DNA of 64,000 bases from Desulfobacter postgatei 2ac9. GTDB taxonomy: Bacteria; Desulfobacterota; Desulfobacteria; Desulfobacterales; Desulfobacteraceae. How positions within the stretch are numbered: position 1 is the first letter of the stretch; each line of letters starts with the position of its first letter. Location of the stretch: contig NZ_CM001488.1 of the NCBI RefSeq assembly GCF_000233695.2, positions 1,110,792 through 1,174,791 on the forward strand, given 5' to 3'. Under the pieces are notes generated by a model. That model worked only from the letters and a program-made list of their open reading frames with translations. It made no database searches and had not been told where the DNA came from. A program made the translations under genes and the position numbers. This document shows positions 1 to 64,000 of the stretch, piece after piece.

Positions 1-738
1 AGGGCCGTATCATCCCAAGCCATGGCAGATACGCCGGGAAATCAGTCAAAAAAAAGTGCCGGTTCATCCACTACGGATTACACCGAGCTCGACATTGCCC
101 ATCCTGAAATGTTTCAAGCCTTGAAGGCATGGCGGACCCGGACCGCAGCCGCTCAAAATGTCAAGGCGTTCCAGGTGGCCCACCAGAAAGTCCTGGTTCA
201 GATTGCGGTTTGCCTGCCCCGGTCGAAAAAAAGTCTGAAAGCTCTGAAAGGGGTGGGCCCGGCTACCGTGGAAAGCTATGCAGAGGAATTGCTGGCCATG
301 GTGGATACCTACTGCAATGAAAAAAATATCCCGGGCGATGAATCCCCTGAGCCGCGTCCTGCAGAACAGGCCTCAGAGAAAGAGACGGGAACCCGCCGTA
401 ACAAAACCCCGGCCACGGATAATGCCGCACCCCAGGCCAACACCCGGGACATCAGCCTGATGCTGTTTAAAGACGGCTTGTCCGTGGACGAGATTGCCGA
501 AGAACGGGGCCTGGCTGCGACCACCATCCAGGGCCACTTATGTTCTTTCATCGCCAAAGGCGAACTGGCTGTGGATCTGCTGGTGCCGGACAAAGAAAAA
601 CAGGCGGTTATCGCGGCAGTCGTGGTGCCTGATAAAAATTTGAGCCAGATGAAAGAGGAACTGGGCCACGATTATTCCTATGGTGAAATTCGGGCTGTCG
701 TGGCTCACCTGCAATATCTTGAAGCCGGGCAGGGATAA
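1..738 (+). CDS. HRDC / helix-turn-helix domain protein, 3' part of a longer gene
   Basis: The reading frame is open from base 1, with no stop before the first Met at base 22, so this is probably the C-terminal part of a longer protein cut by the window edge. Near the Met is an HRDC-like module (MFQALKAWRTRTA, then LKALKGVGPATVESYAEELL), a nucleic-acid-binding fold found in RecQ helicases and RNase D. A low-complexity charged linker follows, then a helix-turn-helix segment (DGLSVDEIAEERGLAATTIQGH) of the kind found at the end of RecQ-like and Pif1-like helicases. The missing N-terminus is therefore likely a helicase or AAA ATPase; that is inference. Confidence is good for the domains and moderate for the parent protein. 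Confidence 0.7.
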   Translation, partial: RAVSSQAMADTPGNQSKKSAGSSTTDYTELDIAHPEMFQALKAWRTRTAAAQNVKAFQVAHQKVLVQIAVCLPRSKKSLKALKGVGPATVESYAEELLAMVDTYCNEKNIPGDESPEPRPAEQASEKETGTRRNKTPATDNAAPQANTRDISLMLFKDGLSVDEIAEERGLAATTIQGHLCSFIAKGELAVDLLVPDKEKQAVIAAVVVPDKNLSQMKEELGHDYSYGEIRAVVAHLQYLEAGQG

Positions 739-792
739 ACGGTATATCCCTGCCCTTGGACTGCCATCTGAAGCGAAAACTTGCCCAATGGC

Positions 793-1713
793 TCAGCTTT
801 TTTTCATGGTATACCCGCCCCAGGTCTGCTGGGATACGCCGACCACCATGAATGCATCGGGGTCGATCCGGTTAATGATGAATTTCACATCATAGACCCG
901 GGAGCGTAGTACTGTGAGATATAAAAGGGTTCGCTCTTCACCGGAATACCCGCCTTTGCCCTGCCACATGGTCACGCTGCGTTTCAATTCGTTAATAATG
1001 GCATACCGCAAAGGTTCTGGATTTTGGGTAATAATCATCAATGTGCGCATCTGGCTGGCTCCTTCCATGGCAAAATCTGCGCTCATGCCTGCGATCAGAA
1101 GCGCCAGGAAGGCCAGTAAAGAGGTTTCCCAGCTGAACACAAAGCCGGCAACGGCAATAATTAACACATCCACGTAGAGGCTGGACTGGGACATGGGAAA
1201 TCCGGTTTTATTGTAAATGATCCGGGTAATGATTGATGTGCCGCCGATGGTGCCGCCAAAACGGTAGATAATACCCAAGCCAATGCCAATGAGCAGTCCG
1301 CTGTAAATGCTTGCCAAAAGTTTGTTCTCGGTGATGGGAAATTGGGTGAATAGCGTTGGCATGCAGACAATAAGAAATTCTGTGGCACCGGAAAACACCA
1401 CCACAGCGAGGGTGGAGGTAAACAAAAACCGCCATTTACCCAGGGTGAAAAAGCCAAGGATAAACAATGGAATATTTGCCGTAAAATAAAACAGGCCGGG
1501 GGAGAATCCGGTCAAATGATTCACAATAATGCCCAATCCGGATGCTCCGCCTGCAGCCAGGTTGTACGGCATTTGGAACAATACATAGCCAAAGGCGTTG
1601 AGCGCAGCACCTAAAGTAATGGCCAACTGCTGGTTTGAAATCCGCAGGATTTTCTGCCAACCGGGAGATTCAAGTTTTTGTTGAACCGCTTCTTTCAGTT
1701 TTTTTCGTGCCAA
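793..1713 (-). CDS. YitT family membrane protein (DUF161 + DUF2179)
   Basis: A 306-residue membrane protein with about six hydrophobic segments in the first 200 residues (for example LYVDVLIIAVAGFVFSW), matching the YitT/DUF161 family. It is followed by a soluble C-terminal DUF2179 domain of about 80 residues that ends in a typical FMVVGV motif. Transport substrate and role are unknown for the family. The start is TTG at 1713, preceded by AAGGAG at a good distance; no better ATG is available. It lies downstream of the helicase pseudogene on the same strand and converges with the HRDC/HTH gene. Confidence 0.85.
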   Translation of the reverse strand: MARKKLKEAVQQKLESPGWQKILRISNQQLAITLGAALNAFGYVLFQMPYNLAAGGASGLGIIVNHLTGFSPGLFYFTANIPLFILGFFTLGKWRFLFTSTLAVVVFSGATEFLIVCMPTLFTQFPITENKLLASIYSGLLIGIGLGIIYRFGGTIGGTSIITRIIYNKTGFPMSQSSLYVDVLIIAVAGFVFSWETSLLAFLALLIAGMSADFAMEGASQMRTLMIITQNPEPLRYAIINELKRSVTMWQGKGGYSGEERTLLYLTVLRSRVYDVKFIINRIDPDAFMVVGVSQQTWGGYTMKKS

Positions 1714-1767
1714 GCTTCACTCCTTCATGAATGTGGCCAGACCTTCGGCCTTGAACCGAACCGGCGA

Positions 1768-1863
1768 CTAAAGCGGTTCCGGTCTGACCCATTTATAAAC
1801 GCCCCTTGATACCCGTTCCAGTTTGCCCTTTTTGATAAGTCCGTACAGGATGTTCCTGATCTT
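1768..1863 (-). pseudogene. C-terminal helix-turn-helix stub fused to helicase remnant
   Basis: In a frame different from the helicase pieces, the minus strand here reads [20 protein letters not shown], then KWVRPEPL and a stop. The segment (short helix, [16 protein letters not shown] wing) looks like a winged-helix end such as those closing many bacterial DNA-binding proteins. It is joined directly behind the last recognisable helicase residues ([13 protein letters not shown]), where an intact SNF2 protein would have its own conserved tail. I read it as the end of another gene brought here by deletion. No start of its own is present. Confidence 0.4.
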
Positions 1864-3474
1864 TTGCGGCTTTTGCCTGTTTTTCACTGATCATCAAATC
1901 AATCTTTTCCTCGATGGTGCCCCGGGTGACAAATTTATGCACCAGGACTTTTTTCGTCTGCCCGATGCGAAACGCCCTGTCAGTGGCCTGGTTCTCCACG
2001 GCGGGGTTCCACCATCGGTCAAAATGGACCACAGGTCCGACAGCCGGTTTTCCACCGGCGTGCCGGTCATGACGATCCGGTGGGCGGCAGGCAGTGCTTT
2101 GACGGCCCGGGTCTCCTGGGTGCCGGGATTTTTAATGGCCTGGGCCTCGTCCAGGATCAGACAGTGCCAGGAATACTTGGCCAGCCAGTCTACACCCTTT
2201 GACTGGTAGGGCCGCAATGTCGCTTTGAAGTCTTTGCCCGGCACGACCGGATCCACCTGTTCCGGGTGGGTCATCTTTTCCAGTACGGATGTCAGCCATG
2301 TGCCGTTGGAGACACAGATCTCCACCTGGCCGTCATCGCCGTGCCCAAGTATTTTTTCCGGAGCCAGCCGGGCCCGCATGGCCATTCCCAGGGTCATGCC
2401 CGAGGCAGCCAGGTCCTCAATTCGCTCGAAGGCTTTCAGGGCTTGTCTTAGCTTTTCCGGGTCCACGGTCACCCATTTATTTTTGATAAACGCCAGGCCC
2501 TGGGTCTGCTCCAGGATGGTTTCAACCTCCTGCCTGGACAATTCCAGATCGCCCAATCCCACACTGACATTAAAATCAAGTATCGCATCCAACCCGGCCA
2601 GAGCCGGTTTTTTGTCCCCCAGGGAGATGGTTACCCGGGGCGTGGAAGCGGTTTGTTTCCACCAGTCCGGGATCCGGCAGAGTACGCCACAGGCCTCATA
2701 ATCCGGGATCTCCTTTAGAAAGCCAAAGGCTTCATCTTCATCCCAGGCCAAGGGATGGAACAGCTCTCCGGAGTCAATGAGGTCCGCTACGATCCGGCTT
2801 TTTTCCGCCGCCTTGTACACCGTGGATAAAAGGGTTAAAAGCGCATCATCGTCATGGGTTTCAATGGCATGTTTCAGGGGCAGGTGTTTGGGTTTTCCAT
2901 TGGCCCCCATGCCTGCGGAATAGGTGGCCATAAAGGCAAAGGGCAGGTGTGAATTTTTAGCCTCCACCAGATGAAAAAACACCCGGCCTGCCGGGTGAAG
3001 GTCCGGGTTTTTCTCCCGGAAATAGTCGCTGACACGGCCCTTGAATGCCTTGATGTCACGGGAAAACGCCTCATTAAAGCCCTGCCACAGCCCCTCAAGC
3101 ATGCCGGGCGTTACATATTCGGACCCGGCCATCATGGGACAGGTTGAAATAAAATCGCTGACAAGCCCCGGCGGTACACTGATGACAGCGTCGTGCCTGA
3201 GGGTTTCATGTTCGACGGTTTTTAACAACTCCCGGACAAAACAGCGGGAAAACCGCAGGAAATAGTCCAGGGAGGCTGAAAAATCCAAAGGAAATTGCTT
3301 AAAGCCCAGTTCGTACAGCCAGTCGTCTTTTCGGGTTTCAGCAGCTTGGGCAATTTCCTTCTGGCGCTGTACCTGCTCCGGGTGGACCGTGCCGTTTACC
3401 GTTTCCCATTCAAGCACCAACGTCTGGTCCGGCATGATCGAAACAACCGGTTGTTCTTTAGTTCTGTCCGTCAA
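1864..3474 (-). pseudogene. SNF2/RapA-type helicase, internally deleted and frameshifted
   Basis: Residues 1-420 match the long N-terminal region of bacterial SNF2 helicases (SNF2-associated domain), ending at LRPYQSKGVDWLA. An intact protein then has the Walker A motif DDMGLGKT, but here the frame jumps straight to [18 protein letters not shown] (motif II). Motif [16 protein letters not shown] follows, and then the frame is lost. In a second frame, 2032-1864, motif VI appears ([22 protein letters not shown], split here over one junction). The protein therefore lacks the ATP-binding loop and motifs IV-V and cannot be an active motor. The second junction lies in about 12 bases that fit both SDLWSI and VHFDRW coding, consistent with deletion at a microhomology. 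Confidence 0.85.
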
Positions 3475-3855
3475 TTGATCTTATCTCCACCATCGTTATT
3501 CTCCGGCGAAGGTATATCAAATCCTTGGATCAACAACAAGGGATACCGTGGACAGGGCAATCGCCATCACACAGGTCAACATTTTGATTATATTGAAATC
3601 ATTTAAATGGAAACCTTTGCGAATCATCTCCAATAGTGGTAAAAGTCCTTCCATTGATATTCTATAAAATTGTAGCGGGTTGGATATTCGTACTTTTTGA
3701 ATGTTACCCCGTTAGATAACTGAGAATGAAAGATAAACAGAAACCGCAGAGTAACTTGTTCGGCCACCAATGCATCTGCCGATATGAAAATCGCGCCAAT
3801 AGTGCTATATGATAACAAAATATTTCGAAAATTTAATCGGTAAGGCACACAAACT
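3475..3855. other. Intergenic region before the restriction-modification genes
   Basis: This 381-base stretch marks the change from GC-rich host-like sequence to the AT-richer island. No convincing gene is present. On the minus strand a stop-free run from 3625 to 3517 could encode a hydrophobic tail (KMLTCVMAIALSTVSLVVD) vaguely like the end of an IS4-type transposase, but the resemblance is too weak to call. The last 60 bases are very AT-rich (for example ATATGATAACAAAATATTTCG) and probably carry the methyltransferase promoter. Confidence 0.4.
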
Positions 3856-5118
3856 ATGTATCATTCTGAAACCACATTGAATATTGACAAATCGCTAATC
3901 GTTAAAGAAGATGAAGCAACTTATCACTCTCGCTGTTCGGGAGCGCTGATTAAGAGCCCAAGTCGGTACCGTCTCATAGACTTGTTTTCAGGTGCCGGTG
4001 GCATGTCTTTAGGGTTCTCAGAAGCCTTTGGACAACCATTTCAGTCGGTTTGGGCAAACGACTTCAACCAATATTGTGTCGAAACATACAACGAAAATTT
4101 TGCCAAACATTGTATTGCAGGTGACATTGTTGAGATATTGGGACAAGGTAAAATACAAATACCAAAAGCCGATGTTGTTATAGGGGGGCCGCCTTGTCAA
4201 GGTTTTAGCCTCTTAAACAAAAATCGTGAAAATGACCCACGTAAAGAGATGTGGCGACCATATTTAGAGGTGGTCGAGAAATCCGGCGCTTCAATTTTTG
4301 TCATGGAAAACGTTCCTCAACTGCTTGGCACTTTCGAGCATGGAGAAATAGTTGGAGCTGCCGAATCCCTAGGGTTCAAGGTTTGGCAGGATAAATTGAT
4401 TGCAGCAGATTATGGTGTTCCGCAAACTCGTATTCGTGCATTTATTATAGGATGTAGGTTCGCGGACCCATCAATTTTGTTTCCACCTCGAAAAACACAT
4501 TTCAATCCGAACGGCAACGGGAAACAGTTAATGCTACCATTCAATCGAGAGGATTACCTATCAAAACCTGCGCCTTGGAAAACCGTGAGAGACGCCATTG
4601 GCGATTTGCCAAAACCCGAAGGAACTGAAATTAGAAATATTCAGCCCCCATTAGATCTACATTTTGGGAGGAATCCAACAGAGCTAAGTCGAAAACGATA
4701 TAGAGCAATCCCTAAAGAAGGAATGAATCGTTTCGATTTGCAAAGGATTGCGCCGGAGTTGACACCTAAATGTTGGATTAGAAAGAAATCAGGTGGTACT
4801 GATTTGTTTGGTCGTCTCTGGTGGGACAGACCTTCTGTTACAATACGAACTGAATTTTATAAACCGGAAAAAGGTCGCTATTTACATCCTGATCAGCATC
4901 GTCCGATAACTCATAGGGAGGCCGCACGGTTTCAAAGTTTTCCTGACAGCTTCAAATTTTTAGGATCAAAAATTGAAATCGCAAAACAAATAGGTAATGC
5001 CGTTCCCCCACTTCTTGCCGCAAGGGTTGCAGATGTAGTTCGGCTATTGCTTGATAAAAGATATGAACAATGGACGTCTTCACACGAGAAAAACGAAGCC
5101 AAATTATGTCGCGTGTGA
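3856..5118 (+). CDS. DNA (cytosine-5-)-methyltransferase
   Basis: A 420-residue C5-methyltransferase that transfers a methyl group from S-adenosylmethionine to cytosine in a specific DNA sequence. The conserved motifs appear in order: I (LIDLFSGAGGMSLGF, about residues 40-55), IV with the catalytic Cys (GGPPCQGFS, about 112-120), VI (ENVP), VIII (QTRIRAFIIG), then a target-recognition region, IX (RPITHREAARFQSFPD) and X (AKQIGNAVPPLLA). It overlaps the vsr gene by 49 bases and precedes a broken HNH endonuclease, so it is the modification half of a type II restriction-modification unit. The ribosome-binding site is weak (AAGG about 10 bases upstream), so the start could be slightly different. 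Codon and base use are clearly AT-richer than the flanking genes, which suggests transfer. Confidence 0.95.
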   Translation: MYHSETTLNIDKSLIVKEDEATYHSRCSGALIKSPSRYRLIDLFSGAGGMSLGFSEAFGQPFQSVWANDFNQYCVETYNENFAKHCIAGDIVEILGQGKIQIPKADVVIGGPPCQGFSLLNKNRENDPRKEMWRPYLEVVEKSGASIFVMENVPQLLGTFEHGEIVGAAESLGFKVWQDKLIAADYGVPQTRIRAFIIGCRFADPSILFPPRKTHFNPNGNGKQLMLPFNREDYLSKPAPWKTVRDAIGDLPKPEGTEIRNIQPPLDLHFGRNPTELSRKRYRAIPKEGMNRFDLQRIAPELTPKCWIRKKSGGTDLFGRLWWDRPSVTIRTEFYKPEKGRYLHPDQHRPITHREAARFQSFPDSFKFLGSKIEIAKQIGNAVPPLLAARVADVVRLLLDKRYEQWTSSHEKNEAKLCRV

Positions 5119-5495
5119 GCGGCAAAAATACAAAACCTGAATTAATTGTACGCTCTTTGCTTCATAATATGGGATATAGATTTAGGCTTCATAGAAATGA
5201 GTTACCTGGAAAACCCGATATCATATTGCCCAAATATAAAAAGATCATTTTCGTTCATGGTTGTTTTTGGCATGGACATATTGATTGCCCAAGGGCTAAA
5301 CGCCCTACAACCAACAAAAAATTTTGGAACGAGAAGCTGAATAAGAATATCGAGAGAGATAAAGTTACCCTTAATAATCTTAAACAGTTAGGTTGGGATG
5401 TTTTAACCGTCTGGACCTGTGAAGTAAAAAGCATTGAGAAATTAAGAAATAAACTATTTTCGTTTATAGAAGGACATAGAGAAAATTTCATATGA
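5070..5495 (+). CDS. vsr: Very short patch repair endonuclease Vsr
   Basis: A 141-residue Vsr endonuclease, which nicks next to T:G mismatches that arise when 5-methylcytosine deaminates, protecting sites modified by the partner methyltransferase. The family N-terminus (SQIMSRVSGKNTKPELIVR) is followed by the core LPGKPDIILPKYKKIIFVHG, with the catalytic Asp in KPDI, and by CFWHGH with the zinc-ligand and active-site His/Cys. The gene starts inside the end of the methyltransferase gene and its last bases overlap the following ORF, so all three are probably translated from one transcript. Confidence 0.95.
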   Translation: MDVFTREKRSQIMSRVSGKNTKPELIVRSLLHNMGYRFRLHRNELPGKPDIILPKYKKIIFVHGCFWHGHIDCPRAKRPTTNKKFWNEKLNKNIERDKVTLNNLKQLGWDVLTVWTCEVKSIEKLRNKLFSFIEGHRENFI

Positions 5496-6143
5496 ACTCT
5501 GAAGAAATCAGAAAACAGTTACACGCATTATTAACCAACTTTGAACAGGAATTAAAATCCGACAGTTTACGAAATAAAGTCCTTTTACTTGTCCCTTGTT
5601 TTCAGCATTTACGAGAATTAGGAAAGTCACTAATCCCCGCCACTATTGCAAGAAGCGCCCGAGATAGAATCCTTCATTATTTTAAAAAGTATCCTGCTTT
5701 CATAATTAGCGGGGATGAACTTCTTGTTGTTTCAGGTATCCAGGAATATGCCCGAAGGGTTCGAGAACTGAAAGTACAGTTCGGATGGTCGATAGTAAGC
5801 GGCTTGACCGCCAAACAAATGGCGGACGGAATACGGTTGGCCGGTCGTCACTCAGAATACCGGCCGTCCCGATCTTGAAGTGGGAGTTTACCTGCTGGAG
5901 GCGGATCGACAAAGCCCGGAGCATGACCGCCACATTCCTGACCCTGTTAAAAGAGAGGTTCTACGGAGGGATGATTATAAATGCACGGTCTGTAAATGGT
6001 CGCACGACGAATGGAATAGATCAGATCCTCGACATTTAGAGCTACATCACAAAAAACATCATGCAAAGGGTGGTGACAACACGGAAACCAACCTTATTAC
6101 CGTATGCACGGTGTGTCATGATGAAATACACCGGAATAAATAG
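5492..6143 (+). pseudogene. HNH restriction endonuclease, split by a one-base frameshift
   Basis: Two frames together make one protein. The first frame (from ATG 5492, overlapping vsr by 4 bases) is sensible up to GLTAKQMAD near 5827. The second frame is sensible from EYGWPVVTQNTGRPDLE (5829 on) to the end and carries an HNH nuclease domain: YKCTVCKW, then LELHHKKHHAKGG, then VCHDEIH. Removing one G from the GGACGGAA run near 5824-5829 restores one continuous protein of about 216 residues. The first frame otherwise ends at 5878 without any nuclease motif. By position it is the restriction enzyme partner of the methyltransferase and Vsr. It may be truly inactivated or the base may be a sequencing error. 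Confidence 0.8.
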
Positions 6144-6157
6144 AAGCAAACTGCAAA

Positions 6158-6283
6158 GCCGAACATGTAGCTTCAGCAGACAGCCAGGGCCGTGGCATTT
6201 TTGATAGGACGAAGTAGATCGAAGTTAATCATATTTCACAAATTCAGAGGTGGCCCTCGCTGCTGCTGAGCATTGCGTTAGGT
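6158..6283 (+). repeat. Integron attC-like recombination site
   Basis: Starting 14 bases after the HNH stop codon is an imperfect inverted repeat with the anatomy of an attC site. The left arm has GCCGAAC (6158-6164), a 5-base spacer, then GCTTCAGCAG and on to CAGGGCC (6191). The right arm has GGCCCTCG (6252 on), CTGCTGAGC, a 5-base spacer ATTGC, then the core GTTAGGT (6277-6283), which fits the R' consensus GTTRRRY. Folded, the arms pair almost completely, with an extra T at 6173 and an extra A at 6180 on one side only, like the extrahelical bases IntI recognises. The loop between the arms is 60 bases. No integrase is in the window. Confidence 0.6.
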
Positions 6284-6297
6284 TTCAGGAGATCCAA

Positions 6298-6405
6298 ATG
6301 AGCAAGTTGTACATGGCAATGGCCGTAGTAGTTTTTTATCTGATTGCGCAAGCAATCAATATTCTGTCAGGTATGCCTCTGGGATTTCCGCCTATGAGAA
6401 AGTAA
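6298..6405 (+). CDS. Small single-pass membrane peptide, 35 residues
   Basis: An ORF too short for normal gene callers. It has an AGGAG ribosome-binding site at 6287-6291 placed 6 bases before the ATG. The product is a short polar start (MSKLY), a hydrophobic helix (MAMAVVVFYLIAQAINIL) and a Pro/Gly-rich end (GMPLGFPPMRK). It begins 15 bases after the core of the attC-like site, exactly where the ORF of the next cassette would begin in an integron array. No homolog is recognised; small hydrophobic peptides can be toxins or membrane-protein regulators, but nothing here proves a function. Confidence 0.45.
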   Translation: MSKLYMAMAVVVFYLIAQAINILSGMPLGFPPMRK

Positions 6406-6963
6406 GTCAAGAAAAAACACTTCACCCTTTGCATAAAAATGCATTTTTTTTGCTTACGGTCTCCAGGTTGCCTATTCACAATGTGTTCCTGTATTTGTTC
6501 ATTAACGGCTCTTGCTTTATCATCTCTTTACAACAATAAGGTTCTCAGAATAAATCCGGTTAAATCCGGTGACATCTTACTTAATTATTGAGTCTAATCT
6601 TTTATAACAAGTCAAGCTGGAACAGCAACGTACGGGTCCAGCCGTGGCTAACGCTGCATGCTCTCATCTTCATCAATTTTTTAAAACAGAACCGCAAGAT
6701 TTAAACACCGAGAATTAAATTTTTGCGAGGCACAAGGAACATAAATAGCAAACAGACCACGGTTTTTATCAATTGTTTGTCCTCGGTCTGCCGGCTTGGA
6801 AATCCTGGACCGATCACTGCACACCGATCAATCAAACTATCGTTTGTTTGATTTGCACACAGCGCCGGTCAGCACCGCGATTATAACCATCTCGTAAAAT
6901 ATAGAATAATCTAAATGCCACCATGTTGATCTATTCAATAATTTCATATCTTAATCTTAACGA
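6406..6963. other. AT-rich intergenic stretch with small repeats
   Basis: No gene of convincing length. It holds a weak hairpin TGCAT-AAAA-ATGCA followed by eight T (6430-6451), a plausible terminator for the small peptide ORF. It also has a perfect tandem of a 10-base unit TAAATCCGGT (6551-6570), an attC-like half site (TATAAC at 6603-6608 with GCTGGA 6616-6621 pairing with TCCAGC 6637-6642, but lacking a proper GTTRRRY end), and an inverted repeat around AATCAAAC-TATC-GTTTG (6828-6844). It looks like worn-down cassette or junction sequence. Confidence 0.4.
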
Positions 6964-6998
6964 TTGACGTTATTAACGAATTGCGTTAGTATATTTTT
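6964..6998 (+). promoter_or_regulatory. Promoter and likely HigA operator of higBA
   Basis: TTGACG at 6964-6969 and TAGTAT at 6987-6992 are separated by 17 bases and fit a sigma70 promoter just before higB. Between and overlapping them is a palindrome, TAACGAATTGCGTTA (about 6974-6988), whose outer five bases are perfectly inverted. Antitoxins of the HigA family bind such palindromes to repress their own operon, so this is a likely autoregulatory operator (inference). Confidence 0.5.
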
Positions 6999-7286
6999 AT
7001 GATCAAAACTTTCCGGGATAAAGAAACTGAAAAGATTTTCAATAGACTTCTTTCCATTTCCAGAAAATTACCCCAAAATATTCAGCATCTCGCACGCAGG
7101 AAATTGGTTGTTTTGGATGCAGCTACGGAATTAAATGCTCTACGCGTTCCACCTGGTAACAGATTGGAAGCATTAAAAGGTAACCGGAAAGGACAACATA
7201 GCATCCGCATCAATGATCAGTGGCGAATTTGTTTCAAATGGAAAGCCGGTGATGCATATGATGTTGAAATTGCAGATTACCATTAG
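6999..7286 (+). CDS. higB: HigB-type mRNA interferase toxin
   Basis: A 95-residue RelE/ParE-superfamily toxin of the HigB branch, a ribosome-dependent mRNA-cleaving enzyme. Diagnostic segments are the start MIKTFRDKETEKIF, the middle LEALKGNRKGQHSIRIN and the end DQWRICFKW followed by YDVEIADYH. Toxin before antitoxin is the usual higBA order, and higA follows after 8 bases. The pair sits in the AT-rich island next to the restriction-modification genes, as is common for addiction modules in integron cassettes or genomic islands. Confidence 0.93.
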   Translation: MIKTFRDKETEKIFNRLLSISRKLPQNIQHLARRKLVVLDAATELNALRVPPGNRLEALKGNRKGQHSIRINDQWRICFKWKAGDAYDVEIADYH

Positions 7287-7294
7287 GGGGCAAA

Positions 7295-7603
7295 ATGAAA
7301 AATAAAAAACTTCCTCCCATTCATCCTGGTGAAATCCTTATTGAGGAGTTCCTTAAACCAATGGGCCTCAGTCAATATCGACTTGCCAAAGACATAAGCG
7401 TACCGCCAAGAAGGATTAACGAAATTGTTCATGGAAAACGTTCGATTTCAGCTGATACAGCATTGCGTTTAGGTCGATTTTTTGGAATAGCGCCGCAATT
7501 TTGGTTAAATCTCCAAACCCGATTTGATCTTGAAGTAACTGAGGATTTGCTGGCAGATCGTCTTGAAAAAGAGGTACAAGTTTTCAGCTCAAATGCAGCT
7601 TAA
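7295..7603 (+). CDS. higA: HigA-type antitoxin, XRE-family DNA-binding protein
   Basis: A 102-residue antitoxin with the HigA opening (LPPIHPGEILIEEFLKPMG) and an HTH (SQYRLAKDISVPPRRINEIV) followed by the typical HGKRSISADTALRLGRFF and FWLNLQTRFDLE. It should neutralise HigB and repress the operon through the palindrome upstream of higB. GGGGG lies 6 bases before its ATG. The last residues (VFSSNAA) run into the start of a RelE toxin stub in another frame, so the natural C-terminus may have been altered slightly by a fusion. Confidence 0.93.
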   Translation: MKNKKLPPIHPGEILIEEFLKPMGLSQYRLAKDISVPPRRINEIVHGKRSISADTALRLGRFFGIAPQFWLNLQTRFDLEVTEDLLADRLEKEVQVFSSNAA

Positions 7604-7766
7604 ACCTAAAAAACTTACTATACAGGAACGATACCGATATAAAGTTGGCAAATATAGAATTCTTTATTCTATACAGGACCAAGAGTTAACAATATGGGTT
7701 GTAAAAATCAGTCATAGAAAAGGATTCGGGATTCAGGGGATAGGATTCAGGGGAGATCTTACTTAA
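7593..7766 (+). pseudogene. RelE-family toxin, C-terminal stub
   Basis: In a frame overlapping the last bases of higA the sequence reads LKPKKLTIQERYRYKVGKY, RILYSIQDQELTIWVVKI and SHRK. This is the second half of a RelE toxin (the KL..RYR..VG.YR.LY.I core plus the VVKIGHR end). The first half is absent, so this is a remnant of a second toxin-antitoxin unit fused to the end of the higBA operon. The frame then runs on through GGATTC repeats to a stop at 7764-7766. Confidence 0.6.
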
Positions 7767-7854
7767 AACTCGAATTCGGAGTATATGATCCCAACAACAA
7801 AAGTGCTGACAGGTAAACTGCAGGTTTTTCGAGAGGACGGCGAGGGGCGAGGAA

Positions 7855-7912
7855 GGGGTCACATCTTGATTAGTGATTAACACGACCTAATGACTAATCA
7901 AGATGTGACCCC
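7855..7912. repeat. 58-bp palindromic element with perfect 20-bp arms
   Basis: GGGGTCACATCTTGATTAGT at 7855-7874 is repeated as its exact complement at 7893-7912, separated by 18 bases. The GGGGTCA...TGACCCC ends resemble palindromes associated with REP/Y1 (RAYT) transposases in proteobacteria. It lies downstream of csp on the minus strand and at the right border of the AT-rich island. A run of A/T follows on the plus side, so it may also end transcription. Confidence 0.75.
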
Positions 7913-7942
7913 ATTTTTTACTCAAACCGGGTATGCCGGTTC

Positions 7943-8143
7943 TTACTTCTGGACAACATTCTCTGCTGCAGGCCCTTTAGGACCCTCAACAACATCAAAG
8001 GTTACCCGTGCACCTTCTGCTAAGGATTTGAATCCCTGGGATTGAATTGCGGTATGGTGAACAAATAAATCTTTGCCGCCATCTTGTTCGATAAAACCAA
8101 AACCTTTTGCATCGTTAAACCATTTTACTGTTCCTTCAGCCAT
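7943..8143 (-). CDS. Cold-shock domain protein (CspA family)
   Basis: A 66-residue single-stranded nucleic-acid chaperone that melts mRNA structure. Both RNA-binding motifs are intact: RNP1 (KGFGFIEQ) and RNP2 (DLFVHHTAI), after the family start [14 protein letters not shown] lies 9 bases before the ATG at 8143. It sits downstream of the rhlE DEAD-box helicase on the same strand; both gene types act on structured RNA in the cold, so they may respond together. An ATATAATA box around 8187-8194 could give csp its own promoter. Confidence 0.95.
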
Positions 8144-8196
8144 CTTGTATTACTCCTTTGTAATCAGTCCCTTTAATGGAACCACTTTATTATATT

Positions 8197-8222
8197 GTCG
8201 ACGCATCCTTTGATGCGTCGAC
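8197..8222. repeat. Perfect 11-bp hairpin between rhlE and csp
   Basis: GTCGACGCATC (8197-8207) and its complement GATGCGTCGAC (8212-8222) enclose a four-base loop. It lies after the rhlE stop and before csp. No U-tract follows on the minus strand, so it is not a standard terminator; it could protect or process the transcript. The same 11-mer recurs at 8427-8437 inside rhlE. Confidence 0.6.
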
Positions 8223-8250
8223 GGGTAGTCTGGGTATCCAGACAAATCTG

Positions 8251-9519
8251 TTATGGACGAGCTGTCCTGCTTCTGTTGGTTGCCAAGGAAAAAACACTGC
8301 TGTGCTGGTTTTTACCTCGCCCACCTGAAGACGGTTTCTTTCCTCTCGGCGTTGGTCGTGAAAAGTGTTCCTTTTTTTGTTCAACCACAGTCTCGTTAGG
8401 GTCCCAGGGAAAACCTGGGGTTACTTGTCGACGCATCTTTTTTCCCAGACAGTGCTCTATGCGTGAAATGATTTTGATGTCTTCCTGACCGGCAAAAATA
8501 AATGCCTGACCCGCTCGTTCGGCCCGTCCGGTACGTCCTGTACGGTGGGTATAAGTTTCGGGTGTATCCGGGACATCATAGTTGATGACATGGGAAATCC
8601 CCTTCACATCAATTCCCCGGGCAGCAATATCGGTGGCCACCAGGATCTTGAATTCACCGGTTTTAAAACCGTTCAATGCCTCCTGCCGTTTGAGCTGGGA
8701 AAGATTGCCTTGAATTGACGCTGCTTTATACCCCGCTTTTTGTAATACCAGGGCCAGACTTTTTGCCTTGTGTTTGGTTCGGGTAAAAACCAGCGTACTC
8801 TTCATTTCCTCTTCTTTAATAATGGTCTTAAGCAAAGAGGTCTTCTGTTCTTTTGCAACTTGAAACAGGACATGCGAAATTGCGAGAACCGGCTGTGTAT
8901 GATTAATTTGTACAGTTACCGGATTTATCAATATATTTTCCGCCAAGTGACGAATTTCTTCAGGCATGGTGGCAGAAAAAACCAGGGATTGACGTTTCGT
9001 GGGTAGCTGCTTGATAATCCTGCGGATATCAGGTAGAAATCCTTTGTCAAACATATGGTCTGCCTCATCAAGAACCAGCATTTCAACAGCTTGCAAAGAA
9101 AAAGACCGATCATTAAGAAGGTCCAGCAATCGACCCGGGCAGGCAACAATAATTTCCACGCCACTTCGGATTGCTTTAATCTGGGGGGGCTTGCCCACAC
9201 CACCATAAATCGAAATACTTTGCAACCCGGTTTTTTGTCCCAGCTTGCTGATATCTGCATGAATCTGTTCTGCCAATTCCCTTGTGGGTGCTACGATCAA
9301 CGCCCGCACTTTTTTTCGAGGACCATTCAGCAGTCGCTGAAGAAGGGGCAGTACAAAAGCTGCCGTCTTTCCAGTCCCGGTCTGGGCCAGACCAAGGATA
9401 TCTCTACCTTCGAGTATTGGAGGAATAGCCTCTTTCTGAATAGGGGTGGGAAGTGTATAGCCACAGGCAGCGATGCCGGCATCTATCGTAGGGTCAAACT
9501 TAAAATTTTTAAAACTCAT
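8251..9519 (-). CDS. rhlE: DEAD-box RNA helicase, RhlE type
   Basis: A 422-residue ATP-dependent RNA helicase. Motifs in order: Q motif (PTPIQKEAIP), I (AQTGTGKT), Ia (PTRELAEQ), II (DEAD in LVLDEADHMFD), III (SATMP), IV-V (VFTRTKHKA, VATDIAARGID) and VI (HRTGRTGRA). The core ends near residue 355. A basic, Ser/Arg/Gly-rich tail (TPRGKKPSSGGRGKNQ) follows, typical for RhlE proteins and probably RNA-binding. AGGAG lies close before the ATG. It likely remodels rRNA or mRNA during cold growth. Confidence 0.95.
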   Translation of the reverse strand: MSFKNFKFDPTIDAGIAACGYTLPTPIQKEAIPPILEGRDILGLAQTGTGKTAAFVLPLLQRLLNGPRKKVRALIVAPTRELAEQIHADISKLGQKTGLQSISIYGGVGKPPQIKAIRSGVEIIVACPGRLLDLLNDRSFSLQAVEMLVLDEADHMFDKGFLPDIRRIIKQLPTKRQSLVFSATMPEEIRHLAENILINPVTVQINHTQPVLAISHVLFQVAKEQKTSLLKTIIKEEEMKSTLVFTRTKHKAKSLALVLQKAGYKAASIQGNLSQLKRQEALNGFKTGEFKILVATDIAARGIDVKGISHVINYDVPDTPETYTHRTGRTGRAERAGQAFIFAGQEDIKIISRIEHCLGKKMRRQVTPGFPWDPNETVVEQKKEHFSRPTPRGKKPSSGGRGKNQHSSVFSLATNRSRTARP

Positions 9520-9608
9520 TAATACTCCTATGTATTCCGTAATGATCTTTCTGGTTGTTTTCCTGATTGAAAGATCTGCGTATTCATTAGAATCCGTTTA
9601 TTATTCTT

Positions 9609-9731
9609 TTATTTAGTTTTATGGGAAATGATCGAATTGATTATACTCATGGTGCCAAAAGCAATCGGTAGATCACCGCACGAGTTAATAGCTGTCAAGA
9701 CATGATAAGGGTTTAGACTATAAAATGTCAT
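9609..9731 (-). CDS. Possible 40-residue small protein upstream of rhlE
   Basis: A short ORF (start MTFYSLNPYHVL, end INSIISHKTK) with a well-placed AGGAG (9740-9744, 8 bases before the ATG), ending about 90 bases before rhlE. No homolog is recognised and codon use tells little at this length. It could be a leader peptide of the rhlE transcript or chance. The rest of 9520-9899 shows nothing clear apart from AT-rich sequence fitting a long rhlE leader. Confidence 0.3.
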   Translation of the reverse strand: MTFYSLNPYHVLTAINSCGDLPIAFGTMSIINSIISHKTK

Positions 9732-9899
9732 TATCGTTTCTCCTGTTTATTGAATCAGCAGAAACTTCGGCGGTAACAAACTATGTTAACGAGAAAACCC
9801 TGAAGGAAAATTTGATTCTATCTAAATATGGAAAACATATTATACATGACCGTGTAGAAATTGCAATAGCATAATAGGGTTGAATTGTATTTGATGGGG

Positions 9900-10587
9900 C
9901 TATGCTTTGTCCTCTTCAAACAGTCGTTCAACTTCCGGGGGCAGATCCGGCAGCTCCAGGGTGACGGTTCTGCCTTTATCCTGGAACTTGAGGAAATAGG
10001 CGTGCAGGCCCATGGCGTCGAACTGCTTTTGGGTTTTTAAGAATTCAAGGGCTTTGGGGGGAGCCGTACCGGGGATCGCCCACGACCGGATGCCCTGCCA
10101 GTTTGGCGTGGCGCCGGATCTGGTGCTTGCGGCCGGTGAACAATTCAATGTCCAAAAGGGTATAATGGAGGGAGTGGTCCAGAACCCTAAAGCAGGTCAG
10201 GGCCTCGACCCGCTTTCCCCGGCCCCGGGGATCGGTTCTGCCGCCGGCGGATTTGGTCAGGGGGATATCCCAGGTGCCCCGGGCCTGGTCCGGATGCTCA
10301 AACTGGCCGTGGACCAGGGCTTTATAGCGTTTTGTCACCTTTCCTTCTGTAAAAAGAGCCGAGAGGCCGGCCAGGGTGTCCCGGGCCGTGGCCACTAAGA
10401 GAAGTCCAGAGGTCTCCTTATCCAGGCGGTGTACGGGCTGGAGTATTTCCGTGCTGCCGGGGCCCAGTTGTTTTTGAAGTCCTGATATCAAATCCCTGCC
10501 AGGATCGTTATGGACACTGATGCCCCCGGGCTTTTCCAGGCAGATCCAGCCTTGTCCCTGTTCCATGATTTTGATTTTTTCTTCCAT
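9900..10587 (-). pseudogene. RluA-family pseudouridine synthase, frameshifted at a C-run
   Basis: The first 175 residues are a clear RluA-type synthase, which converts uridine to pseudouridine in structured RNA: LEKPGGISVHND, the catalytic Asp motif HRLDKETSGLLLVA, KRYKALVHG and GRKHQIRRHAKLAGHPVVGD. The frame breaks after GDPRYGS at a six-C run (plus-strand G-run 10056-10061). The missing tail PPKALEFLKTQ, then GLHAYFLKF, continues in another frame to a stop at 9900. One extra C would restore a full protein of about 228 residues. This may be a real mutation or a homopolymer sequencing error; the catalytic domain itself is intact. Confidence 0.85.
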
Positions 10588-10724
10588 GGCTGTCCATCCT
10601 ATCCCATTTCGGGCCGGGGGTCAAAAGGCAATGACGGGCAGGCAACTGCGGAATTTTATAAAATCTGCCATAAAATAATCAGACCGCGCTTTTACAGAAA
10701 ACACAGTACCCATCTTTTTTGCTG
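10588..10724. other. Intergenic, no clear feature
   Basis: Upstream flank of the RluA-type gene; part of the 468-base gap before the phosphatase gene. I see no gene here. The gap continues with a histidine-kinase stub (10725-10892) and then an AT-rich leader to 11055 that probably holds the phosphatase promoter. Confidence 0.4.
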
Positions 10725-10892
10725 TTTTTTACCACCAAACCGGTAAGGATGGGAACAGGGTTTGGGTTCGGTGTTTCATATTTCATCATCACCGAAAATC
10801 ATAACGGAGAAATGACAGTCGAATCCAGTCCGGGAGCAGGTGCTAAATTCATTATAAATTTGCCTATATACGGAGGTGGCCTTCAAGATTAA
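10725..10892 (+). pseudogene. Histidine kinase C-terminal remnant (HATPase end)
   Basis: The plus strand reads FFTTKPVRMGTGFGFGV, then SYFIITENHNGEMTVESSPG, then AKFIINLP and a stop at 10890-10892. These are the F box, G2 box and closing strand of a histidine-kinase ATPase domain (usual form FFTTK..G.GTGLGL, G..ESS.G.G..F...LP). Everything upstream, including the H box and sensor, is absent, so it is a decayed gene end. The substitution of LGL by FGF also suggests decay. Confidence 0.7.
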
Positions 10893-11055
10893 CTTTATTC
10901 TAATCTTATTCTAATCCTCCTCTATAAATGAAGATATAAAAGTCTGCTTAATATGCTTTGTCGCTAAGTATTGCCGGGCGACTGATGCAGGTATGATTCC
11001 TGTGTATACCCAATTTAAGTTTTATCAATGCATGATGTAGATTATGGAGGAAACA

Positions 11056-12576
11056 ATGAAAAAGATCGGTTTAGTCGTGGTGTTCGTCACCACAATGTTT
11101 ACACTGGCTGCGACTGCGGCGTTCGCGTCCAACCCCAAGTATGTCTTTTTTTTCCTTGGCGACGGCATGGCCAACGCCCAGATTCAGACTACTGAAGCCT
11201 ACCTTACCACCGCCAACGGTGATTCCGCCACCCTGGCCACAGACCTGCAGAAATCTGAAAACCGTCTGAACATGACCCAGATGCCTGTTCACGGCATGCA
11301 GATGACCTATGATGCCTATGCGTTAATGACCGACTCTGCTTCTTCGGCAACCGCGTTTTCCTGCGGTATAAAAACCAAGAGCGGTGTTATCAATATGAAC
11401 CCGGAGGGCACCGTCTCTTACAAAAGTGTTGCCCAGCTTGCCCATGAAAAAGGCATGAAAGTGGGGGTGATCAGCAGCGTATCCCTTGACCATGCCACCC
11501 CTGCAGCCTACTATGCCAGTGTTGCAAGCCGCAACAACTACGCTGATATTGAAATTCAGCTGGCTGAAAGTGGTTATGAGTTCTTCGGCGGTGGCGGCAT
11601 GAAAAAGTACGATACCGATGAAGCTGTTCAAACGGCTATTGAAGAAAACGGTTATACCATCCTTAATGATCGTGAATCCATCATGGCGCTCAATAACGAA
11701 CCCATGGACAAGGTGATCTGCATCAACCCCTGGCTTCAGGATTCATCAGCCATGCCTTATGCCATTGATCGTCCCGAGACTAATGTTTCTCTTGCGGAAA
11801 TGACCCAGGTGGCCATCTCTGTTCTTCATGGCGACAATCAAGAGCAGAATAATAAGAACAGAGCCTGGAAAAAAAACAGATCCAGGCAAAATAGCCGTAA
11901 CGGTTTTTTCCTCATGGTTGAAGGCGGCAAGATCGACTGGGCATGTCATGCTAATGATGCCATGGCCGCCATCGGTGATACCCTGGCCTTTGACGATGCT
12001 GTAGGTGTTGCCCTTGAGTTTTACAAAAAATATCCAAACGATACGCTTATCATTGTTACCGGAGACCATGAAACCGGCGGCATGACCATTGGTCACGCGA
12101 CCACCAAATACGGCGCTCACTACGAAAAACTTCTTGGCCAGACCAACAGCTTCGTTTATTTTGACCAGGAGGTATTGCCTAAGTTTGGCTGCCGGGCTAG
12201 CCTGTCTGCCGATTCGGATATGCTGGAAAAAATTTATGAAAAGTTCGGCCTTGTTTACAGTGAGCTGAACGACTATCAAAAAGAAAAACTGGATGACGCC
12301 TATGTGCAATCCGTATGCGGAGGCAATACCAACAGCGAGGCAGAAAACACCTATCTTTATGGTGGTTATGAAGCTTTGACCGTAACTTTAACTCATATCC
12401 TCAATGAAAACGCAAGTATCGGCTGGACCTCATACTCCCACACCGGTGTACCCGTGTCTGTTTTTGCAACCGGCGCGGATGCCGAACTTTTCAACGGTTT
12501 CTATGACAATACCGATATTGCCAAAAAAATTGCCAAGGCTTTAAATATTCATGAAAGCCTGCCTGTTCTCAAGTAA
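11056..12576 (+). CDS. Secreted alkaline phosphatase
   Basis: An alkaline phosphatase of about 506 residues, releasing phosphate from monoesters outside the cytoplasm. It has a Sec signal peptide (KKIGLVVVFVTTMFTLAATA, cleavage after AFA) and then the metal-binding FFLGDGMA. The nucleophile lies in TDSASSATAFSCG, and other metal ligands in VSLDHATPA, GGKIDWACHAND, VTGDHETGGM and the final SHTGVPV. I chose ATG 11056 because GGAGG (11046-11050) sits just before it and overlaps the earlier in-frame ATG at 11044. A hairpin terminator follows. Usually made under phosphate shortage, though no Pho box was recognised. Confidence 0.92.
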   Translation: MKKIGLVVVFVTTMFTLAATAAFASNPKYVFFFLGDGMANAQIQTTEAYLTTANGDSATLATDLQKSENRLNMTQMPVHGMQMTYDAYALMTDSASSATAFSCGIKTKSGVINMNPEGTVSYKSVAQLAHEKGMKVGVISSVSLDHATPAAYYASVASRNNYADIEIQLAESGYEFFGGGGMKKYDTDEAVQTAIEENGYTILNDRESIMALNNEPMDKVICINPWLQDSSAMPYAIDRPETNVSLAEMTQVAISVLHGDNQEQNNKNRAWKKNRSRQNSRNGFFLMVEGGKIDWACHANDAMAAIGDTLAFDDAVGVALEFYKKYPNDTLIIVTGDHETGGMTIGHATTKYGAHYEKLLGQTNSFVYFDQEVLPKFGCRASLSADSDMLEKIYEKFGLVYSELNDYQKEKLDDAYVQSVCGGNTNSEAENTYLYGGYEALTVTLTHILNENASIGWTSYSHTGVPVSVFATGADAELFNGFYDNTDIAKKIAKALNIHESLPVLK

Positions 12577-12601
12577 TCATTTGTACAGATAAATGAAAAT
12601 A

Positions 12602-12637
12602 GAGCGGCGCCCCAAGTGGACGCCGCTTTCACTTTTG
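12602..12637 (+). terminator. Terminator after alkaline phosphatase gene
   Basis: AGCGGCG (12603-12609) pairs with CGCCGCT (12621-12627) around an 11-base loop and is followed by TTTCACTTTT. It lies 25 bases after the phosphatase stop and just before the YibE/F gene. Confidence 0.7.
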
Positions 12638-12648
12638 GGGGAAGGGTT

Positions 12649-13794
12649 ATGCGTTCAAACGAAAAACATGAATGGCTGTTTTTGCTGATCATAGCAGCCA
12701 TTACCATTGGACTGATGTTTACGAATCTGGTCAAAAGGCCGGCTCCGTGTGAATCCCGGCACTGCAGGGCAAAGGTTTTGTCCGTGGACAACAGCCTGGT
12801 AAAGACCAACCTGATCGTTAAAACCGAAGAGCAGCTTGTGACCGTAAAATTTTTGGGTGGTCCGGACCGCGGCCGGAAATTGGAGATCGCCAACCTGCTT
12901 AGCGGCAAGATGGAGTTTGATGAGATCTACCAGACCGGTGATGTCATTTTAGTGGAGTACAGCTACGGTAAAGACGGCAGGCCCCGCAATGGGCTAACAC
13001 GAGGGCATTACCGGCTGCGCCTTGAGATTGCCCTGATCACATTGTTTGGTTGTTTGCTTTTGCTGGTGGCGGGCAAGACCGGTCTCAAAGCCATGCTTTC
13101 ATTTGTTTTTGTGGCCGTGGTGCTGTGGAAACTTTATTTTCCTTTGTTGCTTTTAGGGTATCCACCCCTGTCAACCGGGGTTGGGATCGTGGCGTTGCTC
13201 ACAGCGGTGATCACCCTGAGCGTGGGCGGGTTCAACCGGCGGGGGGTGGCTACCTTTGCCGGTTCCATGATGGGGGTGTTGTTTACCTGCGGCCTGGCGA
13301 TCTGGTTTACTTGGGCCTTTCATCTTCATGGCGCAGTAAGGCCTTTTGCCGAGACCCTTCTCTATTCGGGGCACTATAATTTGAACCTGACCCATATTTT
13401 TATTGCCAGTGTGTTCATCGCCTCCTCCGGAGCGGTCATGGATCTGGCCATGGATATTGCGGCCAGTATGGGGGAACTGAAACACAAACATCCCGATATC
13501 GGTTTTCTGGAGCATGTGCGCTCAGGTCTGCGGGTGGGAAGGGCCGTCATCGGCACCATGACCACCACCCTGCTTCTGGCCTATACAAGCAGTCACATTG
13601 CCATGTTTCTGCTGTTCATCGACAAGGGACTGCCTGCGGCCAACCTTTTAAACGCGCCTTTTGTGGCAGCGGAAATTTTAAATATTCTGGTGGGCAGTTT
13701 TGGGCTCGTCACTGTGGCGCCTTTTACGGTTCTGGTGTCCGGCCTGCTTTTCAGGGGCAAAACGGCCGTCCCGGGAACGGCTTGTCCGGATTGA
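12649..13794 (+). CDS. YibE/F-like membrane protein
   Basis: A YibE/F family protein of about 381 residues. A first membrane helix (WLFLLIIAAITIGLMF) is followed by an extracytoplasmic beta-rich domain of about 100 residues (AKVLSVDNS ... VILVEYSY). At least six further membrane helices start near residue 125. The family signature GAVMDLAMDIAASMGEL is present near residue 270. Function is unsettled in the family. I chose ATG 12649 (GGGGGAAGG upstream) because the longer frame would begin inside the upstream terminator. Confidence 0.88.
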   Translation: MRSNEKHEWLFLLIIAAITIGLMFTNLVKRPAPCESRHCRAKVLSVDNSLVKTNLIVKTEEQLVTVKFLGGPDRGRKLEIANLLSGKMEFDEIYQTGDVILVEYSYGKDGRPRNGLTRGHYRLRLEIALITLFGCLLLLVAGKTGLKAMLSFVFVAVVLWKLYFPLLLLGYPPLSTGVGIVALLTAVITLSVGGFNRRGVATFAGSMMGVLFTCGLAIWFTWAFHLHGAVRPFAETLLYSGHYNLNLTHIFIASVFIASSGAVMDLAMDIAASMGELKHKHPDIGFLEHVRSGLRVGRAVIGTMTTTLLLAYTSSHIAMFLLFIDKGLPAANLLNAPFVAAEILNILVGSFGLVTVAPFTVLVSGLLFRGKTAVPGTACPD

Positions 13795-13874
13795 TAGGGC
13801 AGGCGTTGGCTCCGGCAGGATGATTTTTTAAACTGGTTTTTTCCCGGCAGAACGGTTCCCGTGTCGTTTGTTCT

Positions 13875-15218
13875 CTATTCAATATAATTCCATTCTTTAA
13901 GCCGCTTATACGCATGCTGGCTGTACTTATTTGACCCATAATTAATCGCTTTGATGTAGGCCGCATATTCCCGGGCTGCCGCCTCTTTTCTGCCTGCCAT
14001 GTCAAGGGCGTAGCCCTGGTAAAATGTCGTTTGGGGATTTCCCGGCAGCAGTCTGCTGGATGCAGAAAAATCATTATAGGCCTGCATGGGTTTCTTTAAA
14101 GCCAGATTGGAAAGCCCTGAAATATAATGTCCCTGGTTTTCCAAGGGAAACAGCTGCTTGGCAAGCCCGGCATGGTATGCGGCGTCCTGATTCTTTTTTT
14201 GGATCAGCAGGCACTTGGCTGTCATCACCTGGGCCGTATAATCATTGTCTTTTAATCTGAGTGCAGACATCAGCGCATTCTCGGCCTGGTCATACTGTTC
14301 CTTGGCCATGAACTTATCTGCTTCCTGGAGTTTGGAAATCATCTTTTTCAACGACCTTAAATTCGCTGTGTGATCCATATACCGCTCGCGGTACAGGCTC
14401 AGCGAGTGGGTGCCCCGGTATATTCCGCTGTCCCTCTCCCTGGCAGAGTCCAGTCGCTCCCGGCTCATGGGATGGGTGGCAAACAGCATCTGCGTTGAAC
14501 TGGTTTTTGTGGTATTCATTTCGTTGAGCATTTCCATAAGGCCGGTAAACCCTTTGGAGTTGTGTCCGGATTGGGTCATGTACTGGTGCCCTAAGGCATC
14601 AGCCTCACGTTCGTTATCCCGTGAGTATTTGGAAAGGAACAGCCCCTGTCCCAGGCCCCCAAGCTTCTGGGTCCAATCACCCAGTCCCGCACCCTGGGTC
14701 TCTGCTGCCACTGAAAGACCTGCCAGAAGAATGGACGAAATCTGTCCTTTGGATTGCTGTTCGGCTGTATGCCGTGCATTGATATGCCCCAGTTCGTGCC
14801 CCAGAAGTGAGGCCAGCTCCGCCTCATTATCAAGCTCCAGTAAAATCCCCCGGGTCACGGCGATGGATCCGCCGGGGAAGGCATAGGCATTTATATAGGT
14901 GGCATTGACCACCTGAAAATTATAGGGCATGTCGGGCCGGTGTACCTGGGGGAGCATGGATTTGCCCACGCCCGAAATATACTGGTTCAGTTCTTTATCC
15001 TGGGTTACACCGTAGTCCGAAGAAAATTGAAAGGGCGAATGTTGTTTATCCAGGGATATTTCCTGATCCCGGCTCATGAGCATCAACTGTTTTTGTCCTG
15101 TGACCGGATCAGTGGTACACCCCTGGAAAAGTCCGGCTCCTGCAAGGGTTACGGCCGCTGCTGTGCAGCTGTGCAAAAAGTCGCGTCGGGTCATTCCCGT
15201 GCTTTCAATCTGTTCCAT
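13875..15218 (-). CDS. M48-family periplasmic metalloprotease with TPR tail (BepA/YfgC-like)
   Basis: A 447-residue exported zinc protease related to BepA/YfgC, which takes part in outer-membrane protein quality control. The N-terminus has a Tat-like TRRDFLH and ends its hydrophobic stretch in LFQGC, a lipobox, so it may be a lipoprotein. The zinc site HELGHINARH lies near residue 140, and the third ligand region READALGHQYM near 205. From about residue 300 the protein is helical with TPR-like repeats (QYDQAENALMSALRLKDND, YQGYALDMAGRKEAAAREY). AGGAGG precedes the ATG at 15218. It is one of three M48 proteases in the window. Confidence 0.9.
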   Translation of the reverse strand: MEQIESTGMTRRDFLHSCTAAAVTLAGAGLFQGCTTDPVTGQKQLMLMSRDQEISLDKQHSPFQFSSDYGVTQDKELNQYISGVGKSMLPQVHRPDMPYNFQVVNATYINAYAFPGGSIAVTRGILLELDNEAELASLLGHELGHINARHTAEQQSKGQISSILLAGLSVAAETQGAGLGDWTQKLGGLGQGLFLSKYSRDNEREADALGHQYMTQSGHNSKGFTGLMEMLNEMNTTKTSSTQMLFATHPMSRERLDSARERDSGIYRGTHSLSLYRERYMDHTANLRSLKKMISKLQEADKFMAKEQYDQAENALMSALRLKDNDYTAQVMTAKCLLIQKKNQDAAYHAGLAKQLFPLENQGHYISGLSNLALKKPMQAYNDFSASSRLLPGNPQTTFYQGYALDMAGRKEAAAREYAAYIKAINYGSNKYSQHAYKRLKEWNYIE

Positions 15219-15267
15219 AATCCTCCTGTTATGTCGACATTATTAAATTTTGCTTAAGGTTTTACGC

Positions 15268-15294
15268 ATCCGGGTTTTTGGATGCAACCCGGAT
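15268..15294 (-). terminator. Hairpin downstream of gspF
   Basis: ATCCGGGTT (15268-15276) and its exact complement AACCCGGAT (15286-15294) form a 9-bp stem with a 9-base loop, between the gspF stop and the M48 gene. The U-tract is poor, so termination is possible but unproven. Confidence 0.4.
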
Positions 15295-15413
15295 ACCTTT
15301 TCAAAGAACTATACAGGATTTAGCAAAATGAACCTGCTAAAGCAATCTTATATCCCAAACCTGAAGGATTGGGTTTTACCGCCTAAATGCCAAACTATAA
15401 TTTATCGGCCACC

Positions 15414-16661
15414 TCATCCTATTAACTGGTTGATTTCAAATATTGGCAGACAAACCGCAAGGATGATAAATCCGATCACCACGCCCATGATAAGAATGAT
15501 CAACGGCTCGATGATTGAGGTGGCTGCTGTTATCGCGGTCTGAACATTTCTTTCAAACAGTTCTGCTGATTTTTCCAGCATTTTTTCCATTTCACCGCTT
15601 TTTTCTCCCACCTTGATCATCTGGGCCGCAAGATCGGGAAAGGCTGAATTTTTTTCCAGAACAGAACCAAGACTGCCGCCTTGTTCCACTGTCTGGGCAC
15701 ATTTTTCGATCAGCTCGGCAATCACCCGGTTGCCGGAAATGGTTCTGGTAATGCCCAGGGCTGTTAAAAGCGGGACCCCGTTGTCAAGCAAAGACCCTAA
15801 TGTCCTGGAAAACCGGGATGCAATAAGCTGTCTGGTCAGGTTGCCGGAAACCGGCAGGGATAAAATGATCCGGTCCAGGATGCGCCCTCCCTTCTCGGTT
15901 TTTCGGATGCCATACAAGCATAATAGGGCGAAAAACGGTGCAGGAATGATCAGCCACCACCACGCTTTTACCATGCCGCTGATACCAAGAAGCATCTGGG
16001 TGGGCATGGGCAGGTCATGGTTCATATCCGTAAAGATTTTTGTAATATTGGGGACAATAAAGGTCAAAAGAAACACAAGTACAAGAAAGCCAATGACCGC
16101 CATGAATACGGGATAGGCAAGAGAGGCTTGGATCTTCTTTTTTGTCTCCTCTCTTTTCTCACTGAAATCGGCCAGCCGTTCCAGCACAACCTCTAAGGTG
16201 CCGGAGGCTTCGCCTGCTTTGACCATGTTTATGTATACCGCAGAAAAGACCTGGGGGTGGGCGCCTAGCGCATCGGCAAAGCTGTTGCCCTCTTCAATGG
16301 CGTCCTTCACCCTGGACAGGACGCGCTTAAACGCCTTGGTTCTGGCCTGGGGCACCAGGGTGGCAACGGCTTTGAGCAAGGGAAATCCCGCTGTAAGAAG
16401 CGTGGCCAGCTGGCGTGTGATCATGCTGATTTCCGAAGATTTTACAGAAGAGAAAAAGGACGGCAGGATAACGTTTTTTTCCCTGGATGCCTCTTTTTTC
16501 GTTTTAATACGGCCGGCGCCTGATTCAATCCGCTGAATTGAGATGGGGAAAATGCCTTTTTGTTTCAAATCATCCTGGGCGGTATCAGGATTTTCAGCAT
16601 CTATAATGCCTGATTTTTTTCTGCCGGAGGCAGTCAGCCCGTTATATTCGAAAACAGCCAT
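15414..16661 (-). CDS. Type II secretion / type IV pilus inner-membrane platform protein (GspF/PilC family)
   Basis: A 415-residue member of the GspF/PilC family, the inner-membrane platform of type II secretion or type IV pilus machines. It shows the N-terminal MAVFEYNGLTASGRKKSGII, and two repeated F domains (ISMITRQLATLLTAGFPLL near residue 80; FSRTLGSLLDNGVPLLTAL near 285). It has three membrane segments, including AVIGFLVLVFLLTFIVPNI and the C-terminal LIILIMGVVIGFIILAV. No other secretion or pilus gene is adjacent. It follows a large unknown protein gene after 37 bases and is probably co-transcribed with it. Confidence 0.93.
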   Translation of the reverse strand: MAVFEYNGLTASGRKKSGIIDAENPDTAQDDLKQKGIFPISIQRIESGAGRIKTKKEASREKNVILPSFFSSVKSSEISMITRQLATLLTAGFPLLKAVATLVPQARTKAFKRVLSRVKDAIEEGNSFADALGAHPQVFSAVYINMVKAGEASGTLEVVLERLADFSEKREETKKKIQASLAYPVFMAVIGFLVLVFLLTFIVPNITKIFTDMNHDLPMPTQMLLGISGMVKAWWWLIIPAPFFALLCLYGIRKTEKGGRILDRIILSLPVSGNLTRQLIASRFSRTLGSLLDNGVPLLTALGITRTISGNRVIAELIEKCAQTVEQGGSLGSVLEKNSAFPDLAAQMIKVGEKSGEMEKMLEKSAELFERNVQTAITAATSIIEPLIILIMGVVIGFIILAVCLPIFEINQLIG

Positions 16662-16698
16662 ATAAAATACTATCCTTTATATCCCGGCCAGGCGTTGA

Positions 16699-18489
16699 TC
16701 ATACATGGTGCCCGCCCTGCCGTCGATCCGACATCCGTCTCTCCGGTATTGCCGCCAGTCGTTGATCATACATGGAGCCCACGCCATATTCATCCCTGCG
16801 CATGAATTTTTCCACAGCAGGGCCTATCAGCTGCATTTCCGGGTTTTCTCTTTGGACCTCCTGGGCAATGTGCATTTCCTTGGTGCAGCCGGTGGAGTAG
16901 GTGGCATCCTTTCCGATCCATTCGGGCGGTACCTTCTGTTCCATGAGTTCAAAACTTTGGGCAATGTCCTCGGAGGTCTGGAAACGCCAGATATCAATGT
17001 ATCCGCTTCGTTGAACAATTTCCCACATATACATCAGATCATCGGCATCCATTCCCGGTTCATAATATAATGAGGGGTTAATAATAAACAGGTTGGCGGA
17101 CTGATTTTGTAAATGTTCAATAAAACGGCTCATTATCTTTATTGCCACATCAATTTTGCCGGGGATGGAACCGATGATGCCCGAGTAGAACATGACGGTC
17201 ATGTTTTTATTTTTGGCCTGCTTCATTTTAGAAATAATTTTATCGGCTTTTTCTTCAAGATCCGTGTGGCTGAAATTGATACAATCCGGATGTCTGGGTT
17301 TAAAGACAATGTCCAGTCTGTTGTCTGCTGCGCATATATTGATTACATCCCTGGTAAACCTGAAATGGGTTTTGATCATTCGATTTTTTTGTTTCGGCCC
17401 TCTTGTTACCACGCAGTCCACCTCCTTGAAAACCCGTGAAAAGGTCGTAGAGACCAACAGAAGATTCAGTGCTTCCTGGGTACCGTCGGATATGACATAC
17501 AGATGTTCATCCTGTTTCAGACGCTGGACCAGTTTGTTTTTGCTGATGGTTTTGTCGTGGATGAAATGGGCCCGCTCCAGAGCCCTGGCAAGGACCGGGT
17601 CTGTGCGGGTATCGTGCAGGCAGACCTTTTTAAAAAACGGTTCTTCCTTGACCACAAGGATCACCACATGGCCAATGTTTGCAAGGAATTGGGCAATGGC
17701 AATGTCGGCCACCACATCCCCGGATTCGTCGGTCAACCACAGAAATTTTGATTTTGGCCTATTTATCAGTTCAAGAAGATGTTTCATGCCGTTGCCGGTA
17801 ATTTTGGCATTCAACAGCATTTTTATGGCCGAAGTCGAGGGTATCCAGAAATTGTCATCCTTCCATAGGGCCGAGGCCGTCAAAAGGGAGAGCCGCCGTG
17901 TGAACTCTATCTCAATAATTTTTACCTTAATCTGTTCAAGGGTCAACCCCTTCATGGTATCAATGGCACCGTCAACTTCGTTTAAGGCTTTTTTGAAGGA
18001 CTCCGAGGCCATGAATTTTTGTGCCCTGGCGTTTTCCCTTTTTTTTTGGCTTGCATAGGGGTCTTCGATATGGGTACGGTTTAAGAAAATTTTATACAGG
18101 CGTTTTTCAAGCCGGGAGGGTATGAGCAAGCGGCTTTGAATTTCGTTATCATATTTTATTTGTATCAGGCTGGATAAGAATGCACGGTCATATTCTGAAT
18201 CAATGAACTCTTTGATAATGGCAAAAATTTTGTCAAGCACCTCGCGGTAGCGGTTGGACAGAAACCTTGGCCTTTTCCGGGACATAATTGCAGTAAACAT
18301 GGCATCGGAACAGGGATAGAACCGTTCATTATTTTCCGGGTACACCATGAATTCCACCTGCTCCCGGGATCCGACTGTTGTGGGATAGGCAAATGGATCA
18401 ATATGATTTTCAAGAAAAAACGCCGTAAACCATGCTTTTTGGTCCGGCTCCGTATTGTCGGGGTTAGGTTCAGCTTCATAGGATGCCAT
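16699..18489 (-). CDS. Large ARMT1/DUF89-like domain protein
   Basis: A soluble protein of 596 residues without signal peptide or membrane helices. The first 230 residues are helical and charged. From about residue 250 the pattern FLWLTDESGDVVADIAIAQF, then HVVILVVKEEPFFKK, resembles the DNAGE ... VVK core of ARMT1/DUF89 metal-dependent phosphatases, and DCVVTRGPKQKN near 390 resembles their KGxxN loop. Key acidic residues are in altered context, so activity is uncertain. I chose ATG 18489 because AAGGAG lies just upstream; the 27 residues before it are unlike a protein start. The last residues (SMYDQRLAAI) recur out of frame 67 bases later, a sign of a small duplication. Likely co-transcribed with gspF. 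Confidence 0.6.
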   Translation of the reverse strand: MASYEAEPNPDNTEPDQKAWFTAFFLENHIDPFAYPTTVGSREQVEFMVYPENNERFYPCSDAMFTAIMSRKRPRFLSNRYREVLDKIFAIIKEFIDSEYDRAFLSSLIQIKYDNEIQSRLLIPSRLEKRLYKIFLNRTHIEDPYASQKKRENARAQKFMASESFKKALNEVDGAIDTMKGLTLEQIKVKIIEIEFTRRLSLLTASALWKDDNFWIPSTSAIKMLLNAKITGNGMKHLLELINRPKSKFLWLTDESGDVVADIAIAQFLANIGHVVILVVKEEPFFKKVCLHDTRTDPVLARALERAHFIHDKTISKNKLVQRLKQDEHLYVISDGTQEALNLLLVSTTFSRVFKEVDCVVTRGPKQKNRMIKTHFRFTRDVINICAADNRLDIVFKPRHPDCINFSHTDLEEKADKIISKMKQAKNKNMTVMFYSGIIGSIPGKIDVAIKIMSRFIEHLQNQSANLFIINPSLYYEPGMDADDLMYMWEIVQRSGYIDIWRFQTSEDIAQSFELMEQKVPPEWIGKDATYSTGCTKEMHIAQEVQRENPEMQLIGPAVEKFMRRDEYGVGSMYDQRLAAIPERRMSDRRQGGHHV

Positions 18490-18839
18490 TTTTTCTCCTT
18501 GGCTTTTACAAAGACAGATCAATGAACAATACACTCCATCGTTGCACCGTTGGGGTAAAGAATCCAGCACTCACAAGGCCTTTCTTGGCCGCTTTGATCC
18601 TTGGGTCAGCGAAAGGGATATTATCATGCCCGATTCGGTTTTTCAAACCAAGTATCAGCTGTCAAATAGACACGAATGTCCCGGCAGGCTTTCCCGAAGG
18701 GCTTGACCAGGATTGGGCACCGGGGTATGGTTGAATCTACTTAAAATTAAAAAACTTATTGCGATGCTTGGGACACTTGTTTACAAAACGGCTTGGATTA
18801 AATTGAAACTTACATATATCAAAGGGGGGGGGCAAGAGA
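18490..18839. other. Divergent intergenic region
   Basis: This 350-base stretch separates the minus-strand ARMT1-like/gspF unit from the plus-strand ABC exporter and should hold both promoters. I see no gene in it. A short unstable ORF (18626-18735) has no coding character. A GGGGGGG-containing purine run at 18825-18838 supplies the ribosome-binding site of the ABC ATPase. Confidence 0.4.
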
Positions 18840-19820
18840 TTGGATTTAAACATCGCCATCAAAGTTCAGGGACTTGCCAAAAGCTTTGGCGACGTTCAGG
18901 CTGTGGCTGCGGTCGATTTTGAGGTGGCTTCCGGGGAGCTGTTCGGATTTCTGGGGCCAAACGGCGCGGGAAAGACCACGACCATTAACATGCTTACAGG
19001 ACTGGCCCGCCCTGATACCGGAAGCATTTACATCGGCGGCATTGACTGCACCAAGACGCCGCGAGGCGCTCAACATTTAATTGGCGTGGTTCCCGATGAA
19101 AGCAATCTGTATCCGGAGTTATCTGGTTTTGACAATCTTAATTTTTGTGCGGCCTTATATGGCATGGGCAAAACCGAACGCCAAGCAAGGGCAAAAGAAC
19201 TGCTGGAGGATTTTGGCCTTGCCATGGCTGCTGGACGCAAGTTTGGCGGCTATTCCAGAGGGATGAAAAGACGGCTGACCATTGCTGCCGGCATTATTCA
19301 TAGGCCGAAAATTCTATTTCTGGACGAACCCACCACTGGTATTGATGTGAACAGTGCCAGGCAGTTGCGTCGACTCATCTTCGATTTACACCGGAACGGG
19401 ACGACCATCTTTCTGACCACCCATTATATCGAGGAGGCAGAGCGGTTATGTGACCGAATTGCTTTCATTATGTCGGGCCGGGTTGTTCGGGTTGACACGG
19501 TTTCCAATCTCATTCAGCCTGTCCTGGAAAAACATGTGGTGCAAATCACCTGCGTAAACGCTTCCAACGATTTGCAGGATCAACTGGCGGCAGAATTCCC
19601 CAAGATGAGTTTCAGCAGCCGGCAACCGGGGGTAATCCAGGTGGAATCCGATCTATCCGTCAGCGTCGGACCGCTGATTCGCTTTCTTGAAGATCACGGG
19701 GCCGAGGTGATGGAAGCGAAGAGAATCAGGCCAAGCCTTGAGGACATATTTATCAGGATCACTGGAATCGATACGGATGTCATGCGCAAAGAGAAAGAAA
19801 AATTTGGAGGAAAACAATGA
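18840..19820 (+). CDS. ABC-2 type exporter, ATP-binding subunit
   Basis: A 326-residue ATPase of the drug/polysaccharide (ABC-2) exporter class. Walker A is GPNGAGKTT, the signature is YSRGMKRRL and Walker B is ILFLDEPTTGID, followed by the H-loop TTHYIEEAE. The last 100 residues form the regulatory extension usual in this class (ending RIRPSLEDIFIRITG). The start is TTG at 18840 behind a strong purine-rich ribosome-binding site. Its stop overlaps the permease start by 4 bases. Substrate unknown. Confidence 0.93.
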   Translation: MDLNIAIKVQGLAKSFGDVQAVAAVDFEVASGELFGFLGPNGAGKTTTINMLTGLARPDTGSIYIGGIDCTKTPRGAQHLIGVVPDESNLYPELSGFDNLNFCAALYGMGKTERQARAKELLEDFGLAMAAGRKFGGYSRGMKRRLTIAAGIIHRPKILFLDEPTTGIDVNSARQLRRLIFDLHRNGTTIFLTTHYIEEAERLCDRIAFIMSGRVVRVDTVSNLIQPVLEKHVVQITCVNASNDLQDQLAAEFPKMSFSSRQPGVIQVESDLSVSVGPLIRFLEDHGAEVMEAKRIRPSLEDIFIRITGIDTDVMRKEKEKFGGKQ

Positions 19821-20554
19821 AACGCTGGATCGCTTTTTGGAACATATTGATCAAGGATTTCCGCACCTACTATCTGAAACCGCCCAATATCAGCTGGGGG
19901 CTTATGTTTCCCCTGGCCTGGACCGGCATGTTTTTCATCAAATCCGGTAAGGGGTTGGAGAGTGTTTCGTCGATACTGCCGGGTGTAATCGCCTTGTCCA
20001 TTCTGTTTGGCACGACATCTCTGCTCTCGGTGACAGTGACATTTGAGAAGAAAAACCGCTCCTTTGAACGGCTGCTGCTGGCCCCCATCCCTCTTGAATT
20101 ATTGATGCTGGCCAAGACCAGCGGTGCAATTGTGTTTGGGGTGGGCAACGCTTTTGTCCCTGTACTCATGGCGACATTCATAGTCAACCTGGACCATATA
20201 AACTGGTTAGTGTTTGTCCCCGCGGTTGTGCTGATTTCAATGGTTTCGACCTTTTTAGGGCTGTTCATAGCAGTGGCGGTCAGTGAGGTGTTCGAGGCGC
20301 AGACCTTTTCTAACTTTTTTCGCTTTCCCATGATTTTTTTATGCGGGTTGTTTTTTCCGATCAGTGCGCTGCCGGTTTTTTTAAAACCATTTGCCTACAT
20401 ACTCCCCCTGACCTATGGCGCGGACATGCTTCATGGGGCCATCCACAAAGGGAATATTATGTCCTTTCCCATTGATCTGGCCATCCTTACTGCGTTTTGC
20501 GTTGTTTTGTTCATGGTGAGCCTGCACAATATCAGGCGGCGCTGGATTGCCTGA
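19817..20554 (+). CDS. ABC-2 type exporter, membrane subunit
   Basis: A 245-residue permease with about six membrane helices (for example VFVPAVVLISMVSTFLGLF) and the ABC-2 signature around NFFRFPMIFLCGLFFPISAL. It pairs with the overlapping ATPase gene; GGAGG sits before its ATG at the end of the ATPase gene. It most resembles NodJ/DrrB-like exporters. The substrate cannot be told from sequence. Confidence 0.9.
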   Translation: MKRWIAFWNILIKDFRTYYLKPPNISWGLMFPLAWTGMFFIKSGKGLESVSSILPGVIALSILFGTTSLLSVTVTFEKKNRSFERLLLAPIPLELLMLAKTSGAIVFGVGNAFVPVLMATFIVNLDHINWLVFVPAVVLISMVSTFLGLFIAVAVSEVFEAQTFSNFFRFPMIFLCGLFFPISALPVFLKPFAYILPLTYGADMLHGAIHKGNIMSFPIDLAILTAFCVVLFMVSLHNIRRRWIA

Positions 20555-20744
20555 TTGCCCGGACAGGTAGGTAATCAGAACTTTGGATGACATGATACAA
20601 ATAGGTAATACCGGAGCCGAAAGTGCTTGAAAAATAGAGAGGCCGACTTTGTGGGAAAAATTAGTTAGATTTCATCGGTAAAAAGGCATTCTTGATAAAC
20701 CGCCTCCAAACCTGTTCCTGGTATGGGGCGGATAGAGAAAAAAG

Positions 20745-21257
20745 CTAAAAATTGAGTGATGCCAGCTTTTCGCCGGATAGCGTCATCAGGCTTACACTGT
20801 TGCTGTCAATGACGGCGAAGGTGGGCATACCGTTTCTGGGAACGGCAATGGAGCCTGGATTCAGATGGATGTAATTTTGAGTTTTTTCAAGCTGGGGCAG
20901 GTGGGTGTGTCCCTGAATAATGATATCCGTGCCTTGGGGAATCATCAGGGTATCCTTATGTCCGTGATGCATGAAAATGGTTTTATCAAAGGCCTTAAAG
21001 CTCAGTTCATGGGAAAATCCTTTGAAGAATCCTTCCACGTCACAATTGCCGTAAATACAAAAAAGTTTAAAATCCAGATCGGCAATCGTTGACCGGATCT
21101 GATCCGGGGCAAAATCAGGGTCATTATAGTTGCCATACCTTGTATCAAACAAGTCCCCTGCAATGGCAACGGCATCACCACGGCCGGCTAAGGCTTTGAT
21201 CGTCAGCCAGGCAGATAAATAGCCGTGAAGATCCGAAAATACTAAAAGTCGTTCCAT
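20745..21257 (-). CDS. YfcE-type metallophosphoesterase
   Basis: A calcineurin-like phosphodiesterase of about 170 residues. The two-metal site is complete: FSDLHG, GDLFD, YGNCD (Asn-Cys-Asp), MHHGHK and GHTHLPQ. It resembles E. coli YfcE, active on phosphodiesters in vitro; the natural substrate is unknown. I chose ATG 21257 (MERLLVFSDLHG), 4 bases after the stop of the M48 gene, instead of an upstream start that would overlap that gene; translation is probably coupled. Confidence 0.88.
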   Translation of the reverse strand: MERLLVFSDLHGYLSAWLTIKALAGRGDAVAIAGDLFDTRYGNYNDPDFAPDQIRSTIADLDFKLFCIYGNCDVEGFFKGFSHELSFKAFDKTIFMHHGHKDTLMIPQGTDIIIQGHTHLPQLEKTQNYIHLNPGSIAVPRNGMPTFAVIDSNSVSLMTLSGEKLASLNF

Positions 21258-21261
21258 GGTA

Positions 21262-22518
21262 TCATGCCGCGCCTTCAATCTTTTCCATGGCTGCAATGCG
21301 CTGCGCCAGTGGCGGATGTGAATAATTTAAAAATACATAAAAGGGGTGCGGGGTAAGGTTGGCAAGATTATCGGCGCTGAGTTTTTTTAAAGCCGTTATC
21401 AAGTCCCCGGCTTTTTTTGTTGTCAAGGCGGCAAAGCGGTCTGCTGCGTACTCATCCTTTCTTGAGAAGAACTGCATGATAATGGAGATGACCAGGTCAA
21501 CCGGGGAAAAAAGAATACTGAAAAAAACAAGACCCGTATATATGGACGGCGTATCCACATAAAATGCCGTGAAAAGGCTTTTCTGGGTGATGAATAAAGA
21601 CAGAAGGTAAAAAATAACCCCCATCTGAAGGATGCCGAAAATCAGGCGACGCTGGATGTGTTTTTTTTTAAAATGTCCCATTTCATGGGCAAGTACGGTT
21701 AGAAGTTCATCCGGGGTGTGGGCGTTGATCAGGGTGTCAAACAGCACAATGCGTTTGTTTTTTCCAAAGCCTGTAAAAAATGCATTGGACTTGGTGCTGC
21801 GTTTGGAACCGTCCATGACAAAGATCTGGGTCAATGGAAAATCAATGCTTTTGGCATAGGCAAAAAGTTTGTTCTTTAATTCACCGTCTTCAAGGGGGGT
21901 AAATTTATTGAACAAGGGCATGATCCATGTGGGAACAATGTATTGAACCGCCAGGATAAAAGTTGTGGTCACACCCCAGCAGATTATCCAGGCCCATGGA
22001 CCCGAGCTTTCGAAAAACCAGAATATGGCCGACAGCAAAGGGATGCCCAGGACCATAGATAAGATCATGGATTTTATCAGATCCAGAACAAAAAGCTTTG
22101 GTGTGGTTTTATTAAAACCGAAATTTTCTTCAATGACAAATGTGGAATAGATGGAGAAGGGCAGGGATATAATGAATTTGCATCCTGCAAGAATACCGAT
22201 GAATAAAAGTCCGCAGCCAATGGAAGACCATCCGGTTTCCCGGACAAAATTGTCCAGGACGCCGAATCCGCCTATAAACCAGAAGGCTAAAAGAATACCA
22301 AGATCAACGGTCGACGTGATCGTACCCAATCGGGTAGTGGCCCTAAGGTACTGCTGGGACCGTTCATACCGTTTGGGGTCATAAACATCTGAAAATTTTT
22401 CAGGCAGATGCGTTGTAAGTCTGCCGATATTCAGACGATCAGCCACAAAATTCATTGTGAAATCAACAATGAGTGTAACAAGAATAATGTTGGTGATCGT
22501 CTGGTCAGATAAAAACAT
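21262..22518 (-). CDS. Ste24-type M48 membrane zinc protease
   Basis: A 418-residue integral-membrane protease of the CAAX-protease/Ste24 branch of M48. The N-terminal half has several helices (LLFIGILAGCKFIISLPF), then the zinc motif HEMGHFKKKH near residue 280 and the third ligand in DEYAADRFA near 355. The family segment GSKRSTKSNAFFTGFG precedes the zinc site. Bacteria lack CAAX prenylation, so it probably clears membrane proteins. It is second in a likely operon ihfA - protease - phosphoesterase. Confidence 0.92.
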   Translation of the reverse strand: MFLSDQTITNIILVTLIVDFTMNFVADRLNIGRLTTHLPEKFSDVYDPKRYERSQQYLRATTRLGTITSTVDLGILLAFWFIGGFGVLDNFVRETGWSSIGCGLLFIGILAGCKFIISLPFSIYSTFVIEENFGFNKTTPKLFVLDLIKSMILSMVLGIPLLSAIFWFFESSGPWAWIICWGVTTTFILAVQYIVPTWIMPLFNKFTPLEDGELKNKLFAYAKSIDFPLTQIFVMDGSKRSTKSNAFFTGFGKNKRIVLFDTLINAHTPDELLTVLAHEMGHFKKKHIQRRLIFGILQMGVIFYLLSLFITQKSLFTAFYVDTPSIYTGLVFFSILFSPVDLVISIIMQFFSRKDEYAADRFAALTTKKAGDLITALKKLSADNLANLTPHPFYVFLNYSHPPLAQRIAAMEKIEGAA

Positions 22519-22522
22519 CGTT

Positions 22523-22813
22523 CTATTGGGCGTCTGAATTAATCAAATCCCGAAGTTTTCCGGAACATTTAAATGTGACAACCCGTCTGGCCGGAAGGGT
22601 CATCTCCTCATCCGTTGCAGGGTTGCGCCCCTTTCTTGCTTTTTTTTCATTTACACAGAATTTGCCGAAACCTGAAATCATAATATCCTCACCACCTGAA
22701 ATGGTCTCTTTTATGATTTCAAGAAATTCTTCCATGATATCATAGGCAACGGTTCTTGACAGGTTCAGTTCGTTTTGTATCTTTTCTGCAATAATAGTTT
22801 TGGTCAGTGCCAT
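22523..22813 (-). CDS. ihfA: HU/IHF-family DNA-bending protein, IHF alpha-like
   Basis: A 96-residue member of the HU/IHF family that binds and sharply bends DNA. It has the typical start ALTKTIIAEKIQNELNLSR, the beta-arm region FGKFCVNEKKARKGRNPATDEEM with the intercalating Pro (NPAT), and the closing helix. The longer C-terminus and ISGFGKF favour IHF alpha over HU; assignment to alpha rather than beta is moderate. A good promoter lies upstream. Confidence 0.85.
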   Translation of the reverse strand: MALTKTIIAEKIQNELNLSRTVAYDIMEEFLEIIKETISGGEDIMISGFGKFCVNEKKARKGRNPATDEEMTLPARRVVTFKCSGKLRDLINSDAQ

Positions 22814-22878
22814 AATAACTATTTACTCCTGCTCCACATAAAGGTTGCTTCTTGAAAGATTAATAAAAACAGGTTGGT

Positions 22879-22908
22879 AAAATACTTTAAATTCTTCAGG
22901 ATTGTCAA
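22879..22908 (-). promoter_or_regulatory. Sigma70-type promoter for ihfA
   Basis: On the minus strand TTGACA (22908-22903) and TATTTT (22884-22879) are 18 bases apart, about 65 bases before the ihfA start codon. Confidence 0.5.
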
Positions 22909-22977
22909 GATAAGGATGATTTGTTATTGTATTTTATTGCAAAATCAACATAATTATTTATTCATCATGGAGAGGAA

Positions 22978-24369
22978 ATGAAACAGGTTTTATCCATCAC
23001 GCCCATAGACGGACGTTATGCCCGTCTTACCGGTGTTCTTTCAAATATTTTCAGTGAATCCGGGCTGATTCATCATAGGATTCACGTTGAACTTAAATGG
23101 CTGAAATTTTTGATAACGGATTTAAAGGTCCACGAGGTTGTACACGGTGACAAATCCTTGGATTTATCAGGGCTGGATGTTTTGATAAATGATTTTAATG
23201 AGGATTATGCGCTCAGGGTCAAGGAGATCGAGTCCTGGACCAACCACGATGTTAAGGCCGTGGAATATTTTATTAAGGAAAAACTGGATGCGGCAGGGCT
23301 CTCCCCAATACGGGAATGGGTACATTTTGCATGCACTTCCGAAGATATCAATAATACGGCATACGGATTGATGCTTAAAAAAGGCAAGGACATGGTGGTG
23401 GACCTGCTTAAAACCTTGGTGGCAGAGATTGAGAAAAAAGCCCTGGTTTATAAAAGCATTCCAATGATGTCCCGCACCCACGGGCAACCTGCTACCCCCA
23501 CCACCCCGGGAAAAGAGTTTATCAATTTTGCCTGGCGCTTGAACCAGGAAATAGAGGTGCTGGAAAGCACTGTAATCCAGGCAAAAATAAACGGAGCTAC
23601 GGGCAATTATAACGCCCATCTGTTTGCGTTTCCCGAAATTGACTGGATGGCCGCGTCTGAACGGTTTATTCGGGATTATTTAGCTCTTGAGCCCATTTTA
23701 TTCACGACCCAGATAAATCCAAATACGGCCCTGTCCAGGGTGCTTCATGCCATGGTCCGGATTGCGGCGGTGATGATTGATTTTGACCGTGACATGTGGG
23801 GGTATATCAGTTTCGGATATTTCAAACAGCGGGTGAATGAGGGGGAAACCGGATCATCCACAATGCCTCATAAAGTCAATCCCATTGATTTTGAGAACAG
23901 TGAGGGCAATATGGGTCTTGCGATTTCCATGATGGAGCATCTGGCGGTTAAACTACAGAAATCCAGGTTCCAAAGGGATTTGAGCGACAGCACCGTGCTA
24001 CGCAGCCTTGGCACAGTGTTCGGGTATTTTACCATTGGGATAAAAAATGCCATAAAGGGCCTGTCAAAAGTGGATTTAAATCAGGAGGTGCTTGACAAGG
24101 ATCTTAATGACAACCCGGAACTTCTGGCTGAACCATTTCAAACCGTTATGCGGGTATATGGCGAGGATAATCCATATGAACGGCTCAAAGAGTTGACCCG
24201 GGGCAGGAAAATTCAGAAAGCGGATTTGGTCCGGTTTGTGGATGGACTTGAAAAGGTGCCGCCCGAAGTTAAAGAACGCATGAGGGCGCTTTCTCCCCAG
24301 ACATACCTGGGACTGGCCGAATCCCTGGTGGATCTGTATTTCAAAGACAAATCAAAAAATGATAAGTGA
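22978..24369 (+). CDS. purB: Adenylosuccinate lyase
   Basis: A 463-residue enzyme of purine synthesis that removes fumarate from SAICAR and from adenylosuccinate. The E. coli-type opening SITPIDGRYA is present, as are TSEDINNTAYGLM, SRTHGQPATPTTPGKE with the catalytic His, and the fumarase-superfamily signature GSSTMPHKVNPIDFEN with the catalytic Ser near residue 300. Length fits the long (E. coli) form. It overlaps the AMMECR1 gene by 11 bases, so these two are co-transcribed. GGAGAGG precedes the ATG. Confidence 0.97.
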   Translation: MKQVLSITPIDGRYARLTGVLSNIFSESGLIHHRIHVELKWLKFLITDLKVHEVVHGDKSLDLSGLDVLINDFNEDYALRVKEIESWTNHDVKAVEYFIKEKLDAAGLSPIREWVHFACTSEDINNTAYGLMLKKGKDMVVDLLKTLVAEIEKKALVYKSIPMMSRTHGQPATPTTPGKEFINFAWRLNQEIEVLESTVIQAKINGATGNYNAHLFAFPEIDWMAASERFIRDYLALEPILFTTQINPNTALSRVLHAMVRIAAVMIDFDRDMWGYISFGYFKQRVNEGETGSSTMPHKVNPIDFENSEGNMGLAISMMEHLAVKLQKSRFQRDLSDSTVLRSLGTVFGYFTIGIKNAIKGLSKVDLNQEVLDKDLNDNPELLAEPFQTVMRVYGEDNPYERLKELTRGRKIQKADLVRFVDGLEKVPPEVKERMRALSPQTYLGLAESLVDLYFKDKSKNDK

Positions 24370-24922
24370 ACAACAAGGGCAGATGCTGCTGAAGATGGCA
24401 CGCATCAGCATTGCCGAAAAACTTGGCCTTTCTGTGGATAAAAGTCAAATTGATTTAAATCAATCCTTTCTGGAGATAAAACAGGGTCTGTTTGTGACCC
24501 TGCATAAAAACGGAGCTTTAAGAGGATGTATTGGTGTAATAGAAGCGGTTGAGCCCCTGAAAACAGGGGTTGCGGAAACCGCAAGGCTGGCTGCTTTCAA
24601 AGATTCGCGTTTTGCACCTCTTGCCAGAGATGAGTTTGATCAGGTGGATCTGGAGATCAGTCTTTTGTCTCCGCCTGAAAAATTTGAATACAGTAAGGCA
24701 AAAGAGTTAATCCAAAGACTTGTGCCGTTCAAGGATGGCGTTATTATTAAAAAAGGAAGCAGCCAGGCGACTTTTCTTCCCCAGGTCTGGGAACAATTGC
24801 CTGACACGGCTTCCTTTTTATCCCAGCTATGCACCAAAGCCGGGCTTGATGCCGATGAATGGACCAAAGGCAGCCTGACCGTCCATACTTACAGGGTTCA
24901 TTTGTTTTGTGAAAAAAAATGA
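24359..24922 (+). CDS. AMMECR1-domain protein (AmmeMemoRadiSam system A-like)
   Basis: A 187-residue protein of the AMMECR1 family with the invariant LRGCIGVIE near residue 55, DSRFAPLARDE near 80 and VTLH just before the motif. In many anaerobes it occurs with a MEMO protein and a radical-SAM enzyme; neither is adjacent here. Its start overlaps purB, an arrangement that suggests coupling. Biochemical role unproven in the family. Confidence 0.9.
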   Translation: MISEQQGQMLLKMARISIAEKLGLSVDKSQIDLNQSFLEIKQGLFVTLHKNGALRGCIGVIEAVEPLKTGVAETARLAAFKDSRFAPLARDEFDQVDLEISLLSPPEKFEYSKAKELIQRLVPFKDGVIIKKGSSQATFLPQVWEQLPDTASFLSQLCTKAGLDADEWTKGSLTVHTYRVHLFCEKK

Positions 24923-24949
24923 TGCCACACAGGGTTCAAAAAAAAATTT

Positions 24950-25216
24950 ATGCGTATAGATCAGGAATTACTGGAAGTCATTTTATCCATCAAAAACAAG
25001 GATGAATTGGACTCTTTTTTTGAAGAACTTTTTACACAGGCCGAGCTTTCGGACCTTTCTTTGCGCTGGAAGCTATTGAAAGATCTGCATGCGGGTATGA
25101 CCCAGCGGAAAATTGCTGAAAAATACGGCATCAGCCTGTGTAAAATAACAAGGGGATCAAAGGTGCTGAAAAAAAATGGTTCTGTTGCACTTAAAGTGCT
25201 GGATTCAATGAATTGA
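24950..25216 (+). CDS. TrpR/YerC-type DNA-binding protein
   Basis: An 88-residue all-helical protein of the Trp repressor superfamily. The HTH lies at LHAGMTQRKIAEKYGISLCKITRGSKVL (quoted here as LHAGMTQRKIAEKYGIS then ITRGSKVL), close to TrpR of proteobacteria and YerC of Firmicutes. It follows AMMECR1 after 27 bases. Ligand and targets are unknown; Trp repression is possible but no trp genes are nearby. Its 3' end overlaps the convergent Nudix-like gene by 26 bases. Confidence 0.85.
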   Translation: MRIDQELLEVILSIKNKDELDSFFEELFTQAELSDLSLRWKLLKDLHAGMTQRKIAEKYGISLCKITRGSKVLKKNGSVALKVLDSMN

Positions 25217-25817
25217 CAAGCTCCAGCGCCAGCTCGGACCACAGCTCCAGGTTCAGTTGGGAAAGCTTTTGTGTTGTATGCCAGGTAAAGCTGTGTAATT
25301 CATCTCCAGGCAGATAGCCTTCTGGGTTTTGTGTTCTGATCAGGAATACCGCCCCCATGTGAACGCTGCCTACCGGTGTGATATCTTCACTGATAATACC
25401 TATGAATTCAATGGAATCGCCGGAAACCCGCCGGGTCAGTTCCTCATCCAGTTCCCTTTGCATACCGTTTTTTAAAATGCTTTCAAAACCGTCTGCCCCC
25501 ATGGCGGTGTCTTCCGGATTGATATGGCCGCCGATCCCGATGGACCAAAGGTCATGGAGCCGTTTTTCACTGCCCTGTCTGCTGTAAGCCGCGGTCATGC
25601 CGCCATCGGCTGTCTGCAAAAGAATATACGGGATGATCTGTTTTTTTAGCTTGTCCTCCTCGGCAATGCCTCGGCGGACAAAGGAAAATTTAGCTTTGGT
25701 GCATGTGTCGGCAAATGTGGCAAAATCCATTGGAAGGACGGTCCTTTGGGTTACCCAGGATGCAGGAAGTGTTTTACGGTCAATGCATAAAACCTGTTCT
25801 TTGTTTTTGTTCATCAT
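25191..25817 (-). CDS. Nudix-like hydrolase
   Basis: A 208-residue protein with a Nudix-like core: SIGIGGHINPED near residue 97 and NGMQRELDEELTRRV near 122, matching the end of the Nudix box (RExxEE) with a slightly unusual spacing from the leading Gly. The first 60 residues (start MNKNKEQVLCIDR) form an extra N-terminal region as in phosphoesterase-annotated Nudix relatives of Desulfobacterota. Substrate unknown. It converges on and overlaps the TrpR-like gene. Confidence 0.75.
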   Translation of the reverse strand: MMNKNKEQVLCIDRKTLPASWVTQRTVLPMDFATFADTCTKAKFSFVRRGIAEEDKLKKQIIPYILLQTADGGMTAAYSRQGSEKRLHDLWSIGIGGHINPEDTAMGADGFESILKNGMQRELDEELTRRVSGDSIEFIGIISEDITPVGSVHMGAVFLIRTQNPEGYLPGDELHSFTWHTTQKLSQLNLELWSELALELVNSLNPAL

Positions 25818-25957
25818 TCTTTTCCAAGTCTGTATTAATAATGGACCGGTTGTAGCATAAATGTTTTCTAAGGCATACCTTCAGTGGATCCCATGGCCTT
25901 TTTTTTATGTGTGTGGTAAGTGAAATTTGTATTTAATGGGCGATTGAGGAGAATATA

Positions 25958-26080
25958 ATGAGCTATATTTCTAAAAAAGATATTGCCAAGCTCGTGGGTA
26001 TAGTCCTGTTTGACCTGACAGCGACACCCGCAGTCTGTAAATTTGTCCTGAAAAATGATTTAGGCGTGCGTAAAGTTTGA
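25958..26080 (+). CDS. Possible 40-residue small protein
   Basis: A short ORF with a strong ribosome-binding site (GAGGAGA, 6-7 bases before ATG). The start MSYISKKDIAKLVGIVLF and end FVLKNDLGVRKV look like an amphipathic or partly buried helix. It ends 13 bases before the tRNA-Gly gene, which is on the other strand. No homolog is recognised; the upstream part of the gap (25818-25957) shows nothing else. Confidence 0.4.
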   Translation: MSYISKKDIAKLVGIVLFDLTATPAVCKFVLKNDLGVRKV

Positions 26081-26092
26081 TTTTTTTAAGGG

Positions 26093-26167
26093 TGGAGCGG
26101 GAAACGGGATTTGAACCCGCGACTTCGACCTTGGCAAGGTCGCACTCTACCACTGAGTTATTCCCGC
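26093..26167 (-). tRNA. tRNA-Gly (anticodon GCC)
   Basis: Read on the minus strand, the cloverleaf is complete: acceptor GCGGGAA with TTCCCGC, D stem ACTC/GAGT, anticodon stem CGACC/GGTCG around TTGCCAA (anticodon at 26135-26133), T loop GGTTCAAATCC, and an encoded CCA at 26095-26093. It decodes GGC and GGU. Confidence 0.97.
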
Positions 26168-26188
26168 TTACAGTTGAAAGGCGAACTA

Positions 26189-26217
26189 CTTTTATAAAAA
26201 AATATGCGCCTTGTCAA
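26189..26217 (-). promoter_or_regulatory. Promoter of tRNA-Gly
   Basis: TTGACA (26217-26212) with TAAAAG (26194-26189) at 17-base spacing, or TATAAA (26196-26191) at 15 bases, ending about 20 bases before the tRNA. The perfect -35 box fits a strong stable-RNA promoter. Confidence 0.5.
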
Positions 26218-26271
26218 GCAAATATTTAGCAACTATTCATAAAATTCGGATATACAGATGGAGACGGTCAA

Positions 26272-27264
26272 ATGACTTTGGGAAATACACTGGTCACTGG
26301 TGGCGGCGGTTTTCTGGGTAAAGCATTGGTCAGAAAATTAGTGGATAAAGGAGAGACTGTTTTTTCGTTTTCCCGGTCCCGGTATTCGGAGCTCGATAAA
26401 CTGGGCGTTTCCCAGATTCAGGGGGATCTGACAGATGCCGGTGCTGTGGCCAATGCCTTAAAAGGCATGGATACGGTGTTTCATACTGCGGCAAAACCCG
26501 GCATCTGGGGTGATTATGATGAGTATTTTCGTATTAATGTAACCGGAACCGTGCATGTCATTGACGCCTGCATGAAAAATAAGGTTGGGCAGCTGATTCA
26601 CACCAGTTCGCCTTCGGTGGTATTTGATGACAAAGATATGCACGGGGCCAATGAGTTTGTCCCCTATCCGGACAAATATCTGGCACCCTATCCTGAAACC
26701 AAGGCGCTGGCGGAAAAAGAGGTGATTAAGGCAGCGGGGAAGGGGCTTTCTGTAATCATTCTTCGGCCCCATTTGATTTGGGGGCCGGAAGATAATCACC
26801 TGCTGCCGGGTATTATCAGCCGGGCATCACGGCTGAAGATTATTGGTCCGGATAATGATCTTGTGGACACCATTTATGTGGATAATGCGGCCGATGCTCA
26901 CATCCTGGCCGCTGAAAAGTTGTCCCAAAACCCTGATCTGTCAGGAAACATATATTTTATCAGCCAGGATGCGCCCATATCCAAATGGACCCTTGCCAAT
27001 GCTTTTCTGGCCGCCGCAGGTTTGCCGCCCATTAAAGGGCATGTGTCCGGGAGTACGGCTTATGCGGTCGGGTGGCTCTTTGAGTTGATTTACCGAACCC
27101 TTGGTATTAAAAGGGACCCGCCCATGACCCGGTTTGCTGCCAAGGAGCTTGCTACCTCCCACTGGTTCGATATCAGCCGGGCAAAAAATGACCTGGATTA
27201 TGTGCCAAAGATTTCCACCCGGGAGGGTTTAAAACGCTTGGAGGCATGGTTGAGACCGGAATGA
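26272..27264 (+). CDS. OleD-like / 3-beta-hydroxysteroid dehydrogenase-type reductase
   Basis: A 330-residue extended short-chain dehydrogenase. The NAD(P)-binding motif is TGGGGFLG near residue 9 and the active site includes TSSPSV and YPETKALAE. HTAAKPGIWGDY and LRPHLIWGPED are typical of OleD, which reduces 2-alkyl-3-ketoalkanoates in long-chain olefin synthesis. OleA, OleB and OleC are not in the window, so the substrate is uncertain; sterol-like or other keto substrates are alternatives. Its stop overlaps the start of the next gene (ATGA). Confidence 0.85.
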   Translation: MTLGNTLVTGGGGFLGKALVRKLVDKGETVFSFSRSRYSELDKLGVSQIQGDLTDAGAVANALKGMDTVFHTAAKPGIWGDYDEYFRINVTGTVHVIDACMKNKVGQLIHTSSPSVVFDDKDMHGANEFVPYPDKYLAPYPETKALAEKEVIKAAGKGLSVIILRPHLIWGPEDNHLLPGIISRASRLKIIGPDNDLVDTIYVDNAADAHILAAEKLSQNPDLSGNIYFISQDAPISKWTLANAFLAAAGLPPIKGHVSGSTAYAVGWLFELIYRTLGIKRDPPMTRFAAKELATSHWFDISRAKNDLDYVPKISTREGLKRLEAWLRPE

Positions 27265-28541
27265 AGTCGATGACATCTTTTTCATTTTCGTTCCCGCAAT
27301 TTCGAGCCAAGGCACTTCGGGTGCTTTATAAGGCGGCCAAGGGGTATCAACGGGACAGTTGTGCGTTGCGGGCATCTGCTTTGAGTCTGTACACCCTTTT
27401 CAGTATTGTGCCGGTCATGGCCATGGCCTTTGGTGTTGCCAAAGGCTTCGGGTTTCAACACTTCCTTGAGGCAGAGGTGATTTCTTTGTTTCAAGGACGT
27501 GAAGAGATTGTCCAAAGTATCCTGGTTTTCACAAACAATTTGCTGGAGAAAACCCAGGGCGGGCTCATGGCCGTGCTTGGTGTTCTACTTCTTTTATACT
27601 CCCTGATTAAACTGATGTTTCATATCGAAGGTACATTCAACCGTATCTGGTGGGTCAGGGACGGCAGGCCTTTGATCAGAAAACTCACTGATTATCTGAG
27701 CATTGCCCTGGCAGCATGGCTTTTGGGTATTTTCTCCGGATCCGTAAACTTGTTTATGATTCCCCACCTGGAGTCTTTCTGGGCCTATCTTGGCGTTCCC
27801 ATTGATATTAAAGGCATTATTTCCTTTTTTCTCAGTGTGGTGCCCTATGTGGTCACCTGTTCGCTGTTCATGTTTTTTTATGTGATTATGCCCCATAAAA
27901 AGGTAAATTTCAGAGCAGCAGCAGCAGGCGCTGTGTTTGCAGGCACCCTGTTTCAAATTATCCAGACCGCCTTTTTAAAGTTTCAGGTTTTTGTTACGAC
28001 CTACAATGCCATCTATGGCAGTTTTGCCGCGTTGCCCATGTTTTTGATCTGGCTGCAGATTTCCTGGGGAGTACTGCTTTACGGGGCAGAAATCGCTTTT
28101 GAGTGGGAAAATATCGAAAATGCAAGAACCCCGGACCTGAGTTTGAATGCCATGAGCATTCGGGCCAGAAAACTTGCCATGCTTGAGATTGTCAAAGGAT
28201 GTGTGCTGCGCTTTGCAGAAAAAAAGCCCCCTGCTACGGATACCCGCATTGCAAGTGAACTGAACCTGCCCTTAACCATTGTACATTATCTTCTGAGGGT
28301 TCTAATAGATGCAGGTGTACTGTATTCAGTTAATCTTGAAGGCAATACAGCCGGATACACCCCGGCCATGGATATTGAGTGTATGAGTATCATGGATGTG
28401 CTTTGTGCCGTAGAGCATCAGGGGGATCCAAAGGCGTATACGGCAAGTACTCTGTTGGCACAGTCCTTAGAGGAGAGCCTGGAGAGGTTTGACAAAGCAG
28501 CTCGGGCATGTACGGGGGAGCGGTTGATTAAAGATATTTAA
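27261..28541 (+). CDS. YihY/BrkB family membrane protein
   Basis: A protein of about 426 residues with an N-terminal YihY domain of six membrane helices (starting at ALRASALSLYTLFSIVPVMAM, shown here as SLYTLFSIVPVMAM; later LPMFLIWLQISWGVLLYGAE). A C-terminal cytoplasmic region of about 130 residues has a winged-helix look (TRIASELNLPLTIVHYLLRV). The family was once called RNase BN wrongly; its function is unknown. ATG 27261 overlaps the stop of the reductase gene and gives a good coupling start; an earlier ATG at 27246 is possible. Confidence 0.88.
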   Translation: MKSMTSFSFSFPQFRAKALRVLYKAAKGYQRDSCALRASALSLYTLFSIVPVMAMAFGVAKGFGFQHFLEAEVISLFQGREEIVQSILVFTNNLLEKTQGGLMAVLGVLLLLYSLIKLMFHIEGTFNRIWWVRDGRPLIRKLTDYLSIALAAWLLGIFSGSVNLFMIPHLESFWAYLGVPIDIKGIISFFLSVVPYVVTCSLFMFFYVIMPHKKVNFRAAAAGAVFAGTLFQIIQTAFLKFQVFVTTYNAIYGSFAALPMFLIWLQISWGVLLYGAEIAFEWENIENARTPDLSLNAMSIRARKLAMLEIVKGCVLRFAEKKPPATDTRIASELNLPLTIVHYLLRVLIDAGVLYSVNLEGNTAGYTPAMDIECMSIMDVLCAVEHQGDPKAYTASTLLAQSLEESLERFDKAARACTGERLIKDI

Positions 28542-28548
28542 AAACAGA

Positions 28549-29445
28549 TCAGTTAACGGCTGTGGTGATTTTGAAAAATTCCTTGATCTGCGGTTCTTGG
28601 GTCTTTAGCAGCTCTATGATCTTCATCATTGCAGATTCATTAATGCCGATTTTTTGGGGCGCATTTTTGATGGTAACAGGAACCGGATTGCCGGAATGTC
28701 CCAGTTGGGCTTTTTGTGTAAGATAATCTGCAAGATTGATGATCAGTGCATGATGCCGATATTTAACCGGCGCCGATTCCGGGGCATGATGAAACCTGCA
28801 GGGCAGAATAATGGATGCAGGAAAATTCCACCGTGTCATCAAAAGGGCGGATAATGCTGCATGGTCCAGCTTGAACAGACTGTTTTCGCTGAAATAAAGG
28901 GGACGCCTGTTTTCGAGTGCGTACTGCCGGACTTCATTATATTCTTTTTTAAAATAGATCGAAAAAATGACCTTGCCCATATCATGGAGCAGGGCCGGGA
29001 TAAAGATTTTTCCGGCAATGCCCGGATTGGTCTGCTTTGCTATCTGCTTTGAGGCCGTGGCCACGCCGATGCCGTGCATCCACAATGCTTTCATGTCAAG
29101 GCTGAGGCCTGAAATTTCCGATACGCTGGATAAGATTCCCATGCCTAGGGCAATACCGATGATTTCATCAAACCCGATAACGGAAATGGCCCGTTTAAGG
29201 GTATCGACTTTATTTTTCTGTGCATAATACATGGAATTTGCAAGCTTGAGCAGCTTATTGGTCATGCCTAGGTCATATGAAATGAGTGCAGCTAAGGCTT
29301 CAGTGGTGGTTTTTTCGTCAGAAGCGGCCCGGATCAGGTTATGTATAACAGCCGGGAGTGCGGGTAAATCGCTTTCCCTTTTTTGAACCATTTCAAGAAT
29401 GCGTTCTTTTATTTTCATTAAATGCAGATTGTCTGTGCTGTTCAA
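28549..29445 (-). CDS. HDOD-domain signalling protein
   Basis: A 298-residue protein that is almost entirely an HDOD domain, a degenerate HD phosphohydrolase fold used as a signalling scaffold. It opens with LPALPAVIHNLIRAASD, has LLKLANSMYY and the family ISVIGFDEIIGIALG, and keeps an HD pair in LLHDMGKVIF near residue 150. Such proteins link nucleotide second messengers or redox signals to motility and other outputs. It overlaps the fxsA gene by 4 bases and lies at the end of the long minus-strand run from argC. Confidence 0.9.
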   Translation of the reverse strand: MNSTDNLHLMKIKERILEMVQKRESDLPALPAVIHNLIRAASDEKTTTEALAALISYDLGMTNKLLKLANSMYYAQKNKVDTLKRAISVIGFDEIIGIALGMGILSSVSEISGLSLDMKALWMHGIGVATASKQIAKQTNPGIAGKIFIPALLHDMGKVIFSIYFKKEYNEVRQYALENRRPLYFSENSLFKLDHAALSALLMTRWNFPASIILPCRFHHAPESAPVKYRHHALIINLADYLTQKAQLGHSGNPVPVTIKNAPQKIGINESAMMKIIELLKTQEPQIKEFFKITTAVN

Positions 29446-29837
29446 TGAAATCGGGTGATGTTAATGCTTCCGTTGGCTGTCATGTCGTCAATTTTTTTTC
29501 GTAAATAACGTTTAAAGGTGTTTCGAGTGGGGGGCCATAACAGCAAAAGACCTGCCGTGTCCGTTAAAAGCCCGGGCGTAATGAGCAATAATCCGGCAAT
29601 GAGGATGATAAAGGCATCTAACAGTTCTTCGGCCGGCATACGTCCCTGGTTTAAATTCTGACGCACCTTTATCATGGTGTTCAATCCTTCCATTCGGGCA
29701 AGATAGGCGCCGATGAAGCCGGTTACAATGACCAGTATTACGGTGTTTAACCCGCCTATAATACCCCCAAGATGGATAAGGATATATAATTCAGCCACAG
29801 GGATAAGGGTAAAACATAAAAACAGTCTGAACAGCAT
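29442..29837 (-). CDS. fxsA: FxsA family membrane protein
   Basis: A 131-residue membrane protein of the FxsA family, whose overproduction relieves phage F exclusion in E. coli. Helices: LFLCFTLIPVAELYILIHLG, LNTVILVIVTGFIGAYLAR and DAFIILIAGLLLITPGLLTD, the last including the family GLLLITPGLLTD motif. Its normal role is unknown. Confidence 0.9.
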   Translation of the reverse strand: MLFRLFLCFTLIPVAELYILIHLGGIIGGLNTVILVIVTGFIGAYLARMEGLNTMIKVRQNLNQGRMPAEELLDAFIILIAGLLLITPGLLTDTAGLLLLWPPTRNTFKRYLRKKIDDMTANGSINITRFH

Positions 29838-29916
29838 AGAATACTCCTAACTTAATTCATATCTTAACGAATAATGGCTATGAACCCGCAGTTGTCAAGG
29901 CAGAACAATCCATTGC

Positions 29917-30660
29917 TCATACGGCATCAGGAATATGACTTGGGGGTGAAATTGTTTTGATTTGGGGGAAAAGATGTCGTCCGGAGCGCCACAGGCCGTC
30001 CGATACTTTTTGATCAACACCGTGGTTTAACATGTCAAGAAACAGATCTCTGCTTATCTCCTGGGCCCCCATGCGAAGCAGATGGCCGGAGGTAACCTGG
30101 CAATCAATCATCCCAAACCCCTGTTTGTCAAGTTCCTGGGCCAGGGCCACAAGCGCAACCTTGGAGGCATTGGATACAAGGGAAAACATGGATTCTCCGA
30201 AAAACGCTTTCCCCAGGCTGACCCCGTACAGGCCTCCGGCCAGCTGGTCGCCCTGCCAGGCTTCCACGGAGTGGGCGAGCCCCATTTTGTGCAACGTGAT
30301 ATAGGCATCAATCATCTCATCGACCAGCCAGGTGCCTTCGGGTTTGTCTTGCCTGGGTTGTGAACAGGCAACAATAGTTTGTTCGAACGCGGTGTTGATC
30401 CTAATGGAAAAACACGCCTTTCGAATGGTTTTTTTCAAGCTTTTTGACATCCTGATTCTGGAAGGAAAAAGCACCGTCCGGGGATCAGGGGACCACCAGA
30501 GAACGGGTTCACTATTGGAAAACCATGGGAAAATACCGTTTCTATATGCCAGGATCAAACGCTTTGCGCAAAGATCCCCCCCAATACACAACAAACCATC
30601 GGACCGCGCCAGCCAGGCCGGCGGGAATTGACTTTTTTCAGATAATCTGAATAGGGGCAT
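29917..30660 (-). CDS. aat: Leucyl/phenylalanyl-tRNA-protein transferase
   Basis: A 247-residue enzyme that adds Leu or Phe to the N-terminal Lys or Arg of proteins and so marks them for ClpS/ClpAP. Diagnostic motifs are NGIFPWF, WWSPDPRTVLFP, EGTWLVDEMIDAYI, GLAHSVEAW and GKAFFGESMFS. Its ATG overlaps the clpA stop (TGATG), so it is translated from the clpS-clpA transcript. Confidence 0.97.
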   Translation of the reverse strand: MPLFRLSEKSQFPPAWLARSDGLLCIGGDLCAKRLILAYRNGIFPWFSNSEPVLWWSPDPRTVLFPSRIRMSKSLKKTIRKACFSIRINTAFEQTIVACSQPRQDKPEGTWLVDEMIDAYITLHKMGLAHSVEAWQGDQLAGGLYGVSLGKAFFGESMFSLVSNASKVALVALAQELDKQGFGMIDCQVTSGHLLRMGAQEISRDLFLDMLNHGVDQKVSDGLWRSGRHLFPQIKTISPPSHIPDAV

Positions 30661-32921
30661 CAGACCGATTTGATATTAAATGTGAGTTCTCCGTTCTTTA
30701 GGCCTACGGAGATTTTGCCTCCTTTTTCAAGCTTGCCGAAAAGAATTTCATCGGTGAGCTTGTCTTTGATTTCGGTTTGGATAAGGCGGGCCAAAGGCCG
30801 GGCACCGAATTTGGGATCATAACCTTTTTTGGCCAGATGGGCCCGGGCGTCGGCTGAATAGCTTAAAGAAATCCCCTGGCCAGTGAGCATCTCTTTAAGC
30901 TCCTTCATGTTCTTGTCCACAATCAGCTCCATCACCTTCTCAGATAAATGGTTAAACTGAACAATACCGTCAAGGCGGTTTCGAAATTCCGGACTGAAGG
31001 TGTTTTTCACCGCTTTCATGCCCTGGGAGTCGGAATTGGCGTTTTGTGATCCAAACCCGATGCTGTTGATGCTCATTTCCCTGGCCCCGGCATTGGAGGT
31101 CATGATAATGATCACATTTCTGAAATCAGCGGATTTACCATTATTGTCAGTAAGTGTGGCATAATCCATGACCTGGAGAAGAATGTTGTAAAGGTCCATA
31201 TGGGCCTTTTCAATTTCATCCAGAAGAAGCACACAATGGGGATGCTTGCGGATATTGTCGGTTAAAATGCCCCCCTGTTCAAATCCCACATATCCCGGAG
31301 GCGCACCAATGAGCCTGGATACGGCATGCTTTTCCATGTATTCGCTCATGTCAAAGCGTAAAAATTTAATGCCCATGTTGGCGGCCAGCTGTCTGGCCAC
31401 CTCGGTTTTGCCGACCCCTGTGGGGCCCATGAAAAGAAAGGAACCAATGGGATGGTCCGGCGCTGCAAGTCCGGCCCGGGATCTTTTAATCGCCGTGGTC
31501 AGGGTTTCAATGGCATCGTCCTGGCCAAAAATAACGCTGAGCAGTTTGCCGGGCAAAGATTCCAGGGAAGACTTGTCTGCCGCAGTCATACTGGATACCG
31601 GCACCTTGGCTATTTTAGCCACGATTTTTTCAATATCCTTGGGGCTGACGGTTTTACGCCGGCCGTCAGCCGTAAGTTTTAAAAAGGCTCCAGCCTCGTC
31701 AATAACGTCAATTGCCTTGTCCGGTAAGAACCGGTCATTGATGTATTTATCTGACAGGTAGGCCGCAGCTTCAATGCTTTTATCCGGGTATTTCAAGCCA
31801 TGGTGTTCCTCGTAGCAGGTTCGCAGGCCTTTAAGAATTTCAACCGTATCCTCAACGCTGGGCTCGGCCACTTCGATTTTTTCAAACCGTCGGGAAAAGG
31901 CCCGGTCTTTTTCAAAATGGTTTTTGTATTCTTCATAGGTGGTGGTGCCGATACACTTGATGTCGCCTGAGGATAACGCCGGTTTGAGGATGTTGGAAGC
32001 ATCCATGGAGCCTGATGTGGTCGCCCCGGCACCCACAACCGTATGGATTTCATCAATCACCAGAAGCGCATTTTCCTTTTCTTCCAATGCGGAGATGACA
32101 TCCTTGAGGCGTTGTTCAAAATCGCCCCTGTATTTGGTGCCGGCTAAAAGCGCGCCCATATCCAGGGAGTACAGTTCACAGTTTTTAAGCAGATCCGGCA
32201 CGGTCTTATCGTTTATTTTCAATGCCAGGCCTTCTGCAATGGCTGTCTTTCCAACGCCGGGATCCCCCACGAGGATGGGGTTGTTTTTCCGCCGCCGGCA
32301 AAGTACCTGCATGACCCGTTCGGTTTCAAGCGCTCTGCCGATAAGGGGATCAATCTTATTGTCCTGGGCCCGTTTGATCAGATCGGAAGTGAATAAAGCC
32401 AGCGGATCTTTTTTCTTCTGACGCCTGGTTTTTGGGTCGGCCTGGTGGAAAAGCTGCTGGGGCTTGTCGCCATCAGGTGTCTCTTTTTTTTCTTTATCTC
32501 CATCGTGGGAGATGAGCCTGAGTACATCCAGCCGGGTAATCCCTTCAGATTCCAGATAAAAAGCGGCATGGGAATCCTTTTCCTGAAAAATGGATGCCAG
32601 GATATCTCCGAGATTTACCTCTGATTTTTCAGCGGATCTGGCATGATTGATGGCACGCTGAATCATCCGCTGGAAGCCGATGGTCTGCTGGAGTACATAT
32701 TCTTCGCTGGTCTCTATTTTGGTCAGTTTTTCATCAAAGAATTTTTCAAGATCCTCTTTGATGTGCTCGGGGCTGCCACCACATTTTTCAATAGTTTCAA
32801 GGCCTGCTTCATGATTGACAATGGCGTAAAGAACATGTTCGACGCAGACATATTCATGTCTTCTTTTTTTAGCTTCCCGAACGGCAAATCCGAGTGCTGT
32901 GGATAGTTCTTTGCTGATCAT
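30660..32921 (-). CDS. clpA: ATP-dependent Clp protease ATPase subunit ClpA
   Basis: A 753-residue AAA+ unfoldase that feeds substrates to ClpP. It has the N domain (SKELSTALGFAVREAKKR), the first Walker A GDPGVGKTAIAEGLA with Walker B in LLVIDEIH near residue 285, and the second Walker A GPTGVGKTEVARQLA with Walker B LLLDEIEKAH. The ClpP-contact IGF loop (SIGFGS near residue 635) is present and no ClpB-type middle domain is present. clpP itself is not in the window. clpS lies 5 bases upstream. Confidence 0.97.
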   Translation of the reverse strand: MISKELSTALGFAVREAKKRRHEYVCVEHVLYAIVNHEAGLETIEKCGGSPEHIKEDLEKFFDEKLTKIETSEEYVLQQTIGFQRMIQRAINHARSAEKSEVNLGDILASIFQEKDSHAAFYLESEGITRLDVLRLISHDGDKEKKETPDGDKPQQLFHQADPKTRRQKKKDPLALFTSDLIKRAQDNKIDPLIGRALETERVMQVLCRRRKNNPILVGDPGVGKTAIAEGLALKINDKTVPDLLKNCELYSLDMGALLAGTKYRGDFEQRLKDVISALEEKENALLVIDEIHTVVGAGATTSGSMDASNILKPALSSGDIKCIGTTTYEEYKNHFEKDRAFSRRFEKIEVAEPSVEDTVEILKGLRTCYEEHHGLKYPDKSIEAAAYLSDKYINDRFLPDKAIDVIDEAGAFLKLTADGRRKTVSPKDIEKIVAKIAKVPVSSMTAADKSSLESLPGKLLSVIFGQDDAIETLTTAIKRSRAGLAAPDHPIGSFLFMGPTGVGKTEVARQLAANMGIKFLRFDMSEYMEKHAVSRLIGAPPGYVGFEQGGILTDNIRKHPHCVLLLDEIEKAHMDLYNILLQVMDYATLTDNNGKSADFRNVIIIMTSNAGAREMSINSIGFGSQNANSDSQGMKAVKNTFSPEFRNRLDGIVQFNHLSEKVMELIVDKNMKELKEMLTGQGISLSYSADARAHLAKKGYDPKFGARPLARLIQTEIKDKLTDEILFGKLEKGGKISVGLKNGELTFNIKSV

Positions 32922-32925
32922 ATAT

Positions 32926-33234
32926 TTACTCCTTTTCCATTGTACTTTTTAAGGGAAACCCTTTGCTGCTTGCCAGATTATGCACAGTCTGAACTTTTGT
33001 TTCCGCTATTTCCCGGGGATAAATACCGCACACGGCCTTTCCCTTATTATGTATATTAAGCATTATTTGTGTGGCTTTTTCAAGAGATTTTCCGAATACC
33101 CGGACCAGGATCTCCACCACAAAATCCATGGTTGTATAATCGTCATTGTGCAAAAGCACCTTATACATGGGCGGATGATCCTCACTTGTGTCATGGGATA
33201 TTTTGGGTTGGGTTTTAGAATCAGTGGATGTCAT
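32926..33234 (-). CDS. clpS: ClpS adaptor
   Basis: A 102-residue N-recognin that delivers proteins with bulky hydrophobic N-termini to ClpA. The binding-pocket segment YKVLLHNDDYTTMDFVVEIL contains the invariant HNDDYT and the Asp/Met pocket residues; IMLNIHNKGKAVCG follows. A flexible N-terminus of about 20 residues is normal. It begins the clpS-clpA-aat unit. Confidence 0.97.
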   Translation of the reverse strand: MTSTDSKTQPKISHDTSEDHPPMYKVLLHNDDYTTMDFVVEILVRVFGKSLEKATQIMLNIHNKGKAVCGIYPREIAETKVQTVHNLASSKGFPLKSTMEKE

Positions 33235-33263
33235 ACCTTAACCTTAGGTTCAATTGACCATTA

Positions 33264-35789
33264 TTATTGCCCGCAGCATTTCTTATATTTTTTGCCGGAA
33301 CCACAGGGGCAGGGGGTGTTTCTTTGGACCTTTTCAGATGAGCGCCTCACCGGCTGTTTGGGCGCGGATTCGTCAGAATGGGAAGAAAAGCTCAGGTCCT
33401 GCTGTTCTTCCTGTTTCATCTGCTCAACCTGAGTGGGAGAGGCGATCTGGATTTTAAACAGGATATCCACCACTTCCTTTTTGATCCGATTCATCAGGTC
33501 CTGGAACATATCAAACCCTTCTTTTTTATAGATACGTAAAGGATCCTGCTGGGCATATCCCCGAAGACCGATGCCTTCCTTTAGGTGGTCCATGTTCAAA
33601 AGATGCTCCTTCCATCGGGTGTCCACGGTCTGAAGGATAATAAACCGTTCAACGTGGCGTATGATTTCAGGGCCGTACATCTCTTCTCTTTTCCGGTATT
33701 GATCCAGGGCCGCATCAAATATAAATTGTCCCAGCTGATCGGCGGAAAAATTTTCCTGCACAGGTTCATCCAAGGATAAATCCATATTGAACTGCCCTTT
33801 GATCGCTGAAGAAAGTCCTTCCAGATCCCACTCCTTAAGTGCTGTTTTATCTACAACAAATCCTTCCACAAGGTCATAGGATACATCTTCCATCATATCG
33901 TGGGCTACTTGTTTGAGATCTTTGGATGCCAGTGCCTGGCGGCGCTGGCGGTAAATGATCTCACGCTGCTGGTTCATCACATCGTCATATTCAAGCAGGT
34001 GCTTTCTGATTTCAAAATTGTGTCCTTCCACCTTGGACTGGGCGTTTTCGATAGCTTTGGAAATAAATTTATGCTCAATGTGCTCGCCATCTTCAATGCC
34101 CAGTCGGTCCATGACGGCATGGATACGGTCTCCGCCAAAAATTCTGAGCAGATCGTCTTCCAGACTTAAATAAAACCGGGAACTTCCCGGATCTCCCTGG
34201 CGACCGGACCGCCCCCTCAACTGGTTGTCAATACGCCGGGATTCATGGCGGGATGTGCCGAGAATATGAAGGCCGCCAAGTTCTTTTACCCCTTCTCCCA
34301 GCTTGATGTCCGTACCACGCCCGGCCATGTTGGTGGAGATGGTCACAGCGCCTTTCTGGCCCGCATTTGCCACAATTTCCGCCTCTTCCTTGTGGTGCTT
34401 GGCATTAAGAACATTATGCGGAATCCCTTTTTTCTTGAGCTTTTCACTTAGGGATTCGGAGACATCAATGGAAATGGTACCCACCAGCACAGGCTGTCCT
34501 TTTTTATGCAGCCGGATAATCTCCTTGATGGCGGCATCGTATTTTTCCTTCTGGGTCTTGTAAATCAGGTCCGCCCGGTCGTCACGCACCATAGGCTTGT
34601 GGGTGGGAATGACCAGCACATCCAGATTATAAATTTTTTTAAATTCCTCTGCTTCCGTATCCGCTGTTCCGGTCATGCCCGACAGCTTGTCATACATCCT
34701 GAAGTAGTTCTGGAAGGTGATGGAAGCAAGGGTTTGGTTTTCATTCTCAATTTTAACCCCCTCTTTGGCCTCAAGGGCTTGGTGAAGACCTTCCGAGTAA
34801 CGACGGCCACTCATAAGCCGGCCTGTAAATTCATCCACAATGACGACCTGACCGTTTTTTACAATGTAGTCTGTGTCTCGTTTGAAAATTACATGGGCCT
34901 TTAAAGCCTGATTAAGGTGGTGCAGGAGTTCAATATTGGCCGGATCATAAAGATTCTCCACATTGAGCAGCGCTTCACCCTTTGCAATGCCCTCTTCGGT
35001 AAGGGACACGGTTTTTGATTCTTCATCCAGGGTATAGTCGGTATCTTTTTTAAATGCCGGGATAATCGCATTGGCGTGGGTGTAGAGATGGGTCGATTTT
35101 TCAGCCGGACCTGAAATAATCAAAGGGGTTCTTGCCTCGTCAATGAGAATGGAATCCACTTCGTCCACAATGGCAAAGTGCAGATCTCTCTGGGCCAGCT
35201 CTTCGGGATCGAATTTCATGTTGTCCCGCAGGTAGTCAAAACCAAATTCATTATTGGTACCGTATGTGATATCTGCGGTATAGGCCTGTTTGCGTTCCTG
35301 TGATCCCATGTCATGCAGGATGACGCCTACAGTCAGTCCTAAAAATTCATACACCTGGGACATCCATTCCGCGTCACGCCTGGCCAGATAGTCATTGACC
35401 GTAACAATGTGAACACCTTTGCCCGTAAGGGCATTCAGGTAGGCGGGCAGGGTGGACATCAAGGTTTTACCTTCACCGGTTTTCATCTCTGCAATAGTAC
35501 CGCGGTGCAATGCAATGCCCCCAATGAGTTGGACATCGTAATGACGCAGCCCAAGGGTGCGCACCGATGCCTCTCTGACCAGAGCAAAGGCTTCTGGAAG
35601 AATGTCTTCCAGGGTCTCTCCCTTTGCCAGTCGGCTTTTAAACTCAGTTGTTTTTTCACCTATCCGGGTATCTGATAAAGCCTGCATTTGGGGCTCAAAT
35701 TCGTTTATTTTGTCAATAATCGGCTGAATTTTTTTAAGGGTCCTGTCATTGTTGGAGCCGAAAAGTTTAGTAAGAAAAGTGAGTAACAT
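33264..35789 (-). CDS. secA: Protein translocase ATPase SecA
   Basis: An 841-residue preprotein translocase motor. Walker A is [10 protein letters not shown] near residue 100, Walker B lies in [16 protein letters not shown], and [15 protein letters not shown] and [13 protein letters not shown] mark the second ATPase half. The C-terminus has the SEC-C zinc motif ([13 protein letters not shown]) for SecB and membrane binding. It lies between the M23 peptidase and clpS genes on the same strand. Confidence 0.98.
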
Positions 35790-35924
35790 GTAAACGCTGC
35801 CTGTTTAAATTTTAAGGTCATTTAATTTGTTAGTACAACATATAAGCATTATTCCAGGAAATAAAAGAAAAAAAAATTCAGAATAGCCACGAATTTTTTT
35901 CTGGATAGGCGGAAATAGGGAACA

Positions 35925-36851
35925 CTAGTTAAGAATGTATTTTGAGGGGTTGGCAGGGGTCCCGTTGACAAGAACCTCATAGTGAAGATGGGGCCCGGTG
36001 GTTCGGCCGGTATTGCCTAATGTGGCAATTGTCTCTCCGCGGTTAACCTGTTGGTGTTTATGGACGAGGATATCTCTTAAATGGGCATATTTGGTAGCTT
36101 TCCCATATCCGTGGTCAATAATGACGACATTTCCATAGCCGTTCTTTCGTCCGGCAAAGACCACTTTACCGGCCGCCGTTGAAACAATTTTAGTGCCCAT
36201 TCGGTTGGAGATATCAAGACCTGAATGAAATGTTTTTCCTCCAGTGAATGGGCACTTGCGGTAACCAAAAGGCGAGGTTATCATACCTGAGACCGGCTTG
36301 ATGGAAGGGGATGAGGCCAGCAGGTTTTTCTTTTTTTCCAATTTATCGATCAGTTCTTTGAAATCCAGTTTCCCTTTATCTGCAACAGATCTGATCTGTT
36401 TTACCTGATGATGCATCTCTCGTATCAACGCGTTATGATGGACATCCAGGGGTATCTCTTGATCCAGATTGGTTTCCGGTACTCCGCCGATGCCCCAAAG
36501 GCCTGATGATTGCCCTGATTTGTCAATATCGGCAATGAGGCGGACCTGATTCTCCAATTGCCCAAGTTTTGAGATTTGTTCCTTTAGTCCCTGAATTTCC
36601 GCGGCAAACACCTGGATCTGGCGTCTCTGGTCTTCAAGTTCCGTTTTTTGACCCTCGATGGTTTCATGGAGCGCTGTGTTATCCCAGTCAGCCCGCTTAA
36701 GCAAATAGTAATCATACCCCAAATAGGATACTGCGCCGACGAAGAGCAAAAAAAGAGGAATAGAAAAAAATAAAAACGATTTTCTAAGTGAAATTTCTCT
36801 TATATTTGAACTATCGTCTGAATGAAACCATATTTTGATTCGGTTTTTCAT
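35925..36851 (-). CDS. M23 (LytM) murein endopeptidase
   Basis: A 308-residue membrane-anchored peptidoglycan hydrolase. It has one N-terminal helix (FLFFSIPLFLLFVGAVSYLG), a coiled coil (about residues 60-105), and the LytM domain from about 205. The zinc ligands are HSGLD and HLHYE, with the second His in VIIDHGYG nearby. It may cleave peptide crosslinks or regulate amidases. It is adjacent to secA but a functional link is not established. Confidence 0.93.
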   Translation of the reverse strand: MKNRIKIWFHSDDSSNIREISLRKSFLFFSIPLFLLFVGAVSYLGYDYYLLKRADWDNTALHETIEGQKTELEDQRRQIQVFAAEIQGLKEQISKLGQLENQVRLIADIDKSGQSSGLWGIGGVPETNLDQEIPLDVHHNALIREMHHQVKQIRSVADKGKLDFKELIDKLEKKKNLLASSPSIKPVSGMITSPFGYRKCPFTGGKTFHSGLDISNRMGTKIVSTAAGKVVFAGRKNGYGNVVIIDHGYGKATKYAHLRDILVHKHQQVNRGETIATLGNTGRTTGPHLHYEVLVNGTPANPSKYILN

Positions 36852-36900
36852 CTGGATATTAATACAAGTTCTATGACCCGCGTGTCAAGTAAAAATGCCC

Positions 36901-37941
36901 CTACAGCGGGGTTTGCACCCAATCCAAACCGGCTTTCTCATCAATGTCGAACATAATATTCATATTCTGAACGGCCTGACCGGAAGCGCCTTTGAGCAGG
37001 TTATCAATGCCGGAAACCAGTATCAGTCGGCCTGATTCAGGTTCCAGATGAAAGCCGATATCGCAGCAGTTCGTCCCCTTGATATGGGACATGTTCGGAA
37101 ATTTATCCGGGGGTAGAATCCTGATGAAGGGTTCGTTCTCGTACCATTTATTCAGGGCCTCGCGAATTTGTTTTTCGGCGACATTTTCACAGGTTTGGGC
37201 ATAAATGGTTGAAACCATCCCCCGGGTTACGGGCACCAGGTGGGGAACAAAGGTCAGGGAAACGGGTTCTCCGGCTGCCTTGGTTAACACCTCGTTGATT
37301 TCAGGGGTGTGCCTGTGATTGCCCACTTTATACGGACCAAAAGATTCGTTTACCTCACAAAAATGGGTAGTCAGTGAAAGAGAGCGGCCTGCGCCGCTGA
37401 CCCCGGATTTAGAATCTGAAATAAGGCCCTGGGGAGAAATCAGTTTTTCCTTGAGCAACGGAACCAGGGGCAGAAGGATGGATGTTGGGTAACACCCGGG
37501 ATTCCCGATTATCCTTGCGCTTCTGATGCGATCCCGATTGAGTTCACACAAGCCGTAAACACTTTCCTCCAGAAGCTTTGGGGCAGTGTGTGGCTGATAT
37601 ACCGCTTCATATGCTTTGGCATCATCAAACCTGAAGTCCGCTGAAAGATCTATGACTTTTATACCCTGGTCTATGAGTTTTGGCGCAAAGGCCATTGATA
37701 CCTTGTGGGGCAAGGCCAGAAATACGACATCCACTTTACTTGAAAGCGCAACGGCATCAAAGGGTGTGCATACCAGGGATTCAAATCCGCGCATGGACGG
37801 AAATATGTCGGTAAACGCTTTCCCCTGGTATGAGTTTGAGGTCACTGCTTCAAGGCTGGCCTTAGGGTGGTTGGAAATCAGTTTGACCAGTTCGAGGCCG
37901 GTATAGCCTGATGCGCCTGCTATTGCTGTTTTAATCATCAT
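36901..37941 (-). CDS. argC: N-acetyl-gamma-glutamyl-phosphate reductase
   Basis: A 346-residue enzyme of arginine synthesis that reduces N-acetylglutamyl phosphate to the semialdehyde with NADPH. The nucleotide-binding start is AIAGASGYTGLELVKLI, the catalytic Cys is in GNPGCYPTS near residue 146 and a conserved HRHTPEI near 215. No other arg gene is linked here. Confidence 0.97.
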   Translation of the reverse strand: MMIKTAIAGASGYTGLELVKLISNHPKASLEAVTSNSYQGKAFTDIFPSMRGFESLVCTPFDAVALSSKVDVVFLALPHKVSMAFAPKLIDQGIKVIDLSADFRFDDAKAYEAVYQPHTAPKLLEESVYGLCELNRDRIRSARIIGNPGCYPTSILLPLVPLLKEKLISPQGLISDSKSGVSGAGRSLSLTTHFCEVNESFGPYKVGNHRHTPEINEVLTKAAGEPVSLTFVPHLVPVTRGMVSTIYAQTCENVAEKQIREALNKWYENEPFIRILPPDKFPNMSHIKGTNCCDIGFHLEPESGRLILVSGIDNLLKGASGQAVQNMNIMFDIDEKAGLDWVQTPL

Positions 37942-37996
37942 TTTAATCTTTATCTTTAGTCTTAATGTTTTAGATTTAGTGGTCGCACGCCCCCGA

Positions 37997-38052
37997 GTTT
38001 GGGTGCAAAGACATCCATCTCCAGAATGCCGATGGATGCCTTTGCGGCAAAC
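37997..38052. repeat. Long interrupted hairpin upstream of argC
   Basis: GTTTG, GCAAAG and CATCCATC on the left (37997-38018) pair with GATGGATG, CTTTGC and CAAAC on the right (38031-38052), giving 19 paired bases around a short loop. No U-tract adjoins it, so it is more like a repeated palindrome or leader structure than a terminator. Confidence 0.55.
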
Positions 38053-38114
38053 ACTAAAATAAAATCAGCAATTGTGCAAATCCTATTTGATTATTTTTTA
38101 ATTATGGAATTTAA

Positions 38115-38567
38115 TCATCTCAGCTCAACCAGGGTATGAGCCTGGCCATCCAGGGCGCTGTCTATTATTTTGCTGATCATGTTCCAGTCTCCTTTGGCAA
38201 GGCCTGCCCCGATTTTGGGATATGCCATGCGATTGCCGCTGAACTGTTTTTTCAATGCGCTAAAGACTTTTTTTATGGCATCATAATCAACCAGGACCCC
38301 GTCCCCCGAATAGTGATACTGGGTGTAGGCATTGATCACATACAATCGTCCGGATGGCGTGTGTACACATGCCTTTGAATAACTGCCCAGCTTGGACCTG
38401 TCGCCGGATGCCGTCGCAAGGTCCGCTTCCCAGGCCTGGGGGAAATGGGTGCGGATCTGTCTGGCAATTCCGGCGCCCATGGTGCAAAAACAATTGCAGC
38501 CGTGAATGATTACATCAAAGCGCCCTTCTTTGGCCAGGTGAATTAGATTTCCTTTTACGCATTTCAT
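38115..38567 (-). CDS. Macro-domain protein
   Basis: A 150-residue single macro domain, a fold that binds or removes ADP-ribose. The ligand-binding loop is GCNCFCTMGAGIARQI near residue 24 and the second loop is YPKIGAGLAKGDW near 117. Such stand-alone domains resemble ADP-ribose-1''-phosphate phosphatases (Poa1p-like) or DNA/protein de-ADP-ribosylases. It is a single gene with no obvious partner. Confidence 0.9.
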   Translation of the reverse strand: MKCVKGNLIHLAKEGRFDVIIHGCNCFCTMGAGIARQIRTHFPQAWEADLATASGDRSKLGSYSKACVHTPSGRLYVINAYTQYHYSGDGVLVDYDAIKKVFSALKKQFSGNRMAYPKIGAGLAKGDWNMISKIIDSALDGQAHTLVELR

Positions 38568-38708
38568 GGGTATTCGGTCCTATTAACATTTGTTCCATTT
38601 TTCATAAATTATCCTTTTTAATATCAAAAACCAACGGGATAATAGTGGGAAACGCAAATAAACTTGCAATGGGAAGCAACTTTTTTTATAGTCGAAAGGA
38701 TTATTGGG

Positions 38709-38763
38709 AATAACAGCCATGGACTGGTCTGGTCGATCAAAGCCCAGGCTCAGCCCACAACAA
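38709..38763 (+). repeat. Left copy of a diverged inverted repeat flanking the TRAP/Usp genes
   Basis: AATAACAGCCATGG ... TCTGGTC ... GCTCAGCCCACAACA here matches the complement of 42832-42886 at roughly three of four positions with one gap. Both copies can be read as NNS(H/Y)GL(V/I)WSI, so this may be a decayed coding repeat. No U or promoter signal is evident. Confidence 0.5.
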
Positions 38764-38829
38764 AGCTTGAAAGATCTGAGGAGCTTACCCAGACTTTCTT
38801 AAAAATAAAAATAACCAGTGGAGGGGAAA

Positions 38830-39801
38830 ATGAAAAAAGGTGTTGTGAGTCTGTTGGCATTAATTTTTTGTATGGTAACGGTTCTTCCTTTGGCTTATGC
38901 GAAGACCCAGTTTGTAACAATTGGCACCGGGGGTCTTACCGGTGTCTATTATCCCACAGGTGGCGCTATTGCCAAAATGGTCAACAATAAAAAGAGAGAA
39001 TATGGAATTCGTGCAACGGTGGAATCAACCGGCGGATCGGCTTTTAACATTAACGCGATTATGAGTGGAGATCTTGAATTCGGTATTGCCCAGTCAGACA
39101 AGCAGTTCCAGGCGATGAAGGGCCTTGCCGAATGGGCGGAGAGAGGTCCGCAAGCGGATCTTCGTTCAGTTTTCTCTATTCATGATGAAGCAGTCACATT
39201 GATTTCTGCAGTTGAAAGCCAAATTAAAGATGCTTCAGACTTAAAGGGGAAAATTGTTAACCTTGGGAATCCCGGTTCCGGGCAGCTTGAAAATGCCATT
39301 GAGATTTTGGAGACACTTGGAATTGATCCTGAAAAGGATGTTACTGCAGAATATATAAAGGCTTCTGAAGCTCCTAGTATTCTGCAAGACGGTCGTATTG
39401 ATGCGTTCTTCTATACGGTGGGCCATCCGAATGGTGCTATCACAGAGGCAACATCGGGTGCCCGTAAAGTGCGCTTCACTTCTATCACAGGTGTAGATAG
39501 CATGTTGAAAAAATATCCCTATTTTTCAAAAACCATTATTCGGGCATCCATGTATCCGGGGGCCCAAAATGATGCGGATACGGAAACCATTGGTATGAAA
39601 GCAACATTGGTTACTTCGGCTAAGGTGCCTGAAGATGTGGTTTATGCGATTACCAAAGAGGTTTTTGAAAATTTTGAAGAGTTCAAAAAACTTCACCCGG
39701 CATATGCGACATTGACCAGAGAGGGAATGCTGACAGGTCTTCCCGCTCCGTTGCATGCGGGTGCGGAAAAGTACTATAAGGAAGTTGGGTTAATGAAATA
39801 A
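38830..39801 (+). CDS. TRAP transporter solute-binding protein, TAXI family
   Basis: A periplasmic binding protein of 323 residues with a Sec signal peptide (KKGVVSLLALIFCMVTVLP, cleaved after AYA). The TAXI features are present: FVTIGTGGLTGVYYPTGGAIA, VESTGGSAFNINAIMSGDLE and IVNLGNPGSGQLENA. It captures a small substrate, usually a carboxylate or amino acid, for the fused permease downstream. ATG 38830 is chosen because GGAGGGG lies just before it; the earlier GTG at 38818 overlaps this site. Confidence 0.95.
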   Translation: MKKGVVSLLALIFCMVTVLPLAYAKTQFVTIGTGGLTGVYYPTGGAIAKMVNNKKREYGIRATVESTGGSAFNINAIMSGDLEFGIAQSDKQFQAMKGLAEWAERGPQADLRSVFSIHDEAVTLISAVESQIKDASDLKGKIVNLGNPGSGQLENAIEILETLGIDPEKDVTAEYIKASEAPSILQDGRIDAFFYTVGHPNGAITEATSGARKVRFTSITGVDSMLKKYPYFSKTIIRASMYPGAQNDADTETIGMKATLVTSAKVPEDVVYAITKEVFENFEEFKKLHPAYATLTREGMLTGLPAPLHAGAEKYYKEVGLMK

Positions 39802-39807
39802 CTTTTC

Positions 39808-39847
39808 AAAGGGTCGGGAGCAGTTTTGTATCCGGCCCTTTTTTTTA
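39808..39847 (+). terminator. Terminator/attenuator between TRAP genes
   Basis: AAAGGGTCGG (39808-39817) pairs with CCGGCCCTTT (39832-39841) and eight T follow. Placed between the binding protein and the permease, it would give more binding protein than permease mRNA, common in transporter operons. Confidence 0.8.
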
Positions 39848-39894
39848 TTGTTCTCTTAGCTTAATTTTTACCATCATTATATTTGAGGTCGCAG

Positions 39895-41985
39895 ATGAGT
39901 AAGATTAGAATCGATAAGATCGAAGATGACTTTAAGGAAGCCAAAAGGCTTGCTGAAGAAGAAGAGGGGATCGGGCGAAAGCCCGAGGGATGGCAAAAGT
40001 ATCTAATTCCGACAATTGCCATAGCGTGGAGCTTGTTCCAGCTTTCTCTGCCGAGATTTGTACTTCTCGATTCGACATATATACGCGCGATTCATCTCGC
40101 GTTTGCCATGATGTTGGTTTTTCTTAATTATCCCTTATTGAAGAAACCCATTTTCGGCCTCAAATATTTGGCTCGACATAAGAGGATACCGTTACTGGAC
40201 ATGGTGATTGCCGCCTTCGCCGCCTACTGTGCGCTCTACCTTGTTATTAATTACGATCAGATTATTACCCGGTACGGATCACCCACAACGATGGATATTG
40301 TGATCGGGATAGCCTTGGTTGTATTGCTTCTTGAGGCCGCCAGAAGAACCATTGGGCCGGCGCTTCCCGTGATTGCCGGTGGTTTTATCGTTTATTCATT
40401 TTTAGGTCCTTATATGCCCGCTTTGATTGCCTTCAAAGGGACTTCTATGGGACGTTTTGTGGGGCAGATGACCATGTCAACAGAGGGAATTTATGGCATT
40501 CCCTTGGATGTATCGGCAACGATTGTCTTTTTGTTTGTGTTGTTTGGCGCCATGCTGGACAAAGCCGGTGCCGGTCACTATTTTATACAGCTTGCGTTAA
40601 GTTTATTAGGACGTTTTAAAGGCGGACCGGCCAAAGCTGCCATTATGGGTTCCGGTCTAACAGGTCTTGTATCCGGTTCTTCCATCGCAAATATTGTGAC
40701 AACCGGGACATTTACCATACCCATGATGAAAAAAGTGGGTTATTCGCCAACCAAAGCTGCCGCAATTGAAGTTGCGGCGTCGACGGATGGACAGCTGGCG
40801 CCACCGATTATGGGTGCTGCGGCTTTTATTATTGCCGAATATGTGAATGTTCCATACATTGAAGTGGTTAAAGCGGCGGCGATCCCTGCTTTTGCTTCCT
40901 ACGCGGCGCTTTTTTTCATCTCTCACATTGAAGCCTCGAAAGCGGGTATCAAGGGGCTGCCCAAAAATGAGCTGCCTCAATTTTTCAAAACCCTGCTAAG
41001 TGGTGTCCATTTCCTAATTCCCCTTTCCATGTTGCTTTACGAGTTGATTGTGGTTCGCCATTCGCCGGAGTTGGCGGCATTTAACGCCATTTTAGTACTG
41101 TTTTTTATTATGGTTTTTCAGTACCCCTACCTGGCTTACCGGAAAGGCGACCCCCTTTTGCCGGCGTTTAAGCAATCTTTTTTGATGATCTTAGATGCAC
41201 TTGCTTCCGGTGGGAGAAATATGGTTTCCGTGGCCCTGGCAACAGCAGCGGCAGGTATCATTGTGGGGGTTGTTGCGTTAGGGCTTGGCAACCTTATCTC
41301 TGAAATTATTGACGTTCTTTCCATGGGTAATGTTTTTCTGATGTTGATCATTACAGCGATTGCCAGCCTGATTATCGGCATGGGTTTGCCGACCACGGCA
41401 ACCTACATTGTTATGGCCGCGTTGACGGCACCGGCGATTGTTACCATTGGTGGGGTTCAAGGGTTTATCGTGCCGTTGATGTCTGCCCATCTTTTTTGTT
41501 TTTATTTTGGCATTTTAGCTGATGATACGCCGCCGGTGGGGCTTGCGGCCTATGCCGCTTCGGCCATCGCCAAATCACCTCCCATTGCCACCGGTATTCA
41601 GGGGTTCTTGTATGATATCCGGACGGCTATTTTGCCATTTATGTTTATTTTCAACTCCGATCTTATTTTGCATAATGTGAATTCATGGTCTCAGGGAATA
41701 TTGATATTTGTTATGGCCTGTGTCGGCAACTTTGCCTTTGCGTCGGCGACCCAGGGGTGGTTTGTAGCCAAAAATAAAAAATGGGAAATTCCGTTTTTCC
41801 TCTGTGTGACGTTTATTTTGATGCGTCCGGATCAGATTGCGATTTGGCTCGGAATCCCCCACGAGCAGCGATACTGGACATATTTAATTGGGTTGGCAAT
41901 TTACGGTGCGCTTTATTTATTGCAGCGACCACGAACCGCTCGTGATGAAGCCGAGATAGAGAATACAACGGCAGAAAGATATTAG
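39895..41985 (+). CDS. TRAP transporter fused permease (DctQM type)
   Basis: A 696-residue membrane protein that joins the small and large TRAP permease subunits, as usual for TAXI transporters. The first 150 residues hold about four helices (LHLAFAMMLVFLNYPLL-type), followed by a 12-helix DctM part with GLVSGSSIANIVTTGTFTIP and TDGQLAPPIMGAAAFI, the second repeat GMGLPTTATYIVMAAL and DDTPPVGLAAYAAS. Uptake is driven by a Na+ or H+ gradient. ATG 39895 is preferred, with GAGG 8 bases upstream; a TTG 12 bases earlier is less likely. Confidence 0.95.
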   Translation: MSKIRIDKIEDDFKEAKRLAEEEEGIGRKPEGWQKYLIPTIAIAWSLFQLSLPRFVLLDSTYIRAIHLAFAMMLVFLNYPLLKKPIFGLKYLARHKRIPLLDMVIAAFAAYCALYLVINYDQIITRYGSPTTMDIVIGIALVVLLLEAARRTIGPALPVIAGGFIVYSFLGPYMPALIAFKGTSMGRFVGQMTMSTEGIYGIPLDVSATIVFLFVLFGAMLDKAGAGHYFIQLALSLLGRFKGGPAKAAIMGSGLTGLVSGSSIANIVTTGTFTIPMMKKVGYSPTKAAAIEVAASTDGQLAPPIMGAAAFIIAEYVNVPYIEVVKAAAIPAFASYAALFFISHIEASKAGIKGLPKNELPQFFKTLLSGVHFLIPLSMLLYELIVVRHSPELAAFNAILVLFFIMVFQYPYLAYRKGDPLLPAFKQSFLMILDALASGGRNMVSVALATAAAGIIVGVVALGLGNLISEIIDVLSMGNVFLMLIITAIASLIIGMGLPTTATYIVMAALTAPAIVTIGGVQGFIVPLMSAHLFCFYFGILADDTPPVGLAAYAASAIAKSPPIATGIQGFLYDIRTAILPFMFIFNSDLILHNVNSWSQGILIFVMACVGNFAFASATQGWFVAKNKKWEIPFFLCVTFILMRPDQIAIWLGIPHEQRYWTYLIGLAIYGALYLLQRPRTARDEAEIENTTAERY

Positions 41986-42027
41986 GGAAAACGTTGGTTT
42001 TACCCGTTTTATGAAGGAGGAATCCCG

Positions 42028-42519
42028 GTGTCGGATATTAGAAAAATTCTTGTTCCGGTTACTTTTTCTGAATTTTCTGAAGAGCTGATTGGATATGCGA
42101 TCGACGTTGCCAGGCCGCTCAGCGCGGAAGTTGTTTTTGTGAATGTCATTGATCAGAAACATATTCAGGCACTTCAGACCATTGCCTCATTTGGGTATGA
42201 AGTTGATGAGACGCAGTACATTCAGGAAGTTGAAAAACAACGAATTGGTATTTTAGAAGAGCGGCTCAGCCGGATTAACTACCCGGATGAGAAAATGCGG
42301 ATTGTGTTTAAAAGGGGAAGACCCGCAGCAGTGCTGCTGAAGTTTGCGATAGATGAAAGGGTCGATCTCATTATCATGGAAGTTAAGGGTAAATCTGAGA
42401 TTCTACATGCATTAAGCGGGTCTATTGCGGAAAAAATATTTCGCTATTCACCTGTTCCCGTGTTGTCCTATCGCCGAAAAGAAATTGCGGATAAACTTCT
42501 CCAACGAATCCATGTGTAA
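42028..42519 (+). CDS. Universal stress protein, UspA family
   Basis: A 163-residue UspA-type protein (start SDIRKILVPVTFSEFSEEL). The family pattern near the end, VDLIIMEVKGKSEI ... SGSIAEKIFRYSPVPVL, fits, but the ATP loop G-x2-G-x9-G(S/T) is only partly kept. UspA genes behind TRAP transporters often regulate them (as TeaD does). It starts with GTG after AAGGAGGA, 42 bases after the permease. Confidence 0.9.
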   Translation: MSDIRKILVPVTFSEFSEELIGYAIDVARPLSAEVVFVNVIDQKHIQALQTIASFGYEVDETQYIQEVEKQRIGILEERLSRINYPDEKMRIVFKRGRPAAVLLKFAIDERVDLIIMEVKGKSEILHALSGSIAEKIFRYSPVPVLSYRRKEIADKLLQRIHV

Positions 42520-42523
42520 TTTC

Positions 42524-42557
42524 TCTGGCTCTGCGGGTCGTCTGGCTCTGCGGGTCG
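42524..42557 (+). repeat. Perfect 17-bp tandem duplication after usp gene
   Basis: TCTGGCTCTGCGGGTCG occurs twice in direct succession, starting 5 bases after the usp stop codon. It could be a replication-slippage product. Confidence 0.85.
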
Positions 42558-42639
42558 GGCTCATGCAATTGAATATTGTTGACAAGTAGGCCTCATTTTT
42601 GATCGGTGAATAGATTCTACACCGGTGGAGACCAAAAAA

Positions 42640-42716
42640 AAGAGCGCTCAGGCGTTTCATTGATTTGAACGCAAAATCCGAGAACAAAAGCTCGCATACG
42701 ATCCCAGAGCGCTCTA
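42640..42716 (-). ncRNA. Possible structured small RNA with U-tract
   Basis: On the minus strand AGAGCGCTC (42715-42707) pairs with GAGCGCTCT (42649-42641), enclosing two further small hairpins: CGAG/CTCG (42694-42679) and GCGTT/AACGC (42672-42652). The outer stem is followed at once by seven U (42640-42634). This is a compact three-way junction ending like an intrinsic terminator. It matches no RNA family I know, and no promoter was proven, so it may simply be an elaborate terminator. Confidence 0.35.
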
Positions 42717-42831
42717 TGTCTATTCATTTTACTCCATATATTTTGCATCAACGACTGAGAAGCGGTCCGTAGCCCTGCCAGTTAAGCGGATCTTGATAGA
42801 AAAGACGAGTTGTTAAATTCCGTTTATGTTC

Positions 42832-42886
42832 TGTTGTGGACTGAGCTTGGGTATGGGATAGACCAGATCAACCCATAGCTGTTATT
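42832..42886 (-). repeat. Right copy of the inverted repeat flanking the TRAP/Usp genes
   Basis: Complement of 38709-38763 at about 75 percent identity by eye (AATAACAGCTATGG ... TCTGGTC ... AGCTCAGTCCACAACA on the minus strand). It lies just upstream of the Nudix gene, in a 450-base gap (42520-42969) that otherwise holds the tandem repeat and RNA candidate listed above. Confidence 0.5.
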
Positions 42887-42969
42887 TGGGATATATTGCC
42901 TATTCTCGTTGCATTGAGCAGTGGTATGTCTTAACTTTACTTTTGTTAATTATTAATCAGGAGATTATT

Positions 42970-43524
42970 GTGGACATATATGAAAAAGAAAAAATAACGG
43001 ACTTTCCTCATCTCAACTTGATTCGCGCCAGGTATAAAGATACTGCCGGTGCAGATAAATCTTGGCTCTATGCATCCAGGCAGAGTACGGCCAGGCCTGA
43101 TGCGGTAGTGGTTGTTCCATTCCATCAACAGGAGAATAGACTGGTCGTTATCAAGGAGTTCCGGGTGCCTTTGGGCGGATTTCAGTATGGTTTTCCCGCA
43201 GGCCTTGTGGACCCCGGCGAAAGTGTTGTTCAGGCCGGTCGGCGTGAGTTGTATGAGGAGACCGGCTTAACGGTTGTGAATGTGATAAAACAAAGCCCTG
43301 CGATATTTTCTTCATCCGGATTAACAGATGAAAGCATAAGCCTTTTGTATGTGGATTGTGAGGGCTCTGCAAATACCGAATATAACGAGGCTTCCGAACT
43401 GATTGAGGTAAAGATGCTGTCACCGGATCAGGCGGCCGACTGTCTATGCCAAGACAATATTTTGTTTGATGTAAAAACATGGATTGTTTTGGACCGGTTT
43501 GCTGCAACAGGTAAGATGGTATAA
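42970..43524 (+). CDS. Nudix hydrolase, ADP-ribose pyrophosphatase-like
   Basis: A protein of about 184 residues with an exact Nudix box (GLVDPGESVVQAGRRELYEE followed by TGL), which binds Mg and cleaves nucleoside diphosphate-X substrates. FPAG before the box and VVVVPFHQQENRLVVIKEFR upstream resemble ADP-ribose/ADP-sugar pyrophosphatases. I chose GTG 42970 because CAGGAG lies 6 bases before it; the longer frame from 42886 begins in the inverted repeat. Confidence 0.85.
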   Translation: MDIYEKEKITDFPHLNLIRARYKDTAGADKSWLYASRQSTARPDAVVVVPFHQQENRLVVIKEFRVPLGGFQYGFPAGLVDPGESVVQAGRRELYEETGLTVVNVIKQSPAIFSSSGLTDESISLLYVDCEGSANTEYNEASELIEVKMLSPDQAADCLCQDNILFDVKTWIVLDRFAATGKMV

Positions 43525-43536
43525 GGACGCCATCGC

Positions 43537-45381
43537 GTGTTTTCAAATTTTATATATTTTCTTGCGGCCCTGGTGATTTACACCACATCGGAGTTGTTTG
43601 ACAAACCTTCGGGATTTGATCCCGGGGCCATTGGTTTCTGCCTGCTCTCAACGGCTGCATTTGCCCTGGTCTGCCGGATTTATTTCAATCGCCTGTCACG
43701 CCTTGGGCAGGCCTTGCCGGCACAGGAAATTGACCAGCGGGTGAACACTGCCGTCTCACGGCTCTCCATTTCGGCATTGGTGCTCTTTGCCGTAAATATT
43801 TATGGGTTCCGTGTGAATCATTTACTATCGGGCGTTGCTATATTCGAATGGATGCCCACCCTTGGTGCACTGCTGTTTCTTGGATTGTTTCTTTTTTATC
43901 TGCTTTTAATATGGAACTTTGCCTATCAGATTCAGAAGCGGTTTTTTACGGTTTCTTTGACCAAAAAGAGCTTTATCCTTTCCAACGTTGCCTTTTGTTT
44001 GCCTGCCATGCTGCCGTGGTTTTTTCTGTCTCTTTTGGCCGATTGTCTGGGGCTTTTGCCCTTTGATGGGCTGAATAGATTTTTAAACTCCACGGCCGGG
44101 GAAGTGATTTACATTCTTTTTTTTGTCATTTTTATTTCTGTGTTCGGACCGGTTCTGATCCAGCGTTTATGGGGGTGTCGTCCCCTGAAATCGGGTTATG
44201 ACAGGCAGCGCATTGAAAAAACCTGTCGGATGGCTGATCTCAAATACAGGGATATCCTGGTTTGGAACCTGTTCGGCGGCGGCATGATTACTGCCGGTGT
44301 TATGGGTATCGTGGGCCGGTTTCGGTACATCCTGGTTACACCGGCACTGCTTGCCTGTCTGGATGATGATGAGATCGAAGGGGTTGTCCTGCATGAAATA
44401 GGTCATGTATATCACCAGCATATGCTTTTTTATCTGTTTTTCTTTGCCGGATTTATTGCCTGTAATTTTGTTTTTTTTGAGCCTTTAATGCTCATGATTT
44501 ATCTGATCAACCCCTTGTATGCCGGGGCCTCCTTTTTAGGGCTCAGTCAGGATACGGCCCATGCCGCCGTCACCTGCCTGGTGCTCATAGGCCTGTTTGT
44601 TTTGTATTTCCGTTTTGTCTTTGGTCTGTTCATGCGGCATTTTGAACGTCAGGCAGATCTGCATATTTTTAAATATACAGATTCGCCGTCGGCATTGATC
44701 TCCACCTTTTACAAGATTGCATCCCTAAGCCGGCAGTCCATTGATAAACCCAACTGGCACCATTTCAGTATTGGCCGCCGTATTGGCTTTCTGGAAAAGT
44801 GCCGGATGAATCCGGCTCTGATCCAGAGCCACCACGGAAAAGTAAAAAAGATGATTGCCGGGTATCTCCTTGCCGTGGGGGTTGTTTTTTTCCTTGGATA
44901 CAGTCTTAGTTACGGGGGGCTTAACACCTCTTTTACCCGATTTGTCGCCGGAAAAATTTTGAGCCGGCAGCTTGAGCTTGATCCCAACAATTCTGATTTG
45001 TATGTTCAGGTGGGCGATTTTTATTATGATGCCCGGCAGTATGAAAAGGCAATGGTGGCCTACGAGAATGTTTTAACAATTGATCCGGTGAATCTCCATG
45101 CCTTGAATAACCTGGCCTGGCTTCTGGCCACATGTCCGGACAAATCGTTTCGAAACGCCCCCAGGTCTCTGGATCTGGCCCGCCGGGCCGTGGATATCCG
45201 AAAGGAAGCGTATATACTGGATACCTACGCCGAAGCCCTGTATCTCAATAATCATAAACGCCAAGCATTGGCCGCGGCAAAGCAGGCACTTGAGATTTCG
45301 ACTCAAAGAAAACAATATTATGAGGATCAGGTGACACGGTTTGAAAAAGCGCTGCAAAAATCTTTGTCTGACAAGGTCTGA
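43537..45381 (+). CDS. Membrane M48 zinc protease with C-terminal TPR repeats
   Basis: A 614-residue protein. Several helices fill the first 210 residues, then a soluble part with ILVTPALLACLDDDEIEGVV and the zinc motif HEIGHVYHQH near residue 287. Further helices and FERQADLHIFKY, the third-ligand region, follow near 370. A last helix near 450 leads to TPR repeats (LYVQVGDFYYDARQYEKAMV; LNNLAWLLATCP). The combination suggests a membrane protein quality-control protease with a peptide- or protein-binding tail. GTG start, 12 bases after the Nudix gene. Confidence 0.85.
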   Translation: MFSNFIYFLAALVIYTTSELFDKPSGFDPGAIGFCLLSTAAFALVCRIYFNRLSRLGQALPAQEIDQRVNTAVSRLSISALVLFAVNIYGFRVNHLLSGVAIFEWMPTLGALLFLGLFLFYLLLIWNFAYQIQKRFFTVSLTKKSFILSNVAFCLPAMLPWFFLSLLADCLGLLPFDGLNRFLNSTAGEVIYILFFVIFISVFGPVLIQRLWGCRPLKSGYDRQRIEKTCRMADLKYRDILVWNLFGGGMITAGVMGIVGRFRYILVTPALLACLDDDEIEGVVLHEIGHVYHQHMLFYLFFFAGFIACNFVFFEPLMLMIYLINPLYAGASFLGLSQDTAHAAVTCLVLIGLFVLYFRFVFGLFMRHFERQADLHIFKYTDSPSALISTFYKIASLSRQSIDKPNWHHFSIGRRIGFLEKCRMNPALIQSHHGKVKKMIAGYLLAVGVVFFLGYSLSYGGLNTSFTRFVAGKILSRQLELDPNNSDLYVQVGDFYYDARQYEKAMVAYENVLTIDPVNLHALNNLAWLLATCPDKSFRNAPRSLDLARRAVDIRKEAYILDTYAEALYLNNHKRQALAAAKQALEISTQRKQYYEDQVTRFEKALQKSLSDKV

Positions 45382-45770
45382 CAGTTTGTCGTAAGGCTTT
45401 TAAAATCGACTCCTTTATAATCGGGTTCAAGGTCTGCCAGCATGGCTTGGGTTGATCTTCTGCCTAAAAGTGCAGGCTCCGGAGGCGGGGCAGGACATTT
45501 GAATATGCCTGAAATCCTGGACGCTATAGTTGCTCCCGGGGGGGGGGGAGCCAGTTCCCCGGGATTCATCTTGTATAATTTTCGGGTGAGTGTTTTTAGA
45601 AGCGTCAGTGTCTGGTCAATATGGATATCCGATACCATGTTGATATCGGATTTAGCCAGGGTCTCAACGCTGAATTTTGATGAGACACATCCGGCTGACA
45701 GAAGTGAAATGCAGACAAGAACAATACCGGCAACCCACTTAAGAAACGTGTGCCATTTGAAACTCTTCAA
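45327..45770 (-). CDS. Small lipoprotein of unknown function
   Basis: A predicted lipoprotein of about 147 residues: hydrophobic start FLKWVAGIVLVCISLLSAGC with the lipobox LSAGC, then FSVETLAKSDINMVSDIHI and TLLKTLTRKLYKMNPGEL, a pattern I associate with conserved Desulfobacterota lipoproteins. I place the start at TTG 45770 (AGGGG just upstream), inside the end of the NifU-like gene; no ATG is available near the signal peptide. An 11-G run (45538-45548 on the plus strand) codes the Pro-rich stretch and could slip. The 3' end overlaps the convergent M48 gene by 55 bases. Confidence 0.55.
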   Translation of the reverse strand: MKSFKWHTFLKWVAGIVLVCISLLSAGCVSSKFSVETLAKSDINMVSDIHIDQTLTLLKTLTRKLYKMNPGELAPPPPGATIASRISGIFKCPAPPPEPALLGRRSTQAMLADLEPDYKGVDFKSLTTNCQTLSDKDFCSAFSNRVT

Positions 45771-46173
45771 GCCCCTGGTGCATTGTCTTGACTGCCAGTT
45801 GGATGCAATGGTGCTTTTTCTCAGGTATACTTTCAAGAACCCTGAAAACATCTCCATCATTAATTTTTAAAGCCTGATCAACAGTTTTTCCCTTCACAAG
45901 ATCCACTGTCGCCATTGCCGCAGAGATAGCGCCTGCACATCCTGTGATTTCATATTTGGCATCCTGAACAATTTCGTCTTCATCAACTTTTAGATAAATT
46001 TTCATTGTATCACCGCAGGAACCAACTTTAAAGGAAATCTGGTTCGCATTTTCAATCGAACCCATATGTTTTTTTCCAAGATAATATTCAATAGCCGGGT
46101 CCCCATATCCGGCTTCGGAGAGCATTTTACGTTCTGAATCCTGTATTGTAATTTCTGTGACCACTTCATACAT
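45739..46173 (-). CDS. NifU/IscU-like iron-sulfur scaffold protein
   Basis: A 144-residue protein with the IscU fold: the three conserved Cys appear in VGSCGDTMKIYLKVD, YEITGCAGAISAAMATVDLV and KHHCIQLAV. It probably assembles or holds Fe-S clusters. No cysteine desulfurase gene is nearby. It is followed by the lipoprotein gene with overlap. Confidence 0.85.
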   Translation of the reverse strand: MYEVVTEITIQDSERKMLSEAGYGDPAIEYYLGKKHMGSIENANQISFKVGSCGDTMKIYLKVDEDEIVQDAKYEITGCAGAISAAMATVDLVKGKTVDQALKINDGDVFRVLESIPEKKHHCIQLAVKTMHQGLEEFQMAHVS

Positions 46174-46533
46174 CCTTCAATTGTATGCCCTTAGCAAAAA
46201 CAAATATTTTATCGGGCAATGGAATAAAATATTTTTCCCGGTACATAAATAAATACAACAACCTTTCTAAAATAATGAATTCCGTTTTTATGTCAAGGGA
46301 AATGACTATTTTCGTCTTTTGATTTTACGATTATCCCTGCGATATGGCATGAAAAATACAGAGTTGTCAGGTCCAGTTCCGTTTTTTGAATAAAATCTTC
46401 AAAGCGCTGTAAATAGGGCTTGTGATTATAGCCGGTTATGATATTCTATATTAACTATTTCGACAAAGTCAGCCATAAACGTTAAATGTTGTAGTTAAAT
46501 ATCATATTCATTTTGGTTAAAGGAGATTCGTTA
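46174..46533. other. Intergenic region, no clear feature
   Basis: A 360-base divergent gap that should hold promoters for the NifU-like gene (leftward) and khpA (rightward). A stop-free stretch on the minus strand near 46320-46450 lacks any usable start. AAAGGAGA just before 46534 is the khpA ribosome-binding site. Nothing else is evident. Confidence 0.4.
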
Positions 46534-46764
46534 ATGAAAGAGTTGATTAAACTTATGGCGAAAGCACTGGTTGATGATCCTGAAAAGGTTGACGTACAAG
46601 AGATTAAAGCTCAGCAGACCATTGTTCTGGAACTGCGGGTGGCCAAAGAGGACCTGGGAAAAGTAATCGGCAGAAAAGGCAGAACAGCCCAGGCCATGCG
46701 CACCATTCTTTCCTGTGCCTCTGCAAAGGAACAGAAAAGGGTTATTTTGGAAATTGTTGAATAG
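46534..46764 (+). CDS. khpA: KH-domain RNA-binding protein KhpA
   Basis: A 76-residue single KH domain with the GxxG loop in GKVIGRKGRTAQAMRTIL. It resembles KhpA/YlqC, which partners KhpB/Jag in RNA binding linked to cell division; KhpB is not in the window. ATG 46534 follows AAAGGAGA; the longer frame from 46513 is not needed. Confidence 0.93.
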   Translation: MKELIKLMAKALVDDPEKVDVQEIKAQQTIVLELRVAKEDLGKVIGRKGRTAQAMRTILSCASAKEQKRVILEIVE

Positions 46765-47001
46765 TGTTGAGAATGTAGGCACTTGGGGTGCATGCAACTG
46801 ATTGCATGGACCTGTCGGCAGGGCGATTCTTTATTCATTAAAATTTTAAGTCTCGTGTTGCAGGAATTTTTCACAGCCTTTAAAAAGGTTCCTGTTACGG
46901 GGCGATGAAATTACGAGAAATTATACCAACAATGCCTTATTTTGTGATATGGGTAATTTCTATATTTAACTTCCATTGTTTTAATGAAAGGGATAGCGCC
47001 A

Positions 47002-48165
47002 ATGCAAATATTCAAAAAAATTCTTTATGCCGTTCTGTTCTTTTTGCTGCTCTCTTCTGTTTCGGTGATGGCTGCTGACAAGGGTAATTTCAGCGTAAAG
47101 CCAAGTACGAATGGTGGCAAAAAATGGCGGATCGGATATTTTGAGGGGGGAGAATACATTAATTATCAGCTCAATTTCCTGGGGATTGTCAGGGGATTGA
47201 TGGACATGGGGTGGATGGAAAATGCCAAGATCCCTGAGCAGTCCGGTGAGCAGACCGCGCAACTGTGGCAGTGGCTGGCAAACAACACCAAAAGCCGGTA
47301 TATTGAATTTGTCAAAGATGCGCATTACACGGGCAGCTGGGACACTCCGCGTATTGAGCAGATGGTGCCTAAAATTATTTCCCGTTTGAATAATAAAAAA
47401 GATATTGATTTGATTATCGCAGCCGGCACCAAGGCCGGCCTCAAATTTGCCAGCAATGACCATAAAGTGCCCACACTTGTTATTTCAACCACGGACCCGC
47501 TGGCTGCCGGCATCATTAAAAGTGTTGAAGATTCCGGTTTCGACCATGTCCATGCCCGGGTTGATCCCTATCGCCATGAACGTCAGATTCAGCTTTTTTA
47601 TGACATCATCGGCTTCAATAAACTTGGCATTGCCTACCAGGATACAGAGCAGGGACACAGTTACGCAGCACTGGAGAGTGTAAAAAAAGTGGCTGATGAG
47701 CGCGGGTTTAAAATTGTTTCCTGTTTTACCACAGATGAAAGCGCAGAGATCATAAAAGATGAGGAGAGTGTAAAAAAATGTTTTGCAACCTTAGGGGAAA
47801 GCGCTGACGCCATTTATGTCACCACCCAGAACGGTGTAAATGCCGACAGTATTCCCGAGCTTGTGAAAATAGCCAACAAATACCGGATACCCACCTTTAC
47901 CCAGTCCCATTCCGAGCAGGTAAAATATGGATTTTTAATGAGTATATCCAGGGCAAATTTTCAATATGTCGGGCGATTTTATGCCGAGACCATGGCCAAG
48001 ATATTCAACGGTGCTAAACCTAGAGATATAGGGCAGTTGTTTGAAGATCCCCCGAAAATCGCCATTAATCTAAAAACGGCTGAATTGATCGGTTATGATC
48101 CTCCTGTTGATGTTTTAAGCGCGGCCGATGAAATATTTGAGGACATTGAAATCCCTAAAAAATAG
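47002..48165 (+). CDS. ABC-type substrate-binding protein (PF04392 type)
   Basis: An exported binding protein of about 387 residues: signal peptide IFKKILYAVLFFLLLSSVSV with cleavage after MAA, then WRIGYFEGGEY, LIIAAGTKAGLKF, TTDPLAAGII and KLGIAYQDTEQG, the order seen in TrpX-like ABC substrate-binding proteins. No ABC permease or ATPase is adjacent, so it may act as a sensor partner or use a distant transporter. ATG 47002 is preferred over 46984 for its AGGGA spacing. Its 3' end overlaps the convergent unknown gene by 11 bases, hinting at a shared locus. Confidence 0.85.
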   Translation: MQIFKKILYAVLFFLLLSSVSVMAADKGNFSVKPSTNGGKKWRIGYFEGGEYINYQLNFLGIVRGLMDMGWMENAKIPEQSGEQTAQLWQWLANNTKSRYIEFVKDAHYTGSWDTPRIEQMVPKIISRLNNKKDIDLIIAAGTKAGLKFASNDHKVPTLVISTTDPLAAGIIKSVEDSGFDHVHARVDPYRHERQIQLFYDIIGFNKLGIAYQDTEQGHSYAALESVKKVADERGFKIVSCFTTDESAEIIKDEESVKKCFATLGESADAIYVTTQNGVNADSIPELVKIANKYRIPTFTQSHSEQVKYGFLMSISRANFQYVGRFYAETMAKIFNGAKPRDIGQLFEDPPKIAINLKTAELIGYDPPVDVLSAADEIFEDIEIPKK

Positions 48166-49735
48166 GGCAAGGCTTACATAACGCAACTTTTCCGGACAAT
48201 TCCCTGGAACATGCCTGTGCTACCCTATGCTGCCAGCCGGACTGCTGCCGGGTGATTTGAGCATCTGCATCTTTAAGTGAGCCAAAAAGGCCTGCTATAT
48301 GGGCCTGGGTAACCGTCAAACCAAAGGCCTTGGTCAGGTCGTCTCTGTTGATTCCCCCGGCTTGAATGATTTCAATGGGACCTGCCGGCAGCAGTTCATT
48401 GTTCTGTCCCGGGCTCATGAATGCCAGCATCCCGTCCTGGTAAAGGTTCGTGGTGATCTCTTTTATCATTTCCGCATTCGTGGTATCCCCCTGTACTTTA
48501 AGGCAGTCGGCAATGCAGGTTTTCATCCATGTCAAATATGCACCCTGGAACACGCCGCCCACACAATGAAATCCCCTGGCAAAACAAATGAGCAGAAAAC
48601 AGGTGAACAGGGAGGGCAGCAGTTTTTGTTTTTCAAGCGCCTGAATCAGTTCATTCCGGTTAAAGTTCATAGTAAAAGAATCGCCCCGGTCATCCCTTCC
48701 GCATAGATAAAAATCGCCTTTTATGGATTTTAATAAAAGGGGAACGCGGCGCTTATAATCATCAATGCCCCAGAAAAAAATCGTACCCGTCGCCGTGCTA
48801 TCCGGTTTTCCCGGAGCCGTATCTCTAGTCTTGAGGGTATTGGCATGCCAGCAGCCTGGGCAGCCGTCCAGATGTTGAATAATCGTGTTGCGCAGTGTTG
48901 CATTGAAAAAGATTCGGTATGCAAGGCTGTTTTCATCGTTCAGGTCTTTGCCGAGCAGAATGGCGGTGATTTTTTCAATTTCCAGATACACAATATCCGG
49001 CGGATGTTCACTGGTTTTCAGCATGCGTTTTCCAAGCATCCGGTTGACAATCATAGCCTGGGCCGCGTAGCTCTCCTGGTTTAAAACCGCATCAATGGCA
49101 TACTCATGTTCTAAAAGGCTTACAATTGTTTCGGCCGTGGTTTTGGATATCAGGTTTTTCTTTTTCCATGCGGTTGTTTTTTTCAGGGCTTTTTGCTGCA
49201 TGGCTATGGTAAACGGTTTTGCCAGGCTGGTCATGGTCCGCTTTTCATTGTCCGGAAATATCGGCAGTCTCAAGGGTAACTCCCGGCTGTTGCCCAATTC
49301 GGATTCGTATACCAGAAGTCCTCTGGCAAATGTCGAACTGTTAAGCGGCACATTGCCGAAACAAAAAATCGGGATGGTGGTTTCTTTGCGCCGGCCGGTG
49401 AGAATTCCTGCACCGTAAATCAGGTTCCCCTGGACCGAATTGGCAAAATAATCAATGCCAAGGTGTGTGGTGGTCATTACAGTACCCGCTGCCATCAGAT
49501 CATTGGCAGCGCGGGTCCCTATATCTTTTCCCAGAACAGGGCAAATCTGACCAAAAACAGCCTGCCTGATGTCATCCCTGGATTGGACGGATGGACAGGG
49601 TGGTGTGTTCAATCTTTCAGCATACACCCCAAGGGGCATATGACCAAACCTGTTAAGAATGTTTTTGACCACGGGAAGTTTTTGGCAGACCATTTCCAGA
49701 TATTCAGATGCACTGGATTGTGATTGTGTTGTCAT
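48155..49735 (-). CDS. Uncharacterised 526-residue protein in racemase/MFS operon
   Basis: I do not recognise this protein. It is soluble-looking, without signal peptide or clear membrane helices. Strongly motif-like parts are MTTTHLGIDYFANSVQGNL near residue 90, FGNVPLNSSTFARGLLVYE near 125, RIFFNATLRNTIIQHLDGC near 275 and FFWGIDDYKRRVPLLL near 315. The His/Asp in THLGIDYF and the Asn/Ser/Arg in the next motif could form an active site, suggesting an enzyme. Cys residues at LDGCPGCW and CFARGFHCVGG might bind metal. It is last in a tight operon (12 bases after the MFS gene), so it probably acts on the same compound as the racemase. Confidence 0.75.
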   Translation of the reverse strand: MTTQSQSSASEYLEMVCQKLPVVKNILNRFGHMPLGVYAERLNTPPCPSVQSRDDIRQAVFGQICPVLGKDIGTRAANDLMAAGTVMTTTHLGIDYFANSVQGNLIYGAGILTGRRKETTIPIFCFGNVPLNSSTFARGLLVYESELGNSRELPLRLPIFPDNEKRTMTSLAKPFTIAMQQKALKKTTAWKKKNLISKTTAETIVSLLEHEYAIDAVLNQESYAAQAMIVNRMLGKRMLKTSEHPPDIVYLEIEKITAILLGKDLNDENSLAYRIFFNATLRNTIIQHLDGCPGCWHANTLKTRDTAPGKPDSTATGTIFFWGIDDYKRRVPLLLKSIKGDFYLCGRDDRGDSFTMNFNRNELIQALEKQKLLPSLFTCFLLICFARGFHCVGGVFQGAYLTWMKTCIADCLKVQGDTTNAEMIKEITTNLYQDGMLAFMSPGQNNELLPAGPIEIIQAGGINRDDLTKAFGLTVTQAHIAGLFGSLKDADAQITRQQSGWQHRVAQACSRELSGKVALCKPCPIF

Positions 49736-49747
49736 GGATTTATCCGC

Positions 49748-52249
49748 CTAACCCACCAAAATAAAGATCAGGGTGAAAAGCAGGTAAGCTGCTGCTGTCA
49801 GGGCAATACCTGAATCTGATCCCATGGTGATAAAAAGCCATCCAAACAGGATGGGGCCGGTTACCTGACCTAATCGCAAAACAGCATTTAAAAGACCGAT
49901 AGCCTTACCGCCACCCAATTGGCTGGTGATGTGCAAATCCAATACATATGCGCTTCTGACTGGAATCAGGCAGGCGGAAAGACCTAGAAGAAAGATGGAA
50001 ACCGTAACGGAGACAACACCGGAAAAGTCTTTGAAAAAATAAAAATTGGCAATGCTCAGGCTGCCGATAAAACTGCCCATGACAAGGTATCGTTTTTTGT
50101 CGTGGGCCCTGCCTGCAATTTTTGAAATATACGGCGCCACATACATCAGGCAGATGCCGTAAATCATGAAAATCCGGCCGATGTCGGACTGGGAGGCACC
50201 AATGCTTTTCAGATAAATGGGGCTGTAATAGTTCATGAAACCGATCAGCACGATATACCAGGGAAGCCCATAAAATACGATCAGTGTGAAAATTTTACGA
50301 TTGAACAGGAAACTGAATAAAGACGGTTTCGCGGATGACGGAAGTATTTGCTCTGTCGGGGTCGCCTGCGCAGTTGGTTTTGGGGGTGCCATGGCACCGT
50401 TCATCATGAAAAAGGTATATATAATAAGCAGCAGCACAATAGTGCCGCCCACCAGAAAGACCGGGGCATAACCGATACGGTCCGCCAGCATCGCTCCTGT
50501 GGCTCCGCCGCAGATACTGCCTGCATATACTCCGGCCCACAGCTGGGCCATGCCCTGGGCACTGTTTTTTCTTGTGGTAAGTGCAATGATAAAACCTTGG
50601 GCCGCCATCAGGGAGAGCCCGTACCCCATCCCCACAAGGCCTAAAGCAATAAGAAAGTAGAGGGAAGATGGGGCCAGCCAGGCAAAGATAAATCCTGTGC
50701 CGGATAAAAACAGCCCAACCAGAAAGGGTTCTGCCCAACCTCGCTTGTCGCACCATCCACCTGATATCAGTAATGATATTGAAGTGAACAGCATTTGCAT
50801 GGAAATGGGAAGGCCCATAATGATCTCTTTGGAAAGGCCCAGTAATGGATGATTTGGGTTATACAAGGTGGCCATGTGAAGGGGAAGAAATGAAATGCAG
50901 GAGTCTACCCCGAAAAAAAATATGAACGCCACGGGTCGAATGGCTGTGTAATGCACCTGCTTGTTATGCGCACGGGTCTCTCCGGCGATCTGGCGTTCAA
51001 TAAGCTGGAGCTCAAGGATCAGCAGTTCCACAAAAAAGAAAATCGAGATCACAAGAACCGTGATCGAATCCAGGGCAATTTCTTTAAGTTTGTTGAACAG
51101 GAAATCCTTTGAAATATGGATGGTCAGTTTGCCGACCAATGTACCGGTTTGTGTTTTCCGTGTATTGAACAGGTTCTGGGTGACTGTGTAGCCCGGATAA
51201 TCATGGAGGGAAAGCATTTCGCCATCCTGATCTTCATTCTTTTCAGGCGTTGTCAGATTGCGCATGCCGTGCTTGGTGGCAATGTAAAGGGGCCGGCCCT
51301 TGTGATCAGATATGGTAATGCCTTCAAGTTCAGGAGATACGGCAATGAGATCAGCCAGCCGTTGGTCCATTTTTATCAGTCGCCGGATATTCAGGCCCTT
51401 TGCCAGTAAATATTCAATATCCTGTTTTAACAGCTTTGACATGACAACACTTTTCTGGGTGGAAACATCCAGAAAATGGACCCTGAATTCAAAAAGATTA
51501 AACAAGTTCAAGGAGATTTGGGCCAGGCAGATGATAATAAAAAAAGCCGCAGAGATTTTAAATTTGATTCGCCCCAGTGATTTTTCAGATATGTTCGGCC
51601 CCAGGGTCAAAGATCGCAGAAAGATGACTAAAAGCCCCATGGCAGTGAAAAGAATCACCGCAATCAGGTTTTTATTTTTCATGACTATGGCGCCCAACAG
51701 AGCCTTTACCTGTTCCTGACCGAAGGCAACCGTTACGGTGGCGACCCATTTTCTTGCCCCCCCCTCTTTTACGGGCAGGGAAAGGTAATAAACGCCTTCA
51801 TGTTTCACACAGTGGCATTCCACAGGGGTTTGTGCATCCTTGACCATCGGCAGGCGCACCGATTCAGGCAACGCTCTCCCCACAACCTGTGTTCTGCTGC
51901 TGTAAACAACATCTCCATCCGGGTCGGTAATATAAACAACAATGTCATCCTTATCAGTGCCGGGGTCACCTGCCTCTTTCTGTTTCGGTGTCAGGTGCTG
52001 CCGGGCTTCCAGGATTAGTTTGTCCATACCAATGAATTTATCAAAGCGTTTGCCGAATCGAAGCGCCGTTTCCAGGTTGCGCTGGAGGTCCTTTGCCACC
52101 ACGTTGTTTTTGGAAATAAAGGTTTCCACATACAGTTTTTCAAGGGTGGCTGATGTTAAAAGAATATTAAAGCCTAACGCGAGCACCAGCATGATAAAGG
52201 CACCTGCAAACAAGCGCATCCGGGATCTGTTTTTCGTCAAATGGCTCAT
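49748..52249 (-). CDS. MFS transporter fused to two extracytoplasmic sensor modules
   Basis: An 833-residue protein. Residues 1-30 are a membrane anchor, about 35-185 an extracytoplasmic Cache/PAS-like sensor (VVYITDPDGDVVYSSRTQVVG), then two helices (near 195 and 235), a second sensor-like loop (about 260-400; VSPELEGITISDHKGRPLYI), another helix near 415, and a 12-helix MFS carrier (about 445-833; GWCDKRGWAEPFLVGLF, KIAGRAHDKKRYLV). Sensor modules attached to MFS carriers are rare. The arrangement suggests transport gated by, or reporting on, an outside ligand. It overlaps the racemase gene by 4 bases. Confidence 0.85.
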   Translation of the reverse strand: MSHLTKNRSRMRLFAGAFIMLVLALGFNILLTSATLEKLYVETFISKNNVVAKDLQRNLETALRFGKRFDKFIGMDKLILEARQHLTPKQKEAGDPGTDKDDIVVYITDPDGDVVYSSRTQVVGRALPESVRLPMVKDAQTPVECHCVKHEGVYYLSLPVKEGGARKWVATVTVAFGQEQVKALLGAIVMKNKNLIAVILFTAMGLLVIFLRSLTLGPNISEKSLGRIKFKISAAFFIIICLAQISLNLFNLFEFRVHFLDVSTQKSVVMSKLLKQDIEYLLAKGLNIRRLIKMDQRLADLIAVSPELEGITISDHKGRPLYIATKHGMRNLTTPEKNEDQDGEMLSLHDYPGYTVTQNLFNTRKTQTGTLVGKLTIHISKDFLFNKLKEIALDSITVLVISIFFFVELLILELQLIERQIAGETRAHNKQVHYTAIRPVAFIFFFGVDSCISFLPLHMATLYNPNHPLLGLSKEIIMGLPISMQMLFTSISLLISGGWCDKRGWAEPFLVGLFLSGTGFIFAWLAPSSLYFLIALGLVGMGYGLSLMAAQGFIIALTTRKNSAQGMAQLWAGVYAGSICGGATGAMLADRIGYAPVFLVGGTIVLLLIIYTFFMMNGAMAPPKPTAQATPTEQILPSSAKPSLFSFLFNRKIFTLIVFYGLPWYIVLIGFMNYYSPIYLKSIGASQSDIGRIFMIYGICLMYVAPYISKIAGRAHDKKRYLVMGSFIGSLSIANFYFFKDFSGVVSVTVSIFLLGLSACLIPVRSAYVLDLHITSQLGGGKAIGLLNAVLRLGQVTGPILFGWLFITMGSDSGIALTAAAYLLFTLIFILVG

Positions 52250-53337
52250 AAAACAGGTGTGCTGTCAGTTTCTTCCTGGTAACGGATCCGGGTAAATGGC
52301 GATATAAAGCTTTGGAGAAAGGCCTGGTAGTTCATTGTGAAATCAACAAAATCTCCCACTTTAAAGCGATGAGGGCAATCCGTGATGTCTGCCAGGGTAT
52401 AATTGGAATTTACGGAAACAATTTCCATGCCCGGGATTAAAGGTGCCAATCCTGATGGGTAAGTGTCGCAGATGCCGAAATTGAGAATGGCGCGTTTGCG
52501 CAAGCCCCGGCGGGGAAACCGGGGTTGGCAGCCCAAAGCATCCTTTCCGCACAACTGGGGTGGCGTTACTCGCTTTTCTTTTATTTCAAGGATATCGCTT
52601 CTGAATGTGACCACCCGGGTATCCAGATTCGGGTGCACCTGATTTATTGTGGGAATAGTGCCCAGGAACACGGATTCTCCCAATCGTATATTGTTGATCC
52701 GGCCGGGAAGTCGCTTGTGCTGCATCCATTTGAGCAGTACGGAGCCGCCCACGGACACAGTGTTAACCTTAATGTCGAGTTTGGATTCAATCTGATCAGC
52801 CAGGTGGGCCATGATACCAAGGTTGTATTCATCCGGTACGGTTCCGGCACAACATCCCAGGTTGGTGCCGATGCCGGCAAATTTAATGCCCCGGGGCTTG
52901 ATCTGGTGAATTTTGCGCACGGTATCCAGAACCTGATCGGGCATAACACCTTCTCTCAAGTCTCCGGTATCCACCATCAAAAGAATGCTGTGGGGGCAGT
53001 TCATGGCAATGGCCGTTTGGTTGAGTTTTTGAATAACGGCCAGTTCAGAGTTGAAACTTGTGCCGAAGCACTGGACAATGGCAGGCAGTTGATGGATTGA
53101 GGGCAGGGCAATATATATGGGCCGCCTGGGGAAGACAGGTTTTGCTCTTGGACCGTCAGGCACCCTGGATATTCCGATGTTTTCAAAACCTAAGTCCAAC
53201 ATCTGACTGATCATCTTCTGGTCTGCACATGGGTCTTTGATAATTCCGGTGATCCCCAGGTGATGTTCCCTGCAGTACCGGGACAAAAAACGGATATTGT
53301 GACGCAGTCTGTCCAGATTCAGGAGTAATTGACTCAT
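52246..53337 (-). CDS. Ornithine-racemase-like PLP enzyme (alanine racemase fold type III)
   Basis: A 363-residue fold-type III PLP enzyme. The putative PLP Lys is in GITGIIKDPC near residue 33. MVDTGDLREGVMP, GIGTNLGCCAGTVP, VSVGGSVLLKWM and INNIRLGESVFLGT match ornithine racemase (Orr) and related amino-acid racemases in order. It likely interconverts an L- and D-amino acid; ornithine is the best guess from motif similarity, not proven. It lies 14 bases behind the phosphatase gene and overlaps the MFS gene. Confidence 0.82.
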   Translation of the reverse strand: MSQLLLNLDRLRHNIRFLSRYCREHHLGITGIIKDPCADQKMISQMLDLGFENIGISRVPDGPRAKPVFPRRPIYIALPSIHQLPAIVQCFGTSFNSELAVIQKLNQTAIAMNCPHSILLMVDTGDLREGVMPDQVLDTVRKIHQIKPRGIKFAGIGTNLGCCAGTVPDEYNLGIMAHLADQIESKLDIKVNTVSVGGSVLLKWMQHKRLPGRINNIRLGESVFLGTIPTINQVHPNLDTRVVTFRSDILEIKEKRVTPPQLCGKDALGCQPRFPRRGLRKRAILNFGICDTYPSGLAPLIPGMEIVSVNSNYTLADITDCPHRFKVGDFVDFTMNYQAFLQSFISPFTRIRYQEETDSTPVL

Positions 53338-53351
53338 AATGATGTTAAATT

Positions 53352-55370
53352 TTATTTCCGGAATTTGATTATCAGGATGGCAATATCATCGGACTGGGCC
53401 GCAGAATCGGCATGTTCCCGAATGCGGTCTAAAAGATTATGCGCTATTTTTTTCGACGGCAGATCCCTGTCTTTTGACACTTCATCAATCATCCGTTGAT
53501 TTGAAAATTGCTCCCCGTCTTTGTTCATGGCCTCGTTAACCCCATCCGTATATAACATAAAACCCTGTCCATTATTAAGGGTTAAGGTGCTGTCCGAATA
53601 AATGATGCCCGGCATGGCACCGACAGGGGGGTCTTTTTTTTCTTCTATAAAACGGGCCCCGTCATGGTTGATCATAATGGGCGGGCAGTGTCCGCCATTG
53701 GCATAGACAATCCGGCCTGTTTGAATATTCAAAATCCCGATGATAAGGGTAACAAACATGGAACGGGGATTGTCGGAGCTTAATACATTGTTGATACTGG
53801 TCATCATCCGGGCAGGTGATACATCCTTGCCGCTGAATACTCGGATAAGGGTCCGGCTGACCACCATGAACAGGGCTGCAGGCACACCTTTGTGGGAAAC
53901 ATCACCTAAAGTAAAAACAACATGCTCGTCATCAAGCCGGAAAAAATCATAAAGATCTCCACCGATTTCCTTGGCCGGCTCCAACGTGGCATACAGATCT
54001 ATATGATCAAATTCAAGCAGCCCCGGAAAGGTTTTCGGCACCATGCCCAACTGGATTTCCCTGGCAATCCCCAGTTCACTTTCAATCCGCTGTCTGTCTG
54101 AGGTGATGTTGATCAAATCCTGGATGTTTCGGCTTAGTTCGTGGCGCATAAGGATAAATGACGCAGCCAGGTCTCCCACCTCATCTTTGTGATTTTCAGC
54201 CAGGTCATCCACCGGCGTTGCCTTTTCCATGGGGGTGGTAAAATTGAGTTTTGGAATTTCTCTGGCATAGGATGACAGGCGTTGCAAGGGTGTAGCGATC
54301 CGGCTGACGACCAGAATAATGGCCACAAGACCGGCCATGAACATCATTACGATGATCAGGCTCTGCCGGATAACCAGACGCTGGGCCGGCAGTTTGATCT
54401 CCTGCAAAGGAATGATGACACTGATATACCATTTAAAGGGTTTGAAATAATAACAATAGGCGATCATTTTTTTTGCATTTTTATCGGGCATGTCAGGCAG
54501 ATAATGAAAGTGTGAAAATTCAGCAGATGCGTTTTGACGGATATCGTCATTTATCATATTACCGGTGATTCGATTGAGCCGGGTACCCATGGCCTGAGAC
54601 GCACTTGCCAACTGCGGAATCAGTGCGGCACCTGATTCATCAAAAATATAGACAAAGCCGCTGTCAGCGATTTTCAGACTTTGGGTATAATCTGTCAAAG
54701 AGAGGATGATCTGTTCTTTCTGTTTTTCCGCCAGGGCCTGGAGCTGGCTGATATCCACGGAGACGCCGATGGTTAGTGACCAGGGTGTAAATGGTTTGAA
54801 ATAGGCAAGCACCGATGCGTTTTCCTGGCTCTGGTCAAAGTTGAACGCAGCAAAGTCCCCTCTTGGGGTTAAGTGATCAAACTGCATGACCTGGGATAGG
54901 TTTCTGTGTTTGACATCCATTAATGATTTTAAAGAAAGGGCGGTTACCTGCGCATTGGACGATGCTATTATATTGGATTGTGCATCAATGATGTAATGCT
55001 CGACATTATCAAAAGGGGCTGTTTCAAGCCAGGAGAGTGCGTGTTTAAGTCCGTTTGTCTCCTGTGATTCACCCTTTGCGGCAAAGCCTTCAAATACCGA
55101 TGCGATAACCTCGGTCGTGTTCTTTAACTGGCTGCGTTTTAAAAGGGTCAGGGTCCGTTTTTCCTTCAAAAGGTTGCGGTAATCTGCTTCAATAATCAAA
55201 TCCAGGGCGTGCAGAATGTTCAACGCGGAATCCTGCTGGGCCGTCAGCATGGCGTTACCCACATCCCGGTGGGTGGAAAAGATGTTAACCAGGGTAGATA
55301 TCACCATGACCAAAATAACAGCAAATAAAATTTTCCCCTTAATGGTTGAGAACATTGCGGTTTTGATCAC
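53352..55370 (-). CDS. Membrane sensor SpoIIE-type (PP2C) phosphatase
   Basis: A 672-residue receptor phosphatase of the RsbU/SpoIIE class. It has a first membrane helix (ILFAVILVMVISTLVNIF), a large extracytoplasmic Cache-like sensor (about residues 30-335), a second helix (LIIVMMFMAGLVAIILVV), a HAMP region (ATPLQRLSSYAREIP) and the phosphatase. The metal-binding parts are GGDLYDFF, LGDVSHKGVPAALFM, YANGGHCPP, YTDGVNEAM and QSDDIAIL. Such enzymes dephosphorylate STAS anti-sigma antagonists; none is in the window. It is the first gene of the operon. Confidence 0.93.
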   Translation of the reverse strand: MIKTAMFSTIKGKILFAVILVMVISTLVNIFSTHRDVGNAMLTAQQDSALNILHALDLIIEADYRNLLKEKRTLTLLKRSQLKNTTEVIASVFEGFAAKGESQETNGLKHALSWLETAPFDNVEHYIIDAQSNIIASSNAQVTALSLKSLMDVKHRNLSQVMQFDHLTPRGDFAAFNFDQSQENASVLAYFKPFTPWSLTIGVSVDISQLQALAEKQKEQIILSLTDYTQSLKIADSGFVYIFDESGAALIPQLASASQAMGTRLNRITGNMINDDIRQNASAEFSHFHYLPDMPDKNAKKMIAYCYYFKPFKWYISVIIPLQEIKLPAQRLVIRQSLIIVMMFMAGLVAIILVVSRIATPLQRLSSYAREIPKLNFTTPMEKATPVDDLAENHKDEVGDLAASFILMRHELSRNIQDLINITSDRQRIESELGIAREIQLGMVPKTFPGLLEFDHIDLYATLEPAKEIGGDLYDFFRLDDEHVVFTLGDVSHKGVPAALFMVVSRTLIRVFSGKDVSPARMMTSINNVLSSDNPRSMFVTLIIGILNIQTGRIVYANGGHCPPIMINHDGARFIEEKKDPPVGAMPGIIYSDSTLTLNNGQGFMLYTDGVNEAMNKDGEQFSNQRMIDEVSKDRDLPSKKIAHNLLDRIREHADSAAQSDDIAILIIKFRK

Positions 55371-55627
55371 TCCTCATCTATACTAAACTGTTACGGCTGC
55401 CATCGTAAACAGAACTCAGGTTTTACATTCAACACGGTTAGCCTATACCACAGTCGGCCCGCAGGTCCATACAATTTTATAAAATCGTAAAGCGGCGTTG
55501 ATATTTTTATTTCTTCCGGCCCGGTTCTATTCGGGTATTGTATTGTTGCTGATATTTGTATACGCTGCACTCAGGTTTTTTGGCTTAGGAATTTGAAAAA
55601 AATGCCCTAAATGGCTGAGTTATAAAT

Positions 55628-57667
55628 ATGGGTCAACGGTTTTTATCGACAATTAAAGGTAAAATCATTGTTTATGTGACCCTGGTGATGGTTATCTCAA
55701 CCGCTGTCAATCTCTATTTCACCAACAGGGATGTGGGACAGGCCATGTTGGTGACCCAGGAAAAATCAGCCCGTAATATTTTGCACTCCTTTTATCTGGT
55801 AATTCGCGAGAATTATCATCAACTTCTGACTTCCAAGCGGGCAATGACCCTGACCAAGCGCAATCAACTCAAACAAAAAGCGCGAATGATTCAATCTGTT
55901 TTTACCGGTTTCTGTACCGCCGTTACTCCCGGGGATGATTCCCGGTCAGGGATTCAAAAGGCCCTTGCATGGATTAACAATATCCCCTTTGAAAACACCG
56001 ATTTTTACATTATGGATGAGGAGTTTAACCTGATTTCAAGCTCGAATAAAAAGATGCGCAAAGGGGCTTACAGAACCATTGAGGATATTAAAGACAGAAA
56101 AATTGCCGAAGTGATGCAGTTTGACAACTTGAACCACCACGGTGATTTTGCAATCTTCAACACGGTTGGAGAAAACGGCCGATCCGGTCACGTCCTGGCT
56201 TTTTTTCTGCCGTTTCCGCCCCGGAAATATACCATTGGGGTATCCGTGGACATCAGTGGCATTGAAGCTCAAGCCCAGGCAGAGAAGGAAAAATGTATCT
56301 CTTCCCTGAATGAATATGCCGGCCGACTGACTATCACTAAAAGCGGATTTGTTTGTATGGTTGGTGCAGATGATACAATCCTGATTCCGCCCCCTGATCT
56401 TGGTGAAAACACCACCAAAGACATTATCCGCTGTATTAAAGAAAAGACAGGTATCCAGCAGATCCGAACCACGGATATTGCAGATATTTCGGAAATCAGA
56501 TATGTTGCCCGGTCGGATAACGGCGGCAGCCGGACCATGATTATTTACAGCACCTATTTTAAACCGTTCAAGTGGTATACCGGTGTTGTTATTCCCCTCA
56601 ATGAGATCAATGCCGCTGCAAAACAACTGGTTGTACGGCAGAGCATTATTATCGGCCTGATGTGTATAGTCGGCATTATTGCCGTCTTTGTTCTGGTTTC
56701 CCGGATTTCAAAACCATTGACTCTTTTATCCCATTATGCAAGGCGGCTGCCCCGGCGGGATCTTTCCAAACCTTTGCCGGAAGATTCACCCATTGATGCA
56801 TTGATAAAAAAACATAAGGATGAAGTTGGTACCCTTGCCGCATCTTTTCTCCTCATGCGTCGGGAATTGAATAAGAATATTCAGAACCTTATTCAGAGTA
56901 CGACAGCCCGGCTCCGTATGGAAAGTGACTTGAATATCGCAAGGGAGATTCAGCTGGGTATGGTGCCCAAAACCTTTCCGTTTTTTGCTGATCATCCGGA
57001 ATTTGATTTGTATGCCATGCTTACGCCTGCAAAAGAAGTGGGCGGGGATCTATATGATTTTTTTCTTATTGATGAGGACCGTCTGTGCTTTACCCTGGGC
57101 GATGTGTCTGAAAAAGGGGTGCCCTCGGCATTGTTCATGGTGATCACCCGTACCCTGATTCGGACGTTGAGTGAAAAGATGGAATCCCCAGGTATCGTCA
57201 TGGAAGAAATAAATGAGATTTTAAGCGCTGACAATCCAAGATCCATGTTTGTCAGGCTTGTCATCGGTATTTTCAATTTTAGGACCGGTGAAATCCTTTA
57301 TGCCAATGGCGGGCATAACCCGCCTGTGGTCATGCCCTGCAACAGTGAATGCTATTTTAAAAAAGGGAATACTCAACCCGTAGTGGGGGCTCTTCCCGGC
57401 ATTTCATACACTGACATATCATTGCGCCTTGAACCCCAAGACAGTTTTTTTCTGTACACCGACGGTGTGAATGAAGCCATGGATGCCGATTCTAAACAGT
57501 TTTCCAGCGAACGCCAGCTGGCTGTCCTGGAATTTAATAAAGAAAATAGTGCGGAACAGGTGATCAATGCTGTGCTTGGCGCTGTCCGGAAACATGCCGG
57601 AAACGCTGTTCAGTCAGATGATATTGCTATGCTGATGATCAAATATCAGGGATCGGATTTCATTTAA
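55628..57667 (+). CDS. Membrane sensor SpoIIE-type (PP2C) phosphatase, paralog
   Basis: A 679-residue close paralog of the divergently transcribed phosphatase, with the same layout: helix (IIVYVTLVMVISTAVNLYF), Cache-like sensor, helix (SIIIGLMCIVGIIAVFVLV), HAMP, and the PP2C core (GGDLYDFFLIDED, LGDVSEKGVPSALFM, YANGGHNPP, YTDGVNEAMDAD, QSDDIAML). The sensor halves differ more than the catalytic halves, suggesting a duplication followed by ligand divergence. Its last 8 bases overlap the convergent DUF3124 gene. Confidence 0.93.
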   Translation: MGQRFLSTIKGKIIVYVTLVMVISTAVNLYFTNRDVGQAMLVTQEKSARNILHSFYLVIRENYHQLLTSKRAMTLTKRNQLKQKARMIQSVFTGFCTAVTPGDDSRSGIQKALAWINNIPFENTDFYIMDEEFNLISSSNKKMRKGAYRTIEDIKDRKIAEVMQFDNLNHHGDFAIFNTVGENGRSGHVLAFFLPFPPRKYTIGVSVDISGIEAQAQAEKEKCISSLNEYAGRLTITKSGFVCMVGADDTILIPPPDLGENTTKDIIRCIKEKTGIQQIRTTDIADISEIRYVARSDNGGSRTMIIYSTYFKPFKWYTGVVIPLNEINAAAKQLVVRQSIIIGLMCIVGIIAVFVLVSRISKPLTLLSHYARRLPRRDLSKPLPEDSPIDALIKKHKDEVGTLAASFLLMRRELNKNIQNLIQSTTARLRMESDLNIAREIQLGMVPKTFPFFADHPEFDLYAMLTPAKEVGGDLYDFFLIDEDRLCFTLGDVSEKGVPSALFMVITRTLIRTLSEKMESPGIVMEEINEILSADNPRSMFVRLVIGIFNFRTGEILYANGGHNPPVVMPCNSECYFKKGNTQPVVGALPGISYTDISLRLEPQDSFFLYTDGVNEAMDADSKQFSSERQLAVLEFNKENSAEQVINAVLGAVRKHAGNAVQSDDIAMLMIKYQGSDFI

Positions 57668-58133
57668 AAGGGATAAGAATCTGGCCCCGGGACGTGAAAG
57701 AAGACCTTGAGCCGATCATGATGGTTTCCATGATCGGGGGATTTACTGGCTTTTCAGATCGCCATTCAACAATAAAATTGGCCCCGGCCCCTCCGGCCTT
57801 ATCGTCATAATCGACAACATAGCGTATGGATTCAAGGGGCTTTAGAGAAATAGGTGAGGGGAGGTATTTTTTTAAAAGAGTGCCTTTGGTGTTGTAGTAA
57901 TCTACCGACACAACCTCAATGCCATGAGACATGTCCGTATTGCGGATGCTTAAAGTCACGGTTAAAAACGTGGGGATCTGTCTGTTGCCTGTGTAAATAT
58001 GTGAATATGCCGGGACATAAACCTTTTGTCCCTTTGAAAGATTCGGGGCTTGCTGAGCAAAAGCCGTACCCCTTACACATAATAACAGGCCAATCAACAA
58101 AATCGGATAACCCAGTATATATTTTTTTACCAT
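57660..58133 (-). CDS. DUF3124 family exported protein
   Basis: A 157-residue protein with a signal peptide (YILGYPILLIGLLLCVRGTA, cleavage after AFA). The DUF3124 pattern is clear: KVYVPAYSHIYTG, TVTLSIRNTDMSHGI, VDYYNTKGTLLKKYL and GGAGANFIVEW. Function is unknown; the domain is beta-rich and probably sits in the periplasm or on a membrane. It converges with the sensor phosphatase gene. Confidence 0.9.
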   Translation of the reverse strand: MVKKYILGYPILLIGLLLCVRGTAFAQQAPNLSKGQKVYVPAYSHIYTGNRQIPTFLTVTLSIRNTDMSHGIEVVSVDYYNTKGTLLKKYLPSPISLKPLESIRYVVDYDDKAGGAGANFIVEWRSEKPVNPPIMETIMIGSRSSFTSRGQILIPFK

Positions 58134-58510
58134 TATTTTTTTTACCTTTAAGAAAAGCTGTTTGACACGGGAACGTGTTTTTCATCGTTTGGGTTAAGAT
58201 TAACCTGAATGTGCGCATTTTTGCAACCCTGGTCGATAAAAATCTTCGCCTGTGTCTTTATTGTTTTCTCAGTCAGCGGTAGCCCTTCTTTAATCGACAA
58301 GAGGGTCATTAATTGTAAAAAAATTGAACTGATTGTCAGTAAAGCGCGGTTAATTTTTCTAAAATTCCAGTAACAAAAAGCGTTTTCGTATCTTCAACGG
58401 CATGATATAGAGAATACATTATTGGGTGGGGGGTTTAACATCACCGTCACCAAGATTCAACCCAGCGAACTCAATGTGCTATAGCCGGTTTTGTAGGGGG
58501 TAGCGATCAG
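58134..58510. other. Intergenic region, no clear feature
   Basis: A 377-base divergent gap between DUF3124 and the response-regulator gene, holding both promoters. I see no gene or strong hairpin. A GGGTGGGGGG run lies at 58426-58433 and GTAGGGGGTAGCG, the probable ribosome-binding site, just before 58511. Confidence 0.4.
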
Positions 58511-59599
58511 ATGGATAGAATTTTGTTCGTTGATGACGATCTTGCTTTTATGGAGGTCACGCAACGACGCCTGAGAAAAATATTTGATATTGATATCGCC
58601 CAAGGTGGCCGGGAAGGCCTCAACGCGGTGGCGGGAAAGGGGCCTTATGCCGTCGTAATCACCGACCTGCATATGAATGGCATGGACGGATTCGAGTTTG
58701 TGGAGAAGGCAAAAAAAATAGACCCTGACAGCGTAATTGTGATGCTTACCGGCCACGGCAATCTTGATGTTTCTTTAAAGGCGCTGAACGGGGGTAAAAT
58801 TTTTAAGTTCCTGATAAAACCCTGCAAGCCCCATGTACTTGAAAAGACACTGCAGGAATGCGTCGAACAATACCACAGGAACAGCCATCTGGTCAAAACA
58901 CCCGAAGCTTCACCTACCAACAGAGATAAAATACTTATCGTCGATGATGATCCGGAAGTATTAAGTGTATTTACGACAGCAGTGAATGCCACAGATCAGT
59001 GCGATGTACTCACAGCCGAAAACGGCAAGATAGCCCTCGAACTTATAAAATTCATAAAAATACATGTGATCGTAACCGATCTTGACATACCGGATATGGG
59101 CGGTATCCAGTTGTTAAAAGCCACGCACAGGCGTGAACCGAATATGGACCTGTTTTTGATGACTTGGCGGCCAGCATCTGAATTCCAAAATTCGGTGCCG
59201 GAGATCACTCTGAACGCCATTTTTGAAAAGCCGCTCGATATGCAGGCGGTTCTGGAGAAGATTTGGTCCGCCCTGCGATCCAATCGAAAAGGAGAAATTA
59301 AAGGGTTTGGTACGGCGGCCTTTCTCCAAATGATCGAAATGGAAGAAAAGACATGCACTCTCCAGGTACGATCAGCCGACAAGGTCGGATTTTTGTTTTT
59401 CAGGAAAGGCCAGTTGATTGCAGCTGAAACCGGGGACCTGAAAAACGAGGATGCGGCTTATGATATCATAAACTGGAAGGATGCCACTTTTGAAGTCGCC
59501 CGGCCAGATGCTGAAAAGCACACTGAAATCAATCGCACCCTCATGCATATTCTGGTTGAAGCGGCCCGCAGGCATGACGAAGCGGAGGCAGATAAATGA
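58511..59599 (+). CDS. Response regulator with two receiver domains and DUF4388
   Basis: A 362-residue signalling protein. Receiver 1 (1-125) has the acidic pair LFVDDD, the phospho-Asp in VITDLHMNG, the Thr in MLTGHG and the Lys in FLIKPC. Receiver 2 (about 138-255) has LIVDDD, VTDLDIPD, LMTW and EKP. The rest is a DUF4388 domain (FLQMIEMEEKTCTLQVRS, GFLFFRKGQLIAAETG). No DNA-binding domain is present, so output is through protein contact, presumably with the following gene products. A tiny ORF of 25 codons (59596-59674) overlaps its stop by ATGA, perhaps only a spacer. Confidence 0.92.
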   Translation: MDRILFVDDDLAFMEVTQRRLRKIFDIDIAQGGREGLNAVAGKGPYAVVITDLHMNGMDGFEFVEKAKKIDPDSVIVMLTGHGNLDVSLKALNGGKIFKFLIKPCKPHVLEKTLQECVEQYHRNSHLVKTPEASPTNRDKILIVDDDPEVLSVFTTAVNATDQCDVLTAENGKIALELIKFIKIHVIVTDLDIPDMGGIQLLKATHRREPNMDLFLMTWRPASEFQNSVPEITLNAIFEKPLDMQAVLEKIWSALRSNRKGEIKGFGTAAFLQMIEMEEKTCTLQVRSADKVGFLFFRKGQLIAAETGDLKNEDAAYDIINWKDATFEVARPDAEKHTEINRTLMHILVEAARRHDEAEADK

Positions 59600-59662
59600 C
59601 CGAAATTCAGCACACCTTCTTAAACAATCTGTATCTTTCGGCAGAGAGGACGACCATAAGAG

Positions 59663-60937
59663 ATGGAAGATAAAACGGCGCACCTGGAAATAGAGGATTT
59701 TCTGATGGCCGAAGGATTCGTATCCTCCGAAGAGATGGCCGAAGCCAGAGGCATCCGGAAGACTCATATTGAGCAATCTAAAAAACAATTGGGTTTTATC
59801 CTCTTAGGCCAAAAAAAAATAACCCAGGAACAATTGAAGAAGCTGCTGTTCCTTCAGGAAATGCAGTGGCAGATGGGTAAACGGGCAGTTGAAAAGGGCA
59901 TGCTCTCTCAGGAGCAGCTGGAGGAAGGCCAAAGGCAGGTCAAACAGTCTGGTCGCTCCCTGAGCCGATTTTTAGTTAAAAAAGGGTATCTTTCAGATAT
60001 GGATCGAAAAAAACTGGTTTACGAGCAGCTGGACACCCTTTTCCTTGTCAAACTGGCCGTCAAACACCGGCTGATCCAGGAGAGCGATCTGGAATCGGTG
60101 TTAAAGCTCAAGCATTACAAAAAATCAACATGTGAAATTCTGTATGAACAAAATCGTGTCACCCTGTCCGAACTAAATCTGGCTTTCCGCAGATTCAGCC
60201 GTGACCTCAAGCTGGGGCAGATTCTGTTACAGCAGGCCTTGATCCATGAGGCGGATCTTGAAAAGGCCCTTGCATTGCAGTCCGCCGCCCATAAGGCGCT
60301 TGGCAAAATACTTTTAGAAAATAAATGGGTTGCCCTAGACCAGCTCTACTTTGCTCTTTCCATTCAGTACAACACCCCGTTCCAGAAACTTGACGGATAT
60401 ATTTATTATGAAAAACAAAAGATAGAACTGCGCAGTATAATCGGCCAACGCTATGCCTGTGAACATCAAATTCTCCCTCTTTTCTGGAACGGTGACAACC
60501 TTACCCTCGCAGTCTCCAATCCGGCCAGGATCTGGAGCATGCAAGATCTGAAATCTCGCCATCCGAGCATTCAGATGACCTGTGTGCTGATCACTGATGA
60601 AAAATTTGAACAGTTATACGCCCTGCTTTATGGAGAGGTCCTGCCCAGGCCTGTCCAGAGGTTTTTGTCCGGGCAGCAGAATTCAGAGGGAGCCGTGGTG
60701 GTGATCGATAATCTGAAAGAACAGCACGCCCAGATCAAATTGTTGTACCAGGCTTATAAGGCCCAGATGCAAATGGCAGGAGGAGATAAGTCGGTTCCCC
60801 GGGAAGAGATCTGGTTCATCGAATTTATTGAAGAAAATTTCAATACAATCTGCAACACTTACGGTTGCTCCGGCGTCCAATTCAGATGTACCACCAAAGA
60901 GAGGAACCCGGAACTCTTTGCCTCGCCGGTACCATAA
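59663..60937 (+). CDS. Multi-repeat GspE-N/MshEN-type domain protein
   Basis: A 424-residue protein built of repeated MshEN-like units with the pattern LGxxLLx(8-9)LxxxLxxQ: LGFILLGQKKITQEQLKK near residue 43, LGQILLQQALIHEADLEK near 179, and LGKILLENKWVALDQLYF near 213, plus weaker copies near 74-100 and 130-160. MshEN domains at the N-terminus of secretion or pilus ATPases bind cyclic di-GMP through this motif. No ATPase domain follows, so it may be a free-standing c-di-GMP sensor. It sits between a response regulator and a MinD-like ATPase on one strand. Confidence 0.75.
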   Translation: MEDKTAHLEIEDFLMAEGFVSSEEMAEARGIRKTHIEQSKKQLGFILLGQKKITQEQLKKLLFLQEMQWQMGKRAVEKGMLSQEQLEEGQRQVKQSGRSLSRFLVKKGYLSDMDRKKLVYEQLDTLFLVKLAVKHRLIQESDLESVLKLKHYKKSTCEILYEQNRVTLSELNLAFRRFSRDLKLGQILLQQALIHEADLEKALALQSAAHKALGKILLENKWVALDQLYFALSIQYNTPFQKLDGYIYYEKQKIELRSIIGQRYACEHQILPLFWNGDNLTLAVSNPARIWSMQDLKSRHPSIQMTCVLITDEKFEQLYALLYGEVLPRPVQRFLSGQQNSEGAVVVIDNLKEQHAQIKLLYQAYKAQMQMAGGDKSVPREEIWFIEFIEENFNTICNTYGCSGVQFRCTTKERNPELFASPVP

Positions 60938-60951
60938 AAAGGAAGGTATGC

Positions 60952-62079
60952 ATGAAACGGGTGATCACCATTACCAGTGGAAAAGGCGGGGTTGGCAAGA
61001 CCAATATCTGCGTGAATCTGGCGGTTGAGTTTGCCAGAAAAGGATTGCGGCCCTGCATTTTTGATGCGGACCTGGGGTTGGCCAACATCAATATTCTGAT
61101 GGGAATTCGGCCGGAGCACACTCTGGAGGAGGTGGTAAACGGGGAGAAACGCATCCCCGATATTATGATCCACGATACCTGCGGTGTTGACATCATTCCC
61201 GGCGGAACCGGTGTGGAAAAGCTGGCCGCCATGACACCTGAGGATGTCTCCCAACTAATCGAATCCTTCTCTTGCATAGCGGGGTACGATGTACTGCTCT
61301 TCGATACTTCGGCCGGCATATCCAGGCATGTGCTGTCCTTTTGCCTGGCTTCCCAGGAGGTGCTCCTGGTGGTGACCTCCGAACCCACATCGCTGACCGA
61401 TGGGTACTCGCTGTTGAAGGTGCTTTCCCTGAATGGATACCGCGATCCGGTGAAGGTGGTCATGAACAAAGCGAAAAATGAACGTTTTGCCAGGGCTGTA
61501 TTCGATAAATTCAACGAAACGGTGAAACAATATCTTCCCATTGAAATTTCCTATGCCGGCTGCCTTCCCGCCGATGAAACCGTGTCCGCTGCGGTCACCC
61601 GGCAGCGTCCTTTTAGTTTGCTGTATCCTAGAGCCCGCGCTGCAGCGGGCATTGAGCAGTTGGCTGGATTTCTGCTCGACAATCCAGGCATCAATACATG
61701 TGACAGTGCGTTTGAAAAATTTTGGGAAAAGTATATGGAAATCGCGGGGACTCCTATAAAACTGCCGAAAGGGAAAAAAAAATCAACCATGGCCCCGGAG
61801 ACAGCCCCAAAATCTCTCCAACCGCCTTCAGCCCAAGCACCTGTTTCTGTAGGAGACAATCCCCTGTCCGACCAGATATTGACATCTTTAAATGAATTGA
61901 CCACCATCATCACCGATATGTCGGCTGAATTCAGAGAATTTCGGCGCACACTGACAGGGCAAGCCAATGACAGTGCCACCCCCGGTGATCCCGAAAATGA
62001 CCTATGGGTACCACAACTGCCGCCTATCATTTTCCTTGATTTTGAAGCGTATAAGAAAAAAAAACAGCAGGAGATCTGA
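60952..62079 (+). CDS. MinD/FlhG-like ATPase with C-terminal extension
   Basis: A 375-residue deviant Walker ATPase of the MinD/ParA class. Walker A is KGGVGKT with the deviant Lys, followed by FDADLGLANINILMG and the switch DTSAGISRHV. LGLANINILMG and the middle region resemble FlhG/FleN, which sets the number and place of flagella or pili. After the ATPase (about residue 265) comes a Lys/Pro-rich linker, a helix (LSDQILTSLNELTTIITDM) and a conserved-looking end PPIIFLDFEAYKKKK. ATG 60952 (AAGGAAGG upstream) is chosen; the earlier frame overlaps the previous gene. Confidence 0.9.
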   Translation: MKRVITITSGKGGVGKTNICVNLAVEFARKGLRPCIFDADLGLANINILMGIRPEHTLEEVVNGEKRIPDIMIHDTCGVDIIPGGTGVEKLAAMTPEDVSQLIESFSCIAGYDVLLFDTSAGISRHVLSFCLASQEVLLVVTSEPTSLTDGYSLLKVLSLNGYRDPVKVVMNKAKNERFARAVFDKFNETVKQYLPIEISYAGCLPADETVSAAVTRQRPFSLLYPRARAAAGIEQLAGFLLDNPGINTCDSAFEKFWEKYMEIAGTPIKLPKGKKKSTMAPETAPKSLQPPSAQAPVSVGDNPLSDQILTSLNELTTIITDMSAEFREFRRTLTGQANDSATPGDPENDLWVPQLPPIIFLDFEAYKKKKQQEI

Positions 62080-62112
62080 CGCCGCCCCTTTTTACATGAT
62101 GCATCTTACGAC

Positions 62113-62985
62113 TCAAGGAGATGTACCGTTCTTCATGAACTGATAAATTGCAGAAAAATCTTTCCGGCCCAAGCCGTCTTGTTTTGCTGCGGCGTAAATT
62201 TCTTTTGCCGAATTTGCCAGCGGCAGGGGCTGTCCCTCTTCATATGCGGTCAAGGTTGCCAGGTGAAGATCCTTGTGCATCCACTCCAAAGGGAATTGGA
62301 CTTCAAAATCATTTTTGCGGATCATCTCTGCCTTGGCTTGGGTAAACGGTGCACAGACCGACATTTTGGGCAGGGTATCCAGCAGGAAATCCTTTGAAAA
62401 TCCAAGTTTTTCACCCAGCAGTATATTTTCCGAAAGCATGAGCATGGATTGGGCTAACAGCGAATTTACCAACATTTTTAATGCCGTGCCTTTGCCTGGT
62501 TCTCCCACATGCATAACTTTTTGCCCCATGCCTTCCAGCAAGGATTGTACAACATCCAAAACGCTTTTTTCAGCGCCGACAAAGAAAACCAGATCCGCAT
62601 TTTCTGCATTGGGTTTTGTTCCGGATACGGGCGCATCCATGAACCGGATGCCGCACTCTTTTGCCATTAAAAAACTTTTTCTGGAAAAAGAGGGATTCAC
62701 GGTTGAGCAATCCACCCAGATCGCATTTTTTTTCATTGCGGATACAAAACCCTCCTCTGAAAATGCCACCTTTTCAACCACTTCAGGGGAGGCCAGCATG
62801 GTAAATACAACATCGGCACCCTTGACCGCATTTCGATATGAATCCGCCGCAACCGCCCCCTGTGCGACCAATTTTCGAATGGGTGCGGCAGAGCGGTTGA
62901 ACACCGTCAAATTTTTGTTCTTTTTTAATAGATTTGCAGCCATACGGCTGCCCATAATCCCCAGTCCGATAAAGGCAAGTTCCAT
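62113..62985 (-). CDS. NAD(P)-dependent beta-hydroxyacid dehydrogenase
   Basis: A 290-residue enzyme of the 3-hydroxyisobutyrate/beta-hydroxyacid dehydrogenase family. The nucleotide loop is FIGLGIMGSRMAANLL; the substrate motif is DAPVSGTKPNAENADL, and the catalytic Lys lies in GKGTALKMLVNSLL. Substrate could be 3-hydroxyisobutyrate, succinic semialdehyde or another. ATG 62985 follows AAAGGAGG and is preferred to the longer frame. Confidence 0.92.
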   Translation of the reverse strand: MELAFIGLGIMGSRMAANLLKKNKNLTVFNRSAAPIRKLVAQGAVAADSYRNAVKGADVVFTMLASPEVVEKVAFSEEGFVSAMKKNAIWVDCSTVNPSFSRKSFLMAKECGIRFMDAPVSGTKPNAENADLVFFVGAEKSVLDVVQSLLEGMGQKVMHVGEPGKGTALKMLVNSLLAQSMLMLSENILLGEKLGFSKDFLLDTLPKMSVCAPFTQAKAEMIRKNDFEVQFPLEWMHKDLHLATLTAYEEGQPLPLANSAKEIYAAAKQDGLGRKDFSAIYQFMKNGTSP

Positions 62986-63109
62986 TTTACCTCCTTTTAT
63001 GCGTATTCGGTATGGACAGATAATATCATATTTGGGGGGCAAGATGACAGTGCCCAATAACTGATTATATTACATCCATAAACAAAAACCTGATCGAACG
63101 GAGGTTATT

Positions 63110-63445
63110 ATGGACAGCTTGATTACGCATAAATGTGTTCCCTGTGAAAAGGGCGGTTTAGTTGCAACAGCAGAAGAGATAGCAAATTTCAAACGCCAGG
63201 TGCCGGACTGGGAGATCGTTGATGTACAGGGAAACCAGACCCTGAAGCGAGTGTTTCGGTTTAAAAATTTTAAACAGGCCCTGACCTTTGTTAACCGGGT
63301 GGGTGAGTTGGCTGAGGCCGAATATCATCATCCCACACTGGTTCTGGGATGGGGGCGTGTGGAGGTGTTGTGGACAACCCAAAAAATAAAGGGCCTGCAT
63401 AAAAATGATTTTTCAATGGCAGCCAAAACGGACGCTTTGGTTTGA
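63110..63445 (+). CDS. Pterin-4a-carbinolamine dehydratase family protein
   Basis: A 111-residue protein of the PCD/DCoH family: start LITHKCVPCEKGG, then LKRVFRFKNFKQALTFVNRV, AEYHHPTLVLGWGRVEVLW and TTQKIKGLHKNDF. The catalytic His pair (YHHP) is kept. In organisms without aromatic amino acid hydroxylase it may recycle other pterins or act with molybdopterin enzymes. CGGAGG precedes the ATG. Confidence 0.93.
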   Translation: MDSLITHKCVPCEKGGLVATAEEIANFKRQVPDWEIVDVQGNQTLKRVFRFKNFKQALTFVNRVGELAEAEYHHPTLVLGWGRVEVLWTTQKIKGLHKNDFSMAAKTDALV

Positions 63446-63620
63446 TTTTAACTCACCATGAGACGGGTATGCGCCCAATAACTTCGTGTATTGTTTCGAT
63501 TGAAATAAAAAAATTATCATCAATTGCCCTTTTTTTTTACGGACGGCATCCAGGCATGTAAGACGATTGGTTATGTCCGCCTGTCACCTGATAACTACTA
63601 TATTAAGTGCAGTATTATAA

Positions 63621-64000
63621 ATGAAGACCAATACCCTGAAAATGATGTGCCTTTTGGCGCTTCTGGCTGCTTTCCCACCGTTATCAACGGACATGTATCT
63701 TCCGGCGTTGCCTTTGCTTCAACAAATTTGGCAGCAGCCTATGTCCGTGGTCAACCTTACCCTGAGCGGATTTTTCATCGGATTTTGCATCAGTATGCTG
63801 CTGTACGGCCCCTTGTCGGACAAATATGGTCGAAAGCCCCTGCTTATGGTCGGTATCATGATTTATATTGCTGCCAGTTTTGTGAGCGGATTTGTGGACG
63901 ATATCTATCATCTTATTTGCCTCAGGGTTCTGCAGGGCGTTGGGGCATCGTCGGGCGTGGTAATCTCCATGGCCATTACCAAGGACCTGTACGAAGGGAA
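63621..64000 (+). CDS. MFS multidrug transporter, Bcr/CflA type, 5' part
   Basis: The first 126 codons of a major facilitator transporter, cut by the window end. Helix 1 is followed by LSTDMYLPALPLLQQIW, a Bcr/CflA hallmark, then NLTLSGFFIGFCISMLLYG and the MFS signature GPLSDKYGRKPLL, with LRVLQGVGASSGVVI after. Export of drugs or small metabolites is expected by family. No good ribosome-binding site is seen before ATG 63621. The preceding gap (63446-63620) holds only an AT-rich stretch. Confidence 0.88.
   Translation, partial: MKTNTLKMMCLLALLAAFPPLSTDMYLPALPLLQQIWQQPMSVVNLTLSGFFIGFCISMLLYGPLSDKYGRKPLLMVGIMIYIAASFVSGFVDDIYHLICLRVLQGVGASSGVVISMAITKDLYEG

Follow-up and report, generated by a model that had tools for sequence, protein, structure and literature searches.

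A compact operon joining a sensor phosphatase, a racemase, a sensor-fused carrier and a protein of an unnamed family in Desulfobacter postgatei, with a possible role in extracellular signaling

What would a sulfate-reducing bacterium do with an operon that places a membrane sensor phosphatase beside an amino-acid racemase, a carrier with outer sensor modules and a protein of no recognized family? Such an operon lies in the window, the 64,000-nucleotide stretch of Desulfobacter postgatei 2ac9 DNA analyzed here (Table 1). A sequence-only reading had described four packed minus-strand genes, encoding the phosphatase PP2C_A, the racemase RAC, the carrier sensor-MFS and the 526-residue protein U526, and all four were found where it placed them, starts and stops included. 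The PP2C_A and RAC genes are 14 bases apart, RAC and sensor-MFS overlap by 4 bases, and 12 bases separate sensor-MFS from U526. At the far end, the U526 gene converges with that of a binding protein, SBP, with an overlap of 11 bases. The operon promoter is presumed to lie between the PP2C_A gene and its divergent paralogue, PP2C_B; scans of promoter sequences found sigma-54-like and sigma-70-like sites no more frequently than in shuffles. A role in anti-phage defence found no support in PADLOC, where none of the four operon proteins had a match.

Table 1. Features of the operon and its flanks, in window positions
Feature	Description	Position	Strand	Basis or size
SBP	ABC_sub_bind (TrpX-like) binding protein	46984-48165	+	PF04392 match
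U526	soluble, putatively biosynthetic; family unnamed	48155-49735	-	526 aa
sensor-MFS	carrier with sensor modules	49748-52249	-	MFS_1 match and hydropathy
RAC	Orr-like PLP (fold type III) amino-acid racemase	52246-53337	-	Ala_racemase_N match
PP2C_A	membrane sensor phosphatase, TM - dCache_2 - TM - HAMP - SpoIIE/PP2C	53352-55370	-	
Intergenic region	between the PP2C_A and PP2C_B genes	55371-55627	.	257 bases
PP2C_B	divergent PP2C_A paralogue, membership uncertain	55628-57667	+	SpoIIE and dCache_2

Pfam agrees with the families first proposed for the phosphatase, the racemase and the carrier. PP2C_A matches SpoIIE (155.6 bits), dCache_2 (66.8) and HAMP (30), and its sequence shows GGDLYDFF, GDVSHKG, TDGVNEA and SDD, which we take to be PP2C motifs; against the model of the SiaA biofilm phosphatase (NF038263) it scores 73.3 bits, short of the cut-off of 700. 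RAC matches Ala_racemase_N (PF01168) with 55.2 bits against a cut-off of 24.1. Residues K34, R218 and Y313 are identical in 25 of 25 aligned members, and K34 would, by analogy, be the PLP lysine. RAC belongs to the same fold-III PLP racemase family as the NCBIfam model Orr (NF040742), which it matches over nearly its whole length with 257.8 bits (109.2 bits for the member at locus L036). It differs from Orr in falling under the curated cut-off of 480 bits and in being set in a sensing and transport operon. The carrier has a match to MFS_1 (97.9 bits), a match to sCache_3_2 below its cut-off (19.4 against 28.4 bits) and a weak one to the MdtG efflux model (31.8 bits against 571). Hydropathy fits the two extracytoplasmic modules claimed for it: at about residues 38-190 and 256-390, they are bounded by TM segments and precede the MFS portion.

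SBP matches PF04392 (ABC_sub_bind) with 81.3 bits, has relatives of solved structure (6hni, 3lkv and 3lft) and is presumably exported, as hydropathy reveals a hydrophobic segment at its N terminus. It shares this broad family with the binding protein of the tryptophan ABC importer TrpXYZ (NF041285), scoring 73 bits against the TrpX model, but falls short of the cut-off of 390. No permease or ATPase gene was found among the window neighbors given to Pfam, nor was an ABC transporter recognized as a constant neighbor of SBP across loci.

The least familiar member is U526. Membership of a well-known family unrelated to amino acids would have refuted the earlier reading, and it did not come up: by sequence and by fold, the searches matched U526 to no known family. 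The window protein had nothing over cut-off in Pfam and no match in NCBIfam, PHROGs, PADLOC or PDB sequences; a 21-row family alignment was also searched against Pfam, NCBIfam and PDB. The 4HBT family was considered and dropped: the window protein matched with E 0.035 and 14.8 bits (cut-off 20.6) over only 36 residues, and just 2 of 21 members had a match, the best with E 0.0013. Remaining matches to other families were isolated and weak. The AF2 model of the window protein has a pLDDT of 94.4 and the AlphaFold model of a second U526 a pLDDT of 93. U526 can be described as an unnamed family with a confidently predicted fold that Foldseek does not match, meaning no hit at E <= 0.001 in the PDB copy searched with both models or in BFVD searched with the first. 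Ten residues (G139, Q226, N231, D264, G317, W322, P374, G393, G394 and Y400) are identical in 49 of 49 sequences. The top Foldseek match of the second model, LysRS 1irx, was not significant (E 0.53, TM 0.35); together with an H-x-G motif after the first strand, it gave rise to the idea of a class I aminoacyl-tRNA-synthetase-like enzyme that activates amino acids. Profile comparison gave this idea no support: hhalign probabilities were 0.11-0.16 against synthetases, 0.09-0.83 against unrelated families and 39-63 for synthetase-synthetase controls, with a LysRS profile of 3 sequences and a set named 'gltx' that looks like cysteinyl-tRNA synthetase. It stays an idea only.

Does the gene set recur? 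It does, in other genomes and outside the genus too, so that failure to co-occur, the other outcome that would have refuted the earlier reading, was not seen either. All 8 other operons fetched from the genus (L045, L046, L048-L052 and L054) repeat the window gene order. PP2C_B is beside none of the 8 and is not a conserved partner, though the divergent paralogue pointed out earlier is present in the window. Beyond the genus, the set recurs more widely, rearranged or split. Among 57 U526 loci, sensor-MFS is present in 51, SBP in 50, a Cache sensor in 37 and RAC in 25, while 10 carry a DapF-type epimerase and 22 neither enzyme. SBP, once taken for an orphan, is instead a regular member. The recurring set consists of a Cache sensor (PP2C or histidine kinase), RAC or a DapF-type enzyme, sensor-MFS, U526 and SBP; these counts cover six seed families, and other ORFs were clustered roughly.

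Co-inheritance of U526 and RAC can also be followed across genomes. Within the genus, 10 of 19 genomes have orthologues of both, mostly linked in a single operon, and the rest have neither. In the class that includes genome G235, U526 is found in 28 of 247 genomes. A close RAC (E <= 1e-30, a threshold set after a gap was seen in the list) occurs in 13 genomes of this class, every one of them among the 28, and 15 of the 28 have no close RAC. With the limit relaxed to 1e-10, U526 is present in 14 of the 27 genomes that have RAC, and the RAC profile still gives 254 and 262 bits to two RAC relatives from genomes lacking U526. The p-values, 2.5e-14 and 1.1e-5, ignore shared ancestry. Loci without a linked RAC or DapF-type enzyme vary in kind. 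For example, L112 and L115 have an unlinked RAC in the genome, L039, L121 and L133 lie near contig ends, and a clade of eight (L034, L106, L110, L113, L114, L116, L124 and L127), five of them linked to type III secretion system (T3SS) genes, has neither enzyme linked. Within the 20 kb fetched around U526 in G605 and G589, nothing of the set but MFS-U526 is present; RAC sits at a second locus in these genomes, flanked by PP2C and SBP. Five loci have none of sensor-MFS, SBP and Cache sensor: Streptomyces L033, where an ordinary MFS is present, and L035, L128, L133 and L137.

The DapF-type epimerase is unrelated to RAC and replaces it in 10 of the 57 loci, which strengthens the link to amino-acid stereochemistry. 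To this extent the original idea of an operon for making, moving and sensing a (D-)amino acid or derivative has gained, although the idea as a whole is still an inference. Both catalytic cysteines (CGNG, ACGTG) are present in 10 of 10 DapF-type proteins, and the asparagine of solved DapFs is replaced by glutamate (in 9 of 10). The one scored against TIGR00652, from L035, reached 93.7 bits, under the equivalog cut-off of 114.65. At L035, the second U526 locus of the window genome, the epimerase gene is 66 bases from U526, open frame to open frame, with no sensor-MFS within the 17 kb fetched; at L135 the epimerase shares one open frame with the MFS. The sensors linked to DapF-type loci are Cache histidine kinases in 5 of 5 cases. 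A histidine racemase was considered, and its key residues, as far as the available passages describe them, could not be mapped with certainty; no substrate is claimed.

U526 has been seen in three phyla, that of the window plus Streptomyces and Rhizobium plasmids. The Streptomyces cluster is natural-product-like, with DapF, an ATP-grasp protein with an L-amino-acid-ligase C terminus, a methyltransferase, an amidinotransferase, an MFS and, after U526, a FemAB-like gene (identities from annotation or profile match). In R. etli an MFS gene directly precedes U526 and the other genes differ; the annotation of Rhizobium sp. B230/85 places no MFS next to U526.

T3SS export genes adjoin 16 of the 57 U526 loci, no such gene being present in the fetched stretch of the other 41, and all 10 SctU/SctV proteins scored exceed the TIGR T3SS cut-offs. 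In 14 of the 16, a gene for a sigma-54 activator separates the export genes from PP2C, and T3SS and activator genes often adjoin the set in one class (taken to be Desulfovibrionia). Of the 8 loci fetched from the genus, 5 have STAS and HATPase_c_2 genes upstream of PP2C_A; such genes follow PP2C at L126, where PP2C, STAS, HATPase, sigma-54 activator and T3SS genes all fall within 16 kb. No STAS or HATPase gene was seen beside the window operon. Partner switching by BtrU, BtrV and BtrW accompanies type III secretion in Bordetella (available passages of PMC8256260), and loci such as L126 resemble it in tying PP2C, STAS and HATPase genes to a T3SS. They differ from what those passages describe in that the phosphatase is a membrane sensor, accompanied by sensor-MFS, U526, SBP and often a racemase, and in that the window genome gave, in a search for SctV alone, a single model match (636.9 bits) below the cut-off of 692. 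Similarly, the sigma-54 regulon of DVUA0100 covers type III secretion in D. vulgaris (available passages of PMC4641369). The activator gene is the point of likeness; U526, MFS, SBP and racemase genes are not mentioned in those passages, and 'phosphatase' and 'PP2C' appear 0 times in the main text of PMC4641369.

The reading that we favor, with somewhat less than even confidence, is that the operon is a self-contained system to make, export and sense a small extracellular molecule derived from an amino acid, most likely an autoinducer-like signal. The racemase or epimerase would invert an amino-acid center, and U526, as a cytoplasmic enzyme, would convert the inverted amino acid into the final molecule. 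Sensor-MFS would export it and gauge its external level with its own outer modules. A periplasmic binding protein and a membrane sensor together form the autoinducer receptor LuxP/LuxQ. SBP could serve as periplasmic receptor in the way that LuxP serves LuxQ, a likeness of layout; here the sensor is a Cache PP2C or histidine kinase, and the putative synthase is U526 with the racemase. The ligand, or liganded SBP, would switch the Cache sensor, whose output would pass through STAS/HATPase partner switching or a phosphorelay to gene expression, including the T3SS where present. In favor of this reading are the co-inheritance of U526 and RAC, the split loci of G605 and G589, the replacement of RAC by a DapF-type enzyme, the company of U526 in Streptomyces and the STAS, HATPase and T3SS neighbors. 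Speaking against it are the 22 loci that lack a linked racemase or epimerase, the 15 of 28 genomes with no close RAC, and the five loci missing sensor-MFS, SBP and Cache sensor together. The ligand of the PP2C need not be the product, since dCache_2 and sCache domains often bind small carboxylates.

Scavenging is an unlikely competitor. Here a (D-)amino acid or peptide from the environment would be detected by SBP and the Cache domains and taken up through the MFS, the racemase and U526 would feed it into catabolism and the phosphatase would tune expression to supply. Racemases serve catabolism in many bacteria, the tryptophan-binding TrpX is among the ABC_sub_bind relatives, and candidate ORFs for peptide-type ABC importers lie near L042, L107, L108 and L111. 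The natural-product-like cluster in Streptomyces argues the other way, as do the MFS neighbors in Streptomyces and R. etli, which match MFS_3, a family that holds exporters. No degradative enzyme is a constant member, at the level of six counted families and rough clustering, and T3SS linkage is better suited to signaling.

The same low probability is given to a secreted, self-regulated natural product or metallophore, in which epimerase and U526 would make a chelator or antibiotic, the MFS would export it and the sensors would report its level. The Streptomyces context is consistent with this, and so is a layout like that of staphylopine systems, which export through the MFS carrier CntE. The racemase of those systems, CntK, is a DapF-fold histidine racemase (available passages of PMC11602996), and a DapF-fold racemase (at DapF-type loci only), an MFS carrier and a binding protein are common to both (as far as PMC7438024 and PMC11602996 are available). 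However, no match to an opine dehydrogenase or nicotianamine synthase, that is, no CntM or CntL counterpart, was seen among the operon proteins and the neighbors given to Pfam. SBP is of another family than the dipeptide/oligopeptide or FecCD types of zincophore binding proteins (available passages of PMC7438024), the phosphatase or kinase sensors and U526 are extra, and metal supply leaves the linkage to T3SS and Cache-PP2C genes unexplained.

Less probable again is that U526 makes no product and is instead dedicated to the MFS, as a partner or regulator in the cytoplasm that loads or gates the carrier. The two genes are closely bound: sensor-MFS is on the strand of U526 in 50 of 50 fetched loci with a profile match, in 49 of these the two open frames overlap or are no more than 25 bases apart (1302 bases at L138), and in R. 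etli the MFS gene keeps its place while other genes differ. Against this, L035, L128, L131 and L137 have no sensor-MFS match in the fetched stretch (a profile that could miss an ordinary MFS), L035 retains its epimerase, and the B230/85 gene has no annotated MFS beside it. Envelope remodeling, by D-amino acids released to edit peptidoglycan around secretion machines while the sensors track the state of the cell wall, is very improbable: D-amino acids do edit peptidoglycan in other bacteria, and T3SS adjacency and the Streptomyces FemAB-like gene fit, but 41 loci are without T3SS export genes in the fetched stretch and no cell-wall enzyme is constant among the six seed families and roughly clustered ORFs.

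The autoinducer reading can be taken one step further, more tentatively, to a new class of signaling. A stereochemically edited autoinducer derived from an amino acid would be made by U526, an enzyme family of new fold in this view, exported by an MFS with outer sensors and read by SBP with a Cache phosphatase or kinase. Sulfate reducers would govern type III secretion with it, among other outputs, and cognate molecules would come from the related U526-MFS cassettes on plasmids of Streptomyces and Rhizobium. A literature search found no description of this gene set. To our knowledge, cell-to-cell signals in sulfate-reducing bacteria are poorly known, and we know of no trigger for the type III secretion genes of Desulfovibrio. 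Even without the signaling reading, U526 is a family spanning three phyla with a confident predicted fold and no Foldseek match in the PDB, and its chemistry is directly approachable because that fold is predicted with high confidence and its associates are amino-acid epimerases and MFS carriers. If true, the proposal would give sulfate-reducing bacteria a complete extracellular signaling or secreted-metabolite system, tied to T3SS genes.

Gene calls on the window bear out every gene and coordinate of the sequence-only reading, which had proposed a tightly packed minus-strand operon on what is a single 3.97-Mb contig. The gaps from PP2C_A (a sensor phosphatase) through RAC (an Orr-like PLP racemase) and sensor-MFS (a carrier) to U526 (the 526-residue protein) are, in order, 14, -4 and 12 bases, and the U526 gene overlaps that of SBP (a periplasmic binding protein) by 11 bases. 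RAC scores 257.8 bits against NCBIfam Orr, under the cut-off of 480, and SBP 73 bits against NCBIfam TrpX, under the cut-off of 390. By hydropathy, two long outer modules, each flanked by TM segments, precede the MFS part of sensor-MFS, and a hydrophobic N-terminus is absent from U526 and RAC. A DUF3124 gene (57660-58133) flanks the system, likewise in 8/8 other same-genus loci fetched. In 5/8 of these (L046, L048, L049, L052, L054), PP2C_A is preceded by genes for STAS and RsbW-like HATPase proteins, a place occupied in the window by PP2C_B.

Features of the candidate system in window positions
Gene	Position	Strand	Domains and place
PP2C_A	53352-55370	-	dCache_2-HAMP-SpoIIE (Pfam); first operon gene
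RAC	52246-53337	-	Ala_racemase_N (Pfam); second operon gene
sensor-MFS	49748-52249	-	MFS_1 and sub-threshold sCache_3_2 match (Pfam); third operon gene
U526	48155-49735	-	no Pfam match over a cut-off; fourth operon gene
SBP	46984-48165	+	ABC_sub_bind (Pfam); convergent with U526
PP2C_B	55628-57667	+	dCache_2-HAMP-SpoIIE (Pfam); divergent, 257 bases upstream of operon

Judged by sequence, U526 is a family without a name; the earlier reading could not place it, and profile and fold searches likewise gave no known family. The window protein matched nothing in NCBIfam, PHROGs, PADLOC or PDB sequences at the limits used, and a 21-row family alignment gave isolated weak matches only against Pfam, NCBIfam and PDB. 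A Desulfobacter MAG is the closest named relative found (87% identity across the C-terminal part of U526). AlphaFold2 models of the window protein, with a family alignment as input (pLDDT 94.4, pTM 0.93), and of a member 25% identical to it from L036 (pLDDT 92.7, pTM 0.93) had no Foldseek match in PDB at E <= 0.001, nor did the window model match BFVD. Since the top hit of the L036 model was the class I lysyl-tRNA synthetase 1irx (E 0.53, TM 0.35), the U526 profile was compared with LysRS, TyrRS and CysRS-like profiles. The hhalign probabilities of 0.11-0.16 were no higher than with unrelated families (0.09-0.83; synthetase-synthetase controls 39-63), and kinship with class I synthetases is therefore not claimed. 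Across 49 aligned U526 sequences, G139, Q226, N231, D264, G317, W322, P374, G393, G394 and Y400 are invariant, and the motifs picked out in the sequence-only reading correspond to H91 (44/49), G93 (43/49), D95 (36/49, plus 10 E), R138 (41/49) and G139 (49/49). Two U526 proteins (L043:9674-11143, L044:1744-3213) are without a short stretch around the near-invariant pair C295-W296.

Homologues of U526, counting the window's own genome, occur in 4/297 phylum genomes (single-sequence query), 16/291 order genomes (profile) and 19/86 family genomes, two of them marginal (E about 8e-4). The profile also found them in 28/247 genomes in the class of genome G235, taken as Desulfovibrionia because the Nitratidesulfovibrio vulgaris U526 nests among its sequences; one is marginal (G412, E 4e-4), and its fetched stretch gave no U526 match in the seed-profile search. 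Plasmid records with U526 include six from Streptomyces and three from Nitratidesulfovibrio. With a Streptomyces query, eight Rhizobium plasmid records match across 17-18% of the query, and the R. etli U526 aligns over 406 columns (hhalign probability 98.2). No phage record matched.

The gene set recurs in other genomes. Profiles of six seed proteins were searched against 57 stretches (L033-L054, L105-L139), and U526 was found in all except L139, giving with the window 57 U526 loci, near-duplicates included. Its companions are sensor-MFS (51 loci), SBP (50), a Cache sensor (37), RAC (25) and a DapF-type epimerase (10); 22 loci have neither enzyme. In fetched loci with a profile match, sensor-MFS lies on the same strand as U526 in 50/50 and, by open frames, overlaps it or is at most 25 bases away in 49/50. 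At L037:104-2422, part of an SBP-like protein and a sensor-MFS are encoded in one open frame, a possible natural fusion or an assembly artefact. Within the genus, U526 (at least 72% identity) and RAC (at least 80%) orthologues share the same 10/19 genomes; this comes from one linked operon and so counts as conservation of the operon. In the class of G235, RAC matches at E <= 1e-10 occur in 27/247 genomes, with a gap between 1.5e-30 and 1.8e-18. U526 is present in 13/13 genomes above this gap and 1/14 below (G609), the cut having been set after the list was seen; the hypergeometric values of 2.5e-14 and 1.1e-5 for co-occurrence ignore shared ancestry. A close RAC is missing from 15/28 U526 genomes of that class.

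Enzymes and sensors vary between loci. The 10 loci with a DapF-type epimerase are without RAC; the epimerase retains both catalytic cysteines in 10/10, and in 9/10 it has Glu at the position of an Asn present in solved DapFs. One such protein scored 93.7 bits, under the DapF cut-off of 114.65. At L135:3834-7475, a DapF-type epimerase and sensor-MFS share one 1214-codon open frame, possibly a natural fusion. At the DapF-type loci, all five linked Cache sensors (L047, L053, L129, L134, L135) belong to the histidine kinases rather than the PP2C phosphatases. The window genome holds a second U526, 33% identical, beside a DapF-type gene (L035:7997-10797, about 1453-1456 kb), and the 17 kb fetched there gave no match for sensor-MFS, SBP or Cache sensor. 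L042 has neither enzyme; two ORFs may stand in for them, one resembling class-III aminotransferases and placed between PP2C and SBP, the other nearby and resembling L-Ala-D/L-Glu epimerases. Loci labelled RAC, DapF or 'none' group together on the tree of U526, yet the labels need 7 changes against a possible minimum of 2. ORFs resembling a peptide-type ABC transporter occur close to the system in two lineages far apart (L042:5079-10576, L107:1705-6819).

In our view, the strongest evidence for the genes working together is their arrangement where the system is split. At four loci (L038, L041, L043, L044), a PP2C-RAC-SBP unit stands opposed to an MFS-U526 unit. For G605 and G589, the 20-kb stretches fetched with U526 (L115, L112) show MFS-U526 only, and in both genomes RAC sits elsewhere, between PP2C-type and SBP genes on the same strand (L194, L195); Cache and SpoIIE domains were confirmed for the PP2C-type neighbour in L194. 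In two genomes with a weaker RAC match and without U526 (L196, L197), neither RAC partner was found within 18 kb.

A make-export-sense working model is most likely. The data show that the genes recur and are linked, which domains and conserved residues they have, and that U526 is absent from the libraries searched; we infer every biochemical step of the model. The epimerase and U526 would make an amino-acid-derived molecule; sensor-MFS would export it; SBP, the outer MFS modules and the Cache sensor would read it; and output would pass through partner switching (PP2C) or a phosphorelay (histidine kinase). In the titles, abstracts and passages covered of open-licence PMC literature, the gene set was not found described. 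A nutrient scavenging system is an unlikely reading, and a metallophore or antibiotic pathway is equally doubtful. That U526 is an MFS accessory is harder to credit, and envelope editing is less probable still.

The plasmid copies of U526 give a wider context. In the two regions read among the six Streptomyces plasmids with U526, an MFS gene and then U526 stand inside a gene cluster. Its other products are a TauD oxygenase, a DapF-like enzyme, a cupin, a methyltransferase, an Orn/DAP/Arg-decarboxylase-fold enzyme, an SDR, an amidinotransferase, a zinc-type dehydrogenase, an ATP-grasp protein with an L-amino-acid-ligase C-terminus and a FemAB-like protein (identities by annotation, with Pfam for seven of the ten kinds and the MFS in the first region). 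L033:4033-17795, on a linear plasmid, is a natural-product-like cluster including DapF-like, amidinotransferase, L-amino-acid-ligase-like, MFS, U526 and FemAB-like genes. Rhizobium conjugative plasmids carry a distant U526 (L191:7691-12579, L192:10097-12579). In R. etli it comes straight after an MFS gene, and the annotation of Rhizobium sp. B230/85 shows no MFS next to it. Near U526 in both is a gene annotated as a SAM methyltransferase (mutual identity 44%), and Pfam matched neither protein.

For the make-export-sense model, one candidate output is type III secretion. Export genes of the Sct type neighbour 16/57 loci, 15 in the class of G235, where 25 were fetched (L036, L105-L127, L138), and the other L042; the linked loci are L036, L042, L106-L111, L113, L114, L116, L117, L120, L122, L123 and L126, the last also with STAS and HATPase genes. 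In 14/16 a sigma-54 activator lies between the Sct export genes and PP2C. All SctU/SctV proteins tested (10/10, from nine loci) score above the TIGR01404/TIGR01399 cut-offs and below those of flagellar FlhB/FlhA. In N. vulgaris DP4, an SBP-MFS-U526 set sits on a plasmid that also has a gene with a type III secretion chaperone annotation, and PMC4641369 reports type III secretion operons on pDV1 of strain Hildenborough, controlled by the activator DVUA0100. The module next to the Sct export genes may be a trigger pathway for type III secretion. The window genome gave no SctV-model hit over the cut-off, and type III secretion would therefore be one output of the system rather than its core function.
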